Positions 1 to 64,000 of a stretch of DNA of 64,000 nucleotides are shown piece after piece. The position numbers and the translations under genes are program-made. This DNA is from Opitutia bacterium (GTDB lineage Bacteria > Verrucomicrobiota > Verrucomicrobiia > Opitutales > Opitutaceae), in assembly GCA_003142955.1 (NCBI GenBank), contig PLOH01000142.1:38308-102307 (forward strand), given 5' to 3'. Position 1 is the first letter of the stretch, and each line of letters starts with the position of its first letter. Below the pieces are notes generated by a model. That model did not search any database and was not told where the DNA came from. It was given only the letters and a program-made list of their open reading frames with translations.

Positions 1-451
1 CGCCGGAACGGGTGAGCAGCTCCAGGATGCCGGCGGGGGTGCAGGGGACGAAACCGGATTCGTCCTCCTGGGCGATCTTGCCGAAATTGATGGTACCCAG
101 CCCATCGACGTCCTTGGCCGGGGCGATCCGGCGGAAGACGGCGAGTTCATCGAGGTGCGGTGGCAGCGGGGACTGAACAAGAATGCCGTCGATCGCGGGA
201 TCGGCGCTTAGCTGTTCGATCAGCCCGAACAACTCTGCCGGCGAAATCGTCGCGGGCGGCAGCAGCACGCGGCCAACGATGCCAATCTCCACGGCGGTCT
301 TCTCCTTCTGCCTGACGTAGGAGACCGACGCCGGGTCTTCGCCGACGCGCACGAGCGCGAGACACGGCTTCCGTCCGGGCAGCGCAGCCACTTCCGCCTT
401 GAGCTCGCTGATGATTTCCGCGGCGATCCGGTGCCCGTCGATGAGTTCCAT
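1..451 (-). CDS. folD: Methylenetetrahydrofolate dehydrogenase/cyclohydrolase FolD, N-terminal part (runs off window edge)
   Basis: Minus-strand reading from ATG at 451: [51 protein letters not shown]...[13 protein letters not shown]...[13 protein letters not shown]...FVPCTPAGI; FolD motifs. Confidence 0.93.
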
Positions 452-494
452 GAAGGAGGAAGAAGGCGGCCGCAATGAAGCCGCCGTTAGAAGA

Positions 495-1262
495 TCACCT
501 CGCTTCGATCGTTTGCACCTCGATGACGAGGTTCTTCCAGTCGCTCGTCGGTTTGATGACTCCCGAGATGGTTACCAATTGATCGACGTAGGCTTCGATT
601 CTTTGCAATGGCGCGACCCGGCTGACATCAAGGAAACCGACTCGTTTGCCCGCCGAATCATTGAGCTGATATTTGTAGTCCGGGCGGGGGCCAACGAAGA
701 GCACGCGTTTCGTCTCCACCAGCATGCCTTGCAGCACCCGTGGCAGGGCGGTGGCGGCCCCGGCGCTGACAGGCGGGACCGCGGCCGCCGGCGTCGCTGC
801 CGGCACGCTAATTACCGGCACGGGAGCAGGGGCGGGCAAGGAGGAGGAGGTCCCGCCGATCTGGATAAAACCGACAATGGTCTTATAGAGTTTGATCTGC
901 GTCCAGCCGCTGCGCAGGCCGGTGATCTCAGTCTTGTCGCCTTCCTGCATTGTGGCGAGAATGGGGGCATCGGCCTTGGGCTTCAGGCGGATCGCGGCGC
1001 CCGCGTGAACGTCGAGACTCTTGCTGAAGTCGTTGTTGTTGACGTAAGCCTCGTGTGGGCCGGGCAGGTCGACCGCCATCCACCCGGCGGGCGCGGTGGC
1101 ATTTGCGGCGGCGATAGGATCGGTGCCCGCCTTGAGATAACCGATGGCAGGAGAGCCGGCATCGGATTGGGAATGGATTGCGGTGGTTTCCATCAGGGGC
1201 GCCGCGGAGGAAGCTGCAGCGACCAGCAAACCGGCGAGGACAGCGGAGAACTTCGTCTTCAT
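495..1262 (-). CDS. Secreted SH3-like domain protein
   Basis: ORF with signal-peptide-like start [22 protein letters not shown]; bacterial SH3-like repeats ([41 protein letters not shown]). Confidence 0.65.
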
Positions 1263-1432
1263 GATCGGTGTGATTTTGGAAACTGGGTGCGAAGAAAGAG
1301 CCTGACGATGGAACGGATTGGATGTCTTTGTTAGGCACTTGTTTCTCGTCGCGCAAAGGAAATCCTCGCTTTCTTGCGGGCTGGGGGAAAAATCGGCTCG
1401 CGCATTTCTGCGCAATTCGCGGTACTGATCCC

Positions 1433-2173
1433 ATGACCTTTAACAATCGCGTCGCGCTTGTCACTGGAGCCGGTCGGGGTATCGGCAAGGCCATTGCCGG
1501 AGTGCTCGCCCAATCCGGCGTCACAGTGATCTGCGTCAGCAAGAACGAGGCAAACTGTGGCGCCGTTGCCGGGGAGCTTCGGGCGGCCGGAGGGAAGGCT
1601 AAGGCAGTAGCCGTCGATGTGGCGGACGGAGCCGCCGTGGCAAAAGCAGCGGGCGATTTGCTGGCCGAATTCGGCAACATCGATATCCTCGTCAACAATG
1701 CCGGCATCACCCGCGATGGGTTGTTGTTCCGCATGTCGGAAGATGATTGGAATTCGGTACTTACCACGAATCTGACCAGCGCCTTTCATTGGACGAAACC
1801 CTTGGGCCGGGCGATGGCCCAGAAGCGCTGGGGCCGCATCATCAATATCTCCTCGGTGGCCGGTGTGGCCGGTAATGCCGGACAGGCCAACTACTCCGCA
1901 GCGAAAGCCGGATTGATTGGATTCACCAAGAGTATTGCCAAGGAATTTGCCCGTCGTTCGATTACGTGCAACGCGGTTGCTCCCGGCTTTATCAAGACCG
2001 ACATGACGGCCGTCCTCAGCGAGGACGTAACAAAGGCGGCTTTACAATATATTCCAATGCAGCGGTTGGGTGAGCCGGCGGACGTGGCTCATTTGGTGGC
2101 GTTTTTGTGTTCGGAGGAGGCCGGATATATCACGGGTCAAGTTTTTACCGTTGACGGCGGCATGGTGATGTGA
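1433..2173 (+). CDS. fabG: 3-oxoacyl-[ACP] reductase FabG
   Basis: MTFNNRVALVTGAGRGIGKAIA; NNAGITRDGLLFRM; YSAAKAGLIGFTKS; next to acpP and fabF. Confidence 0.95.
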   Translation: MTFNNRVALVTGAGRGIGKAIAGVLAQSGVTVICVSKNEANCGAVAGELRAAGGKAKAVAVDVADGAAVAKAAGDLLAEFGNIDILVNNAGITRDGLLFRMSEDDWNSVLTTNLTSAFHWTKPLGRAMAQKRWGRIINISSVAGVAGNAGQANYSAAKAGLIGFTKSIAKEFARRSITCNAVAPGFIKTDMTAVLSEDVTKAALQYIPMQRLGEPADVAHLVAFLCSEEAGYITGQVFTVDGGMVM

Positions 2174-2212
2174 TCCCAAAGAGCAGCCCAAACCCTTGCC
2201 CATCTATACAAC

Positions 2213-2476
2213 ATGGCTGATCAGAAGACCATCGAACAACGCGTTAAAGAAATTATCGTTAACCAGTTGAACGTTAACGAGGAACAGATCACCCCGGAAG
2301 CTTCTTTCCTTGATGATCTGGGCGCCGATTCGCTCGATACCGTCGAGCTGATTATGGCTTTTGAGGAGGAATTCAAGGATGAGATCAAAGGCGAGATCCC
2401 GGAGTCTGACGCCGAAAAGCTTCAGACGGTCGGCGATGTAATCGCCTATATCGAAGAAAAGTCTTCTTCGAAGTAA
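2213..2476 (+). CDS. acpP: Acyl carrier protein
   Basis: 87 aa with the phosphopantetheine site [19 protein letters not shown]. Confidence 0.97.
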
Positions 2477-2493
2477 TCATTTTTTCGGATTTT

Positions 2494-2543
2494 GGCGTCC
2501 TGCCGGGTGCCCCATCGGGACTTTTCGGTAGGGCGCCTTTTTT
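2494..2543 (+). terminator. Rho-independent terminator-like hairpin between acpP and fabF
   Basis: GGCGTCCTGCCG ... CGGTAGGGCGCC followed by TTTTTT; the stem pairs with two G-U wobbles. Confidence 0.7.
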
Positions 2544-2549
2544 GTACAC

Positions 2550-3803
2550 ATGGATTCTGCCCAGTCTGCTCCCCGGGTGGTCATCACCGGCCTCGGCGTT
2601 GTCAGCTCCCTCGGCCTGGACGTGGAAGATTTTTGGGCCAATATCCTGGCCGGCCGAAGCGGGATCAGTCGCCTGACGGGATTCGACGTAACGGATTATC
2701 CCTGCAAGATCGGGGCCGAGATTGTCGATTTCGACGCGGCGAAGCTCATGAATCCGAAGGAGGCGCGGCGGAACGACCGTTACACGCAGTTCGGTTTTGT
2801 GGCCGCCAAGGCGGCGGTGGCTGACGCTGGTCTGAATCCCGCGGCGGAAGACTCGGACCGCATGGGTGTGATCATTGGCTCGGGCATCGGCGGAATGCAC
2901 ACCTACGAGCAGCAACTCAGGGTGCTGTGGGAGCGCGGTCCGCGCAAAGTGTCGCCCTTTACGATCCCCTCTCTCATCAGCAACATGTGTTGCGGATTGG
3001 TTGCGATCGAACTGGGCGCGCGCGGTCCGAATTATGCGGTGGTGAGCGCTTGCGCGTCGGGCGCCCACGCGATTGGCGAAGCCTTCAACGCCATCCGGCG
3101 GGGCGAGACCGACGTCATGATTGCGGGCGGGAGCGAGGCGGCAATCACGCCTTTTTCCTACGCTTCGTTCTGCTCAATGAAGGCCATGAGCACGCGAAAC
3201 GAACAGCCGGAGAAGGCCTGCCGTCCGTTTGATCTCAACCGCGACGGTTTTATCATGGGAGAGGGTGCCGGCATCCTTGTGCTGGAGACGTTGGCCCATG
3301 CCCAGGCCCGCGGCGCCCGGATCTATTGCGAGCTGGCTGGCTACGGCGCCAGTTGCGATGCCTTTCACATCACTCAGCCCGACCCGGAGGGGCGTGGACT
3401 TTCGCTGGCGATGAAACGCGCAGTTGCGGTGGCCGGCGTGCACCCGGAGGAGATCGATTACATCAATGCGCATGGGACCTCGACACCGTACAACGACAAG
3501 TTCGAGACGCTGGCGATCAAACAGGTCTTCGGAGACCATGCGCGCAAGCTCATGGTGAGTTCGACCAAGTCGATGACGGGGCATCTGCTGGGCGCCGCCG
3601 GCGGGGTGGAGGCGCTCATCTGCGCCAAGGCGCTCCAGACGGGGGGAGTGCCGCCGACGATCAACTACGAGCAACCAGACCCCGAATGCGATCTTGACTA
3701 TGTGCCCAACGTCAAACGTTCGGCTCCGCTGCGCGTGGTGCTGAGCAACAATCTTGGTTTTGGCGGACAGAATGCGTCGCTCGTGCTCCGGCGGCTGGAA
3801 TAG
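2550..3803 (+). CDS. fabF: 3-oxoacyl-[ACP] synthase II FabF
   Basis: VVITGLGVVSSLG; active-site VVSACASGAHAIGEA; HGTSTPYND; STKSMTGHLLGAAGG. Confidence 0.96.
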   Translation: MDSAQSAPRVVITGLGVVSSLGLDVEDFWANILAGRSGISRLTGFDVTDYPCKIGAEIVDFDAAKLMNPKEARRNDRYTQFGFVAAKAAVADAGLNPAAEDSDRMGVIIGSGIGGMHTYEQQLRVLWERGPRKVSPFTIPSLISNMCCGLVAIELGARGPNYAVVSACASGAHAIGEAFNAIRRGETDVMIAGGSEAAITPFSYASFCSMKAMSTRNEQPEKACRPFDLNRDGFIMGEGAGILVLETLAHAQARGARIYCELAGYGASCDAFHITQPDPEGRGLSLAMKRAVAVAGVHPEEIDYINAHGTSTPYNDKFETLAIKQVFGDHARKLMVSSTKSMTGHLLGAAGGVEALICAKALQTGGVPPTINYEQPDPECDLDYVPNVKRSAPLRVVLSNNLGFGGQNASLVLRRLE

Positions 3804-3891
3804 CCGGGATCGCGGGCAAGCAAGTGGGCGGATGGAGTAGTAAGGCTTGTGCTCTCGGCTGAAAGGCCGTCTTGTTGGCCGCCTGATTCCC

Positions 3892-6228
3892 ATGAGCCGA
3901 CCTGTGCGATTATTGCAGGTAAATCGCGCCGCAGATGAGGCGGACAATATCGTCCGCTTGCTGGCCGCTGACGGATGGGAGGTCCATGCATTACGGATCG
4001 CGACCGCCGACGAGTTGTCCGCCGCGCTCGCCGGCCAGAGCTGGGACGTGGTGATTGCTGATTACAGCACGCTGTGTTCCGAGGTCGGCAATGCCCTGTT
4101 GCCGGTTTTGCAGACGAACTGGAGCATCCCGCTGGTCGTGATTTCCGATCAGGACAGGGTGGACCGGGCGGTTGAAATGATGCGGGCGGGGGCGAGAGAT
4201 TTCCTGGGCAAGGACAGCCTTTCCCTCCTGCCGGCGATCGTGTCCCGGGAGTTGGCAGAGGCCGGTGCGGGTCGGATGCTCACCCACGCAAAAGACATCG
4301 GGCCCAAGGGCGCGGAAGAGGAATTGCGCCGGAGCGAAGGCCGATACCGCACGCTTTTCGAGAACATGCTGAATGGATTTGCGCACTGCCGGATGCTGTT
4401 CGAAAACGGTCAACCGCGGGACTTCCTCTATCTGCATGTCAACCGGGCCTTCGCCCGGCTGACTGGATTGCGGGATGTCGTCGGGAAGAAAGTGTCCGAA
4501 GTCCTTCCCGGCCTTCGAGAGTCGCACCCGGAACTGTTCGAGATTTATGGGAGGGTGGCACTGACCGGGCAACCGGAGACATTGGAGACCTATGGGGAGG
4601 CTTTTGGCGGCTGGCTTTTCGTGACTGTCTACAGCACGGAGAAGGAGCATTTCACGGCGATTTTCGAGAACATCACGGAACGAAAGCAGGCGGAGAACGC
4701 GATCCGTGAAAGCGAACTGCGATTGCGCATGGCCCTCGACTCGGGTGCCATGGGAATTTGGGATCGGGATCCGCGTTTGGGAAATCTGCATTTGACCGAA
4801 CAGCTCATCCGGCTCCTGGGGCTGAAGGCCGGGAAGTTCGATGGTCGGTACGAGACCTTCCGGCGCCTCGTGCATCCGCAGGATGTGGCCGGTCTCGAGG
4901 CGGCGATCGCGCGGTCCCGTGATGCTCGAATCCCTTATCGGTACGCGTTTCGGGCGGTCTGGCCGGACAGCTCGATTCACTGGTTGGAAGGACGGGGCCA
5001 GTTCTTTTATGACTCCGCCGGTGTGCCAGTCCGGATGATGGGGGTTGCCGTTGATATCACGGAAACGAGGCGCATGGAGGACCAATTGAGGCAGGCGCAG
5101 AAGATGGAAGCGGTGGGCCAGCTCGCCGGCGGCGTGGCGCACGACTACAACAACATTCTGACGTCGACGCTGATGCACCTCGAGTTGATGATGCACGATT
5201 CGGGCTTGACGGCGCCCCTGCGGAATTCGCTGCAGGAACTGGAGGTCGAGACCCAGCGCGCGGTGGGATTGACCCGGCAATTGCTCATGTTCAGTCGCCG
5301 GCAGATCATCCAGGTGAAGCCCGTGGACCTGAATGACGTCGTGCGCGATTTGTTGAAGATGCTGCGACGGCTGCTCGGAGAGCACATTAGCCTGGAACTC
5401 CACAACGAAGGCCGCCGTCTGCGGATCGAGGCGGATCCAGGAATGGTCGAGCAGGTTGTCATCAACCTCTGTGTGAATTCACGCGACGCGATGATGCCGA
5501 ACGGCGGGCCGCTGACAATCGCGACCCGGCTGGTGGCGTTGGATGCCGATGCTGCCGCCGCCAACCCGGATGCGCGCGCCGGGAAGTTTGTCTGTCTTTC
5601 CGTCGCGGATACCGGTTGTGGCATGAATGGGGAGGTGATGAAGCGAATCTTCGAGCCCTTTTTCACCACGAAGGAGTCAGGGAAAGGCACGGGGTTGGGT
5701 TTGGCCACGGTCTACGCGATCGCAAAACAACACTCGGGCTGGGTCGAGGTGTCGAGCAAGGTGGGCAGCGGCACCACCTTTCGCGTCTATTTTCCGGAAA
5801 TGATCAAGGCGTCGACCGGCGAAACCCAGATGATCGATCCGCAGCAACTTCGCGGTGATGAAACGATCCTGATCGTGGAAGACGAGGCGGCGGTCCGGCG
5901 GATGGCGGTGATGAGTTTGCAGTGGTTCGGGTATCACGTCCTGGAGGCGGCCAATGGACCGGAGGCGTTGCGTCAGTGGGAACAGCACCGCGCCGAGATC
6001 GCCCTGCTGTTCACCGACATGGTGATGCCAGAGGGGATGACGGGACTTGATTTGGCCAAACAATTGCGCGAGGCCAACGGCAGCCTGAAGGTCATCATTT
6101 CAAGCGGCTACAGTGTTGACATCGCGAACTCGGGAATTCCCGCCGGGTCGGGAATCGCCTACCTCTCCAAGCCCTATGAAGTGAAGTCTTTGGTCGCAAT
6201 GGTACGGAAGTGTCTCGATCAGACCTGA
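3892..6228 (+). CDS. Hybrid histidine kinase (REC-like N-terminus, PAS domains, HisKA, HATPase, C-terminal REC)
   Basis: MEAVGQLAGGVAHDYNNIL H-box; GTGLGLATVYAIAKQHSG G-box; ETILIVEDEAAVRRM and FTDMVMPEGMTG receiver. Confidence 0.9.
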   Translation: MSRPVRLLQVNRAADEADNIVRLLAADGWEVHALRIATADELSAALAGQSWDVVIADYSTLCSEVGNALLPVLQTNWSIPLVVISDQDRVDRAVEMMRAGARDFLGKDSLSLLPAIVSRELAEAGAGRMLTHAKDIGPKGAEEELRRSEGRYRTLFENMLNGFAHCRMLFENGQPRDFLYLHVNRAFARLTGLRDVVGKKVSEVLPGLRESHPELFEIYGRVALTGQPETLETYGEAFGGWLFVTVYSTEKEHFTAIFENITERKQAENAIRESELRLRMALDSGAMGIWDRDPRLGNLHLTEQLIRLLGLKAGKFDGRYETFRRLVHPQDVAGLEAAIARSRDARIPYRYAFRAVWPDSSIHWLEGRGQFFYDSAGVPVRMMGVAVDITETRRMEDQLRQAQKMEAVGQLAGGVAHDYNNILTSTLMHLELMMHDSGLTAPLRNSLQELEVETQRAVGLTRQLLMFSRRQIIQVKPVDLNDVVRDLLKMLRRLLGEHISLELHNEGRRLRIEADPGMVEQVVINLCVNSRDAMMPNGGPLTIATRLVALDADAAAANPDARAGKFVCLSVADTGCGMNGEVMKRIFEPFFTTKESGKGTGLGLATVYAIAKQHSGWVEVSSKVGSGTTFRVYFPEMIKASTGETQMIDPQQLRGDETILIVEDEAAVRRMAVMSLQWFGYHVLEAANGPEALRQWEQHRAEIALLFTDMVMPEGMTGLDLAKQLREANGSLKVIISSGYSVDIANSGIPAGSGIAYLSKPYEVKSLVAMVRKCLDQT

Positions 6229-6273
6229 ACCGTAATGATGGTCCGGACCCGGGGTTGACCGGAGCACAACGTC

Positions 6274-7617
6274 ATGACCGCACCACCGCCCAACATTCTG
6301 TGGATTGTCACCACGCAATGGCGCGCCCAGGCCACGGGTTACGCCGGCGATCCCAATGCGCGCACGCCCCATCTCGATGCCTTGGCGGCGGAGTCCGTCA
6401 ACTATGCGCAGGCCGTGACGCCACATCCGTTCGGCCCCTTTGCCCGGGCTGCGATGTTGACCGCGGTCCCTTCGCCGGAGAATGGAGTGCGTGATTATTT
6501 CGATCCGCTCCCCGGAGAGGCGCGGACCATCGCGGATCAACTGCGGATGCGCGGGTATGCGACGGCCTTTTTTGGCAAATGGCATCTCTTTCAACGTGAT
6601 TCGCAGGCTGACCTGGTCGGGCCGGAGCATGCAAAGATCGTGGTTCCTCCCGAACGACGCGGCGGGTTCGGATTCTGGGAGGGATTTGAAAGCGGGTTTC
6701 TCCTGAATGATCCATGGCTGCACGGAACGCGGCTGCCCGAGCCGGCGCCGTTTGTGGGATACCAGTCTGACGTCATCTGCGACCGGGCGGCGGCGTGGAT
6801 GCGTGAGACCGGAGAGCGGAAACCGGAGACCGGGGAGTGGAGACCGGAAATCGGATACCGGATACCGGGGAGCGGAGAGCGGAAAGCGGATGCTGGGGAA
6901 GCGAAATCATCTCTCCGGTTTCCGGTCTCCGCTCTCCGAAATCGACCGTGGTTTTGTGTCGTAAGCCTCGAGCCGCCGCATCCGCCCTATGACGCGCCGG
7001 TCCCGGGTGGCGGAACCGAATGGAGACCGGAGGCGATCGTACTGTCGCAAAATGTCCCGCGTGGTGGTGACGTGGAAACAATCTCCCGGCGTGAACTGGC
7101 CGGCTACTACGCTCACGTGGAGGCGACTGACCGGGCGATCGGCCGATTGCTCGCCGCGGCGCCACGGGAAAACACGGTGGCGGTTTTTACGTCGGTCCAC
7201 GGCGACATGCATGGAGCCCACGGACTGTTCCGCAAGGGCTGGCCGCATGAGGAAAGCGTGCGCGTCCCCTTGCTCGTGCGTGTTCCGGGCGCCGCGGGTG
7301 GAAGGCGCGGGATGCGGGATCCGGCGCTGGTGTCGCTGGTCGACCTGTCCGATCTGACGTTGCGCTGGGCCGGAGGCGAAAGCCCGGCGGTTGAAGGGAA
7401 GTTCCAGAGGATCTCGATGCCCAGCGTGGTGCGGTTGCCCCGCCAATGCGACCGCGGGTGGCGCGGCGGCCGCACGCTCACCCGCAAACTCGTGCTGGCG
7501 GCGAACGGGGATCCGTGGCTCTACTTCGACCTGGAACGGGATCCCGGCGAGGAGATAAATCTCCGGGACGATCCGGCGCGGGCGGCGGAGATGGAGGCCT
7601 TTCGACGGCAGCTGTAA
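6274..7617 (+). CDS. Sulfatase/alkaline-phosphatase-superfamily protein, probably catalytically dead
   Basis: PPNILWIVTTQWRAQATGYAGDPNARTPHLDALAAES, FFGKWHLF, GLFRKGWPHEESVRVPLLVRVPG; the C/S-x-P-x-R nucleophile motif reads HPFGPFAR. Confidence 0.82.
   Translation: MTAPPPNILWIVTTQWRAQATGYAGDPNARTPHLDALAAESVNYAQAVTPHPFGPFARAAMLTAVPSPENGVRDYFDPLPGEARTIADQLRMRGYATAFFGKWHLFQRDSQADLVGPEHAKIVVPPERRGGFGFWEGFESGFLLNDPWLHGTRLPEPAPFVGYQSDVICDRAAAWMRETGERKPETGEWRPEIGYRIPGSGERKADAGEAKSSLRFPVSALRNRPWFCVVSLEPPHPPYDAPVPGGGTEWRPEAIVLSQNVPRGGDVETISRRELAGYYAHVEATDRAIGRLLAAAPRENTVAVFTSVHGDMHGAHGLFRKGWPHEESVRVPLLVRVPGAAGGRRGMRDPALVSLVDLSDLTLRWAGGESPAVEGKFQRISMPSVVRLPRQCDRGWRGGRTLTRKLVLAANGDPWLYFDLERDPGEEINLRDDPARAAEMEAFRRQL
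6804..6943. repeat. Purine-rich palindromic low-complexity insertion inside the sulfatase-like ORF
   Basis: Left arm CGGAGAGCGGAAACCGGAGACCGGGGAG (about 6810-6837); the reverse complement of 6910-6938 is CGGAGAGCGGAGACCGGAAACCGGAGAGA. Encodes TGERKPETGEWRPEIGYRIPGSGERKADAGEAKSSLRFPVSALR. Confidence 0.8.
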
Positions 7618-7647
7618 ACGAGCGAGGCTGGTGGCCAAGCCGCAATG

Positions 7648-10600
7648 TCAGCGCGCCACCTTCGGCGCGCAATTGCGGCGGATGGCGGCGGCAAGGCCGT
7701 CGAGCTTCAGCGGCTTGGTGACGTAGTCATTCATGCCGGCCGCGAGGCATATCTCGCGGTCTCCGAGAAGGGCATTGGCCGTGACGGCGACGATGGCGGG
7801 CTGGCGATCGGCCGCGAGGCGCCGGCGCAGCTCGCGCGTGGCCTCCAGACCGTCCATGACCGGCATCTGCAGGTCCATCATGACCAGATCGTAACTGCGT
7901 TCAACAAACGCGTTGACTGCCTCCGCTCCGTTGGCCACCGAATCCGCTTTGTACCCCAGCCGGGCGAGCAGGCTCAAGGCGACGTTGCGATTCACCGGGT
8001 TGTCTTCAACGAGCAGAATCTTGAGCGGGATCTCATCGCTCAACATCCGCTGGGCGCTGGCTGCCGGATCGGGCCGGGCGGCTGGAGGGCTGAACAGCGA
8101 ACGGATGGTCAGCAATAATGGCGCCGCCTTTAGCGGTTTGAGCAGATGCGCCGCCGGAGCCAGTTCTTGCAGCCAGGTACGGGGCATGGGGTCGCCGGCC
8201 GGCAAGAGCAAGAGCACGGGCAACTGCGGTTGCTGCCAGGCCGTGCGAAGCTCTTGGGCCAAATGCCGGCCCTCACCGTCCGGGAGGAACTGGTCGACGA
8301 TCAACAATGCGGGCGGTTCGCCATGCAGCAACTGTGCCCGGGCCATGTGGGCCGACTCCATCACCACACACGAGAGTCCGGCCCCGGTCAGCGTAGAGGT
8401 TAGAAAATGTCGGTTGATGTCGTGGTTGTCGACCACCCACACCAGGCGGCCGCGCAGCGGAGGCGGAAGCTCTTCGCGTGCCAGTTCGGTCGGCGGAAAG
8501 GCGGGCTGGGTGGGAATCGCCACCGTGAAGACCGAGCCCAGCCCCGGCTCGCTTTGGACCCCGATCGTCCCACCCATGAGTTCGCTGAGCCGCCGGCTGA
8601 TGGCGAGCCCGAGGCCGGTGCCACCATATTTCCGGGTGGTCGAGGAGTCCACCTGCGAGAACGGCCGGAAGAGCCGGTGTCGCTTCTCCGTCGGGATGCC
8701 AACTCCACTGTCGCGCACCGCAATGGCCAGCCAGAAGGTTTCGCCGGCCGGGATCGGGGCACGCGAACCCGGAAATGGGGCCGGCGCAGGCGCGTCCCGC
8801 TTCTCCAGCTCGGGTGCGTTCGTCCGGCTCACCTCAACGGACACAGAACCTTTCGGGGTGAACTTAATGGCGTTGTTGACGAGGTTGACGATAATCTGCC
8901 GCAGGCGGGCGGCATCGCCGAGGATCCAGGCCGGCACATCGGCGTTGACGAAGTACGCCAGATCAATGCGTTTGACCGCTGCCGGAACGGCGAAAAGGTC
9001 CAATGCCTCCTCCAGGCAGATCGCCAGCTCGAACGGGTGTTGCTCGAGGTCCATCCGGCCAGATTCGATCTTTGAGAAATCGAGGATGTCATTGATGATG
9101 GACAGCAGCGAATCACCGCTTGCCCGGATGGTGTTCAAGCATTCGCGCTGGTCGGTCGTGAGCGGAGTATCAAGGAGCAGGCTGGTCATCCCGATCACGC
9201 CATTCATCGGCGTGCGGATCTCGTGGCTCATCGACGCCAGAAACTCCGATTTGGCGCGCGAAGCCGCATCGGCCTCTTCCTTGGCGTTGCGCAGATGCTG
9301 TTCCGTCTCCACCTGGGCGGTGATATCGACCATCATCGCGATAAAATTCTCGACGTCGCCGGCCTCGGCGCGCACGGGCTGCAGATCGAGGTGAAGATGG
9401 CAGTGCCGGCCGGCCCGCGTCTGGCAGCTGAGATCGGCGTTGAACGAAACCCCGCGCTGAAGGGCGTCGTGCAGACGGGAGGCGGTCGATGGATCGGTGT
9501 CCGGTCCCACCAGCAAAGCGGTGAGTTCGCGGCCAACGATTTCCGCGAGGCTGAAATTGAAGAGCCGCACGACGCTCTCGTTCACCCACTCGAGCCGGCC
9601 GGCGGCGTCGGTAATGGCCACCAGGTTGTCGGTGCTGCTCGCGACGAGCGAGAGCTTGCGCGTCGCAGCCTGGCTGGCCCGCAAAGCCTGTTCGGCCCGC
9701 CGGCGCTCCTCGTTTTCCGCCAGCAGTTGTGCGTTGGCCTGTTCGGCGGCGCGCCGCCGCATTCCCCCGATCCGGGCCAGATGAGTCACCGCACCAAGCA
9801 CCAGACTCAGCCCGAGGCCAAGGGTGGTGAACAGCTCGGGAAAGTAGCGGCGTCCCTGTTCCAGAGTGGCGGCCGCCGGGGAAAGACTGATGCGAATTCG
9901 CTGGTTGAACAGATTGAAGACCGACTCCTCGCGCAGGTCCTGGCGGACAGGGCCGGAGGGGAATTCTTCGGATATCCGCTGGCCGTCGACATCGATCGTG
10001 ATGGCATACAGAGCCGGCAGGTGAAGGCGGCTTTGAACCGCTTCAATCATGGCTGGGTAGGAAAACTCGCCCAGGAGCGCCTGCCGGTTTGATGCGTTGG
10101 GCGCAGGCAACGGCGCGCACATCAGGAAACCCTGGCCGGCGAGCGGCAGTTGGGTCAGGCCGGAGAACGCCGGTCGACCTGTCGCCCGCACCTGCTCGAT
10201 GAGCTTCCAATGCAGCGGATCGGTCCGGTGATCATAGCCGAGAAGGTATTCATTGCCGGCGCGGGGAAAGAACCAGGCGGACCGTCCGGATTCATCGACC
10301 CAGGTCAGCGAGCGAAGCGCAGGGAAATTCTCGCGATAGGCCGCGCCGTCCTGGTCGCGCAGGGCGTCCGTAACCTGGCCGGCCCGCGTCCAGCGCGCGG
10401 CCATGTGCTGAAGAGCCTGCGCCTCATTGTCCAGTTCGAGGTTCAGAACCGTGGCAACGTTGTTGATGGCAAGCTGGGTGGTCGACCGGATAAACCCCGC
10501 TTCGCGATCACGCAACGCGGCGGCGAATAGCAGCGTCAGGGTGGCGCCGATTGCCACCACTGGCACGGACAGCCAGCCCGGCACGCCTTCCGCACGATCA

Positions 10601-11232
10601 AACTCGCGACGCCAGTGACCGCTCAGGAGAAGGACTCCAAAAAGCGAGCAACACACGGCCGCCAGCGGACTGGGCCGCAGGACGGGATACAGGCCGGACC
10701 CTTCGGAGAGTCCGAGAATCCGACCGACCAATGGCGCCAGGCCGATCGAAATGGTCAGTGACGCGCCCAGTACGATACCCAAGGCACGCCATCGCGCCAG
10801 CTGGGGAAATTTGAACAACAAGACGCAGAGGCCGGCAGTCAGGAGCGCGAGTGCAGTGAGCCCTGGCATTCGGCTGGGTGGCGCGGAGTCGATCGCAGTT
10901 TGTAGCGGCGCGAACAACTCCTCCAGACGCAGATTCCGGCCGGTGGCGAGCTGGAAAAGCGTAATGAGACCAATCCCTGCCGGCACCACGGCCAGCCAGG
11001 CGAGCCGGCCGGTCTTCGATTCCAAGGCCAGCAACGAAACACCCAGCAGGCAGACGCTCAGCGCCGTGTCCAAAGGCATCGGCGGATCGCCGGCTGGAAG
11101 CTGCAGAACAGCATTGATCCATGGCTCCTGGCCTGCCAGCACAACCAGTCCGATCAGGACCAGCACGCTGCTGCCGAGGACGGAGGCGCGGTTCAGCCAG
11201 TCGCGGGCGGCAGTGGAGGAGGAGCGGAGCAT
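7648..11232 (-). CDS. Large membrane hybrid histidine kinase (CHASE-like sensor, PAS, HisKA, HATPase, two REC domains)
   Basis: [75 protein letters not shown]. Confidence 0.92.
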   Translation of the reverse strand: [1194 protein letters not shown]

Positions 11233-11341
11233 GGCGGTGACCGGGAGGCTAGGCGTGGGAGCAAGGCCGGAGCAAAGGATTTTTCATCGCGAAGAACCGG
11301 CACGGGATTGGTAGCCGGAGTCGGCGATCCTGGCTTTGGAG

Positions 11342-14146
11342 CTACGGAGATTTTTCCGGCGCCGCCGGTGGCGGAGCGGGCGGCGGCGTTCCGTTTGGGG
11401 CGATTGGGCCGCTGTTGAGCGGGCGGGTGATGGCACGCAGGAGGCTGGTCGGCCCGAACGCAAAGGCCCACGATGGTTTTTCCAATGCTCCGGTGAGCTT
11501 CAGCTCAAGCACATTGGAAAGCGGCGTGAGCAGGGCGCCGAGCGCGTCGGCCACGACGAACTTGCTTTCCTGCAGGGGGTAGATGCGGGCGTTGAAGTCG
11601 AGCGTTTTGGTTTCGAGCAGATACTCGCCCTTGGCATCAATCGAAGCGCGCGGGCCCTGCAATTTGACCTGCGGAAAGACCAGCTTGCTGCCGTCGATCC
11701 GGAAACTCGCCTGGGCGCTGTCGAGGCGCAGCGAAGTGAAGCCGAGCAGGGTCTTGCTCAACAGTTCGGAGAGCTGTCCGAACAGATGGATTTTGCCGAG
11801 CTCCTGCCCGGCGACCGTCAACTGCCCGTCGCCATGGAAACTGAACGGCTCCCCGAGCCGGCCGGAAGCGGTCAGCCGGCCATCGAGGTGGCCGCTCGAG
11901 GCGCGGCGCAACAAATGCTCGGCGGGCCGGTCTGAGCCCGCTGGTTTCCCAGCGGATTGAAGCTCATCAATGAGAGTGATGACACGGCCCAGGTCGGCCC
12001 CGCCCAGCTTTGCGTCAAAGGCGACGGTGCGCGTGTCGCGCGGCCCCTCGATCCGCGCCCAGCCCGTGGCCGCGCCGCCGGCGAACCCCACCTCGATGTC
12101 CTGCAGATCCAGATCGCTGTCGTGGTAGTTCGCGGAGAACTTCATCGTGTCCAGGGGAAAACCGTGCAAGGTCACGCGGCGGTTTGCCGCCACCGTAAAA
12201 TGCATCTGCATGCGGGGTCCGCCGGGTGCGCCAGGGCCGTCAAAATGACCGGCCACGCGCACGGTGGGAGGGTCGGCAAACTGGAACGGAGCAGCCAGCG
12301 CGGTGCCGGCCGGACCATACAGCCGGGCGCACTCGGCCAGATCGAGGTCGGACACGGCTTCGAACTCCAGCGTGCGGTACGTCGAATTCGCGGAATCGAC
12401 GGTGACGGTGAACGAGCCTTGGCCGGAATGGCCTGCGCGTTCGGCCTTGAATTCGGACACCTCAAAGTAGTCAGGTCGGAAGAAGAGGGTTGTCCGCACC
12501 CGGTCGAATGGCACCCCGCGAATGCCCGGCTGGGCCGCATCGGCCTGGCAGAAGACGGCGGATTCCTGCGCCGTCCCCCATCGACCGGCGACATCAACGT
12601 CCGCAACCGGCGGCGCCGCTGCGAAGTCAAAGCCGCGCCAGAAACGCGGCCACCACCCGGTGAACCAGCCCGAGATGTCGAGCGGACGCAGATGACCGTG
12701 CAGCAGAAATCGGTACTCGTTGGTGGCCGTGTCCATCGCATAGGATCCGTAGGCCGCGTTGCCGCCCTGGAACAGCGTGAGGTCCGTGACGTTGAGGCCG
12801 TGGCCGTCGTAGACAATGTGTCCGCCCGCGGCGTCGATCGCGACGTCGTGGGCGATAGCGTGGCGAACGGAGATATCGCCCTCGGTGCGCGCCAGTTTCC
12901 AACCTCCCGCGAGATCGATCCAGGCTCGCAGCGACGCCGGCTCGCTCAGGGTCACCCATTTGGCCGCCTTCAGCCCGAACCGGGCGGCGGCGAGGCGCAG
13001 CAGTTCCGGCCCCAGCGACGCGGAGAGATCGATCCTCCCATCGCCCCGGCGGGTGTCCACGTCGGCGCGCGCCGTCAGAGGTGATCCACCGGCCTGCAGC
13101 ATGACATTGCCCTGGACTCGGGGCCACTCCGCCACCGTCAGTTCAGCAGCCGGGGCGGCAAAGGAGAGGCCCAAGACACTGCCTCCCGCTGCGGTCAGCC
13201 GCGCCAAAAGTGGCGTAAACACAAAACGGTCAGGGATGAGCAAACCTGAAAGAACGGCGTGCAGACGAGCCACCTGCGCCTGTTGTTTCCAATCCACCCG
13301 CTCGGCATCAATCATCACCTCGGTGGCCACCGGCGTGTCGCCCAACAACGGGAAAACCATCCTGGCCCGGCCTGACTGCACCGTGCAGGAAGCTTCGGGA
13401 TGGGAGGAGTCGACCAGGAGCTCGGCCTCGACGAGGGCGCCGGAATTCGGCGTCGGGGTGAGCGTCAACTGCAGGCGTGGGTCCTCCAGGGACTCGATTT
13501 GAGGCCGGAGCGCGATGAGCTTGCGGCCCGACCTGAGGCAGCGCTCGATCACCAGGTCAAGCAACTGCATTGAACCGGGCCGGGATTGGATCCCCGGGGG
13601 GAGGTGAAACCGACCGTGGCTCGTGACCGCCACCCCGGCGACGCGAAAGGTGCAGACTGCGATGTGATAGTCGGATCGTTGCGCCTGAAACACGCCATCG
13701 AGGTCGCTCACGACCGCTTCATCGGTGCCGGATGGCGACAACATCGCGGGCACCCGCAGGTCGACGCCGGTGAGGCGGATTTCATGCACCCGAACCTCAC
13801 CGACCAGCAGCGGCAGGAAATCCAGGCTGGCGTACGCAGCGCGGATCGTGACGAGCGGCACCGTCCGATCGGGACCGAAAAGCTGGACCTGCTCGAACAG
13901 CACCCGTCCGGTGGGATCAAAGATCGCGCGGCCGAAACGCGCCGTGATCTCAGAGGCCGCCAGTCGGCGTTCAATGGCGCGTAGGGCGAAGTCAGGCAGT
14001 TCCAGCTCGCGGCGCGTCACGACCCAGACCTGCAGTCCTAGTCCGGCGATCAACACCAGCCAGACTACCCAGCTAGCGACCAACAGCGCTGCGGAGGTGC
14101 ACCAGCGCAAACCAAACCATAGTGACCGCTTCAGGCTCATGGGCAT
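11342..14146 (-). CDS. AsmA/YhdP-like large envelope protein
   Basis: 934 aa with an N-terminal TM segment, beta-rich repeats and a C-terminus resembling AsmA-like proteins (LDGRLTASGRLGEPFSFHGDGQLTVAGQELGKIHLFGQLSELL). Confidence 0.6.
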   Translation of the reverse strand: MPMSLKRSLWFGLRWCTSAALLVASWVVWLVLIAGLGLQVWVVTRRELELPDFALRAIERRLAASEITARFGRAIFDPTGRVLFEQVQLFGPDRTVPLVTIRAAYASLDFLPLLVGEVRVHEIRLTGVDLRVPAMLSPSGTDEAVVSDLDGVFQAQRSDYHIAVCTFRVAGVAVTSHGRFHLPPGIQSRPGSMQLLDLVIERCLRSGRKLIALRPQIESLEDPRLQLTLTPTPNSGALVEAELLVDSSHPEASCTVQSGRARMVFPLLGDTPVATEVMIDAERVDWKQQAQVARLHAVLSGLLIPDRFVFTPLLARLTAAGGSVLGLSFAAPAAELTVAEWPRVQGNVMLQAGGSPLTARADVDTRRGDGRIDLSASLGPELLRLAAARFGLKAAKWVTLSEPASLRAWIDLAGGWKLARTEGDISVRHAIAHDVAIDAAGGHIVYDGHGLNVTDLTLFQGGNAAYGSYAMDTATNEYRFLLHGHLRPLDISGWFTGWWPRFWRGFDFAAAPPVADVDVAGRWGTAQESAVFCQADAAQPGIRGVPFDRVRTTLFFRPDYFEVSEFKAERAGHSGQGSFTVTVDSANSTYRTLEFEAVSDLDLAECARLYGPAGTALAAPFQFADPPTVRVAGHFDGPGAPGGPRMQMHFTVAANRRVTLHGFPLDTMKFSANYHDSDLDLQDIEVGFAGGAATGWARIEGPRDTRTVAFDAKLGGADLGRVITLIDELQSAGKPAGSDRPAEHLLRRASSGHLDGRLTASGRLGEPFSFHGDGQLTVAGQELGKIHLFGQLSELLSKTLLGFTSLRLDSAQASFRIDGSKLVFPQVKLQGPRASIDAKGEYLLETKTLDFNARIYPLQESKFVVADALGALLTPLSNVLELKLTGALEKPSWAFAFGPTSLLRAITRPLNSGPIAPNGTPPPAPPPAAPEKSP

Positions 14147-14240
14147 GGTTTTGGCGGCGGAAATTCCCTCGTGATGGTCAAAGGCTCCATTCCTTCCCTT
14201 AGTGGCGCCGGAGGGCGTCGCAACAGCGTCCGCATCCCCG

Positions 14241-16298
14241 TCAATGCCCGGCCGGTTTTGCGGCCTCGACGGCGGCCGGCGCGGGCGAGGGAGGCATCGG
14301 CTCCCTTGGGCCGTGAGTCAGCGTGAAAAGAGCGTCGAGCAGCTTCTGATCGGCTTCAAAAACCACGTTGAAACCGGGCGAGCCGGCAAACTGCGTGCCG
14401 CCGCCGGTGCGTTCGGTAAGAAACAAGGTGATCGCGTCGGTCTGGCCCCCGGTGCCTCCGACGAGGGAGATCGTCGCTTCGAGGGCATACTTCCACGGAC
14501 GCATTTCGCCGCCGATCTCCACCGCGGGCGGGAACGAGTCGAGGACGAAATCCTTGGCCCGCAGACTGCCCAGTTGGTCCAGCAGGACCAGCAGCGCGGT
14601 CCGCTTCGCTTCCGGTTCCTTGGCGAGGGCTTGATTCCAGGTTTCACCGTCGGCCAGCCGGCGGGCGAAGATCTCAGTCTTGGTCGTCGCGTCTTTGAGG
14701 GAGAGGGCGGTGATCCGGGCGCCGGCGGGGAGCTCGCGCAGCAGGCGGCTCCGATAATAGTTCACGGTCACCGGCGATTCTCGCAGGATATCAGGGTCGA
14801 CGAGATACACGAAGGGCTCATTGGCGAGTTTGGCCCGGGCGAGACCGTCGCGCTCATTGGCGACACCGATCAGCAGGGTGGCCGAGGAGGATAGTGCGGC
14901 GGCGGAGCCACCTTCGGCAAAGGCACCTTTCGTGGAGAAGTTGAGCGTAATCTCACGTTCGGGACGGTTGAAGCCCCAGTTCTCGAGTTCGATATTCTGG
15001 GGGGCGTCGCGGAGGAACTTGAGCGCCTGGAGCGAACTGAGCTTCTCGATGATCCGCTGGACCAGCGGGAGCTCAGCGGGCAGCGTTTGGGGCGCCTGAT
15101 TGGCCGCGTGGGTGACGATCTGCCACGGGTCGTTCTGTTGGGGCTGCCCGGGGTTTCCGAGTCGCTGGAGGGTCAGTTCGGGCCGGTTCGGCGCGACCAG
15201 CGTAAGGGAGGTGAGCGCGCGCGGATCGAAGCTGAGCAGGTGTTTGTCCCGCAGTTCCTCCTGGGAGTTGCGCAGCGTGGTAAAAAGCCTGTCGGGGAAC
15301 TGGACGGTGAAGACCGGCGCCCGGTCGTCCATCTTGGCATAATACTCAGTGGCCGGTTCGGACGGCGTCTCCTCCGTCGCCGATTTGACGGCGGCAGCCG
15401 CTTCACTGGCGGGCACCGGACTGCCCAGCAAGAGTGTCTCGCGGCGGCCGTTGCCCTCGAGCGTAAGACGGAACGCGGGATTGTTGAGTCCGGTCCGGTC
15501 GGGTGCAGGCACTGTCGCGGCGTCGAGAAAAGACCGGGTGTGAAGCCCGTTCAGGGCATTGATGGCGAGTTCCACTTGAATCCGGTCTGCCCGCGCGAGG
15601 ATGGGCGCTTCAAACAACCAGCGGGACCCGTCGCGGCGCAGGCGGCTCCGGAGGTTGGTGGGCGCGCCGGTCTGGAGATTGAACGAACGCACTTCGAAGA
15701 GCGGGATGCTGAATATTGTGTCGGCTTGCAACTGGCTCAGGGTCAGCGCGAGGCTGTCGGCCAGACTGCGACTCACGACATGGATGCGCTTGCCGTCGGG
15801 CGACAGCACATAGAGGCGGTTGCCCACCTTGGTCGCATCCCCGACGCGCAGCGTGACGGTCTTGAGCTGGACAGGGGCGGCATGCTCAACGGGGCCATTG
15901 TCCACGCCGGCGGTGAAGGTGAGTGTGATCTGGGGCTTGTCGAGGCCGTAATCGGCCAGCGAAAGGCCGCTCTTGGCAAGGTCTTTGACGAGGAAGCTCG
16001 TAAAGTGGTTGAGCAACATCAACTCATTGAGAATCCGGCTGACGGCATGCGGGTTGGCGGGCCACTCGGTGGGTTTGGTGATCATCCAACCGTCCGGTTT
16101 TTTCTCGAGCCGGACCGGTGCGGCGAAGTGGCCCCCGGTGATCTCCAAAGACTGGATCGTAGCGGCCTCCGGGCCGAGGACGCGGGTCCGGCTTTCTTCC
16201 CACAATGCGTCGGTTCGCCACCGGTGCACGAAGGTGAAGATGGAGAAAAAGAGAACAACATTCATCAACAACAGCACGAGAGTGACTTTGGTGCGCAT
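14241..16298 (-). CDS. DUF4340 domain-containing protein
   Basis: Single N-terminal TM segment, repeated beta-rich segments (SLEITGGHFAAPVRLEKKPDGWMITKPTEWPANPHAVSRIL), adjacent to GldG/ABC genes. Confidence 0.7.
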   Translation of the reverse strand: MRTKVTLVLLLMNVVLFFSIFTFVHRWRTDALWEESRTRVLGPEAATIQSLEITGGHFAAPVRLEKKPDGWMITKPTEWPANPHAVSRILNELMLLNHFTSFLVKDLAKSGLSLADYGLDKPQITLTFTAGVDNGPVEHAAPVQLKTVTLRVGDATKVGNRLYVLSPDGKRIHVVSRSLADSLALTLSQLQADTIFSIPLFEVRSFNLQTGAPTNLRSRLRRDGSRWLFEAPILARADRIQVELAINALNGLHTRSFLDAATVPAPDRTGLNNPAFRLTLEGNGRRETLLLGSPVPASEAAAAVKSATEETPSEPATEYYAKMDDRAPVFTVQFPDRLFTTLRNSQEELRDKHLLSFDPRALTSLTLVAPNRPELTLQRLGNPGQPQQNDPWQIVTHAANQAPQTLPAELPLVQRIIEKLSSLQALKFLRDAPQNIELENWGFNRPEREITLNFSTKGAFAEGGSAAALSSSATLLIGVANERDGLARAKLANEPFVYLVDPDILRESPVTVNYYRSRLLRELPAGARITALSLKDATTKTEIFARRLADGETWNQALAKEPEAKRTALLVLLDQLGSLRAKDFVLDSFPPAVEIGGEMRPWKYALEATISLVGGTGGQTDAITLFLTERTGGGTQFAGSPGFNVVFEADQKLLDALFTLTHGPREPMPPSPAPAAVEAAKPAGH

Positions 16299-16309
16299 GA
16301 AGAAAAGGG

Positions 16310-16467
16310 CTGAAAACCTGAAGGACTTAAGGCTGAAGAACGGAAGCGGGGAAAGTGGTGCGATTCGAGAAGCTGACCGTCAGGGGCGAAGGCAGATACC
16401 GGCTGGTCGATGTGGGTTAAGCGGTGACAGTGTTCAATCTTTCAGACCTTCAGCCTTTCAGTTTTTT
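16310..16467. repeat. Intergenic inverted repeat with (CTGAAGG)-type arms
   Basis: Left CTGAAAACCTGAAGGACTTAAGGCTGAAG; reverse complement of the right end is AAAAAACTGAAAGGCTGAAGGTCTGAAAG. Confidence 0.65.
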
Positions 16468-16468
16468 C

Positions 16469-17959
16469 TCAGCGGCGGCGCGTCCAAAAGACCAGCAGGC
16501 CGAGCAGGCCGACCGCGCCCGGCAGGGCAAAGAGGAGACCCAGCCGGAGTTTGGCGAGCTGCTCCTGGGAAAGGGACAGCCGGAAATGTTCGATCGGTCG
16601 CGGCGGAAAATGAAGCTGGGTGTCGCGATCCACGGCCCAGTTGATGGCGTTGAGCGAGAGCGCCTGGCACCCGGTGTCCGCCAGGCGGCGGTTGGAGAAT
16701 ATGTCCCCGGTTCCAATCACGACCAAGCGCCCTCCCGGCACGCTGAGCGGCAGGGAGCCGGGGCTGACCCGTTCCGACGCCACCATTACTCCCAGCGGGC
16801 CGCGCAGATCAGATCCGGCGTCGAAAACGGGCGGCCGTTGCACGCGAAAACTGAATTCGCCCCAGGAACTGGCGGAGGAGGAGGCCAGGACGGAGACCCT
16901 GAGGGCGCGATCCGGCGGTCGGTCGGGATCGGGCCGGACCGAGCGGGGCAGGCTGATGCGCAACGGCAGATTATAGTCGACCAGGGATTTGGTGATGGGA
17001 TGGCTGGCATCGGGGCTGCGGATCATCAGGTCGCCGTTGTCGGCGACGAATTCGGGATTGGCGTCGCGGATCACATCGTCGTCGACGCGCACGCCCCAAT
17101 CCGAGAAGAGGTTGCCCAAGCCGCATTCGTGCCCGTAATCCAGTGTCAGAATGATGCGGCCGGCGCGGGTCGTTAGGTACTGCCGCAGCAACTCCTCTTC
17201 AAAGGGCTGGAAGCGTCCGGTCGGCGAACTGATCAAGATGAGATCCACGCCTTCCGGCACGCGGCGGGCAATGGAGAGATCGAGAGTCTCAAGGTCGAAA
17301 TTGCGGAGGCGGAGCTGCTCCCGTAACACTGACAGCCCGCGCACCGGACTCACGTCGGCCGTACTCATCTCGCCGTGGCCGGTCAGGAAGCAGATCTTGC
17401 TTCTTTCCGGTTTCGAGACGTCGAGGAGAGCGGCAGTGATGGTCTGTTCGCCCTTAAACGAGACCGGGCGGGCATGCTCGTATTCATAGAGCTCGCTGAG
17501 CGGCACGGTGCGGCGACTGCCGGGGGCACAGAGAAACAGGATCACGTCGGGTTGGTCGACCCCGAGAGCATCGGCCTCGCGCCGGTTCTTGTAGACGTCG
17601 AGGTAATCCACCTGGATGCGACCGTCGCGATCGACCTCGGAATCATGGTTGGTCGCGGTGATATAAACGTATTCACGGAGCAGATTCTGCACGTCCTGGT
17701 AGGCCTGGACCGCGAAGGCGTTGTCCGAATCCGGTGTTAGCGTGACGACAATGCGCACCGGGCGCTTGAGCTCCTGCAGATAGGAGACGGTTTCGGGCGA
17801 GAGCGAGTAGCGGCGGTGCTGGCTGAGGTCGAAGCGCCAGTGGTAATGGAGCGCCAGGAAGTTGAGTCCGCCAAAGAGCGTGAGAAAGAGGACCGCCTGC
17901 AGCACCAGGTTGGTGGTCCGAAGCCAGCGGGCGGCACGATAGCTCTCGATCGGCAGCAT
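16469..17959 (-). CDS. GldG-type ABC-transport auxiliary protein
   Basis: N- and C-terminal TM segments; YSLSPETVSYLQELKRPVRIVVTLTP; KICFLTGHGEMSTADVSPVRGLSVLREQLRLRNFDLETLDLS. Confidence 0.82.
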   Translation of the reverse strand: MLPIESYRAARWLRTTNLVLQAVLFLTLFGGLNFLALHYHWRFDLSQHRRYSLSPETVSYLQELKRPVRIVVTLTPDSDNAFAVQAYQDVQNLLREYVYITATNHDSEVDRDGRIQVDYLDVYKNRREADALGVDQPDVILFLCAPGSRRTVPLSELYEYEHARPVSFKGEQTITAALLDVSKPERSKICFLTGHGEMSTADVSPVRGLSVLREQLRLRNFDLETLDLSIARRVPEGVDLILISSPTGRFQPFEEELLRQYLTTRAGRIILTLDYGHECGLGNLFSDWGVRVDDDVIRDANPEFVADNGDLMIRSPDASHPITKSLVDYNLPLRISLPRSVRPDPDRPPDRALRVSVLASSSASSWGEFSFRVQRPPVFDAGSDLRGPLGVMVASERVSPGSLPLSVPGGRLVVIGTGDIFSNRRLADTGCQALSLNAINWAVDRDTQLHFPPRPIEHFRLSLSQEQLAKLRLGLLFALPGAVGLLGLLVFWTRRR

Positions 17960-17968
17960 AGGATCGCG

Positions 17969-18733
17969 TCAGTTGTGGAGCAGCTTCGCCTCGAGCCCCA
18001 GGACGGTGAGGATGAGCGTCAGCGCGGTGCCGGTGAAGTAAAAGAACAGGTGCCGGGTGTCGATGATGCCACGGCTGAAATCATCGAGGTGCTGGAAGAC
18101 CTGGGCGTAGTCGAGCGCGTCGCGCACGGGGCGCAAGGCCGCGAGTTGCATGAACTGGGTGCCGAGCGACAGCTTCGTGCCGAAGATCAGGAGGAAGAGC
18201 AGGGCCAGCGCGACGACTAGCGCCACGGCCTGGTTGCGCGCCAGCGCGCTCGCGAACACTCCGATGGCTACGAACAACAGGCCGGAGACGGCGATGTAAA
18301 CGTAGCCGCCGATCAGCGTGCCGCGGTCGAGCAGGCGTGGATCGGCGGCGAAGTGGTGCAGGAGATAGAATAACCCGGCGGTCGAGCCCCAGAGGAGCAG
18401 ATAAACGAGATAGGCGGCGCTGTATTTCCCCAGCACCACCTCGGTGGTGGAAACGGGCGTGGTCAGCAGGGTCTCCAGCGTGCCCGACCGCCGTTCCTCG
18501 GAGAAGCTTTTCATCGTCGTCAGCGGCACAATGATAAAGACCGCGAAACCCAGAAAGAGGCGGAAGAAATCGTAGGCCGGGGATGTTTCCTGCGCCGCCT
18601 CGCTGTACACTTCCAGCAGGAACGTGAAAATGAACCCCATGACAAAGAGGAAAACCACCGCCGCCAGGTAGGTGCTCGTGTTGACGAGCAGCATGCGGAT
18701 TTCGTGGTTGAGAATCGTGAAGAAATGGCGCAT
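17969..18733 (-). CDS. ABC transporter permease (ABC-2/GldF type)
   Basis: MRHFFTILNHEIRMLLVNTSTYLAAVVFLFVMG; FSEERRSGTLETLLTTPVSTTEVVLGKY. Confidence 0.88.
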   Translation of the reverse strand: MRHFFTILNHEIRMLLVNTSTYLAAVVFLFVMGFIFTFLLEVYSEAAQETSPAYDFFRLFLGFAVFIIVPLTTMKSFSEERRSGTLETLLTTPVSTTEVVLGKYSAAYLVYLLLWGSTAGLFYLLHHFAADPRLLDRGTLIGGYVYIAVSGLLFVAIGVFASALARNQAVALVVALALLFLLIFGTKLSLGTQFMQLAALRPVRDALDYAQVFQHLDDFSRGIIDTRHLFFYFTGTALTLILTVLGLEAKLLHN

Positions 18734-18756
18734 GGAATCGGGTGAAGCAGGGCGGA

Positions 18757-19797
18757 TCACGTCGGCGGACCGGGGCGCGGGCGCTGGGCGATCGGGACTC
18801 TCGCTCCCGGCAGGTCGACCACATCCCAGCTGCGCTTGGTCGCGGCCAGGAACACATCTTCCAGGGTCGGCTCGGTGCGACTAAACGACCGGATGCGATA
18901 AGATCGGGCCATGAGCGCCCGGAGCAGCGGTTCGCCCAGCTCCTCGTCGCGGGTGGTGGTGAGCGTGGCGTGATGGAAGCCCGAGGCATCCGGGCCGCTG
19001 GCGGAGGCGATGACCAGGGTGGACTCGACCTGCGCGAGCACTGTGGGCAGCGCCGCGAGATCTCCGGCCAGGTGGACGTGATAGTGGGTGCGGCCCAGGA
19101 CCTCCCGCCGCAATTCGGCCGGCGTGCCTTGCGCCACGATCCGCCCGCCGTTGATGATCAGCACCCGGTCGCAGGTGACTTCGATTTCCGGGAGAATATG
19201 GCTGGAGATGATGACACTCATCCGTCCGCGCAGGCTGCCGATCAGATCGCGGACGATGAGGATCTGGTGGGGATCGAGACCGATGGTCGGTTCATCCATG
19301 ATAATCACGTCCGGCTCCCCGAGAATGGCTTCGGCAATCCCGACCCGCTGGCGCATACCCTTGGACAGCTTGCCGATGATGCGGTGCCGGATGCGTTTGA
19401 GGTCGCAGAGCTCGAGCACCGCGTCGAGCCGCGTCCGGAGCCTTTCCCGCCCGATTTCTTTCAGACGGCCGCGGTAGTAGAGGTATTCGTTAACCCGCAT
19501 GTCCTCCGGCAGAGGGTTGTTTTCGGGCATATAGCCGATGTGGCGTTTGGCGTCATCCGTCCGCGAGGCGACGGGGATGCCGCAAATCCGCACGACGCCG
19601 GAAGTGGCGGGCAGGAACCCGGTGAGGATGCGCAAAGTGGTGCTCTTCCCGGCGCCGTTGGGTCCGAGGAGCCCGACAATCTCGCCCCGGCGCACCGTGA
19701 AGTTGACATCATCGACCGCCACCATCCCGCCGTACGTCCTGACCAGGTGTTCAACCTCGATGGTCAGCGGTGGTGGGTTTGGGTCGGTCGTGGACAT
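18757..19797 (-). CDS. ABC transporter ATP-binding protein (GldA type)
   Basis: Walker A GPNGAGKSTT; LSKGMRQRVGIAEAI signature; VIIMDEPTIGLDP Walker B. Confidence 0.95.
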   Translation of the reverse strand: MSTTDPNPPPLTIEVEHLVRTYGGMVAVDDVNFTVRRGEIVGLLGPNGAGKSTTLRILTGFLPATSGVVRICGIPVASRTDDAKRHIGYMPENNPLPEDMRVNEYLYYRGRLKEIGRERLRTRLDAVLELCDLKRIRHRIIGKLSKGMRQRVGIAEAILGEPDVIIMDEPTIGLDPHQILIVRDLIGSLRGRMSVIISSHILPEIEVTCDRVLIINGGRIVAQGTPAELRREVLGRTHYHVHLAGDLAALPTVLAQVESTLVIASASGPDASGFHHATLTTTRDEELGEPLLRALMARSYRIRSFSRTEPTLEDVFLAATKRSWDVVDLPGARVPIAQRPRPGPPT

Positions 19798-19839
19798 GCG
19801 ATCGGAGACAGACTGAGGGATAACGCGCCGCGAGCAAGG

Positions 19840-20619
19840 TTACACCGGCGCGTTAAGCCGCCAGGCAGCCGCGAGGCCGCGCAGCGTGAGATCGGGGACG
19901 ATGGTGGCCGGCGGTTGCAGGGTTTTCTCCAAGAGCGCCGCGGTGCCGCCGGTGACGAGCACCCGGGGCAGGGATTCGCCCCGGTGGCCCAGTTCGGCCA
20001 TCACGGCCGCCAGCAATGCCTGGATCATGCCGCCCATCCCGATGACGGTGCCGATGCGCATGGCCTCGATGGTGGATTGGCCGATGGCGCTTGGCACGTC
20101 CAGTGAGTCGTCCAGCAAGGGCAGCAGCGCCGTCTGTTCATGGAGGTAGCGGCGCATCACATCCAGTCCGGGCGCAATGATGCCGCCCTCATAACCGCGG
20201 GAGCGCGTGACAATGTCGAAAGTGACCGCCGTGCCCAAGTCGATGACGATGACCGGAGTGCCGCAGAACGCCTGGGCGCCGGCGGCGTTGGCGAGGCGAT
20301 CCTCGCCGATTTCCCACGGTTTGGGATAGCTGAGGGGCACCCCCAGCCGCTTGTCGGCGGTGAGCTCAAAAAGCGGCCGGGTGAATTCTTGGAGATCGAA
20401 CACCCGGCCCAGCAGGATCGCCGCCGCCGGAACCACGGAGCAGAAAGCTGCGCCCTCGAGAAAAGGATATTCAGCGGTCAGGCGGCCCAGGATCGGACCA
20501 AATCCCTCGGCGGGATGATCGATCGCGCGCGTGGGCAGTTCCCGCTGAAACAGGGCCTGCCCGTGAGCAACGATGCCGTAGTGGGTGTGCGTGTTGCCGA
20601 TGTCGATGCAAAGCAGCAT
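19840..20619 (-). CDS. coaX: Type III pantothenate kinase
   Basis: MLLCIDIGNTHTHYGI; GEDRLANAAGAQ; VIDLGTAVTFDIV; GGIIAPGLDVM; VTGGTAALL. Confidence 0.93.
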   Translation of the reverse strand: MLLCIDIGNTHTHYGIVAHGQALFQRELPTRAIDHPAEGFGPILGRLTAEYPFLEGAAFCSVVPAAAILLGRVFDLQEFTRPLFELTADKRLGVPLSYPKPWEIGEDRLANAAGAQAFCGTPVIVIDLGTAVTFDIVTRSRGYEGGIIAPGLDVMRRYLHEQTALLPLLDDSLDVPSAIGQSTIEAMRIGTVIGMGGMIQALLAAVMAELGHRGESLPRVLVTGGTAALLEKTLQPPATIVPDLTLRGLAAAWRLNAPV

Positions 20620-20960
20620 GGAGACGCGACCGCGAAGGGAGAAGGAAGACGGAAACTGGAAAGGGGAGAGTCCAAGGCGAATTGGAGAATAAGTAAAGAG
20701 CCAGGGATGTGCTGGAGACTTCGGCGCCGGGGGCCTCAGCGAGCGCGACCAGCCGGGTGAATCACAGGGCGCTCAACGTGTTCCACCATCCGGGCTCGCG
20801 GTTTTTAAGCCGGCGCACGGCGGAAAATCCTCTTGCGGATCGGGTAGCCGAGCGGCCCGCCCCCGGCCGATCTGGCCGCGGCAAGAGCAGATACGTTTAT
20901 GAGAGAAAGACGATCTCTTCCGTTCGCCGGGCGGACATCCTGTGCGCCGAGGGTTCCGGG

Positions 20961-21740
20961 CTAGGCGAGCTTGGGAGCGAATTCTCCCACTGGAGCGCCA
21001 CTGTCCTCTGGCAGGGGAGGTGGTTCAGCGGGCAGAATGATCCAGAACGCGGAGCCCGCGTCGATCTTGGGTGACGCGCTGGGGATCCCAGTGGACGGTC
21101 TCCGGCAGCGGGTCGGTGTATTCAAGCCTGACCTCCGTCCCCTTGCCGTGGGCGAGCGAGGCATTGAGGGCAACGACCTTGTCTAGATACGGTTTCAGCA
21201 AGACCGCGGTGATCTTCAGCCGGAGCGTGCCGGCCTCAATGGCCGAGAGGTCGAGCAGATCCTCGATCATCGGGACCATGCCCTCGCAGGCTTCGATCAT
21301 CACGCTCACGAATTCGCGGTGCCGTTCCTGCGGCATATCCGGTTCGTCCCGCAGGAGCTGAAGGAGGCCATAAATCGCGGTGAGCGGGTTGCGCAAATCG
21401 TGGGCGGCCATCCCGAGAAAGCGGTTTTTCTCGGCGTTGAGCCGCAGCAGTTGTTCGTACCGCCTGGCTTTTTCAGCGATGTGGGAAAGATGGCCGGCGA
21501 TCTCACGGCAGATGTTCGTATGAAGATCGCGATAAGTGTTGGGTGCCCGGTTGGAGAAGAAGAGGAACCCCACGGGTTTGCCGTCCGCCACCAGCGGATA
21601 GGTCAGGCCCGCCCGGATCCCTTCCTGGAGCATTCGGCTGGTCGACGCCGAAGCGGGATGAGTGCGGGCGTACTCCTCTCGAGATCGTTGATGATGCGCG
21701 GCTCGCGCGTTGCCATGATGCGTTCCAGGCTCGTCGCACC
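20961..21740 (-). pseudogene. Degenerate GAF-type histidine kinase (frameshifted; HATPase domain deleted)
   Basis: Frame A: IGATSLERIMATREPRIINDLE; frame B: MLQEGIRAGLTYPLVADGKPVGFLFFSN...FLGMAAHDLRNPLTAIYGLLQLL...VHWDPQRVTQ; frame C: KIDAGSAFWIILPAE (G2-box-like end). N, G1 and F boxes absent. Confidence 0.8.
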
Positions 21741-21917
21741 GATCGGCACTATAACCCTTGTAGACGTTGGTCGGTCATGGAACGATGAGCGATGCAGGCA
21801 TGGATACCTGGTTGATCGGCAATCTGGGGCCCCGGCTTAGGGGTTCCCTTATTTGGACCGAGTGGAGCCGCCCGTCTCGCCGCTTGGAGATCCACCGGAT
21901 CTCCGGGGCCAGAAGGA

Positions 21918-22910
21918 TCAGGGCTCGGTCCGCTCCAACGTTACCTCTCCGGCCGAAAAGCGCTGCGGACGGCCGTTCCCGCTGCGGATAAGCAGGGAAC
22001 CTTCGTCGTCGATCCCGCCGGCAATTCCGGTCACCTGGCGCGGGCCGTGCAGAAGGGTCACGGCCTGGCCGCGCAGCAGATCGTAGCGGTTCCAAAGATC
22101 GGCGAACGTGTCCCGGAAACTGCCCTCGACGAACTGTTCGTAGGCGGAGTACACGCAGCCCACGATCGCGGCGGTGAGGCGGTTGAGATCGACCGGCTCG
22201 CCGGTGCAGGCAGAGAGGCTGGTGGCCTGCCGGGCGAGGGCCGGTGGCAGCGAATCGGCCGGAGAGTTGACGTTCAGGCCGAGTCCGAAAACAAGATCGC
22301 GGATCTGGTCGGCGTCGACCCGCGCCTCGGTCAGCATGCCGCCAAATTTCCGCCCCTGAAAATAGAGGTCATTCGGCCACTTCAGACCGGGCTGGATGCG
22401 GCAGAACTTGGCCACGAGATCGCACAGACTGGCGCCCATCCACAGGGTAAAGGTGGTCATGCGGCCCGGCTCCAGGCGCGGGCGGAAGACGAAGCTGGCG
22501 TAGAGATCACCGGGTCCCGCGCTGTGCCAGACGCGGCCGAAACGACCGCGGCCACGGCTCTGCCGCTGCGCCAGCACGACAAACGGCGTGGGCCGGGCGG
22601 CCGCCAGCTGCCGCTCGGCCTCGGCGTTGGTGCTGTCGATGTCCGGCAACCAAAGCAGGTCGACCGGCTGACGGCGCGGTCTCAGGTACGCCTGCACCAG
22701 CAATGGATTGAGCGCCCCCGGAGGGCGACGGATGCGGTAGCCATGATTGCGCACGGCCTCGAATTCGAAACCCTGCGCACGCAGCTTTCCCATGTGCATC
22801 CAGACCGCGACGCGGCTCAGGCCCAGCTTGCGGGCCAGGGTCGTCCCTGAGACGAAGGCGGGATCGCGATCCAGCAGCTCGCAGAGGATGATGAATTCAG
22901 GGGAATTCAC
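21918..22910 (-). CDS. birA: Biotin--[acetyl-CoA-carboxylase] ligase with N-terminal HTH
   Basis: DIDSTNAEAERQL; QSRGRGRFGRVWHS; LKWPNDLYFQGRKFGGMLTE; N-terminal HTH GTTLARKLGLSRVAVWMHMGKL. Confidence 0.92.
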   Translation of the reverse strand: MNSPEFIILCELLDRDPAFVSGTTLARKLGLSRVAVWMHMGKLRAQGFEFEAVRNHGYRIRRPPGALNPLLVQAYLRPRRQPVDLLWLPDIDSTNAEAERQLAAARPTPFVVLAQRQSRGRGRFGRVWHSAGPGDLYASFVFRPRLEPGRMTTFTLWMGASLCDLVAKFCRIQPGLKWPNDLYFQGRKFGGMLTEARVDADQIRDLVFGLGLNVNSPADSLPPALARQATSLSACTGEPVDLNRLTAAIVGCVYSAYEQFVEGSFRDTFADLWNRYDLLRGQAVTLLHGPRQVTGIAGGIDDEGSLLIRSGNGRPQRFSAGEVTLERTEP

Positions 22911-23884
22911 GGTCGCCAGTCGAGGCCGATGTCCGCCCAGACGCTGTGATGCACCAGGGCGCCGGAAGACACAAAATCGAGCCCGAGACCGCGCAGGTGG
23001 CGCAGCCGCCGCAGGGTGACGCCGCCGCTGGCCTCCGTGAAGGCCCGGGCGCCGATCCGGGCCACGGCCCGCCGGAGCTGCGGCACCGTGAAATTGTCGA
23101 GCAGGATCACGTCGGCGCCGGCGGAGAGCGCCGCGGGGATCTGGTCGAGGCGGTCCACCTCGATCTCCACGGGCGAGCCGGGGGCGGTCCGCCGGGCCGC
23201 GATCACCGCCGCCGCCAGCCGGCCGGCATTCGCTGAGGCCGGGGAGGCATCCGCCTGGTCGTTCTTGCCGGAGAAGCCCAGCAGCGCGAGATGGTTGTCC
23301 TTCAACATCACCCGGTCAAACAAGCCGAGGCGATGGTTCCAACCGCCGCCGCAAGCCACGGCGTATTTCTCCAGCATCCGGTAGCCGGGAGTGGTCTTGC
23401 GGGTGTCGAGCAGCCGCGTGCGGCCGGAACCGAGCGCAACCGCGTGGCGCCGGGTCTGCGTGGCGATTCCGCTGAGCCGCTGGAGGAAGTTCAGCAGGAT
23501 GCGCTCGGCGGCCAGCAGCACGCGGGGATCGCCCTGGAGGGTGGCGAGCACGCCACCCGGCGAAACCGCCGCGCCATCGCGCACCCGGAACTGCGCCGCC
23601 ACCCGGCCGCCGTAAACGGACAAAACCAGCGGCACCAACCCCAGTCCGCAGGCCACCAGCGACTCCCGGGCGACGAGGGCGGCGGCGCTATGTCGTGGAG
23701 GACCGGATACGCACGCGGTGGACAGATCGCCGGTGCGCGCCGGCCGGCGGCGGAGGCCGAGGCCGGCGAGATCCTCGTCGCGCGCGATCTCCACCAGACG
23801 GCGCAGATAGGCGACATCCAGGTCGTCCCATTGGAGGCGTTGGATGAGTCTTTCGGCGGAGGGAGGTCGCGAGGCGGACGGCAT
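22907..23884 (-). CDS. nadC: Nicotinate-nucleotide pyrophosphorylase (carboxylating)
   Basis: LLNFLQRLSGIAT; LLDTRKTTPGYRMLEKYAVACGGGWNHRLGLFDRVMLKDNH; EIEVDRL; VILLDNF. Confidence 0.95.
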   Translation of the reverse strand: MPSASRPPSAERLIQRLQWDDLDVAYLRRLVEIARDEDLAGLGLRRRPARTGDLSTACVSGPPRHSAAALVARESLVACGLGLVPLVLSVYGGRVAAQFRVRDGAAVSPGGVLATLQGDPRVLLAAERILLNFLQRLSGIATQTRRHAVALGSGRTRLLDTRKTTPGYRMLEKYAVACGGGWNHRLGLFDRVMLKDNHLALLGFSGKNDQADASPASANAGRLAAAVIAARRTAPGSPVEIEVDRLDQIPAALSAGADVILLDNFTVPQLRRAVARIGARAFTEASGGVTLRRLRHLRGLGLDFVSSGALVHHSVWADIGLDWRP

Positions 23885-24034
23885 GAAGAGGAAAGGGCGC
23901 GGGAGCGACGGGACTGTGAACCAAAGTCGCGCGGTTCGGCAAATGCCATTTCACGGCGGTCCGCCGGCTCAGACGGAACGAGGCCCTGGATTTGGGAGCG
24001 TGGAACCAGGACACAGAAAACAAAGGCCGGGGAA

Positions 24035-25099
24035 CTAAGGACCGCGGGTCCGCCGCGCCCACAGCACCTGGAATTGGCGGCCCATGTTGCCGGGATGGAT
24101 CAGTTGCATCACGCCGAGCTTGCGCGAGCTGAGGCGGCCGGCTTCGGCGACCGTCAGCCGGCTCAGGGCCGGCGCCGCATGGTGCACGAAAAACGCCTCC
24201 TGGGATTCGACGACCGGCGGATCAAAACCGTGGGCGGAGAGTGCGTCACCGAGCCAGTCCCAACAGACGTGGCAGGTCAGATCCTGTTCGCCGGGTTGGG
24301 CGAGCAAGGCGTTGCTCTGGCGGTGACGGAAATAGGCGCGCACCGTGCCGGCCGGGGTTTCCTCGGCGAGTTCCCGCCAGGATTTTCCGTAGTCAAAGGC
24401 GACGAACAATCCCGACCAGGGCAGCAGCGCGATTTTCTCGGCGAGGCGTGATGCGGCCAGAGGCAAATCGATCTGGTAGCCGTCCGGCGCAGCCGGCGGC
24501 AGGCGATCCCGCGCGGCCCGGACTTCCGGGGAGAGCTCCGGCAGCAGGACTTCCTCCAGCGCCCCGGACCGGAGGGCGACACCGAACTCGCGCCAGCGAC
24601 CGGAGCGGCGGACCAGCCGGTGGCAGGGTTGGGCGTCGAACAACTCATTGGAAAACACGATGGCCTGCGGCGGGATCGCCAGTGGCCCCCCAAGGGGAAT
24701 GTTCAAGGTCCCGGCGAACGGATGCGCCACCGAGGACATTCCCGGTGAGGAGGGGGCCAGCACCCCGGATGGTTCGCCTCCGGCTCGCTCGGTTCCAATC
24801 TCGACAAAGACGGAGGCGGCGGCCAATGGCGGGCCGAGCAAGCCGGTGCAGGCCGCGATCACCAGTTCGCCGAACACCGGTCCGAGTGAACTGGCGGTGA
24901 AGAAATCGGCCTCGGGGTCGCGTCCGATGCGCCGGCGCGGTCGGACGTAGTAGCCGGTCTTCTCATGGTACAGTGCCAGCTCCATGAAGCGCGCAAAGGA
25001 CAGTGCGCCATCGGCGCCGGCTTGCTCCCGGAAAACGGCGATGAATTCGGGCGAAGCCGCGGGTAGGGTTCGTTCGGTCACAGCGGGATCACGAGCCAA
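24035..25099 (-). CDS. SAM-dependent methyltransferase, MidA/NDUFAF7 family
   Basis: SFARFMELALYHEKTGYYVRPRRRIGRDPEADFFTASSLGPVFGELV; VFSNELFDAQPCHRL; FVAFDYGKSW. Confidence 0.85.
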   Translation of the reverse strand: MARDPAVTERTLPAASPEFIAVFREQAGADGALSFARFMELALYHEKTGYYVRPRRRIGRDPEADFFTASSLGPVFGELVIAACTGLLGPPLAAASVFVEIGTERAGGEPSGVLAPSSPGMSSVAHPFAGTLNIPLGGPLAIPPQAIVFSNELFDAQPCHRLVRRSGRWREFGVALRSGALEEVLLPELSPEVRAARDRLPPAAPDGYQIDLPLAASRLAEKIALLPWSGLFVAFDYGKSWRELAEETPAGTVRAYFRHRQSNALLAQPGEQDLTCHVCWDWLGDALSAHGFDPPVVESQEAFFVHHAAPALSRLTVAEAGRLSSRKLGVMQLIHPGNMGRQFQVLWARRTRGP

Positions 25100-25145
25100 G
25101 ATGGCAACTCTGTCGGACGCGGAAGCGATTTACAAGCACCCGCGG

Positions 25146-26462
25146 ATGCCCACAGTAGGGGGAATGTTCAAACGCGTTCTGGTCATCGTCGGTGGCGCGG
25201 CGGGCGGTATCCTCCTCGCCACGGCCCTGACGCAGCTCCATCCGGTGTGGAACTGGTGGCCCCACCGCGATCTTAATCGCAACGAGGTTTATTTCCGCAC
25301 GGTGCTCGATCTGGTGACGACGAACTATGTCGATGCCAAGGAGGCCGACCCGGACCGGCTGACCCGCGCCGCCCTGGACGGCATGATCAAGTCGCTGGAC
25401 CCGCATTCCGAGTTTATGCGGGCCGACGCCTACCGGGAACTGCGGGAAGAGATGGACGGGCGGTTCGGCGGGATCGGCATCCAGGTGGAGCAGCGGGACG
25501 GCAAGGTCGTGGTGGTGGCTCCGATTGCGGACACGCCGGCCGATCGGGCGGGCATTCGGCGGGCGGACGAGATCGTGAAGATCGACGGACAAGTCACGGA
25601 GAAACTGGGCATGGACAAAATCGTCGCACAATTGCGCGGCGAACCGGGATCGAAGGTGACCGTGACGCTGTTCCGACCGTCGACCAAGGCGACCCTTGAG
25701 CGCACGTTGAAGCGGGAAATCATCCGGGTGGAAAGTGTGCGCGATGTGCGGATGGTCGGAGACGGGATTGGCTACATTCAGTTGACGCAATTCAGCGATC
25801 GCACCGGGGCGGAGTTCCAACCGGCGTTGAAGCAATTGCAGAACCAGGGGGCGCAAGCGCTGATCCTCGACCTGCGCAACAACCCGGGTGGCTTGCTCGA
25901 CGCGGCGGTCGCGGTGGCGGAGTCGTTTTTCCAGCCGGGCGAACTCATTGTGTCTACCCAGGGGCGTTCGGCCGGGAGCCGGGAAGAGCTGCGCGCGGGG
26001 CGATCGGCCGGAGGGGTGAACCTGCCGATCGCGGTGCTCGTAAACTCCGGCACGGCGAGCGCCGCGGAGATCGTGGCGGGCGCGCTCAAGGATACTGCGC
26101 GCGCGGTGGTGGTAGGCGAGACGACGTTTGGCAAGGGATCGGTGCAGACGCTGTTCCGCTTGCGGGACGGCGAGGCGCTCCGCCTGACCATCGCCCATTA
26201 TTACACGCCGAGCGGCGTGATTATTCAGGGCAAGGGCATCGAACCGCAGGTGAAGGTCACGGTTTCGCCGGACGATGAGGCCAACGTGCACTTGCAGCGT
26301 CTGCGGCAGGACCTGGCCGAGCCGAAGGAGTTCGCCGCGCGTTTCGGGTTTGAGCCGGTCGCGGATCGCCCGCTGCAGGCGGCGATCGACGTGTTGAAGG
26401 GCGTGGATCTGTTTGTCGCGCGGAGCCGGGCGGAGGACGCCGGCGCGATCCCGTCCCGATGA
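25146..26462 (+). CDS. ctpA: Carboxy-terminal processing protease (S41, PDZ)
   Basis: RYAxDPHSEFM-like region LDPHSEFMRADAY; PDZ GIGIQVEQRDGKVVVVAPIADTPADRAGI; LRNNPGGLLDAAV; VLVNSGTASAAEIVAGAL; GKGSVQT. Start codon uncertain (25101, 25146 or 25164). Confidence 0.92.
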   Translation: MPTVGGMFKRVLVIVGGAAGGILLATALTQLHPVWNWWPHRDLNRNEVYFRTVLDLVTTNYVDAKEADPDRLTRAALDGMIKSLDPHSEFMRADAYRELREEMDGRFGGIGIQVEQRDGKVVVVAPIADTPADRAGIRRADEIVKIDGQVTEKLGMDKIVAQLRGEPGSKVTVTLFRPSTKATLERTLKREIIRVESVRDVRMVGDGIGYIQLTQFSDRTGAEFQPALKQLQNQGAQALILDLRNNPGGLLDAAVAVAESFFQPGELIVSTQGRSAGSREELRAGRSAGGVNLPIAVLVNSGTASAAEIVAGALKDTARAVVVGETTFGKGSVQTLFRLRDGEALRLTIAHYYTPSGVIIQGKGIEPQVKVTVSPDDEANVHLQRLRQDLAEPKEFAARFGFEPVADRPLQAAIDVLKGVDLFVARSRAEDAGAIPSR

Positions 26463-27490
26463 TCCTCGCCCTCGAAAGCTCGTGTGACGAGACCGCGCTG
26501 GCGCTTTTCGATCCGGCGCGCGGCCTGACGCGCGAACTGGTGCACAGCCAGGTCGCCCTCCATGGGCGCTATGGAGGGGTGGTGCCCGATCTGGCAACGC
26601 GTGAACACCTGCGGAATTTTCCGCCGCTGCTCGAGCGGCTCCGGGAGGAAGGTGAACTCGCCGCGGTCACCGCGGTGGCCGTGACTCACGGGCCGGGGCT
26701 GGCCGGTTGCCTGGCGATCGGCCTGGCCGCGGCCAAGGCGCTGGCGCTCGAGCGGCGCGTGCCGTTGTGGGGCGTGAATCACCTGCGCGGCCACGCTTGG
26801 TCGTCCTTCATCGCGCTCCAGGCGGCGGATCCGCCGGCGTTTGATGAACGGATCGAGCGGTGGCTGCCCCATCTCGGACTAATCGTATCGGGCGGCAACA
26901 CCTTGCTGTTCGCCATCGATCATGGGCGGCGGATCGCAGTGCAGTCGGCGACCCGGGATGACGCGGCGGGCGAGGCACTGGACAAGGGCGCGAAGTTGCT
27001 CGGGCTTGGTTATCCCGGTGGTCCGCTGATCGAGCAGCGCGCGTTGGCGGGCCGGACCGATGCCTACGATTTTCCGCGGGGCATCCAGCCGAGCGGCGAC
27101 CTATCCTTCAGTTTCTCCGGTCTCAAAACCAGCCTGCGTTACCTGGTGGAAAAACTTGGCCCGGCGGAGGTGACGGCGCGGCTCGACGACTTGTGCGCGA
27201 GCTACCAGCAGGCGGTGATCGACGCGTTGGTGAGGAAAACGGCGGCGGCGCTCGACCGCGGCGGTTACACGAGCCTGGGATTATCCGGAGGGGTTTCCCA
27301 TAACCGGAAGCTGCGGGCGGCGCTGGAAAAGACGGCGCAGAGGAGGGGCGTGACCTTTCTCGCCGCGCAGCCGCAGCATACCGGAGACAACGCGGGAATG
27401 ATCGCCTTTGCGGCCTGGTGCGATCCCGCGGGCTGTGTGCGCGACGACCATTCGGGGCTCAGCATCCAGCCTGATCTCGCGCTCGGGTGA
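26459..27490 (+). CDS. tsaD: tRNA N6-adenosine threonylcarbamoyltransferase TsaD
   Basis: MILALESSCDETALALF; HSQVALHGRYGGVVPDLATREH; VNHLRGHAWSS; SGGVSHNRKLR; overlaps the upstream stop by ATGA. Confidence 0.95.
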   Translation: MILALESSCDETALALFDPARGLTRELVHSQVALHGRYGGVVPDLATREHLRNFPPLLERLREEGELAAVTAVAVTHGPGLAGCLAIGLAAAKALALERRVPLWGVNHLRGHAWSSFIALQAADPPAFDERIERWLPHLGLIVSGGNTLLFAIDHGRRIAVQSATRDDAAGEALDKGAKLLGLGYPGGPLIEQRALAGRTDAYDFPRGIQPSGDLSFSFSGLKTSLRYLVEKLGPAEVTARLDDLCASYQQAVIDALVRKTAAALDRGGYTSLGLSGGVSHNRKLRAALEKTAQRRGVTFLAAQPQHTGDNAGMIAFAAWCDPAGCVRDDHSGLSIQPDLALG

Positions 27491-27541
27491 TGGGCGGGGC
27501 TGGATCCAGCCGACCGGGAAACGGTCGAGCAAGAGTCCGGC

Positions 27542-29005
27542 TCAGGAATATTCCCGACGAAGATTGCTGGGCAGGAGGCCGAGTTCCTCGCGATATTTTG
27601 CGACCGTCCGGCGGGCGATGTTGATGCCCTTGCCCTGGAGCCTGGCCACCAGTTCCTGGTCGCTGAGGGGGTGGGCGCGGTCCTCCCCGGCGATGAGATC
27701 GTTGATCATCTCCTTGACGCTGGTATTGGACACCGAGTCGCCGCTGTCCGCCTGGTAGCCGGGCGTAAAGAAATATTTGAAATCGAACACCCCGTGCGGG
27801 GTCTTGATGTATTTGTTCGCGATGGCGCGGCTGACCGTGGTCTCGTGCACCCCGACGACGTCGGCGATCTGAGTCATCGTCAGCGGTTTCAGGCGGGCGA
27901 CTCCGTGCTCGAAGAATTCCTCCTGCACCTTGATGATCTCCCGGGTGATGCGCTCGATCGTCTGCTGGCGCTGCTCGATCGAGTTGATGAGAAAACGTCC
28001 CGACCGCATCCGTTCGCGCAAATAATCCCGTTCCTCTTTGGACAGCTGACCTTTGGCGATGAGTTCCCGGTAGGTCTGGCTGATGCGGAGGCGGGGAATG
28101 TAGTCGTTGTTGAGGAGAATGCGCCACTGGCCGTTGTCTTTCTCCACGGTGACGTCCGGAACGACCACGCGGTTGTTGTCGTCCGCAAAGCGTCGGCCGG
28201 GCGAGGGGTCCAGGGTGCCGATTTCCTCGATCGCGATCTGAATTTCATCCAGAGAGACTCCGAGGCGGCGGGCGAGATCAGGAATGCGGCGGCGGGTGAG
28301 CAGCTCAAAATGGTCCCGCACGATCCGGGCGGCGATGCAGCCGCCGCGGCCCTTGGCCTCGAGCTGGAAAAACAGGCAGTCCTTCAAATCCTGGGCGCCG
28401 ATGCCGGGCGGATCGAAGGACTTCAACAATTTCTGGGCGGCCTGGACGTCTTCCAGCGCCAGCCCGGACATCAACGCAATGTCGGCGGGACTGGCGGTGA
28501 GGAAACCGCGGTCGTCGATGCTGCCGACCAGGTAGCGGATCGCCTGCAGAACCCGCGGCGCGCAATCCGAGAGCTCGGCCTGCCGCATCAGGTGTTCCTG
28601 CAGCGAGGTTTCGGTGACGAGAGAATCGAAGAAATGCTGCCGCCTCTCCGCGGCCTCGGAGGTGTAAGTCTGGCCGGCGCCGGCCTGCGCGTGGTCGTCG
28701 CGCCAGTCGTCGTCGATCTTGGTCAGGATTTCGAAGCTCTTGGAGAAATCAAGTTCCTCGCGGGACGCCACCTCCTCCGCGGGTGCGGTCTCCCCGGGAG
28801 CCTCAGAGCCGTTCTGGTCCAGGCTCACGCCGTCCATCGGCATCTCCTCAAGGGTGGGATTGTTCTGTAATTCCTCCTGAATGACGGAACGCAGGTCCAA
28901 GGCGGCCACCTGGAGGATTTTCAGCGACTGCCGCAGCTGAGGCGCCAGCACCATCTGCTGGGTCTGGCGCTGGCTGAGGTGTTGATGAAAACCCGGTCCG
29001 TTCAT
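27542..29005 (-). CDS. rpoN: RNA polymerase sigma-54 factor
   Basis: QRQTQQMVLAPQLRQSLKILQVAALDL; TVSRAIANKYIKTPHGVFDFKYFF; RpoN box ARRTVAKYREELGL. Confidence 0.97.
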   Translation of the reverse strand: MNGPGFHQHLSQRQTQQMVLAPQLRQSLKILQVAALDLRSVIQEELQNNPTLEEMPMDGVSLDQNGSEAPGETAPAEEVASREELDFSKSFEILTKIDDDWRDDHAQAGAGQTYTSEAAERRQHFFDSLVTETSLQEHLMRQAELSDCAPRVLQAIRYLVGSIDDRGFLTASPADIALMSGLALEDVQAAQKLLKSFDPPGIGAQDLKDCLFFQLEAKGRGGCIAARIVRDHFELLTRRRIPDLARRLGVSLDEIQIAIEEIGTLDPSPGRRFADDNNRVVVPDVTVEKDNGQWRILLNNDYIPRLRISQTYRELIAKGQLSKEERDYLRERMRSGRFLINSIEQRQQTIERITREIIKVQEEFFEHGVARLKPLTMTQIADVVGVHETTVSRAIANKYIKTPHGVFDFKYFFTPGYQADSGDSVSNTSVKEMINDLIAGEDRAHPLSDQELVARLQGKGINIARRTVAKYREELGLLPSNLRREYS

Positions 29006-29033
29006 GAATCAGAATGGACGAGCGGTGACTCGT

Positions 29034-30014
29034 TCATACCACCGGAGATGGCTCCGAGGTAAGCTGAGCGCAGGCGGGCTCGGGCAGATCGAACAGATCG
29101 CGCAGATAAGCCCCCAACTTCTCATTCGTAGGCCCGTAGCGGTCGCTGTACAGGTAGAGTTCCAGATCGGTCAGCAGTTCCGAGGCGGACTGATACCGGC
29201 GGTTCCGATCCCGTTCGAGCACCTTGTGCAGGATGGCCTCCATTTTTCCGTCGATGTCGGCGCGCAGATTCCCAAAACATGGGATGGGCATGGTCAGGAC
29301 ATTTCGCCGCGATTGCAGCCGGTCATCGGCGCGAAAGACGTTCTGACACAGGAGCAGTTCGGAGAGTACGATACCGAGAGAGAAGAGATCGGCCCGCGCA
29401 TCAGTCACCGCGTAGCTTGCCTGTTCGGGCGAACAGTATTCGTCCTTCCCCGGGATCACCTTGCCTTCCTCATTGTACATGAGGTTGAAGGCCTTCGCGA
29501 TGCCGAAGTCCGTCAGCTTCACGTCCCCTTCATAGGCCAGCATCACGTTCTTCGGATTTACATCGCGATGGACAATATTGAGGTGATGGCCCAAGCGGTC
29601 GGTCTTCTGATGGGCGTAGGCGAGGCCGCGGGCGACGCGCGAAGCGATGAACGCGGCAAACTCCACGGGAATGGAACGGCGCAGGACGCGGTGGCGCTCG
29701 ATAAACTGCTCGAGGTTTACGCCATTGACGAATTCCATCACCATGAAGTGCTGGCCACCGACCAGACCGAGATGATAGGTCTGAACAATATTCGTGTGAA
29801 TCAGGTCGGCGACGAGACGGGCCTCCCCAATGAAATTCTTCTGGAACTCCTGAATGCTCGAATACTCTTCACGGATAACCTTGATGGCTACTAGCTTAAG
29901 GAAGTTTCCTGCGCCATATTGGTGGGCTTCGTAAACAATGCCCATCCCGCCTTCGGAGATCTTCCGGAGCAGCTCGTAATGGAGCTCATTGATGATGAGT
30001 TTGAGGGCGGCCAC
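29034..30014 (-). CDS. Serine/threonine protein kinase
   Basis: [57 protein letters not shown]. Confidence 0.93.
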
Positions 30015-30279
30015 GCGGATATGGAAGCGCAGTCAACGGCCGCTGGCAAGTGCGCAGATGTTAATCTAGCATAGAAATTGCTTCAGTGATGATTTGTTCT
30101 TGCTTTTCCAAATCCCCAGGGCTTTTCCGCTGCCGTCGGACAGTGGAGGCGCTTTCTCCTGAGCACTGGTGAATTGGTTGACGGCGAGCAGTGGGCCGCC
30201 CGTCAGGTTCCAGCCGTTTCGGATGGCTTGGCTGGCGTCGGAAGGACGCAAGATCTTGGAAGCGACCCAAATCAAGCTG

Positions 30280-30978
30280 TCACACGGCAGCGGTATGCAG
30301 GGCGACAATGCCCAGGCTCATTTTGGTCGCGGTGACGGCGGAGAACCCGCAGCCGCGGATCTCGGCGCTTAAGCCGGCGCGGTCGGGAAATTCGCCGATC
30401 GTCCGTCCGAGGTACTCGTAGGCGGCGCGGTCGCCGGTGACGAGCCCTGCCAGTCGCGGCAGCACCCGTTGGATGTAGAAATAGTACACCGGACGAAACC
30501 ACGAAGCCGGCTGGGAAAATTCGAGGACGAACAGCCGGCCGTGCGGGCGGCGAAGCACGCGCCGTATTTCGCTCAACGCTCGCCGGCGGTCCGCCATGTT
30601 GCGCAGGCCAAAGGCAATCGTTACGGCATCGACGGAGCCGTCTCCGAGCGGCAGAGAAAGCCCGTCGCCCGGACGAAAACTCACGTTGGCAAACCCGCCG
30701 GAACGGCGTTTTTTTGCTTCGGCCTCCTCTAGCATGGGCCGGCAGAAATCCAGTCCGATGATGGCAACGTCCGATGGCAGGCTGCGGCCCAGCGCGAAGG
30801 CGACGTCGCCGCTGCCGGTCGCAAGGTCCAGGACGGTTTGAGGATGGATCTCGCGCACCGCCGCGACCAGCCGGCGGCGCCACCAGCGGTCAACTCCGCC
30901 GCTCAGCAGACGGTTGGCGAGATCGTAGCGGCGCGCGATCCGCGCAAACATGGTGTTGACGGCCGTGGAGTCGGGCAT
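30280..30978 (-). CDS. ubiE/menG: Demethylmenaquinone/ubiquinone methyltransferase
   Basis: MFARIARRYDLANRLLSGGVDRWWRR; VLDLATGSGDVAFAL; AFGLRNMADRRRALSEIRRVL. Confidence 0.93.
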   Translation of the reverse strand: MPDSTAVNTMFARIARRYDLANRLLSGGVDRWWRRRLVAAVREIHPQTVLDLATGSGDVAFALGRSLPSDVAIIGLDFCRPMLEEAEAKKRRSGGFANVSFRPGDGLSLPLGDGSVDAVTIAFGLRNMADRRRALSEIRRVLRRPHGRLFVLEFSQPASWFRPVYYFYIQRVLPRLAGLVTGDRAAYEYLGRTIGEFPDRAGLSAEIRGCGFSAVTATKMSLGIVALHTAAV

Positions 30979-31017
30979 GGAGGGTTCAGGCGACCGGCAA
31001 TGCGGGCCGGAGGCAAG

Positions 31018-32619
31018 TCAACGTTGAGAGGGAGGATCACCCTGCGCGCGAAACCGGGCCACCACCCAGCGCGAAAGGACCTGGTCGGGAGCATCGACGA
31101 CTTCGCGAGAGATTTCAAAACGGCGCAGTTCACCGTCGCGGGCGATGAGCTTGAGGCCGTGATGGAAATCGCGAAACTTGTCTTCGCAAAGGGCGCGGAT
31201 CGTCTTGTCGGCGGCCAGGCTGAGTTCGATGAGCCGCTCGATCGCCGATTCATCAAAGACGAGCTCAAAGCCATAGTCCTTCTGAAACCTTGCGGCGAAT
31301 GCGGCGACGTCGGCTTTGAGGACATCGCGCTGCTGGGCGGCATTTTGTTTCAACAGGAACTGGAGGGTCTCGGACGGCGCGGCGACGGTCGCGCGGTCGA
31401 TCTTGAACGTCTTCACCGCCGTGGAGGGCAGTTCGAATTTGAAGTCGCGCAGGACGCGCTCCAGCACCGTCATGAGCCCGCGGGCGCCGGTGTGCTCGGC
31501 GTGGGCCTGCGTCGCGATCTCGCGCACGGCGTCCAGGGTGATTTCGAAATCGATGCCGTACCCGGAGAAATCCGCGCGGTACTGCTGGAGGATGCTGCCT
31601 TCGGAAGTCAGCAGGATTTTTTCCAGGTCAGCCGGGGTGAGTATCTGGCAGGCGACGCGCACCGGCAGGCGGCCCACGAATTCGGGTTCCATTCCGTATT
31701 CAATGAAATCGCGGCTTTGGGCCAGGCCGAGAAAGTCGTCGTCATCGCTGGCACGCTCGCGGCTGGCGGAAGCGAAGCCGATCTGGCCGCTTCGCACGCG
31801 TCGTTTTACCTGGTCGGAGAGCTTGTCGAAGGCGCCGCTCACAATGAAAAGAACGTGCCGGGTGTTGATCGTGCGTCGCCGGGGACCGGATCGCCGCTGA
31901 AGGTCCATCATCGCTTGAATCTGGCCGGCGATGTCATTCTGGCTTTGCAGATTCACCTCGGTATCTTCCATGAGCTTGAGCAGATTGATCTGCACCCCGC
32001 GCCCCGAGACATCGCGACCGACCGTGTTGCCGGCAGCCGAGGCGATTTTGTCGATCTCGTCGACGTAGATGATGCCATATTGGGCCAGTTCGACATCACC
32101 ATTGGCGGCTTTCACGAGGTCGCGCACCAAATCTTCGACATCGCCGCCCACATATCCTGTTTCCGAAAACTTCGTGGCGTCCGCCTTTACGAAGGGAACG
32201 CCTATAAGTTTGGCGATGCAGCGCATTAGATATGTCTTCCCAACGCCCGTCGGACCCAACAGGAGGATGTTCTGTTTGGCATAGTCGCGCTCCTGTAAAC
32301 CCGGGTTTTCGAGACACTGGCGCACATGATTATAGTGATCGCAGATGGCGACTGAGAGCACCTTCTTGGCTTCGGCCTGCTGAATGACGAAGCGGTCGAG
32401 GTAATCGCGGATTTCGCGCGGTTTGAGATTGAACTCGCGGATGAGGCGAAGGGTGGCCTCGTGTTCCTTATTTGTTTCGTCTTCAGCAGCTTCAGAATTG
32501 CCCCCCGAGGCGCCAGCTTCCGGGCGGGAGAAAACTGTCTTAACATTCGAACCTCGAAGGAGTTCCTGAATTTGTCGTGGCAGTTGCTCGAACGGAGTGG
32601 ATGGGGGTTTGTCGCTCAT
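31018..32619 (-). CDS. ClpX-like AAA+ ATPase lacking the usual N-terminal zinc-binding domain
   Basis: LLLGPTGVGKTYLMRCIAKLIGVPFVKADATKFSETGYVGGDVEDLVRDLV; GIIYVDEIDKIAS; PEFVGRLPVRVACQIL; no CxxC pair in the first ~80 aa. Confidence 0.85.
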   Translation of the reverse strand: MSDKPPSTPFEQLPRQIQELLRGSNVKTVFSRPEAGASGGNSEAAEDETNKEHEATLRLIREFNLKPREIRDYLDRFVIQQAEAKKVLSVAICDHYNHVRQCLENPGLQERDYAKQNILLLGPTGVGKTYLMRCIAKLIGVPFVKADATKFSETGYVGGDVEDLVRDLVKAANGDVELAQYGIIYVDEIDKIASAAGNTVGRDVSGRGVQINLLKLMEDTEVNLQSQNDIAGQIQAMMDLQRRSGPRRRTINTRHVLFIVSGAFDKLSDQVKRRVRSGQIGFASASRERASDDDDFLGLAQSRDFIEYGMEPEFVGRLPVRVACQILTPADLEKILLTSEGSILQQYRADFSGYGIDFEITLDAVREIATQAHAEHTGARGLMTVLERVLRDFKFELPSTAVKTFKIDRATVAAPSETLQFLLKQNAAQQRDVLKADVAAFAARFQKDYGFELVFDESAIERLIELSLAADKTIRALCEDKFRDFHHGLKLIARDGELRRFEISREVVDAPDQVLSRWVVARFRAQGDPPSQR

Positions 32620-32711
32620 TTTATTGGAATTGTAAGCCTTTGCTGTTGACGGAGTTCAATCTTCGAATAGGTTGGCTGTCTTCAATTTGCATGTTACCAA
32701 AAGGAATCACC

Positions 32712-33059
32712 ATGTCGACTAACCTGACAAAACGCGAGATAGTGCTACAGATCTACGAGAAGACTGGATTTCCCCAAAAGGAGGTTCAGACAACCGTGCA
32801 GATGACCTTGGACATTATCATGAATGCTTTGGCTGCGGGCCGGAACGTGGAATTGCGCAACTTCGGAGTCTTGGAAGTGCAGGTGCGCAAAGCACGCGTG
32901 GGCCGCAATCCCAACAAACCGGAGACCGAAGTCATCATTCCGCAACGAGCTGTGGTCAAATTCAAGTCTGGAAAGATCCTGAAGGCAAAGCTCAAGAAGA
33001 TTGATCTGGTTCCGCTGCAAAATAAGGGTGGCGAAGCTCCGCCGCCGGCTGCAACCTGA
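32712..33059 (+). CDS. HU/IHF family DNA-binding protein
   Basis: MSTNLTKREIVLQIYEKTGFPQKEVQTTVQMTLDIIMNALAAGRNVELRNFGVLEVQVRKARVGRNPNKPE. Confidence 0.94.
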   Translation: MSTNLTKREIVLQIYEKTGFPQKEVQTTVQMTLDIIMNALAAGRNVELRNFGVLEVQVRKARVGRNPNKPETEVIIPQRAVVKFKSGKILKAKLKKIDLVPLQNKGGEAPPPAAT

Positions 33060-33067
33060 GTGGTTGC

Positions 33068-34381
33068 ATGGCTTTATTTCAGTCTCTGCCCGGATTCCGG
33101 GAGTTTCCTCCGGCTGCGTTCGCCCGCCGAAATCATGTGTTTCGGGTTTGGCGACAGGTAGCGTCGGCATTCGGCTTTTCCGAATACGATGCCCCGGTGC
33201 TGGAACCGCTCGACCTGTATAAGACCAAATCGGGCGAAGAGATTGAGCAGCAACTGTTCAGCTTTGTTGACAAAGGAGGACGGGAGGTAGCGCTCCGGCC
33301 GGAAATGACGCCGACGGTCTGCCGGATGGTGGGCGCGCAGGCTGGCAGCCTGAAACGTCCGATCAAATGGTTCAGCATTGCTGAGTTTTACCGCTACGAA
33401 CGCGCGCAAAAGGGCAGGGAGCGCGCGTTTTTTCAGCTCAATGCAGACATTTTTGGTGAGGAAGGCGTTGCAGCCGAAATCGAATTGATTTCGTTGCTGG
33501 TGCAATGTCTCGCCGGTTTCGGGCTGACGGAGCAGGACTTCTACGTGCGGCTGAGCGACCGCGATTTATGGTTCTACTATCTGGAGGCGTTGGGTTTGGA
33601 CGAAACGCGGATCCGCGCGCTGCTCGTCGCCATCGACAAATACGAGAAGCTCGGTGACGGGGCATTCAAAACCTATGCCGATCAATTCGGATCGTTGGAT
33701 CCTGCGGTGAAAGAGAAGGTTCTCGCGTTCCTCGCGATCAAGAGCTTGGAGCAGCTTGAACAGATCCTGATCCCGGTGGGCGGCGAAAAGCTTGCGGCGA
33801 GGGTCGCCGATTGGCGCCGGTTGCTCGAGGGGTTGTCGGCGATGGGACTGGCGCGTTTCGTCGCGGTCGACCTCGGCGTCGTGCGCGGTCTGGCCTACTA
33901 TACGGGCTTTGTCTTTGAGGCGTTTGACCGGAAGGGAGAGTTGCGGGCCATCGCGGGCGGCGGGCGCTATAACAATCTGGTGGCCAAGCTCGGCGGACCC
34001 GATCTGCCGGCCGTTGGCTTTGCCATTGGCGATGTGACCATGGGTTTGCTGCTCGATGCGCGTGGAATGATGCCCGGGTACGTCAGCGCTGCGGACGTTT
34101 ATGCGGTGCTGGGTGGGGAGGCGGAGCGAAAAGCGGCCTTTGGAGACATCCATGCGCTACGGGCGGCGGGATATCGGGTGGAGTATCCATTGAAACCGCT
34201 GGCCTTCGGCAAGCAGTTCAAGGCCGCGCTGGAATCCGGGGCCAAGCTCGCGCTGATCTATGGGAGTGATGAGTTGGCGCGTGACGTCGTCAAGCTGCGC
34301 GACTTAGGCGGGCGGACGGAGCGAGACGTGCCGCGCGACCAAGTGCTTGCCGCGGTGCGCGGCTTTCTTGCCGGACCCTGA
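33068..34381 (+). CDS. hisS: Histidyl-tRNA synthetase (HisS/HisZ-type class II fold)
   Basis: ALRPEMTPTVCRMV (motif 2 region); FYRYERAQKGRERAFFQLNADIFG; VDLGVVRGLAYYTGFVFEAF; AGGGRYNNLVAKLGG. Confidence 0.9.
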   Translation: MALFQSLPGFREFPPAAFARRNHVFRVWRQVASAFGFSEYDAPVLEPLDLYKTKSGEEIEQQLFSFVDKGGREVALRPEMTPTVCRMVGAQAGSLKRPIKWFSIAEFYRYERAQKGRERAFFQLNADIFGEEGVAAEIELISLLVQCLAGFGLTEQDFYVRLSDRDLWFYYLEALGLDETRIRALLVAIDKYEKLGDGAFKTYADQFGSLDPAVKEKVLAFLAIKSLEQLEQILIPVGGEKLAARVADWRRLLEGLSAMGLARFVAVDLGVVRGLAYYTGFVFEAFDRKGELRAIAGGGRYNNLVAKLGGPDLPAVGFAIGDVTMGLLLDARGMMPGYVSAADVYAVLGGEAERKAAFGDIHALRAAGYRVEYPLKPLAFGKQFKAALESGAKLALIYGSDELARDVVKLRDLGGRTERDVPRDQVLAAVRGFLAGP

Positions 34382-34466
34382 ACTTTCCGTCGCGGCCGGT
34401 CGCATGGAGGAGGCCTGGCCGTCGAATCTCGGCTAACCGGGCGATGCTTCGATCCGGCTTCCTGCG

Positions 34467-34859
34467 TCAGGCCAGCCGGCAACCGCGGAGCTTGCAGTCC
34501 ACGTTTACGATATGCGCGCCGATCCACCGGGAGGTTTCCCGGTGAACCTCCAGGACGAGCGAAAGTGAGGCGCCCGTCTGCAGTGTGGCGAGCCAACCGT
34601 CGAGCTTGGCCGCAAAATCCAGGTGGGCCTGCTTGTTGGCGACGGCCGACGGACAATTCACCCGCGTCATGTGCGCCTCTTCGCGTGCGAAGTGTTCGCG
34701 CGAATAACGATTGAGGAAGGAGACGAGCGGAATCACCTGCTCCTTGCCCACGCCTTTTTTCAGGGCGGAGTCGAGTTCGTTCAGACTCGCGATCAATTTT
34801 CGATGATCGTCATCAATGGTCGGATGGCCGGTTTCGAGGGCGGGAGTCCAGGGAATCAT
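34467..34859 (-). CDS. Bacteriohemerythrin-like protein
   Basis: MIPWTPALETGHPTIDDDHRKLIASLNEL; HFAREEAHM; HLDFAAKL; IGAHIVNVD hemerythrin ligands. Confidence 0.92.
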   Translation of the reverse strand: MIPWTPALETGHPTIDDDHRKLIASLNELDSALKKGVGKEQVIPLVSFLNRYSREHFAREEAHMTRVNCPSAVANKQAHLDFAAKLDGWLATLQTGASLSLVLEVHRETSRWIGAHIVNVDCKLRGCRLA

Positions 34860-34921
34860 GCGTGCCTCATCGGCACAGAAAAAGGAGAACTTGAGACTGC
34901 CAGCCGGTCCACCGTTTCGCG

Positions 34922-35329
34922 TTAACGGAGATCTTTCGGCCCAAAAGCCTTCGGGAGCAGTTGATCGAGCGAAATCTCGATCCGGTCCGGCGAATCGCAC
35001 ACGCACAGGACGGTGGCGGTTGGGCCGAATTCGTGAATGACCTGCCGGCAGGCGCCGCAGGGCGCGGTCGGCCGGGGTGTTGGCGTGTAGACGGCCACCG
35101 CCACGAGTCGGCGCTGGCCCGCCGCCACCGCGGTGAAAACGGCGGTGCGCTCAGCGCAGATCGTGAGACCAGAGGAGGCGTTCTCGACGTTGCAGCCGGA
35201 GAAGATTTTTCCCGACGCAGTCAAGACGGCAGCGCCGACGCGGAATTCCGAATAGGGGGCGTAGGATGATCGGGCCGCGCGACGCGCGGCCGCGGCGAGA
35301 CGGCGGATTTGCGAAGGGGAGAGGCTCAT
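34922..35329 (-). CDS. cdd: Cytidine deaminase
   Basis: SYAPYSEFRVGAAVLTASGKIFSGCNVENASSGLTICAERTAVF; PCGACRQVIHEF. Confidence 0.95.
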   Translation of the reverse strand: MSLSPSQIRRLAAAARRAARSSYAPYSEFRVGAAVLTASGKIFSGCNVENASSGLTICAERTAVFTAVAAGQRRLVAVAVYTPTPRPTAPCGACRQVIHEFGPTATVLCVCDSPDRIEISLDQLLPKAFGPKDLR

Positions 35330-35371
35330 GGTGGACGACAGGCTGACGTTTTCCGGGCGATTCACCGAGGT

Positions 35372-36565
35372 TCAGATCCCGAATTCCCTCTTGACGGTGG
35401 CAAACTGCTCGACCGCGAACGCCAGGTCCGCCGGACGGTGCGCGGCCGACACCTGGGTGCGGATCCGGGCGGCGCCCTGCGGCACGACCGGATAAAAAAA
35501 GCCGATCGCGTAGATGCCGAGCTCGAGCAAACGGGTCGAAACCCGCTGCGCCAGCGCGGCATCGCCGATCATCACCGGCACGATGGGATGGATGCCGGGC
35601 CGGATGGTGAGTCCGGCGTCTTCGAGCCCGGCGCGGAAGAGGCGCGTGTTCGCCTCCAGTCGATCGCGCAATTCCGTCGAGCGCGTGAGGATTTCGAGTG
35701 CCTTGATCGAGGCGGCGGCGATCGCTGGAGCGAGGGCGTTGGAGAAGAGGTAGGGGCGGGAGCGCTGGCGGAGCAGGGCAATCAGATCGCGGCGGCCGCT
35801 GGCATAGCCGCCACTGGCGCCGCCGAGCGCCTTGCCGAGCGTGCCGGTGATGAGGTCGACCCGACCCCGAACTCCGCAGTGCTCGGCCGTGCCGCGGCCG
35901 CTCCGGCCCAGGAAGCCGACGGCATGACTGTCGTCGACCATCACCAGCGCGCCATGACGATCGGCGAGGTCGCAGATCCCGCGCAGGTTGGCGATCGTGC
36001 CCTCCATCGAAAACACGCCATCGGTGGCGATGAGCTTGAACCGGGCGCCGGCCGTCTCAGCTTCTTGGAGACGGGATGCAAGATCGGCGAGATCGTTGTT
36101 GCGATAGCGGTAGCGCCGGGCTTTGCCGAGGCGGATGCCGTCAATGATCGAGGCATGGTTCAGCTCGTCGCTGATCACGGCGTCCTCCGCCGAGAGCAGC
36201 GTCTCGAACAGGCCGGCGTTCGCATCGAAGCAGGAGGAGTACAGCAGCGTGTCGTCGGTGCCGAGAAACGCGCTGATCCCCGCTTCGAGTTGCAGATGAA
36301 CTTCCTGGGTGCCGCAGATGAAGCGCACCGAGGAAAGGCCATAACCCCAGCGATCGAGGCCCGCGTGCGCCGCCGCGATTACTTCGGGGTGGGCGGCGAG
36401 GCCCAGGTAGTTGTTGGCGCAGAGATTGAGGACCGGTTGTCCGGTGGCGACGGCGATCCGGCCGCCTTGGGGCGTCGTGAGGACGCGTTCTCGTTTGTAA
36501 AGTCCGGACCGTTCAATCTGGTCGAGCAGTGCGCTAACGTGGTCGGCGAACCGTGGGTCAATCAT
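35372..36565 (-). CDS. kbl: Glycine C-acetyltransferase (2-amino-3-ketobutyrate CoA ligase)
   Basis: [80 protein letters not shown]. Confidence 0.93.
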
Positions 36566-36722
36566 GTTGGAACTATGACGCGGGGCCGGGGCGAGGGGAA
36601 GAGCGGTGTGATCCCCGCCGGTCGCTCCATTGGGGATCGGCATCATGCCAAGGCTGGACGTGAGCACGAGTTTCTGTGATGAACTGGCGGATCGATCGAT
36701 CAACTCTCAACCCGGGTGTCCC

Positions 36723-37469
36723 ATGAGTCTTGTGTTTCTGGTCTTCACCAACCTTGTCCTGATCACGCGGCTGTGGCACCAGGTGAGCGAGGGCGGGGTG
36801 AACTGGCGGCTGTGGGGGACGAAGATGGCCATCGAGCTTGCCGGCCTGGCGCTCTTTGAATGGCACTCCTGGCTGTTGGCGGCGGCCGCCACGGTCATCA
36901 CCATGAATCTGGCGGGCGTGCTCTGGCAGGCGTTGGGCTGGCGGCGCAATGCCGGGCATTTCATGTTGGGGCTGGTGTACCTGCTGGCGTTGAGCGTGTG
37001 GTTCTCGCCGGCGTTCGGACTGAGATTCTGGCCGCCGATTGGAGCGTTTTTTTCGGCCCTGAGCCAGCTGACGGCCTTCGACGCAATCTTTCAAAGCTCG
37101 TTTTCGACCTCGGCCATGCTCGTGCTCTTCGGATTGCTCGTGGCGATGAGCGAGATGAACCTCGCGGTGCGGGCCGTCTTCGACTATTTGAACCTCAAAC
37201 CGCGGGCTGCCACCGATGCCGACGAGGTGGACGTGGTGGCCTACGATCGGGGCCGGGTGATCGGTTTCCTCGAACGGGCGCTCATCTACGCGTTTGTGCT
37301 GGGTGGCCATTACGATGTGGTGGGCTTCATGCTCGTGGCGAAAGCGTTCGCCAATTTCCGTCACATCGAAGATCGGGCCTCGCTGGAATACGTGCTTATT
37401 GGCACCCTCATGTCGACCGGCCTCGCGATTGCGGTGGGCGAACTGGTCAATCATCTGATGGTGAGTTAG
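36723..37469 (+). CDS. Multi-pass membrane protein with a DUF3307-like C-terminal motif
   Basis: MSLVFLVFTNLVLITRLWHQ with repeated hydrophobic segments; C-terminus LERALIYAFVLGGHYDVVGFMLVAKAFANFRHIEDRASLEYVLIGTLMS. Confidence 0.6.
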   Translation: MSLVFLVFTNLVLITRLWHQVSEGGVNWRLWGTKMAIELAGLALFEWHSWLLAAAATVITMNLAGVLWQALGWRRNAGHFMLGLVYLLALSVWFSPAFGLRFWPPIGAFFSALSQLTAFDAIFQSSFSTSAMLVLFGLLVAMSEMNLAVRAVFDYLNLKPRAATDADEVDVVAYDRGRVIGFLERALIYAFVLGGHYDVVGFMLVAKAFANFRHIEDRASLEYVLIGTLMSTGLAIAVGELVNHLMVS

Positions 37470-37471
37470 CC

Positions 37472-38527
37472 TCAAGCCGGCGCCCCGCCTTCCCAGTCGA
37501 GGATGACCTTGCCCGACTGCCCCGAACGCATGAGGCGGAAAGCCTCTTGGAACTCGGTGAAGGGAAACCGGTGGGTGATGACCGGGGTGATATCGAGCCC
37601 GCTCTGGATGAGCGCTGTCATCTTGTACCAGGTCTCATACATCTCGCGGCCGTAGATTCCGCGGATCGTGAGCATGTTGAAGACCACCTTGTTCCAGTCG
37701 ACCGCGGCCTTTTCCGGCATGATCCCAAGCAGGGCGATGCGCCCTCCATGGTACATATTGTCGATCATGTCGTTGAGCGCCCGGGGACTGCCGGACATTT
37801 CTAGCCCGACGTCGAACCCTTCTTTCATGCCGATCTCACGCTGCACGTCCTGGAGGTTTTCCGCGGACACATCGACTACGCGCGTGGCGCCCATTTTTTG
37901 CGCCAGGGCGAGCCGCCGGGGATTGACGTCGGTGACCACAATCTTGCGCGCTCCCGACTTCTTGGCGATCGCCGCGGCCATGCAGCCGATGGGGCCGGCG
38001 CCGGTGATGAGCACGTCTTCGCCGACGAGGTCCCATTGCAGCGCCGTGTGCGTGGCGTTGCCGAGCGGATCAAAGCAGGCCAGGACCTCCAGCGGGATTC
38101 CGGGGTCCACGTGGACCGCGTTGCTGGCGGGAAGGCACAAGAACTCCGCAAAGGCTCCTTCGCGGTTGACCCCGACGCCCTTCGTATTCTTGCAGAGATG
38201 CCGCCGTCCGGCGAGGCAGTTGCGGCACTGGCCGCAGACAATATGACCCTCGCCGTCTACCAGATCGCCCCGCTGGAAGCCCTGAACATTGCTGCCGACC
38301 TCAACAATCTCTCCGACGAACTCGTGGCCGATGACCATCGGAGGCTTGATGGTCTGCTGGGCCCAGGCGTCCCAGTTGTAGATATGGACATCGGTGCCGC
38401 AGATCGCGGACCGCTTGATCTTGATGAGGACATCGTTGACACCGGGAATCGGCACCGGCACCTCGGTGAGTTCGAGGCCCGGCCCGGATTGGAGCTTGGC
38501 AATGGCGCGCATGGTTTTGGTGGCCAT
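37472..38527 (-). CDS. tdh: L-threonine 3-dehydrogenase
   Basis: [94 protein letters not shown]. Confidence 0.96.
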
Positions 38528-38597
38528 GAAGGGGAGTGGTTTTTGCCTGCGCACGTTAGTGATCTCCGGCGCGGAGACAAACACCAAGGCGGCCGTC

Positions 38598-39098
38598 CTA
38601 TTCCGCCAGCAACTGTGCCCCCTCAATCACCAGCAGACGCGCCTTGGTCCGCACACCGCCTGCGGCGGAAAATCCCGTGAGGCGGTCCCCGGCGCCGACA
38701 ATGCGGTGGCAGGGCACGATCAAGGACCACGGGTTGGCGCCCAGGGCTGCGCCGATGGCGCGGCTCGTGGTGGGAAGCTCACCGAGGTTCGTGGCGAGGT
38801 CGCCGTAAGTCCGCGTCTGGCCCGCCGGCACCTTCCGGGTGGCCTCATAGACCCGCCGGGCAAATGGCGGTACGCCGGCAAGATCGAGTGGCACGTCGGC
38901 GAAGTCCTGGAGCTCGCCTGCGAGGTGCCGCTGCACCCGCGCCACCAGTTCGCGAATCCATGGCGGAGCCTCGTCGGGCGACGCGTCGGCCGGGCGGGCC
39001 GCGGGGGCGTCCCCGGGCAGATGGAAGGCCGTCAGGGTCGAACCGGTCCAGGCGAGGCCGCAGGGACCGATCGCAGTGGGAAAAGAAATCCGGGGCAT
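38598..39098 (-). CDS. ogt: Methylated-DNA--protein-cysteine methyltransferase
   Basis: [69 protein letters not shown]. Confidence 0.95.
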
Positions 39099-39372
39099 GG
39101 CGGGCAAACCGCAGTCGACGCCGGGCCGGCCCGGGGCACAAGCGGAAATTCGGTTGCCCAGTTCCCGCGGCACCCCTAGCCTGCCTGCTCCCAGTTTCGG
39201 TCGTTGCCACGGTCGACCTTTTGCTTTCGACCACTGGGCCATCGAGAATCGCAGAATATGCAGGCTACCAATAACCGGAGGTGCCGGCCAGCGGGCTCGA
39301 CCCGCGGATCGCCGACAGTCTTTACGCCACCGGTCGAGTGGGGTGTGAACTGTTTGGGCTAAGCCCTCCGTC

Positions 39373-40641
39373 ATGCAGAATGCCTTCTACACCGCCTTCG
39401 ACGAGGAGACGCTGGGCGGACGGCGCAAGACCGACTACCGCAGCGCGTTCCAGATCGACCGGGACCGCGTCATCCACGCGCCTGCCTTCCGCAAGCTGCA
39501 GTCGAAAACGCAGGTGTTTCTGTCCGGCGAGTATGACTTTTATCGCACCCGCCTCACCCACTCGATGGAAGTTGCGCAGATTGGGCGCTCGATCTGCCGC
39601 TATCTGGAGAGCCGCGGCCAGCCGCTGCGGGACAATTTCCATCTCGATTCCGACCTGGTCGAATGCGCCTGCCTGGCGCACGACCTCGGGCATCCGCCGT
39701 TCGGCCACTCCGGCGAACGCACGCTGCAGGAATTGATGCAGCCTTACGGCGGTTTCGAGGGCAACGCCCAGACGCTGCATCTCGTGACGGAGACGCTTTA
39801 CCAGAACGAAAGCGGCGTACGCGGTATGCAGCCGACCCGGGCGCTGCTCGACGGCGTGTTGAAGTACAAGAAGCTGCACGGCGAGTTCCCGGTGCCTCCG
39901 TCGCAGCATTTCCTCTACGATCCGCAGCACGTTTATCGCGACTTCGTCTTTGGCGGGGCGGAGATTCCCGCCGCGCTGCAGGGCGGCCTGGCGCTCAACG
40001 CATTGAAGAGCGTGGAATGCCAGATCATGGACTGGGCGGACGACGCGGCGTATTCGCTCAACGACATCGTGGACGGCGTGAAAGCCGGGTTTCTGACCAT
40101 CGAGCGCATTGAACGCTGGGCGGGCGGCCAGGCCGTTGACTCCCGGCAGCAGCAGTGGATTGACACGCTGTTCGACGCCATCCGCGGCGACCGGCTCGAG
40201 GGCGTTTTTTCCACGAAGATCGGCCGGTTCATCCAGGCGTGCCGGCTGCACGAGCGCGACAATTTCATGGCCGCGAAGACCAACCGGTATCGCTTTGAAC
40301 TGGTGGTGGCGCCGGACGCTGAACAAGAGGCGCGCTTCTTCAAGCGACTGGCCAATGACATCATCTTCGAGAGTCCGCAGTTGCAGCAGGTGGAGCACAA
40401 GGCGCGACTGGTGCTGTCGAGCCTGTGGAATTCGGCCTGGCGCAACTACGTGGAGCCGGGGTCGCGGGTGATCCGCATCTTGCCGCCGAATGTCGGGGCG
40501 CTGATCGCCGCGGAGGGGGCCCTCGCGGGCAAGGCGCGCCGGGTCTGCGACTGGCTGGCCGGTCTGACCGATGGCATGATCGTCCGCACCTACCGGCGGC
40601 TGTTCGATCCGGAGTTCGGCTCGATTCGCGATTTGAGCTGA
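39373..40641 (+). CDS. dgt: Deoxyguanosinetriphosphate triphosphohydrolase-like protein
   Basis: DYRSAFQIDRDRVIHAPAFRKLQSKTQVF; RTRLTHSMEVAQIGRSI; ACLAHDLGHPPFGHSGE; NAQTLHL. Confidence 0.95.
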   Translation: MQNAFYTAFDEETLGGRRKTDYRSAFQIDRDRVIHAPAFRKLQSKTQVFLSGEYDFYRTRLTHSMEVAQIGRSICRYLESRGQPLRDNFHLDSDLVECACLAHDLGHPPFGHSGERTLQELMQPYGGFEGNAQTLHLVTETLYQNESGVRGMQPTRALLDGVLKYKKLHGEFPVPPSQHFLYDPQHVYRDFVFGGAEIPAALQGGLALNALKSVECQIMDWADDAAYSLNDIVDGVKAGFLTIERIERWAGGQAVDSRQQQWIDTLFDAIRGDRLEGVFSTKIGRFIQACRLHERDNFMAAKTNRYRFELVVAPDAEQEARFFKRLANDIIFESPQLQQVEHKARLVLSSLWNSAWRNYVEPGSRVIRILPPNVGALIAAEGALAGKARRVCDWLAGLTDGMIVRTYRRLFDPEFGSIRDLS

Positions 40642-40646
40642 GAGCC

Positions 40647-41090
40647 TCAGGGCTGCTTTTTGCCAAGCCTCACCGCGGTGCAGGGCAGGCCGCCGTTCTC
40701 GGTCAGCCGCTCCTCCAGGATGGTGAATCCATTCTTCTGATACAGCGCCAGCGCCGGGTGATTCTCCTTCATCGCCCAGAGCCACGGGTCCCCGGCAATG
40801 CGCCCCAGCACGTGACTCAACAAGGCCTGGGCAATGCCCCGGCGAAAGGCCGCGGGTTCGACGAAAAGCCAACCGATGAAACGGCCCTGATGTCCCACCA
40901 GGCCTCTCAGGTGGCCGGCTTCTTCCCAAACGTACACCGCGCTCTTCTTGAAGCCTTCGATCCTCGCGGTGTCGGAGGCGAGCGGGACGAAGGATGCCGC
41001 CACGGCCGCGGTCTGCAGTTCGTAAGGCTTGGACAGGTCAACGACTCGACAAGCCTCTTCCCAGTCCGAATCCTGATAGCGGCGGATCAT
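40647..41090 (-). CDS. GNAT family N-acetyltransferase
   Basis: MIRRYQDSDWEEACRVVDLSKP; GWLFVEPAAFRRGIAQALLSHVL; ALALYQKNGFTILEERL. Confidence 0.88.
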   Translation of the reverse strand: MIRRYQDSDWEEACRVVDLSKPYELQTAAVAASFVPLASDTARIEGFKKSAVYVWEEAGHLRGLVGHQGRFIGWLFVEPAAFRRGIAQALLSHVLGRIAGDPWLWAMKENHPALALYQKNGFTILEERLTENGGLPCTAVRLGKKQP

Positions 41091-41316
41091 GGGAGGTGAA
41101 GGGCGGGTTTGGGGAGTTTCCGATGGCAGGCCAAACTTGGATGATTGAATCGCCCTTCGCCCCACCTGTCTAGACTCCGAATAGACGGTCGCCGTCGGCA
41201 GCACGAATCTCGCCGCTGCCGGACGGTGGCGTTCGCTGGGCGAGGACAACGTGCACGGTTTTCATTTCTGGAGCTGTTTCGCAAAAAGAGTGGGCGAAAG
41301 TATAAGAACCGCTTGC

Positions 41317-41369
41317 ACGCAGAAAAGAACGGCTTATGGTCATTCCGTGTTCATCGGAATGTTCTGCGT
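41317..41369. promoter_or_regulatory. Nested stem-loop upstream of the c-type cytochrome gene
   Basis: Outer arms ACGCAGAA (41317-41324)/TTCTGCGT (41362-41369); inner arms CATTCCG/CGGAATG in 41341-41361. Confidence 0.45.
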
Positions 41370-41425
41370 GTCCATCAATGGATGCGCAGGCGCCCATAAC
41401 TAAACCTCGCCACTACGATTCAATT

Positions 41426-42100
41426 ATGAAGATTAAATGGCCGCTGATTTGCGGAATTTATGGCGCGTTGACCCTGTCAGCGCTTGGCACGGGAGTCGAC
41501 GCTGATGTCCCCTTTTCCTTTCGGATCGGCGAACGCAACTTGCCGGCGGGAAAATATTCGTTCGCTTACAACGAACTGGAGAATGCCGTGCAAGTCCGCG
41601 GCGGTGGAACGGAGGTCAATCTTCCTGTAAAGACACGATTGCATGGACCGACTGCCACGATGGATTTCGAGGGCACGCTCGTATTCGACCGGAAGGACGA
41701 GGTCCGCCTCCTTTCCGAAGTTTGGTTGCCCCAAAAGGACGGCTTTCAGGTTGGCTCCCTGCCCGATGCCCATACCCATATGGTTTTGAATATTGTGCAG
41801 CGACCGACGGAGGCGTTATCCGGTCCAAAGATTTTCCAGCAAACCTGCCAGGTTTGCCACGGTCCCGACGGAAAGGGCAATCCCACGGCCGACGAATTCT
41901 TTCACTATAAACTGCCACGTCTGAACTCGACCTATGTCCAAGGAAAGTCCGACGATGAGCTGCGCCAGATCATCTCCCACGGCAAGGGGCGGATGGATCC
42001 GGTTCGCCTGCAAGAAAACACGGGGGTCAGGCACTCGTTGCCCGCTTACGCAGTGGATCCGCTGATCGCCTACGTTCGGACTCTCGGGACCGCGCCTTGA
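41426..42100 (+). CDS. Secreted two-part protein with C-terminal c-type cytochrome domain
   Basis: Signal-peptide-like start MKIKWPLICGIYGALTLSALGTG; DVPFSFRIGERNLPAGKYSF N-terminal module; QTCQVCHGPDGKGN heme motif. Confidence 0.8.
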   Translation: MKIKWPLICGIYGALTLSALGTGVDADVPFSFRIGERNLPAGKYSFAYNELENAVQVRGGGTEVNLPVKTRLHGPTATMDFEGTLVFDRKDEVRLLSEVWLPQKDGFQVGSLPDAHTHMVLNIVQRPTEALSGPKIFQQTCQVCHGPDGKGNPTADEFFHYKLPRLNSTYVQGKSDDELRQIISHGKGRMDPVRLQENTGVRHSLPAYAVDPLIAYVRTLGTAP

Positions 42101-42229
42101 GGTCCGGGTTTTCAAGCCCCTGAGAAATCTGCGGGGAGCGGGCAGAGGGGACGACAACTTTGCCTTTATCGTCCCCTGAGCCTGGAAGTCTGCCGCCTTG
42201 GGGCGATCCGCGCCGGTGCGCCGGATTGA

Positions 42230-42348
42230 CTAGAGCGGTTTCAGAAAAAGTGTAGCTGCGAGCGCCAGCGAGTGGACGAACCATCCGCTCGCTGGCGCTC
42301 GCAGCTACTTTCGCGTTCTCGGCCACATTTCAATTTAAACCACTCTAG
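42230..42348. mobile_element. Nested palindromic MITE/REP-like element with 12-bp terminal inverted repeats
   Basis: Outer CTAGAGCGGTTT (42230-42241)/AAACCACTCTAG (42337-42348); inner GTAGCTGCGAGCGCCAGCGAGTGG (42252-42275)/CCGCTCGCTGGCGCTCGCAGCTAC (42285-42308). Confidence 0.82.
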
Positions 42349-42358
42349 AACGGGCCGG

Positions 42359-43213
42359 TTATTCGGTCTCCGCGAGCAGCGCGTCGAGATCGAGCGGTTG
42401 CGTACCCATCGCCACGCCGCCGTCGGCGGCACGCGGCCATTCCTCGCGGGGTCGGTCTCGGTAGAGTTCGACGCCGTTGCCGTCCGGGTCGTGCAGGTAG
42501 AGCGCCTCGCTTACGCCGTGATCAGCTGCACCGTCCAGCGGGACCTTGGCCCGCCGCAGGCGGCGCAAGGCATCGGCGAGCGTGGCGCGCGTCGGATAGA
42601 GGATGGCCACATGGTAGAGCCCGGTGGTGCCGGGCGCTGGAGGTTTTCCGCCGAGGCTCTCCCACGTGTTCAGGCCGATATGGTGATGGTAGCCTCCGGC
42701 CGAGATAAACGCGGCCTGCGGACCGAAGCGCTGCGTGAGTTCGAAGCCGAGCACGCCACAGTAGAAGTCGAGCGAGCGCTGGAGGTCAGCGACCTTCAGG
42801 TGGACATGTCCGATGCGGACCGCGGGATCGATGACGGGGGAATTGGACTGAACCATGGACGGCAGGATGTCCGCTTGCCCGCGAAAGGCAAAAGCTCCGG
42901 TCAAGTGCGAGGCGGGAAAACGAGGTTCCGCTCCGGGTATCTGGTGCAGTGCCCCCAAGACGTCGCGGATCTCGAAGTCATCCGGGAAGCGGTTGCTGAA
43001 GTCCGGCATCAGTTGGCCTTCGTTCTGATGCAGATTGGACGCGGCCAGACCCAGGAACCGGAACGGGCGGGCGCCTTCATAGAGAGCGCCATCGCGCCGG
43101 ACAATGATAGGCCACGCATCTTGGTTTACCGTCGGCATCGCTCTGGAGCTGGAAGGCAGGGCGCCGATAACCGACACGACACTGAGGAGAAGAGGGCAAA
43201 GGGTTCGAGCCAT
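42359..43213 (-). CDS. In-frame fusion: secreted GH5/mannanase-like N-terminal fragment (43213 to about 42940) plus complete VOC/glyoxalase domain (internal ATG at 42856)
   Basis: N-terminus MARTLCPLLLSVVSVIGALPSSSRA + IVRRDGALYEGARPFRFLGLAASNLHQNEGQLMPDFSNRFPDDFEIRDVLGAL; C-terminus IGHVHLKVADLQRSLDFYCGVLGFELTQRFG...HHHIGLNTWES...LHDPDGNGVELYRDRP. Confidence 0.75.
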   Translation of the reverse strand: MARTLCPLLLSVVSVIGALPSSSRAMPTVNQDAWPIIVRRDGALYEGARPFRFLGLAASNLHQNEGQLMPDFSNRFPDDFEIRDVLGALHQIPGAEPRFPASHLTGAFAFRGQADILPSMVQSNSPVIDPAVRIGHVHLKVADLQRSLDFYCGVLGFELTQRFGPQAAFISAGGYHHHIGLNTWESLGGKPPAPGTTGLYHVAILYPTRATLADALRRLRRAKVPLDGAADHGVSEALYLHDPDGNGVELYRDRPREEWPRAADGGVAMGTQPLDLDALLAETE

Positions 43214-43284
43214 GACCGCAGGCGAACATGGTGGTCGGGTCGCGGCTGGCGAACCGGATTTTCCGGGGCGGTGATCATCCAATT

Positions 43285-43342
43285 GTGGGAGCGAGTTTAC
43301 CCGCGATTTCCTGGGGGAATTCGCCTGCCTGCAGGCTCCTCC
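43285..43342. repeat. REPIN-like doublet (degenerate copy)
   Basis: GTGGGAGCGAGTTTACCCGCGA ... TCGCCTGCCTGCAGGCTCCTCC; same layout as 49594-49651. Confidence 0.8.
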
Positions 43343-43372
43343 TCGATTTTTCGAGCCCGGGTTTGTCCTGAC

Positions 43373-45724
43373 CTAGGATCCGGGCCCGCTCAGGAAGCGC
43401 TCCAACGCCTCATCGACGCTAAGGTCGGTGTACTGGTAATTGCGCGGCGCAATTTTCGCCGTCTGGCTGAAGCGCCACAACAAAGCGGAGGGGAAGGCCA
43501 CGCGATAGATGCAGTCCGCCTGGAGCTCTGAGGCCTTGATCTCGGAGGTCGTGCAGAGCATCAGGGGAGACCCTCCGCTCACGGCAAAACTCCGGGCGGC
43601 ATCCGCCAACTCAGCGCCCGACATATCGGCGACTCCGATCGGACTGAAATAATACAGCAGGGTGATGTCGGCCACGCGGGTCTGGCCCGAGAGGGCGAAG
43701 GCTCCCGCGGGGGGTTCAAGAGCTCCGATCGTCCCCAGATCCGCGCCGGCGGCCTGGCGGAGCGCGCCGCCCATCGCGACCGCAAAGTCCGTCTGCGTCT
43801 TGATCGAAGAGGGAAGCAGCGGCGATCGGGCGCGATCGGGCGCCCAGCGCCAGCGGCTGTCGAAGCTGCGCGCGGCCACAATGGTGGAACCCGTGGCATC
43901 CATCACGAGCAGGTCGGCGGCGCAAGTGCCGCCGTTGATGTCTTCGTTGCCGCCACCCAACAGGGTCGGAATCGCGGACTTGGCGGCGTAGGTCCCTGGG
44001 TCGTGCGATGCGACCCAGAATACCAGGCGCTCCGGAGCGAGCGGATTGTAGTATAACAGGCCCAGGGCGAGATGCGTTCCCGGAAACTCCACGCCATCGT
44101 TGCAGGTGACGGCCTGGTTGGCGAACCGCACCGGCAGGCGCCCGGCGAGGCGGGCCACCACGGTGTTCTGCTCGGCCGTACCGATGAGCACGAGGTGACA
44201 GCGCGCGAGGTCGGCTTCGGTGACCGCGGTGTCTGCCCTGGTATTCAACTGGCCGTAAAGATTCTGAGTGTGCGGCACGCCATCGGTGCCCTTGTCGTCG
44301 CTGTCATCCGCCCAGGCGGGATTCGCGCTCTTGCTCGCCGCTTCGGCGGCGGCTCGCATCGCTTCGCGTTCGGCGGGGCTGCCTTGGGTGCCGTAAACGA
44401 TCAGCAGCGGCTCGCCCTCGTAGAGAAGGAGGGCGCTGCCGGGGGTATGCAGGCAGAACGGCGCCGGCTCGGTCTTCGGCTCGAAGCCCCAGCCCCTCTC
44501 GTCGCGGGCCAGAACCACGGTGTCGGGCAGCGGCGCCGGCAGCGTGATCGGTACCGACCCGTTCACGGCCACGTGCAAGGGTTGGGCGGGATCGAAGGGC
44601 GATTCCACCAGGCGGAGGCGCAGGCTGGTGACATTCGTCAACTCAGCGAAGAGAGAATTGCGGTCGCCGGCGGTGAGAACGAACCGGGCCGGCTTGGGGG
44701 CCGCGCCCCACTCAACAATCTCGCCCCACCAGCCGCGCACGGCCCCTCCATCGACGGCCGTGTAGTCGATGCGCCGCACTGTGCGCGAGGCGGGCCGCAC
44801 CTGGAGCAACTCCCAGGCGGCGCCCCGCTCATTGCCTTCTTTGTAGTCCCAGGCCGCGTGACCATAGCCGTTGGTCTCGTCGAGAATCGCCTGGCCGCCG
44901 AGTTCGCGCAGGCGGGCGAGCGGCCCCCGATCGTGGAGGACGGACACGATCCAGTCGTCGGCGCTGTGGGTGGCATAGATCGGGAGGGTGATGAGATTGG
45001 CCACCGGCAGGTTGCTGGCATAGCCGCAGGTCGGTCGACCGGAGGCGAAGCGGTGCGGATAGCGCGCGCCCAGCCGATAGGTGCCGCCGCCGCCCATGCT
45101 GCCTCCGTTGAGGTGGACGCGGTCGGGGTCGATGGCCCAGTGCGCCTGCACATATTCAATGACGTCCATCACGTCTGCCTCGGATAAGGCCCAATAATCG
45201 CCGCCACGTCCCCGCCCGAGGACTGAAAGATCAAACGATCCCGGGTAAGATGCCATCTCGGTTGCATGTTCGAGATGGTTGCCGGAGTAGCCGTGCAGGT
45301 AGACGGAAAGCGCTGCGGGATGGGCCGGGTCGTAATCCGTCGGGATCGCCATCTTGAACGGCTGGCCGGAATCGTCGACGCGGGATTCGTAGGCCCATTC
45401 CTGGACTCCCCGCAGCTTGGCCAGCAGATCGGAATCAGCCGTGATCTGCCGTACCCAATCGTCCAGCCGGCGGGCCTTCTCCATTGCTTCCGTGCTGGCC
45501 GCGCCATGGCGCCCCACCGCCGTCTCGGCCTCAAACCGCAGATACTTGATCCAACCGCGATAGGGGGCGAGATCCGCCCGGGCGAGGGCCGCGTCCGCGC
45601 GCGCACCGGCTTCGGCGAAGACGGCGGGGATTGGATTGGGGGCGCCGGGGTGGTCAGCGACAGCCGCGTCGGTGGCGGTAAGTCGGGAATTCACAAGCAA
45701 CAGGTTGGCGGCAGCGTCAGGCAA
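43373..45724 (-). CDS. Alpha/beta-hydrolase (prolyl-oligopeptidase/esterase-like) large protein, possibly 5'-truncated
   Basis: PAALSVYLHGYSGNHLEHA; VHLNGGSMGGGGTYRLGARYPHRFA; HSADDWIVSV; HAAWDYKEGNERGAAWE. Confidence 0.75.
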   Translation of the reverse strand: MPDAAANLLLVNSRLTATDAAVADHPGAPNPIPAVFAEAGARADAALARADLAPYRGWIKYLRFEAETAVGRHGAASTEAMEKARRLDDWVRQITADSDLLAKLRGVQEWAYESRVDDSGQPFKMAIPTDYDPAHPAALSVYLHGYSGNHLEHATEMASYPGSFDLSVLGRGRGGDYWALSEADVMDVIEYVQAHWAIDPDRVHLNGGSMGGGGTYRLGARYPHRFASGRPTCGYASNLPVANLITLPIYATHSADDWIVSVLHDRGPLARLRELGGQAILDETNGYGHAAWDYKEGNERGAAWELLQVRPASRTVRRIDYTAVDGGAVRGWWGEIVEWGAAPKPARFVLTAGDRNSLFAELTNVTSLRLRLVESPFDPAQPLHVAVNGSVPITLPAPLPDTVVLARDERGWGFEPKTEPAPFCLHTPGSALLLYEGEPLLIVYGTQGSPAEREAMRAAAEAASKSANPAWADDSDDKGTDGVPHTQNLYGQLNTRADTAVTEADLARCHLVLIGTAEQNTVVARLAGRLPVRFANQAVTCNDGVEFPGTHLALGLLYYNPLAPERLVFWVASHDPGTYAAKSAIPTLLGGGNEDINGGTCAADLLVMDATGSTIVAARSFDSRWRWAPDRARSPLLPSSIKTQTDFAVAMGGALRQAAGADLGTIGALEPPAGAFALSGQTRVADITLLYYFSPIGVADMSGAELADAARSFAVSGGSPLMLCTTSEIKASELQADCIYRVAFPSALLWRFSQTAKIAPRNYQYTDLSVDEALERFLSGPGS

Positions 45725-45746
45725 GGAAGCGGTTAGACGTGAAAAT

Positions 45747-45877
45747 GCCTAGAGGCTGTCCGAAAACTGCCAGGATTTGGAGGGCGGCGCGCCGTCGCCG
45801 CCAATTTTCTGAGGTGCGCTGACAGCGCAGCGCCCTCCACCGGAAAGCGCAACGGAGTTTGCGGACAGCTTCTAGGC
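45747..45877. mobile_element. MITE-like element, 131 bp, with 21-bp terminal inverted repeats and an inner palindrome
   Basis: GCCTAGAGGCTGTCCGAAAAC (45747-45767) vs reverse complement of 45857-45877 GCCTAGAAGCTGTCCGCAAAC; inner GGAGGGCGGCGCGCCGTC/GACAGCGCAGCGCCCTCC. Confidence 0.85.
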
Positions 45878-45928
45878 AGGACGCAGGGGTGACAAAGCGA
45901 GCCATGGCGATGGGGCAATGGCCGTGGA

Positions 45929-47725
45929 TCATTCCCAGCCGATCGGGCGTCCCTTGTTCTGCTCTTCGAGCCAGGACTGCAGCGGCCGGAAGTACTCGAC
46001 CATGGCGCGGGTGGAAATGTCTTCGCCGGTGGCATCGCGCAGCACTTTGCGCCAGTCCTGGGTGGCGCCCTTTTCCATGATGCTCTTTAGAAATGCCCCG
46101 ACCTGCGGATTGCCGGTGTAATTGCAGCGTTGCGGCGGCTGGTGCAGGATCCGGCGGGCGATGTAATCGTGCAGCTGAAAGCGGACGACCGTGGCAAAGG
46201 CATAGTTCGGGTAGTAGCAGGGAGTGTCGTTGATGTGCGTCTTGGTCGCGGCGTCACACCATTTCTCGCCGCGCGGCGAGGGTGGCTCGATGCCCTGGAA
46301 GTCACGAACGTATTTCCACCAGCGGGCGTTCCACTGATCGGTGGGCAGATTGCCAGCGTAGATATCGGATTCCCAGTGGGTCATCGTGCCCGAAGCCCAG
46401 TACATGAAGGGGATCGAGCTGGACAACGCGTCGTTGAGCAAAAACGCGATTTCGTCGGCCTTGAAGTCGGCGGGCAGCACGCCGACTTGCTGGAGATAGG
46501 GCACCTGGGCGGCGGCCAGCTCGCCGAGCTCGGCCATGCCTTCATGGAAACCGGGATTGGCCGAGTCGCGCAGCAGCGGCGGCACGCCGGGGCGCGTGTA
46601 GGACATGAAGTAATGGCCGTGGCCGAGCTCGTGATGCGCGGTGCTGAACCACTCCTGGTTGGGCTCGACGCTCATCAGTGCGCGGATGTCGGTGTTGAGG
46701 TCGATGTGCCAGCAAGAACCGTGGGTGTTCTTCTTGCGGGTGCTGTTGACCGGCAGCGCGTACAGGTCGGAGTTCTGCCAGAAACCCGGAGGCAGCGGCG
46801 CAAACCCGATGCTGGTCCAAAAGCGTTCGGCGCTCTGCACGACCCACTCGGCGGAACGGCCCTTGAAATAGGGGCTGAGGTCGGCCGCTTCGACCAACCC
46901 CGTCCATTCCTGGCCCCAACGGTTGTTGATCCAATGCGCCGGAATGAACTTCGGCACCGGTTGTCCGTATTTCTTGGCGAGCGCGTATTTCGTCCAGGTG
47001 TGCAGCTGCAGATAAAGCGGACGCAGCTCGCGCATGAAGTCGTCGTTCATTTTCACCATGTCCTCCGCCGTCATGCCATAGGCGGCCATCTGTAAGGTGA
47101 AATAATCGGCGTGGCCCAGCTCATGGGCGACGCCGTTGCGGAGGTCGCGCAACTTGATCAAGCCCGGCTTGAGGGCGGGCCCCGATTCCTTCGAAGCTTC
47201 CCAGACGGCCCGGCGCTCGGCCAGGTCGCCGGTCGTTTCAAGAAGATCGTCAATCTGATTCGCGGTGACCGGCTTGCCGTGCAGTTTGAATTCAAAGCTG
47301 TTGAGGACGGACGCCTGCTGCGTCTCGGCGGCGACGCGCGCGGCGACGAGGCCGGGGTTGGTCATCGGCCCCTCGGCCGCATTACGGAGCGCCCGTTCCA
47401 ACTCGCGCACCGTGAGTGGGTCGAGCTCGGAGCGGAAAGCGAGAAGGGCGCGGGCTTCGTCGATGAGCGCCGGGTTGCCGTTGAACGCGGCGTAGGCTTT
47501 GCCGGCGACCTCGGACGCGGCGTCATGGGCCGGCGTGACGTCGGTGGAGGCGGTCCATTGTGCTTCTTGCTCAACGCGGTAGAGCGCCTGGTAGCCCGCG
47601 TTGACGAGTGCAAGGAAACGGTCGGCCCGCTCCTGGGCGGGCGTGGCGGCCTGGGCCAGACCGGCCGCCAGACTGACAGCAGCGCCGGTCAAAAAGAAAC
47701 CGGCCAGGGAAACGATGTTACGCAT
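45929..47725 (-). CDS. M2 family (ACE-like) peptidyl-dipeptidase
   Basis: Signal-peptide-like MRNIVSLAGFFLTGAAVSLAAGLAQA; FSTAHHELGHGHYFMSYTRPGVPPLLRDSANPGFHEGMAELG (HExxH + E). Confidence 0.92.
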   Translation of the reverse strand: MRNIVSLAGFFLTGAAVSLAAGLAQAATPAQERADRFLALVNAGYQALYRVEQEAQWTASTDVTPAHDAASEVAGKAYAAFNGNPALIDEARALLAFRSELDPLTVRELERALRNAAEGPMTNPGLVAARVAAETQQASVLNSFEFKLHGKPVTANQIDDLLETTGDLAERRAVWEASKESGPALKPGLIKLRDLRNGVAHELGHADYFTLQMAAYGMTAEDMVKMNDDFMRELRPLYLQLHTWTKYALAKKYGQPVPKFIPAHWINNRWGQEWTGLVEAADLSPYFKGRSAEWVVQSAERFWTSIGFAPLPPGFWQNSDLYALPVNSTRKKNTHGSCWHIDLNTDIRALMSVEPNQEWFSTAHHELGHGHYFMSYTRPGVPPLLRDSANPGFHEGMAELGELAAAQVPYLQQVGVLPADFKADEIAFLLNDALSSSIPFMYWASGTMTHWESDIYAGNLPTDQWNARWWKYVRDFQGIEPPSPRGEKWCDAATKTHINDTPCYYPNYAFATVVRFQLHDYIARRILHQPPQRCNYTGNPQVGAFLKSIMEKGATQDWRKVLRDATGEDISTRAMVEYFRPLQSWLEEQNKGRPIGWE

Positions 47726-47971
47726 GCGCCCATCGTGGCCCGTTCGGGGTGGCGGACAAGAAAAAGACCGCAAAGGATTCTGGCGGACCTGCGTCCTGCC
47801 AGAATCCTTACGGGAGGGGATTCGCCTTAGGAAATGCCGACGGCAACCGATTGATTGAAGACATAACATGCAGACTGCGCTCGAGTCGCATGGCTGGAGA
47901 CCCGGGCTTCGGGCCCCCTCCTCCGTGTCGTTTCAGGGCGGGCCGGACCTATTTATCAATCCATTCCTGTC

Positions 47972-49564
47972 ATGAAAAACTGGACCATCGCCCGAAGGAT
48001 CATCGTTGGTGGTGCGAGCATTATCGTCCTGCTGATCGTGGTGGCGGTCACCGCGGTCGTCAGCCTGCGGCAGATCACCAAGGAGGCCGTATCGATCAAG
48101 GAGAACTCCATACCGGGCCTGAGCGAGAGCAGCACGATGAACATCGTTCTCGCGGAGGGCGTTATCTGCGCCATCCTCGCCGGCGAGGCGCCCAATAACG
48201 AGGAGCGCGAGACCTTCCTGAAGCAACTGGATGACCTGACGGCAACCAGCAACGTGGCGTTCGATGCCTATGCCAAGCGGATCATCGATTCGGAGGACCG
48301 GGAGAATTTCCGCATCCTGACCGAGAAGCGCGCAGCTTTCCGCAAGATCCGGGCCGATTTCGTCGCCCTCGTCCGCGCCGACAAGGACGCGGAGGCAAAC
48401 AAGCTCCTCCACGACGTCCTGGTCCCGGCCCAGATGGAGTATTCCAAGGCCGGGGACGTTCTGGTCAATTACAACCTGCGCCTGGCCAAACAGTCGTCGG
48501 AGGAAATCGTCAACAACACGGCTGCCACGATCTGGACGGTTGCGACCGTTGCCGTGTTGGCGTTGCTGGCCGGTGTCGCTTTTGGCGTCGTGGTCATCCG
48601 TAGCGTGAGCAAGAAACTGCGTTCGCTCGGCCGGGCGCTGGGCAGCGGCGCGGATCAGGTGACCTGTGCCGCCTCGCAGGTTTCCACATCCAGCCAGTCG
48701 CTCGCGCAGGGCGCCAGCGAACAGGCCGCCTCGCTCGAGGAAACCAGCGCTTCGCTTGAAGAAATGTCCGGCATGACCAACCGAAACGCCGAAAACGCCA
48801 CCAAGGCCAATGAACTTGCCCGGCAGGCCCGCCAGGCGGCTGATGCCGGCGCCGGCGACATGCAGGCCATGAGCGCCGCGATGAATGATATCAAGATGTC
48901 CAGCGACGACATTGCCAAGATCATCAAGACCATCGACGAGATCGCATTCCAGACCAACATTCTGGCCCTCAATGCGGCGGTCGAGGCCGCCCGGGCCGGC
49001 GAGGCGGCCATGGGCTTCGCGGTCGTGGCCGAAGAGGTGCGCAGCCTCGCCCAGCGCAGCGCCCAGGCCGCGCGCGAAACCGCCGACAAAATCGAAGGGG
49101 CCATCACCAAGACCGGGCAGGGAGTGCAGATCACGGAAAAGGTGGCGAAAAGCCTGAGCGAGATTGTGGACAAGGCCCGGCAGGTTGATCAATTGGTGGC
49201 GGAGGTCTGCACGGCCAGCCGCGAGCAAAGCCAAGGCGTGCGTCAGATCACGGCAGCGGTCACGCAAATGGACAAGGTTGTCCAATCCAATGCCGCGAGC
49301 GCGGAGGAAAGCGCCAGTGCCGCCGAGGAACTCAATGCCCAGTCTCACGCGTTGCGGGAAGCCGTGGGCGAGTTGCTCGGACTGGTCGGTGGGCGTGATT
49401 CCGGCGAGGCTGGCGAGCAAAGCGGGGGCCGTGGAGGGAAGACCGCCAGAACCCCGTTGATCGCGCAGGCGTCGTCGCAACGCCGTGGACCGGCCGGGGA
49501 GAAAAGAGCCTCGACCTTTACGATGTCCGAAGCCGGCCATGGCAGCAATGGCGACGCCGGATAA
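47972..49564 (+). CDS. Methyl-accepting chemotaxis protein
   Basis: N-terminal TM + 4HB-like region; IIKTIDEIAFQTNILALNAAVEAARAGEAAMGFAVVAEEVRSLAQRSAQAARET signalling hairpin. Confidence 0.95.
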   Translation: MKNWTIARRIIVGGASIIVLLIVVAVTAVVSLRQITKEAVSIKENSIPGLSESSTMNIVLAEGVICAILAGEAPNNEERETFLKQLDDLTATSNVAFDAYAKRIIDSEDRENFRILTEKRAAFRKIRADFVALVRADKDAEANKLLHDVLVPAQMEYSKAGDVLVNYNLRLAKQSSEEIVNNTAATIWTVATVAVLALLAGVAFGVVVIRSVSKKLRSLGRALGSGADQVTCAASQVSTSSQSLAQGASEQAASLEETSASLEEMSGMTNRNAENATKANELARQARQAADAGAGDMQAMSAAMNDIKMSSDDIAKIIKTIDEIAFQTNILALNAAVEAARAGEAAMGFAVVAEEVRSLAQRSAQAARETADKIEGAITKTGQGVQITEKVAKSLSEIVDKARQVDQLVAEVCTASREQSQGVRQITAAVTQMDKVVQSNAASAEESASAAEELNAQSHALREAVGELLGLVGGRDSGEAGEQSGGRGGKTARTPLIAQASSQRRGPAGEKRASTFTMSEAGHGSNGDAG

Positions 49565-49593
49565 AGCGGGCCGATGCCGCATTTGTGCAAATT

Positions 49594-49651
49594 GTAGGAG
49601 CGAGCTTGCTCGCGATTCCGAATGAAAAGTCGCCTGTAAGCAGGCTCCTAC
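49594..49651. repeat. REPIN-like doublet of the GTAGGAGC...GCGA family
   Basis: GTAGGAGCGAGCTTGCTCGCGA (49594-49615) and the reverse complement of 49630-49651, GTAGGAGCCTGCTTACAGGCGA; each half also folds on itself. Confidence 0.88.
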
Positions 49652-49706
49652 ACCGGTCACCCGATTGCCTCATTGTCCGGCACCCGTTCGACGCACGGAT
49701 TCCAAC

Positions 49707-49742
49707 AAAAAAAGCCCCGCGCCGGTGAGGGCGCAGGGCTTT
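49707..49742 (-). terminator. Rho-independent terminator downstream of ppdK
   Basis: Minus strand AAAGCCCTGCGCC-CTCACC-GGCGCGGGGCTTTTTTT; GC stem plus T tract just after the ppdK stop. Confidence 0.85.
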
Positions 49743-49750
49743 GTAATGGG

Positions 49751-49773
49751 TCGCCTGCCAGCAGGCTTCCTAC
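49751..49773. repeat. Single REP half of the 49594-49651 family
   Basis: TCGCCTGCCAGCAGGCTTCCTAC, about 100 bp from the full doublet. Confidence 0.7.
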
Positions 49774-49783
49774 AAGAGCGTGA

Positions 49784-52564
<2,781 letters not shown>

Positions 52565-52844
52565 TTTGGATTGAGTAAGTTGTGTGCCTCAAACGAGCAC
52601 GGTTCTCACACGCATGAAGCACGCATCGGAATACCGAGGAGGGATGTGTGTCAACGTCGGAGAGGGGAAGAGTCTGAAATGGGCGGCCATCCCGACGACC
52701 AGCCGCCGGTTTGGCTGGATTTGCCGGTCGGGTGAAATATCTTCCAAATCCAGATTGAATAAGCAGATCCGTCGATTTGATACCGCTGAAGACACTGTAA
52801 CCGGCCCATAGATCGCCCGTCATGTATCGAACTACCTAAGTCCT

Positions 52845-53888
52845 ATGAGAATTAAAAGCTGCTGGCTTGTTGTTTGCCTCGCACTGTCGCTGTCTGGCTT
52901 TGGATCCGGCGTATTGGCCGGTGCGCCAGGTCCTTACCACTTTCTGAAAAAGATTCCGGTGGGCGGCGACGAGTGGTGGGATTATCTATCGGTCGACGCA
53001 GCAGGGCGCCGGCTGTACGTAAGCCACGGCACCGAAGTGGTTGTGATCGACATCGACAAGGATGCGGTGGTCGGCGCGATCGCTGACACGCCGGGCGTCC
53101 ATGGGCTCGCGGTGGCCTCCGAACTCAAGCGCGGTTTTTCGAGCAATGGTCGCGAGAACAAGGCCAGCATTGTCGACCTCGAGAATCTAAAAACCCTATC
53201 GAAAGTGGACACCGGCCAGAATCCGGACGGGATGCTTTATGAACCGGGCCGGCAGGAGGTCTATATGTTCAACGGACGAGGCAAGTCAGCCACGGTATTC
53301 GAGGCAGTGTCCGGCAAGGTCGTGGCGACGATTCCGCTCTCTGGGAAGCCGGAATTTCCGGCCTCCGATCCGCTGGCCCGCCGGGTCTACGACAACATTG
53401 AGGACAAGAGCGAGGTTGCCGTAATCGACACGGGGACGCACGAGGTTGTGGCCGCCTGGCCAATTGCGCCGGGCGAGGAGGCATCGGGCATGGCCATCGA
53501 CTTGGCGCATCACCGGCTTTTCCTCGGCTGCGGCAACAAGATGATGGTCATGATGGACAGTAGCAATGGCAAGGTCGTCGCCTCGCTGCCCATCGGCGAG
53601 GGAGTTGACGCCACTGCCTTCGATCCCGGCACCCAGCTCGCGTTCGCTTCCTGCGGTAGCGGCACCGTGACAATTGCCAAGGAAGAATCCCCGGACAAAC
53701 TCACCGTGGTGCAGATCCTGGCGACCGAGCCCCGGGCGCGCACGATGACGCTCGACCCTCAGACCCACAAAATCTACCTGGCCACGGCGAAGTTTGAAGC
53801 GCAGCGCGAGCCGACGGCGGGCGCTCCCCGCCAACGCCCCAAGGCGATTCCGGGCAGCTTCAAGATCCTCGTTTACGGCATGGATTGA
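52845..53888 (+). CDS. Secreted YncE-like beta-propeller protein
   Basis: Signal-peptide-like start; repeated blades (RRLYVSHGTEVVVIDIDKDAVVGAIADTPGVHGLAVA; KTLSKVDTGQNPDGMLYEPGRQEVYMFNGRGKSATVFEA). Confidence 0.82.
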   Translation: MRIKSCWLVVCLALSLSGFGSGVLAGAPGPYHFLKKIPVGGDEWWDYLSVDAAGRRLYVSHGTEVVVIDIDKDAVVGAIADTPGVHGLAVASELKRGFSSNGRENKASIVDLENLKTLSKVDTGQNPDGMLYEPGRQEVYMFNGRGKSATVFEAVSGKVVATIPLSGKPEFPASDPLARRVYDNIEDKSEVAVIDTGTHEVVAAWPIAPGEEASGMAIDLAHHRLFLGCGNKMMVMMDSSNGKVVASLPIGEGVDATAFDPGTQLAFASCGSGTVTIAKEESPDKLTVVQILATEPRARTMTLDPQTHKIYLATAKFEAQREPTAGAPRQRPKAIPGSFKILVYGMD

Positions 53889-53963
53889 TTCGAGGGCTGA
53901 AACTGCTGACGTCGCCGTTTCGACAGGCTTCATGGACTTGAGCGGAGTCGGAGGGCAACCGAA

Positions 53964-54055
53964 GGTGGAGGGCGCTGCGCCGTCAGAGGCCGTCCGGCCC
54001 CATGGCGGTGACAGCCCACCGCCCGCCAACTGAATAATCGCGCACCGCCCTCCAA
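53964..54055. repeat. Second, diverged copy of the inner part of the 45747-45877 element
   Basis: GGTGGAGGGCGCTGCGCCGTCAG matches the reverse complement of about 45820-45842 (GGTGGAGGGCGCTGCGCTGTCAG); far end ACCGCCCTCCAAG. Confidence 0.72.
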
Positions 54056-54080
54056 GAAAATCGTCGCGTGCCGCGACCGA

Positions 54081-55517
54081 ATGAACAGACAATCCCGTCG
54101 GGTGAACAAGCCTGATTCCCAGAATGGATGTTTTTGGCCGGTTCTGCGCCTGACGATGTTGGCGGCCGGCTGGAGCCTGCTGACCGGCTGTTCGACGTAT
54201 CATGCGCAACCGCTTGATCGGGCCGCGGTTGATGCCGCGCTTCAGCCGCCGAAAATCGAGGCAGTGCGAATTGCGGCGGAGAAACTCTATCATCCGCTGC
54301 TGAAGCCGATGGCCATCGATGGCCGGGACGGGTTCACGCCCGATGAGCTCGCGGTCATGGCGGTCATTGTCAGCCCGGGCCTGCGCGCACTGCGGGATCA
54401 GCTCGGCGTGGCTCAGGCGCAGGTCCTGCAGGCTGGCCTGCTGCCCAATCCGCAGCTCGGCTACACCTACGATCAGCAACACGGCAACCATGATCCAACG
54501 TTGGTGAACGGCAACAGTCTCGGCCTTGATTGGGAGGTCACCGCGCTCCTCGGCTACCGCGATCGCGTCGCGAGTGCGAAATCCACGGCGGCAGCGCTGG
54601 ATCTGGGCATCGCATGGCGGGAATGGCAGGTGGCTCAGGAGGCACGGCTTAGCGCCTTTCGCCTTCTTTCGCTCGAAGGGCGCCTGACGTTCGCCCGGGA
54701 AACGGAGCGCGAACGCGCGGACGTCCTCGCGCTGGCGAAAAAGGCCTTTGCGCTCGGTGCCATGACCACGTCCGATCTCGCGGCGGCGACCGAAGCGTGG
54801 AGCACGACGCAGGACGCCCGGTTCGCGCTGGAACAGGAGCTGACGGCACAGCGGCTGGCCCTCAATCTCGCGCTCGGTCAGCCGGCGGACCAGCCGGTCA
54901 TGCTCAAAGCCGGGGCGGGCTTCCCCGAGTTGCCGCCGGGCTCCGACAATGCCGCGAGTCTCCTCGATGGATTGGAACAACGGCGGCTCGATCTCGTCGC
55001 CCTGGCCATCGGCTACCAAAGTGCGGAAGCATCGCTGCGCGCGGCGGTGAAGGCGCAATTTCCGCGGATCGGCCTCAGCTTTGGAAAGGCGCGCGACACG
55101 TCCGATGTGCACATGCGCAGCTTCGGCTTGACCGTCGACCTGCCGTTCTTCGATCGCAACCAGGGCCAGATCGCCCTTGGTTCGGCGACCCGCCAGCAAC
55201 TATTTGACGAATACGTGGCACGGGTGGCGGAAGCGCGCGCCGACGTGATGAGGATTCTGTCCGACCTCGCGATTCTCCGCACCCAGCTTCAGACGATCGA
55301 CGCCGGGCTGCCGGAACTCGATCGGCTCGGTGCCGCGCTTGACCAGGCGATGCAATCGCGCAACGCCGACGCGGCGGCCTGGCGCGACGCCCACGGCACG
55401 CTGCTCACGCGCCGGGCCGAACGGGCGAAAATGCAGGAGGACATCCTTGAACTCGGTGTTGCCCTGGAAATCGCCACCGGCCGGCCGCTGCTGGCGACCG
55501 CGGTCGGAGATCATTGA
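54081..55517 (+). CDS. TolC-family outer membrane efflux protein
   Basis: Lipoprotein-like LLTGCSTYHAQPLD; LRDQLGVAQAQVLQAGLLPNPQLGYTYD; coiled-coil repeats; upstream of MFP and RND genes. Confidence 0.9.
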   Translation: MNRQSRRVNKPDSQNGCFWPVLRLTMLAAGWSLLTGCSTYHAQPLDRAAVDAALQPPKIEAVRIAAEKLYHPLLKPMAIDGRDGFTPDELAVMAVIVSPGLRALRDQLGVAQAQVLQAGLLPNPQLGYTYDQQHGNHDPTLVNGNSLGLDWEVTALLGYRDRVASAKSTAAALDLGIAWREWQVAQEARLSAFRLLSLEGRLTFARETERERADVLALAKKAFALGAMTTSDLAAATEAWSTTQDARFALEQELTAQRLALNLALGQPADQPVMLKAGAGFPELPPGSDNAASLLDGLEQRRLDLVALAIGYQSAEASLRAAVKAQFPRIGLSFGKARDTSDVHMRSFGLTVDLPFFDRNQGQIALGSATRQQLFDEYVARVAEARADVMRILSDLAILRTQLQTIDAGLPELDRLGAALDQAMQSRNADAAAWRDAHGTLLTRRAERAKMQEDILELGVALEIATGRPLLATAVGDH

Positions 55518-55595
55518 GCGTTGCATAACGAAGTGACAAACAAAGGTGACGCGCGTTGTCCCCAACGCGCCCTGATCTGCATCGATTCCGTTGAT

Positions 55596-55697
55596 GTAGG
55601 GTCGCCGCTCGTCGGCGGACCTGATCCCCCTGGACGATTGGCCCGGCGACCCAGCCTTCGCCAAGGCTACGGCGGGCAGGCCAAGCGCCGGCCCTAC
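55596..55697. repeat. Palindromic repeat GTAGGG(T/C)CGxCGCTCGTCG...CCGGCCCTAC
   Basis: GTAGGGTCGCCGCTCGTCGGCGGACC at the left; right end reverse complement GTAGGGCCGGCGCTTGGCC; internal AGCCTTcgccAAGGCT. Confidence 0.72.
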
Positions 55698-55729
55698 GCC
55701 CCAAGATTCACTAGTCTCCGTTCCCCGTC

Positions 55730-56830
55730 ATGAAGAAAATCGTCATCGTCATCGCCGTTCTTGTGCTCGTCGCGATCGGGTGGTTTTTGCTGAAGCACCG
55801 CGGCGCTCCCGACACGGAGGAAGGCGCAGCGCCTGTCGCCACGGTCGAGACCGCGCGGTTAGAACAGCAGGACATCGTCCGAACGATCGAGGCATTTGGC
55901 GTGGTGGCGGCCGCGCCGTCCGGCGAACACGTGATTTCCGCGCCTTACGATTGCGTGATCCGGCAGGTTTTCGTTGGAACGGGCACGCCCGTCGCTGCCG
56001 GCGACGTGCTGATGGAGATCGCGTCGAGCGACGATGCCAGACTCGCCCTGGACTCCGCGCGCGGCGCGCTCGGGCTCGCGACCAAGACGCTCGCGGCAAC
56101 GCAGCAGCGCTACGACTTGAAACTGGCCACGAATCAGGACCTGCTCATGGCGCAGCAGACGGAGCAGGACGCGCGCCTGAAGGCCGCGAGCTACGAAGCG
56201 CGCGGAATCGGCGGGGAGGGCCGGATCACCGCGCCGGTGGCAGGCATCATCAGCAAACTGGAACTTACCGCGGGTGCGCTCGCCCCGCTTGGAACACCGT
56301 TGGTTTCGGTCGCCAACGGCGAGAAGCTGGAGGCGCGTCTCGGCATTGAACCCGCGAATTTGTCCTCGGTCGACGTGGGACGGCCGGTGGTGCTGATCTC
56401 GGCCAACCGGTCGGGGTCCACGCCGGTCTCTTCGACGGTGCGGAGTGTCGGCAAAGGCCTTGATCCCATGACGGGCGCCGCGGAAGTGCGCGTGCCAGTG
56501 CCCATGGGGGCTCCGTTGCTCCTGGGCGAACATGTGCAGGCGTCGGTCGAAGTGGAGAAAAAGGTGAAGGCGCTGGTGGCGCCGCGAAGCGCCGTGCTGC
56601 CCGACGGTGACATCCAAGTGCTCTTCATCGTCAAGAATGGCAAAGCCGTGCGGCATGAGGTGACACTCGGGATCGCGTCGGGCGACCGGGTGGAAGTGAC
56701 CGGCGCCGACCTCCACGCCGGGGACCTGGTGGTGACGCTCGGCAACTACGAACTGACCGATGGCATGGCGGTCCAACCGCAGGGGAAGAACGTGAAGGAA
56801 CCGCGAGGTTCCAGGGAGGGGAAGCCGTGA
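55730..56830 (+). CDS. RND efflux periplasmic adaptor subunit
   Basis: MKKIVIVIAVLVLVAIGWFLLKHRG; VISAPYDCVIRQVFVGTGTPVAAGDVLMEI; RITAPVAGIISKLELTAGALAPLGTPLVSVAN. Confidence 0.93.
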   Translation: MKKIVIVIAVLVLVAIGWFLLKHRGAPDTEEGAAPVATVETARLEQQDIVRTIEAFGVVAAAPSGEHVISAPYDCVIRQVFVGTGTPVAAGDVLMEIASSDDARLALDSARGALGLATKTLAATQQRYDLKLATNQDLLMAQQTEQDARLKAASYEARGIGGEGRITAPVAGIISKLELTAGALAPLGTPLVSVANGEKLEARLGIEPANLSSVDVGRPVVLISANRSGSTPVSSTVRSVGKGLDPMTGAAEVRVPVPMGAPLLLGEHVQASVEVEKKVKALVAPRSAVLPDGDIQVLFIVKNGKAVRHEVTLGIASGDRVEVTGADLHAGDLVVTLGNYELTDGMAVQPQGKNVKEPRGSREGKP

Positions 56831-59800
56831 ATTCCGTGGTCTGGGTTCAGGCTCACCGCCGGTCGGTCCTGTTCCTGCTGGCCTTGCTGGTGCTGGGCGG
56901 GATCGTTTCGACCTGGACTTTGCCGGTGGCATTGTTTCCTCAGGTCGATTTTCCACGGGTGGTGATCAGCGTCGATGCCGGCGACCGGCCGGCGGAGCGC
57001 ATGACCACCGAGGTCACGATGCCGGTCGAGGAAGCGGTGCGCGCGGTGCCGGGGTTGCGCAGCATCCGCTCCACGTCGAGTCGTGGCTCCGCGGACATCT
57101 CGGTGAATTTCGACTGGGGGCAGGACATGATTTCCGCGATGCTCCAGGTCGAGTCGGCAATCAACCAGGTGCTGCCCGCGCTGCCGGCCGGCACCACCTT
57201 TGACGTGCGCCGGATGGACCCCACGGTCTTTCCCACGATTGGCTATACGCTGACATCCTCCCAGCAGTCGCTCGTCGAGCTGCGCGACATTGCTTACTAT
57301 CAGCTGCGGCCGCTGCTCTCGACGGTTCCCGGAGTCGCCAAGGTAGCAGTGCTCGGCGGCGCCGAGGCGGAATACCGCGTCACGATCGATCCGGCGCGGC
57401 TCGAAGCTCACGGTCTCACCCTGGCCGATGTATCGAAGGCGCTGTCCGCGGCGAATTCCATCAGCGCGGTGGGCCGGCTCGAAGATCACTACAAACTCTA
57501 CCTTGCGCTCGTGGACAATCGCGTGGCGGATGCCGGGCAGCTCGGCGCCACCATCCTCCAGAAAGGACCGGCGGGCCTGGTGCGCGTCTCCGACATCGCC
57601 ACCGTGGCGCTCGACACCGCGCCCCAATGGATCCGCGTCAACGCCGACGGGAGGGACGCGGTGATCTTCCAGGTTTACCAGCAGCCCGATGCGAACACGG
57701 TGCAGATCGCCCGCGATGTGCAGGCGAAGCTGAAGGCCTACACGCCGCAGCTCCCCCGCGGCGTGACGATTGCGAACTGGTATGACCAGAGTGAGCTGAT
57801 TCTCGCCTCGGCGCGCAGTGTGCGCGACGCCGTTTTCGTCGGCGTGATCCTCGCCGGCGCGGTGCTGCTCCTGTTCCTGCGCAACGGCAAGATCACGCTC
57901 ATCGCGATGGCGTGCGTGCCGGCCACGCTTGCGGCGACGGTCCTGCTGCTCCGGTTGCTGAACAGCAGTTTCAACATCATGACGCTCGGCGGCATGGCGG
58001 CCGCGGTCGGCCTGATCATCGATGACGCGATCGTCATGGTGGAGCACGTGGTCCGCCGGTTGCGCGGCCGGTTGGGCGCAACTCACGGACTCGTCTGGGC
58101 CGCCGCCGCTGAATTCACGCGGCCGCTCATCGGGTCGTCGCTCTCCACGGTCATCGTCTTCGCGCCGCTGGCGTTTCTTTCCGGCGTGACCGGGGCGTTT
58201 TTCAAGGCGCTGTCGCTCACGATGGCGGCGGGCCTGGTGATTTCGTTTCTGATCGCGTGGCTCGCGGTGCCGATTCTTGCCGATCATTTCCTGGACGAGC
58301 AGGACGCCAATCAAAAGGAAGGCGGCCGATTCACCGCACGCGTCCACGGTGGCTACACCCGTCTGCTGCATCGCCTGCTCGCCCGTCCGTCGCTGGTGCT
58401 GTTCGGCGTGGTGCCCCTGCTGCTGGTCGCCTGGCTGTGTTACCGGAACGTCGGCTCCGGTTTCATGCCCTCGATGGATGAAGGCGGATTCATCCTCGAC
58501 TATCGCTCTGCGTCCGGCACCTCGCTGAGCGAGACGGACCGGCTCCTCCGGCAGGTCGAAGCGATCCTGCAGGCGACGCCCGAGGTCGAGACGTACTCGC
58601 GGCGGACCGGCCTGCAGCTTGGCGGCGCCGTGACCGAGGCGAATGAGGGCGACTATTTCATCCGGTTGAAGGCGCCGCCGCGCCGCCCGATCGACGAAGT
58701 CATCGACGATGTGCGCCGCCAGGTGGAGAACCGGGTGCCCGGACTCGAAATCGAGATGGCGCAGTTGATGGAGGACCTGATCGGCGACCTCACGGCCGTA
58801 CCGCAGCCGATCGAAGTGAAGCTCTTCTCGGATGACAGCGCGTTGTTGTCCTCGGTCGCGCCGGCGGTCGCCAAGGCCATCGGCCGGATTCCGGGCGTCG
58901 TGGATGTCAAGGACGGGATTGTTCTCGCCGGGGATGCGCTCATGATCGAGGTGGATCGGGCGAAAGCTGCGCTGGAGGGAATGGACCCCGACGCCGTCAC
59001 CGGGGCCGTTGATGCGTTGTTGAGCGGCGCCACCGCGACGACCAAAATCGAAAGCGGGCCGAAACTGATCGGCATCCGCGCCTGGATTCCCGGACGCGCA
59101 CGGCGCACCGCGGAGGACGCCGCGGCGCTGCGGCTGCGCGCGCCCGACGGACACTTCTTTCCGCTGCAACGCGTCGCCACGCTGGCGACCGTCACCGGCC
59201 AGCCGCAGATCGATCGGGACGACTTGAAACGGATGCTCGCCGTGACCGGCCGCATCAGTGGCCGCGATCTCGGCTCCACGATTCGCGACGTGCAGGCCGT
59301 GCTGAATCAACCCGGCCTCGTGCCGCGCGGGGTCTATTTCACGCTCGGGGGCACCTATGCGGAGCAACAAAAGGCGTTTACGGGCCTGATCGCGGTCTTC
59401 GCCGCGGCGGTGGCGCTCGTTTTCCTGCTCCTCCTGTTTCTCTACGAACGTTTCCGGACGGCGACGGCCATGCTCGCCACCACGCTGCTCGCGCTCTCCG
59501 CCGTGACGATCGGTCTGTGGCTCACGCACACCGAGCTGAACATCTCGTCGATGATGGGCATGACGATGATCGTCGGCATCGCGACGGAGGTGGCGATCTT
59601 CTACGTCTCCGAACTGGTTTCCCTGCCCGACGAGATCGCGCCGCACGAAGCGCTAGTGCAGGCCGGCATCAACCGCATGCGCCCGATTGCGATGACCACT
59701 TTTGCCGCCATTCTCGCCTTGCTTCCGTTGGCTCTGGGCATCGGCGCGGGCTCGGCGATGCAGCAGCCGCTCGCCATCGCGATCATTTCCGGGCTGATTC

Positions 59801-59898
59801 TGCAGATGCCGCTCGTCCTGGTTGTTCTGCCGGTGCTGCTGTCGCGGCGGTCCGGGCGCTTCGGCGGCGCTGCAACCCAAGGTGGCGCCGGTCTGTGA
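56827..59898 (+). CDS. RND efflux transporter permease
   Basis: 1023 aa; GTG start overlapping the upstream stop; SIRSTSSRGSADISVNFDWG; GGMAAAVGLIIDDAIVMVEHVVR; GMTMIVGIATEVAIFYVSE. Confidence 0.95.
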   Translation: MNSVVWVQAHRRSVLFLLALLVLGGIVSTWTLPVALFPQVDFPRVVISVDAGDRPAERMTTEVTMPVEEAVRAVPGLRSIRSTSSRGSADISVNFDWGQDMISAMLQVESAINQVLPALPAGTTFDVRRMDPTVFPTIGYTLTSSQQSLVELRDIAYYQLRPLLSTVPGVAKVAVLGGAEAEYRVTIDPARLEAHGLTLADVSKALSAANSISAVGRLEDHYKLYLALVDNRVADAGQLGATILQKGPAGLVRVSDIATVALDTAPQWIRVNADGRDAVIFQVYQQPDANTVQIARDVQAKLKAYTPQLPRGVTIANWYDQSELILASARSVRDAVFVGVILAGAVLLLFLRNGKITLIAMACVPATLAATVLLLRLLNSSFNIMTLGGMAAAVGLIIDDAIVMVEHVVRRLRGRLGATHGLVWAAAAEFTRPLIGSSLSTVIVFAPLAFLSGVTGAFFKALSLTMAAGLVISFLIAWLAVPILADHFLDEQDANQKEGGRFTARVHGGYTRLLHRLLARPSLVLFGVVPLLLVAWLCYRNVGSGFMPSMDEGGFILDYRSASGTSLSETDRLLRQVEAILQATPEVETYSRRTGLQLGGAVTEANEGDYFIRLKAPPRRPIDEVIDDVRRQVENRVPGLEIEMAQLMEDLIGDLTAVPQPIEVKLFSDDSALLSSVAPAVAKAIGRIPGVVDVKDGIVLAGDALMIEVDRAKAALEGMDPDAVTGAVDALLSGATATTKIESGPKLIGIRAWIPGRARRTAEDAAALRLRAPDGHFFPLQRVATLATVTGQPQIDRDDLKRMLAVTGRISGRDLGSTIRDVQAVLNQPGLVPRGVYFTLGGTYAEQQKAFTGLIAVFAAAVALVFLLLLFLYERFRTATAMLATTLLALSAVTIGLWLTHTELNISSMMGMTMIVGIATEVAIFYVSELVSLPDEIAPHEALVQAGINRMRPIAMTTFAAILALLPLALGIGAGSAMQQPLAIAIISGLILQMPLVLVVLPVLLSRRSGRFGGAATQGGAGL

Positions 59899-59932
59899 CC
59901 GGCGATTTCGCCAGTCGAAGACTGGCGCTACC
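59881..59932. repeat. REPIN-like doublet spanning the 3' ends of two convergent genes
   Basis: GGTGGCGCCGGTCTGTGACCGGCGA and reverse complement of the right half GGTAGCGCCAGTCTTCGACTGGCGA. Confidence 0.85.
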
Positions 59933-60185
59933 GGGGGCCGGCCCGCTCCCTGGCTTTCGCCTCGAGTTGGGCCCGCAGCACCACCCGGAACATCTGGAGC
60001 GCGAGCCAGAACAACGCCGCCAGGCACGACGCGGTGATGGCGGCCCAGAGCCAGATGAAGAACGGATCGTTCGAAGGCACGTGGGAGCGGAGAATCCAGG
60101 TGAAAAACACGAACACCGCCACAGTCAGGAGGGCGTCGAGCGCGAGCGGCGCGCGTCCAGCGGGCTTTTCTTTGGGCAGGTCCAT
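59928..60185 (-). CDS. Small two-TM membrane protein
   Basis: MDLPKEKPAGRAPLALDALLTVAVFVFFTWILRSHVPSNDPFFIWLWAAITASCLAALFWLALQMFRVVL. Confidence 0.6.
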   Translation of the reverse strand: MDLPKEKPAGRAPLALDALLTVAVFVFFTWILRSHVPSNDPFFIWLWAAITASCLAALFWLALQMFRVVLRAQLEAKARERAGPR

Positions 60186-60261
60186 GCTGTCGATAAGAGA
60201 ATCAGGGCGGCCGCGTTGTCCAATCGTTTCCGCGGTTCCGAAAAACGGCGGGGCCGTTTTT

Positions 60262-60987
60262 CTACGGCAGGCCGGAGGACCCAGAGCCCGACGGAATGCT
60301 GGTTGGCACGAAGGCCTCCGTGGCGTCGGCGCCGGGGATCGGCCGCATCCGGCCGCCGTGGCGCCGGAAAGCCGCGAGCATGGGGGTGTTGTCGGCTTGG
60401 ACCTGCGCGAAAAGATAGCTCATCCCGCGGGCGCGCGCGATGAGCAGAAGCCGGCGTACCAGCGCCGTGCAGATGCCCAGCCCACGCTTGGTTTCGCGGA
60501 CGACGAATGCCATCTCGGCCGACCGACCGGTGGCATCGAGCAGATAACGGCCGACCGCGTGCAGCACTTCCTCACCGTCGGTCGCCCGCTCAAACACCCC
60601 GAGCGCCACATCGCGCGACTGGTCCACCCCCACTAGACGTTGCGCCCGTTCGTGCGTCATTTCCGAGATCCGGTAGCCATAGCGCTGATGGATGGTCTCA
60701 CCGGTGTGGGAATTGAAGAAGGAGATCAGCCGGCCTTCATCGGCCGGTCCGAGGAGCCGGATGACATGAGAATGCCCGCCGAACTGCACCGCGCGCGGTT
60801 CGAGCAAGGGTGCGTCATCTTGCGGTGGCGGTGCGGGCGGGAAGGCGGTAAGCGGATTGAAACCGGCCGGGGATGCCGCCGCGGAAGCCGCGGCAACGCG
60901 GGCGCGGCGCGCCGATCGGGGAGGCGGGCGGCGTTTTCTGACCACGCGCCGGGCCAGTGGTTCAGGGTCCGGATTTTTATTAGCCAT
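60262..60987 (-). CDS. GNAT-family acetyltransferase with basic low-complexity N-terminus
   Basis: VIRLLGPADEGRLISFFNSHTGETIHQRYGYRI; EMAFVVRETKRGLGICTALVRRLLLIARARG. Confidence 0.8.
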   Translation of the reverse strand: MANKNPDPEPLARRVVRKRRPPPRSARRARVAAASAAASPAGFNPLTAFPPAPPPQDDAPLLEPRAVQFGGHSHVIRLLGPADEGRLISFFNSHTGETIHQRYGYRISEMTHERAQRLVGVDQSRDVALGVFERATDGEEVLHAVGRYLLDATGRSAEMAFVVRETKRGLGICTALVRRLLLIARARGMSYLFAQVQADNTPMLAAFRRHGGRMRPIPGADATEAFVPTSIPSGSGSSGLP

Positions 60988-61160
60988 TTACCGCGTCCGC
61001 TTAACGAAATCTAAGGCAAGTTAACGCGCTGCAGCGCAATCGTCTGCGCACGCTTTGCGCAAGACTGTGCGGATTCTGGCCGGAGCCCGGGCAATCTTCG
61101 AGCTAAAAACATGATTGGACGTTGCGCGGCGCCGGTGGGTGGAGTTCACTATCCAACGCA

Positions 61161-62075
61161 ATGTCGGATCCTGCTGAAAGTCCCTCCAGACGCAGCCGCG
61201 CGATTGTCGGTCAATTGGCGAGGTCGGAGATTTACCGCGATTACGAGCACGCGTTTCGGGATGCCACGGGTCTCCCGTTGAGCCTGCGGGCGGTGGAGGC
61301 ATTCGATCTGCCGCATCAGGGGGAGCAAAATGAGAATCCGTTTTGCGCGCTGATGGCGACGACCAACCAGAGTTGCGCCGCCTGCCTGCAGTTGCAGCGG
61401 AAGGTCGAGGAGTCCGCCGGACTGGAGCCCGAGACGCTCAAGTGTTTTGCCGGCCTGTGCGACTCCGCGGTGCCGATTCGGGTTGGTGAAGACTTGATCG
61501 CTTTCCTGCAGACTGGGCAGATTTTACTGCATCGGCCCTCGCGGCGGGAGTTTTCCCGCCTGGCGCGGCAGTTGGTCAAATGGGGCGTCGACACGGATTT
61601 GAAGCAGGTGGAGGAGGCGTATTTCCAGACCCGCGTGCTGACCAAAGCCCAGTACGATTCCATCCTTCGTCTCCTGGGTATTTTCGCGCAGCATCTGGCG
61701 GCGCTTAGCAACCAGCTCATCGTGCAGGAAGAGAAATCGGAGTCACCGCAGATTGCGCGGGCCCGGGCTTTCATCGCTGAGCACCAGGAGGATGATCTAT
61801 CGCTGAACGAGGTGGCGAAGGCGGTCAACATGAGCGCGTTCTATTTCTGCAAGATGTTCAAGCAGGCGACCGGACTGACGTTCACGGATTACCTTGCCCG
61901 GATCCGGGTGGAGAAAGTGAAGAACATGTTGCTCGACCCGCACAAACGGATCAGCGAAGTGGCCTTTGCGGCGGGCTTCCAGTCCCTCTCGCAGTTCAAC
62001 CGTGTTTTTCGCAAGGTGGCCGGCGAGGCGCCAACCACCTACCGGGAGCGGATTCACAAGACCGCGGCGGCTTAG
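61161..62075 (+). CDS. AraC-family regulator with N-terminal PocR-like sensor domain
   Basis: ENPFCALMATTNQSCAACLQLQRKV...ETLKCFAGLCDSAVPI; C-terminal HTH LSLNEVAKAVNMSAFYFCKMFKQATGLTFTDYLARIRVEKVKNML. Confidence 0.92.
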   Translation: MSDPAESPSRRSRAIVGQLARSEIYRDYEHAFRDATGLPLSLRAVEAFDLPHQGEQNENPFCALMATTNQSCAACLQLQRKVEESAGLEPETLKCFAGLCDSAVPIRVGEDLIAFLQTGQILLHRPSRREFSRLARQLVKWGVDTDLKQVEEAYFQTRVLTKAQYDSILRLLGIFAQHLAALSNQLIVQEEKSESPQIARARAFIAEHQEDDLSLNEVAKAVNMSAFYFCKMFKQATGLTFTDYLARIRVEKVKNMLLDPHKRISEVAFAAGFQSLSQFNRVFRKVAGEAPTTYRERIHKTAAA

Positions 62076-62120
62076 CAGCATGGCGGCTTGTCGGACTGTG
62101 GGTCCTCCAAGCTGCCATTT

Positions 62121-62142
62121 GAAAATGGCGTTCGCCATTTTC
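62121..62142. promoter_or_regulatory. Perfect hairpin between araC-like gene and GH27 gene
   Basis: GAAAATGGCG-TT-CGCCATTTTC, 10-bp perfect stem. Confidence 0.5.
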
Positions 62143-62254
62143 CCGAACCGACTGAAAAACGGCCAGAACCGCGTTGCATGAGGGGCGGGCTTGCGTTCTG
62201 CTCCGGTGGTCCGTCGCGCTTTCCCACAATTCCCAAACCTTGGCGAAATCCCCG

Positions 62255-63754
62255 ATGAAAAAACGTTGCGGCGCCGTTCTGCTGCTCGCGCTCTTGTGCC
62301 CCCTTTTCCACGCTGCCGATCTTACCGGCACGTGGCGCATGGATCTTGCCCGGCGCGGTGGCGTCACCCTGCAAACCTATTTCGTGCTCAGCCAGCACGG
62401 CACGCGACTCGACGGCAAGGTCGTCATCAACAACTGCGTCGATTTACCCCTGCGCAAGGCGCACGTCGAAGGATCCGACGGCGTTTTCAGCAACGACTGG
62501 AACACCGACTACCGCCTTCACCCCGAAGGCGACCACCTGCGCGTGACGCTAACCTACGGCGGCCATGACTCGGAGGAGGCCACGGCCGTCCGGGCGCCGG
62601 AGGCCGAGGCGCATCCGCCGGCCGTCATCCCGTTGCCCGCGATCGATCCCGTTCCGGCGAACGGCCTGGCCCGGACCCCGCCCATGGGCTGGAACAGCTG
62701 GAATCATTTCGGCGACAAGGTGGACGACCAAACTGTGCGTGAAACCGCCGACGCCATGGTGAGCAGCGGCATGGCCGCCGCCGGCTACGTCTTTGTCAAT
62801 ATCGACGATTGCTGGGAAGGCAGCCGCGATGCCCAGGGCAATATCGTCCCGAACACCAAATTCCCCGACATGAAGGCGCTCGCGGATTACGTCCATCAGC
62901 GCGGACTCAAGTTGGGCATTTATTCCTCGCCTGGTCCGCGGACCTGCGGCGGCTATTTGGGCAGCTATGGCCACGAGGAGCAGGATGCGAAGACGTATGT
63001 CGCCTGGGGCATCGATTACCTCAAGTACGACTGGTGCAGCGCTGGCCGCGTCTATACCGATTCGAGCCTCCAAGCGGGCTACCAGAAGATGGGTCGCGCT
63101 CTTGCCCGGTCCGGCCGTCCCATCGTCTTCAGTCTGTGCGAGTATGGCATGGGCGACGTCTGGAAATGGGGCCCGCAAGTCGGCGCCAACCTCTGGCGCA
63201 CCACCGGCGACATTCAGGATAATTGGAAATCGATGTCTGAAATCGGCTTCAACCAGGGCCGCCTCGCGCCCTATGCCGCCCCCGGCCACTGGAACGATCC
63301 GGACATGCTCGAAATCGGCAATGGCGGCATGTCCGCGACGGAGTACCGGACGCACTTCAGCCTGTGGTGCCTGCTCGCGGCGCCGCTCATGGCTGGCAAC
63401 GATCTGCGCACGATGACGGCCGAAACGCGCGAGATCCTGGTCAACCGCGAAGTCATCGCCATCGACCAGGACGTCCTGGGGCGGCAGGGTGAACGTCTCG
63501 CGAGCCGTGACGGCATCGAGATCTGGGCCAAGCCGCTGCACGATGGCAGCCGCGCGATCGGGGTGTTCAACCGCAACGAAACGGAGAAGGCCGTGCAACT
63601 CACTTGGAAGGAGATCGGCCTGGCGACCAAGCCAACGGCGCTGCGCGATCTTTGGCAGCACTGCGACCTGGCGCCGGCAGCGGATGCCTATTCCGCGCCT
63701 GTCCCGGCCCACGGGGTCCTACTGCTGCGCGTGAAGCCTCAGCCGAAAGGATAA
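62255..63754 (+). CDS. Secreted GH27 alpha-galactosidase-like glycoside hydrolase
   Basis: Signal-peptide-like MKKRCGAVLLLALLCPLFHA; LARTPPMGWNSWNHFG; FVNIDDCWEG; YLKYDWC; GHWNDPDMLEIGNGGMSATEYRTHFSLWCLLAAPLMAGNDLR. Confidence 0.94.
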   Translation: MKKRCGAVLLLALLCPLFHAADLTGTWRMDLARRGGVTLQTYFVLSQHGTRLDGKVVINNCVDLPLRKAHVEGSDGVFSNDWNTDYRLHPEGDHLRVTLTYGGHDSEEATAVRAPEAEAHPPAVIPLPAIDPVPANGLARTPPMGWNSWNHFGDKVDDQTVRETADAMVSSGMAAAGYVFVNIDDCWEGSRDAQGNIVPNTKFPDMKALADYVHQRGLKLGIYSSPGPRTCGGYLGSYGHEEQDAKTYVAWGIDYLKYDWCSAGRVYTDSSLQAGYQKMGRALARSGRPIVFSLCEYGMGDVWKWGPQVGANLWRTTGDIQDNWKSMSEIGFNQGRLAPYAAPGHWNDPDMLEIGNGGMSATEYRTHFSLWCLLAAPLMAGNDLRTMTAETREILVNREVIAIDQDVLGRQGERLASRDGIEIWAKPLHDGSRAIGVFNRNETEKAVQLTWKEIGLATKPTALRDLWQHCDLAPAADAYSAPVPAHGVLLLRVKPQPKG

Positions 63755-63790
63755 GATCTTCCCGTCCCGGCAGGATTCGCCGTCCGGCTT

Positions 63791-63816
63791 GTAGGGCCGG
63801 CGCTCGTCGCCGGGCC
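63791..63816. repeat. Half copy of the 55596-55697 repeat family
   Basis: GTAGGGCCGGCGCTCGTCGCCGGGCC. Confidence 0.65.
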
Positions 63817-63922
63817 AAAATCCGATCGGGAAACGGTCGGCCGGTCCTCTCTGGCCAGGCCTGCGGTGGACTGGCAGGTGGTCGCCCGCTATTCGATCCC
63901 GGGGAGCGAGTGCCAAGTGGCC

Positions 63923-63940
63923 GCGAGCGCCAGCGAGTGG
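63923..63940. repeat. Fragment identical to the left arm of the 42230-42348 element
   Basis: GCGAGCGCCAGCGAGTGG, 18 bp identical to 42258-42275. Confidence 0.6.
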
Positions 63941-64000
63941 ATCTGTCGGCGGTCATCCCCAAATCACCGATGTCATCTCACTAGTGTCCAAAACAGCGCG

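Follow-up and report, generated by a model that had tools for sequence, protein, structure and literature searches.

A REP doublet holding the stop codons of two convergent genes in an Opitutia bacterium

GTAG-type REPs have been described in the PVC superphylum, in which Opitutus terrae is highly enriched for them (Di Nocera et al. 2013, PMC3733652). These repeats lie at the 3' ends of genes in convergent or tandem arrangement; in the genomes for which distances were plotted, those between convergent genes (conv-REPs) are mostly found no more than 20 bp from the 3' ends of the ORFs on both sides, and the HH dimers of O. terrae are 1–2 bp apart. The GTAG termini often supply a TAG stop codon, and stop donation by REPs has accordingly been in print since 2013 (PMC3733652). 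REPIN/RAYT systems are characterised by a tyrosine transposase gene with the repeat on both sides and by a genome-specific abundance of that repeat (Nunvar et al. 2010, PMC2817692; Bertels & Rainey 2011, PMC3116915). Here we describe a palindrome found between two convergent genes in a stretch of 64,000 nucleotides from an Opitutia bacterium (the window). It is very probably one copy of a GTAG-type REP doublet, or REPIN, with both stop codons as its by-products.

The doublet and its family

Positions 59881–59932 of the window (GGTGGCGCCGGTCTGTGACCGGCGATTTCGCCAGTCGAAGACTGGCGCTACC) read, in parts, as GGTGGCGCCGGTCTGTGACCGGCGA TT TCGCCAGTCGAAGACTGGCGCTACC. Read as reverse complement, the last 24 bases give a second version of the unit formed by the first 24, and the halves, as inverted copies of one REP, make up a REPIN-type doublet (Table 1). 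GTGG and GTAG heads stand beside a GC-rich imperfect palindrome with GCGCC..GGCG stems, the structure that defines a REP, and the two inverted REPs fold as one hairpin, the structure that defines a REPIN.

Table 1. Features of the window locus and of related elements elsewhere in the genome.
Feature	Position	Strand	Remarks
RND efflux permease gene, AcrB family	56827..59898	+	from the ORF listing; stop TGA 59896–59898 within left REP
Left-arm remnant of longer repeat	59862..59880	+	cggcggcgctgcaacccaa vs consensus CGGCAGAGCCGCAACCAAA
Left REP unit	59881..59904	+	GTGG-head variant; loop TGT gives in-frame TGA
Spacer separating the two REP units	59905..59908
Right REP unit	59909..59932	-	GTAG head; its TAG (59930–59928) is the stop of the convergent gene
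85-aa membrane-protein gene	59928..60185	-	conserved, no Pfam family; stop TAG (+ strand CTA 59928–59930) in GTAG head
RAYT-like gene, 233 aa	G000:C90:48492-49190		several units of the window REP on each side
MITE copies of about 311 bp	G000, C67:116247-116557, C26:129384-129694, C41:9504-9814, C77:146950-147256, C82:5884-6193		L240, L257, L261, L249, L250

The pattern GTRGCGCCNGTCNNNGACNGGCG has 59 exact matches in the 4.29-Mb genome while the reversed control pattern has none, so the REP unit is not a product of chance. Nor is the sequence unique in this genome, which would have counted against the earlier note. A slightly longer pattern, GGTNGCGCCNGTCNNNGACNGGCG, has 22 exact matches in the same genome. 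The 59 matches are dispersed over many contigs. By a crude gene call, copies are mostly intergenic, and most form tight inverted doublets. Each of 37 relatives holds between zero and two matches to GTRGCGCCNGTCNNNGACNGGCG.

The genome also encodes a RAYT-like protein, which matches Pfam Y1_Tnp above the cut-off and NCBIfam NF047646 (REP-associated tyrosine transposase) with 79.8 bits, just under the cut-off of 80. Its nearest homologues in the relatives are only about 30–37% identical; repeat and transposase thus go together in this genome. The repeat is a GTAG-type REP/RAYT system. The earlier note, made from the sequence alone, had proposed a non-autonomous, REPIN-like palindrome with the stop codons of two convergent genes inside it; the inverted doublet, its genomic family, the repeat-flanked RAYT-like gene and the positions of the TGA and CTA bear this out.

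Like the published GTAG-type REP dimers (PMC3733652), the family has a GT(A/G)G head, a GC-rich imperfect palindrome and doublets with their heads outside, and the window doublet is found at the 3' ends of convergent genes. Unlike them, it has its own stem sequence and a spacer of a few bp, and at the window one stop is a loop TGA and both genes end in a single doublet. The repeat-flanked tyrosine transposase gene and the genome-specific abundance are shared with REPIN/RAYT systems (PMC2817692; PMC3116915), whereas many of the tight doublets here have conserved outer arms and some lie in an element bounded by terminal inverted repeats (TIRs).

Four further genes with Y1_Tnp are present in the genome. 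Within the window, inverted-repeat hairpins of different sequence with GTAG-like heads are seen at 42252–42308 and 49593–49652 (GTAGCTGCGAGCGCCAGCGAGTGGA; TGTAGGAGCGAGCTTGCTCGCGA). Sequences similar to these flank other loci, so that further REP families are likely to exist in the genome.

Folding of the doublet in RNA

The folding energy of the doublet as RNA is -41.3 kcal/mol on the + strand (z -6.8), a value that none of 200 shuffles equalled, and -35.1 kcal/mol on the - strand (z about -7). Stability of this order on both strands, at a site between convergent 3' ends, would suit a bidirectional terminator, a role that the earlier note had thought probable. On neither strand, however, is there a T-run close enough behind the hairpin to qualify, and a terminator scan was negative at 59881–59932. 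An intrinsic bidirectional terminator is thus unsupported, and this candidate was ruled out by the missing U-tract. Other copies of the family, moreover, adjoin gene starts or lie inside genes, and it is unlikely that the doublet acts as a terminator for the two genes and has been retained for that role.

Other effects on the RNA can be envisaged. REPs can stabilise mRNA 3' ends. REPs of E. coli that lie 15 nt or less from a stop codon have been reported to stall ribosomes and lower translation (work cited in PMC12306157). Compared with the stop-proximal REPs of E. coli as they are summarised there, the window differs in having its stop codon inside the hairpin. By analogy, the window hairpin may shield the 3' end of the mRNA or delay ribosomes at termination.

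Nesting in a TIR-type element

The doublet at the window is not the whole of the repeat. In a genome-wide DNA match, positions 23–92 of a family consensus built from the longest repeat copies match 59862–59931 at 89%. The match includes a short remnant of a left arm, in which 15 of 19 bases agree with the consensus, a score equalled by only 0.5% of shuffled flanks. A similar arm (CGGCAGAGCCGCAACCAAA) adjoins many other copies of the doublet. A search of the window copy for the longer unit's right arm found none, and no TIR remains there.

Many doublets sit in a unit of about 146 bp nested in a TIR-type MITE. This MITE-like family is about 311 bp long and has CTAGCCCGSATRTTTC terminal inverted repeats, of which 42 are found in the genome at two mismatches or fewer, against none for the control. 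At two loci (L209 and L210, the places of L004 and L018), the REP-bearing unit of about 146 bp interrupts the 311-bp MITE near one terminus, forming a composite of 457 bp; copies of 311 bp that lack the unit are found elsewhere in the genome. Since the doublet is nested in a TIR-bounded element, it may also travel in this genome as a passenger of that element.

This arrangement bears on the origin of the window copy. The left-arm remnant is consistent with a decayed remnant of the 146-bp unit, moved by TIR-mediated transposition and not by the RAYT; so are three loci (L209–L211) in which the doublet occupies one and the same internal position of the TIR-bounded element, alongside the 311-bp copies that have no doublet. 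Yet the window copy lacks both TIR and right arm, and the doublets around the RAYT gene have no outer arms. The left arm alone does not tell the two routes apart. That REPs spread here by two systems, RAYT and TIR transposase, with the window copy a decayed product of the second, is accordingly offered as a tentative possibility.

The ends of the MITE can themselves coincide with the ends of genes. At L005:1461-1463, L019:1461-1463 and L027:1590-1592, a neighbouring gene takes its TAG stop from the CTAG of the terminal repeat; the genes encode, respectively, a protein resembling methionyl-tRNA synthetase, a secretin and a protein resembling DXP synthase. At L008, a TGA is found at the place of this TAG.

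Gene ends and the double stop

The plus-strand gene encodes an RND permease (PF00873 ACR_tran, E 2e-209). Positions 59862–59880 and 59881–59895 together encode the residues GGAATQGGAGL. The earlier note had assigned only the last five of these, GGAGL, to the repeat; the tail is indeed repeat, but because the consensus match begins at 59862 this estimate was too narrow, and the last 11 or so residues of the permease are probably repeat-derived. Opitutaceae-type homologues (71–84% identity) have unrelated tails extending some 4–18 residues past a conserved LPVLLS-like motif, and the window permease extends 17 residues past it; by this comparison of proteins, the repeat-derived tail falls in a non-conserved region.

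The small convergent gene is present in 31 of the 38 genomes searched, its own included, and is therefore a real conserved gene. Apart from the stop codon, the repeat contributes to it only two bases of the final Arg codon. Its same-genus orthologues encode proteins of 79–91 aa with unrelated tails and no repeat, a range that takes in the 85 aa of the window protein. The idea that the repeat rewrites two C-termini is thus not supported: the permease has a tail from the repeat, in a non-conserved region, but the small protein gains only a stop. The C-terminal tails of both genes look unconstrained.

The native stops of the orthologues fall nearby, as they would if both genes had natively ended here and the repeat overlay pre-existing stops. 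In that case, however, a coincidence would be required on both sides, as the TAG belongs to the GTAG head and the TGA to the loop, and this explanation is very improbable. The permease gene and the small gene were found side by side in no relative, with or without the repeat. The small gene occurs in four of five same-genus relatives, in none with the RND gene beside it; the genus yielded no close RND homologue (E<1e-60), and the small gene was near permease homologues at none of 80 loci from other genomes. As no repeat-free relative with the gene pair was found, the insertion is deduced from the structure of the family and not seen directly.

We infer the following course of events for the doublet as a by-product-bearing REPIN copy. 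The RAYT at G000:C90 would probably have mobilised the REP doublet family as it multiplied in this genome, and a doublet would have inserted, or persisted, in the short interval separating the convergent genes, where an insertion would do little harm because C-terminal tails tolerate variation. As a result, the frame of the permease passes through about 19 nt of the left arm of the repeat into the left REP and stops at the loop TGA; the opposite frame stops at the TAG in the GTAG head of the right REP. The stops would be set by which reading frame meets the repeat, with no specialised gene-end device, and a very stable hairpin would form in the RNA directly at the stop codons.

How often a frame is stopped in this way was estimated from 40 doublet strands in all three frames. 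A stop is met inside the doublet in 29% of frames (24 head TAG, 10 loop TGA and one elsewhere), compared with 33% for shuffled 52-mers of the same composition; an enrichment of stops in the repeat was therefore rejected. In a survey of about 32 REP loci, with genes taken from a crude codon-usage caller, a stop lies within the REP core at two: at L002, one gene ends at a head TAG; the window locus, alone among those surveyed, has the stops of two genes in its repeat. The gene-end remodelling suggested by the earlier note is thus not general. Two stops in one doublet are a rare but expected coincidence at convergent junctions.

REPs are also found within reading frames. At L048:3036-3100, a REP pair lies in frame within an RlmD/RumA-like 23S rRNA uracil methyltransferase gene (ORF 2418-4190, - strand), flanked by segments that can be aligned to E. 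coli RumA, and resembles the intragenic REPs reported in O. terrae. A further long ORF contains a REP doublet at L047:3016-3074, downstream of its GH20 domain. L010, L016 and L041 were not counted as intragenic, because known domains begin downstream of the repeat; here the crude caller had stretched the 5' ends of ORFs across the REPs.

The window locus shows behaviour familiar from such repeats and, the double stop aside, is ordinary; it adds an Opitutaceae-like case to a pattern already described. The REP doublet nested in a TIR-bounded element is the more useful by-product of the analysis, as it bears on how REPs disperse. The locus itself illustrates cleanly how a selfish hairpin repeat is tolerated at gene ends, where it gives stops to both neighbours.
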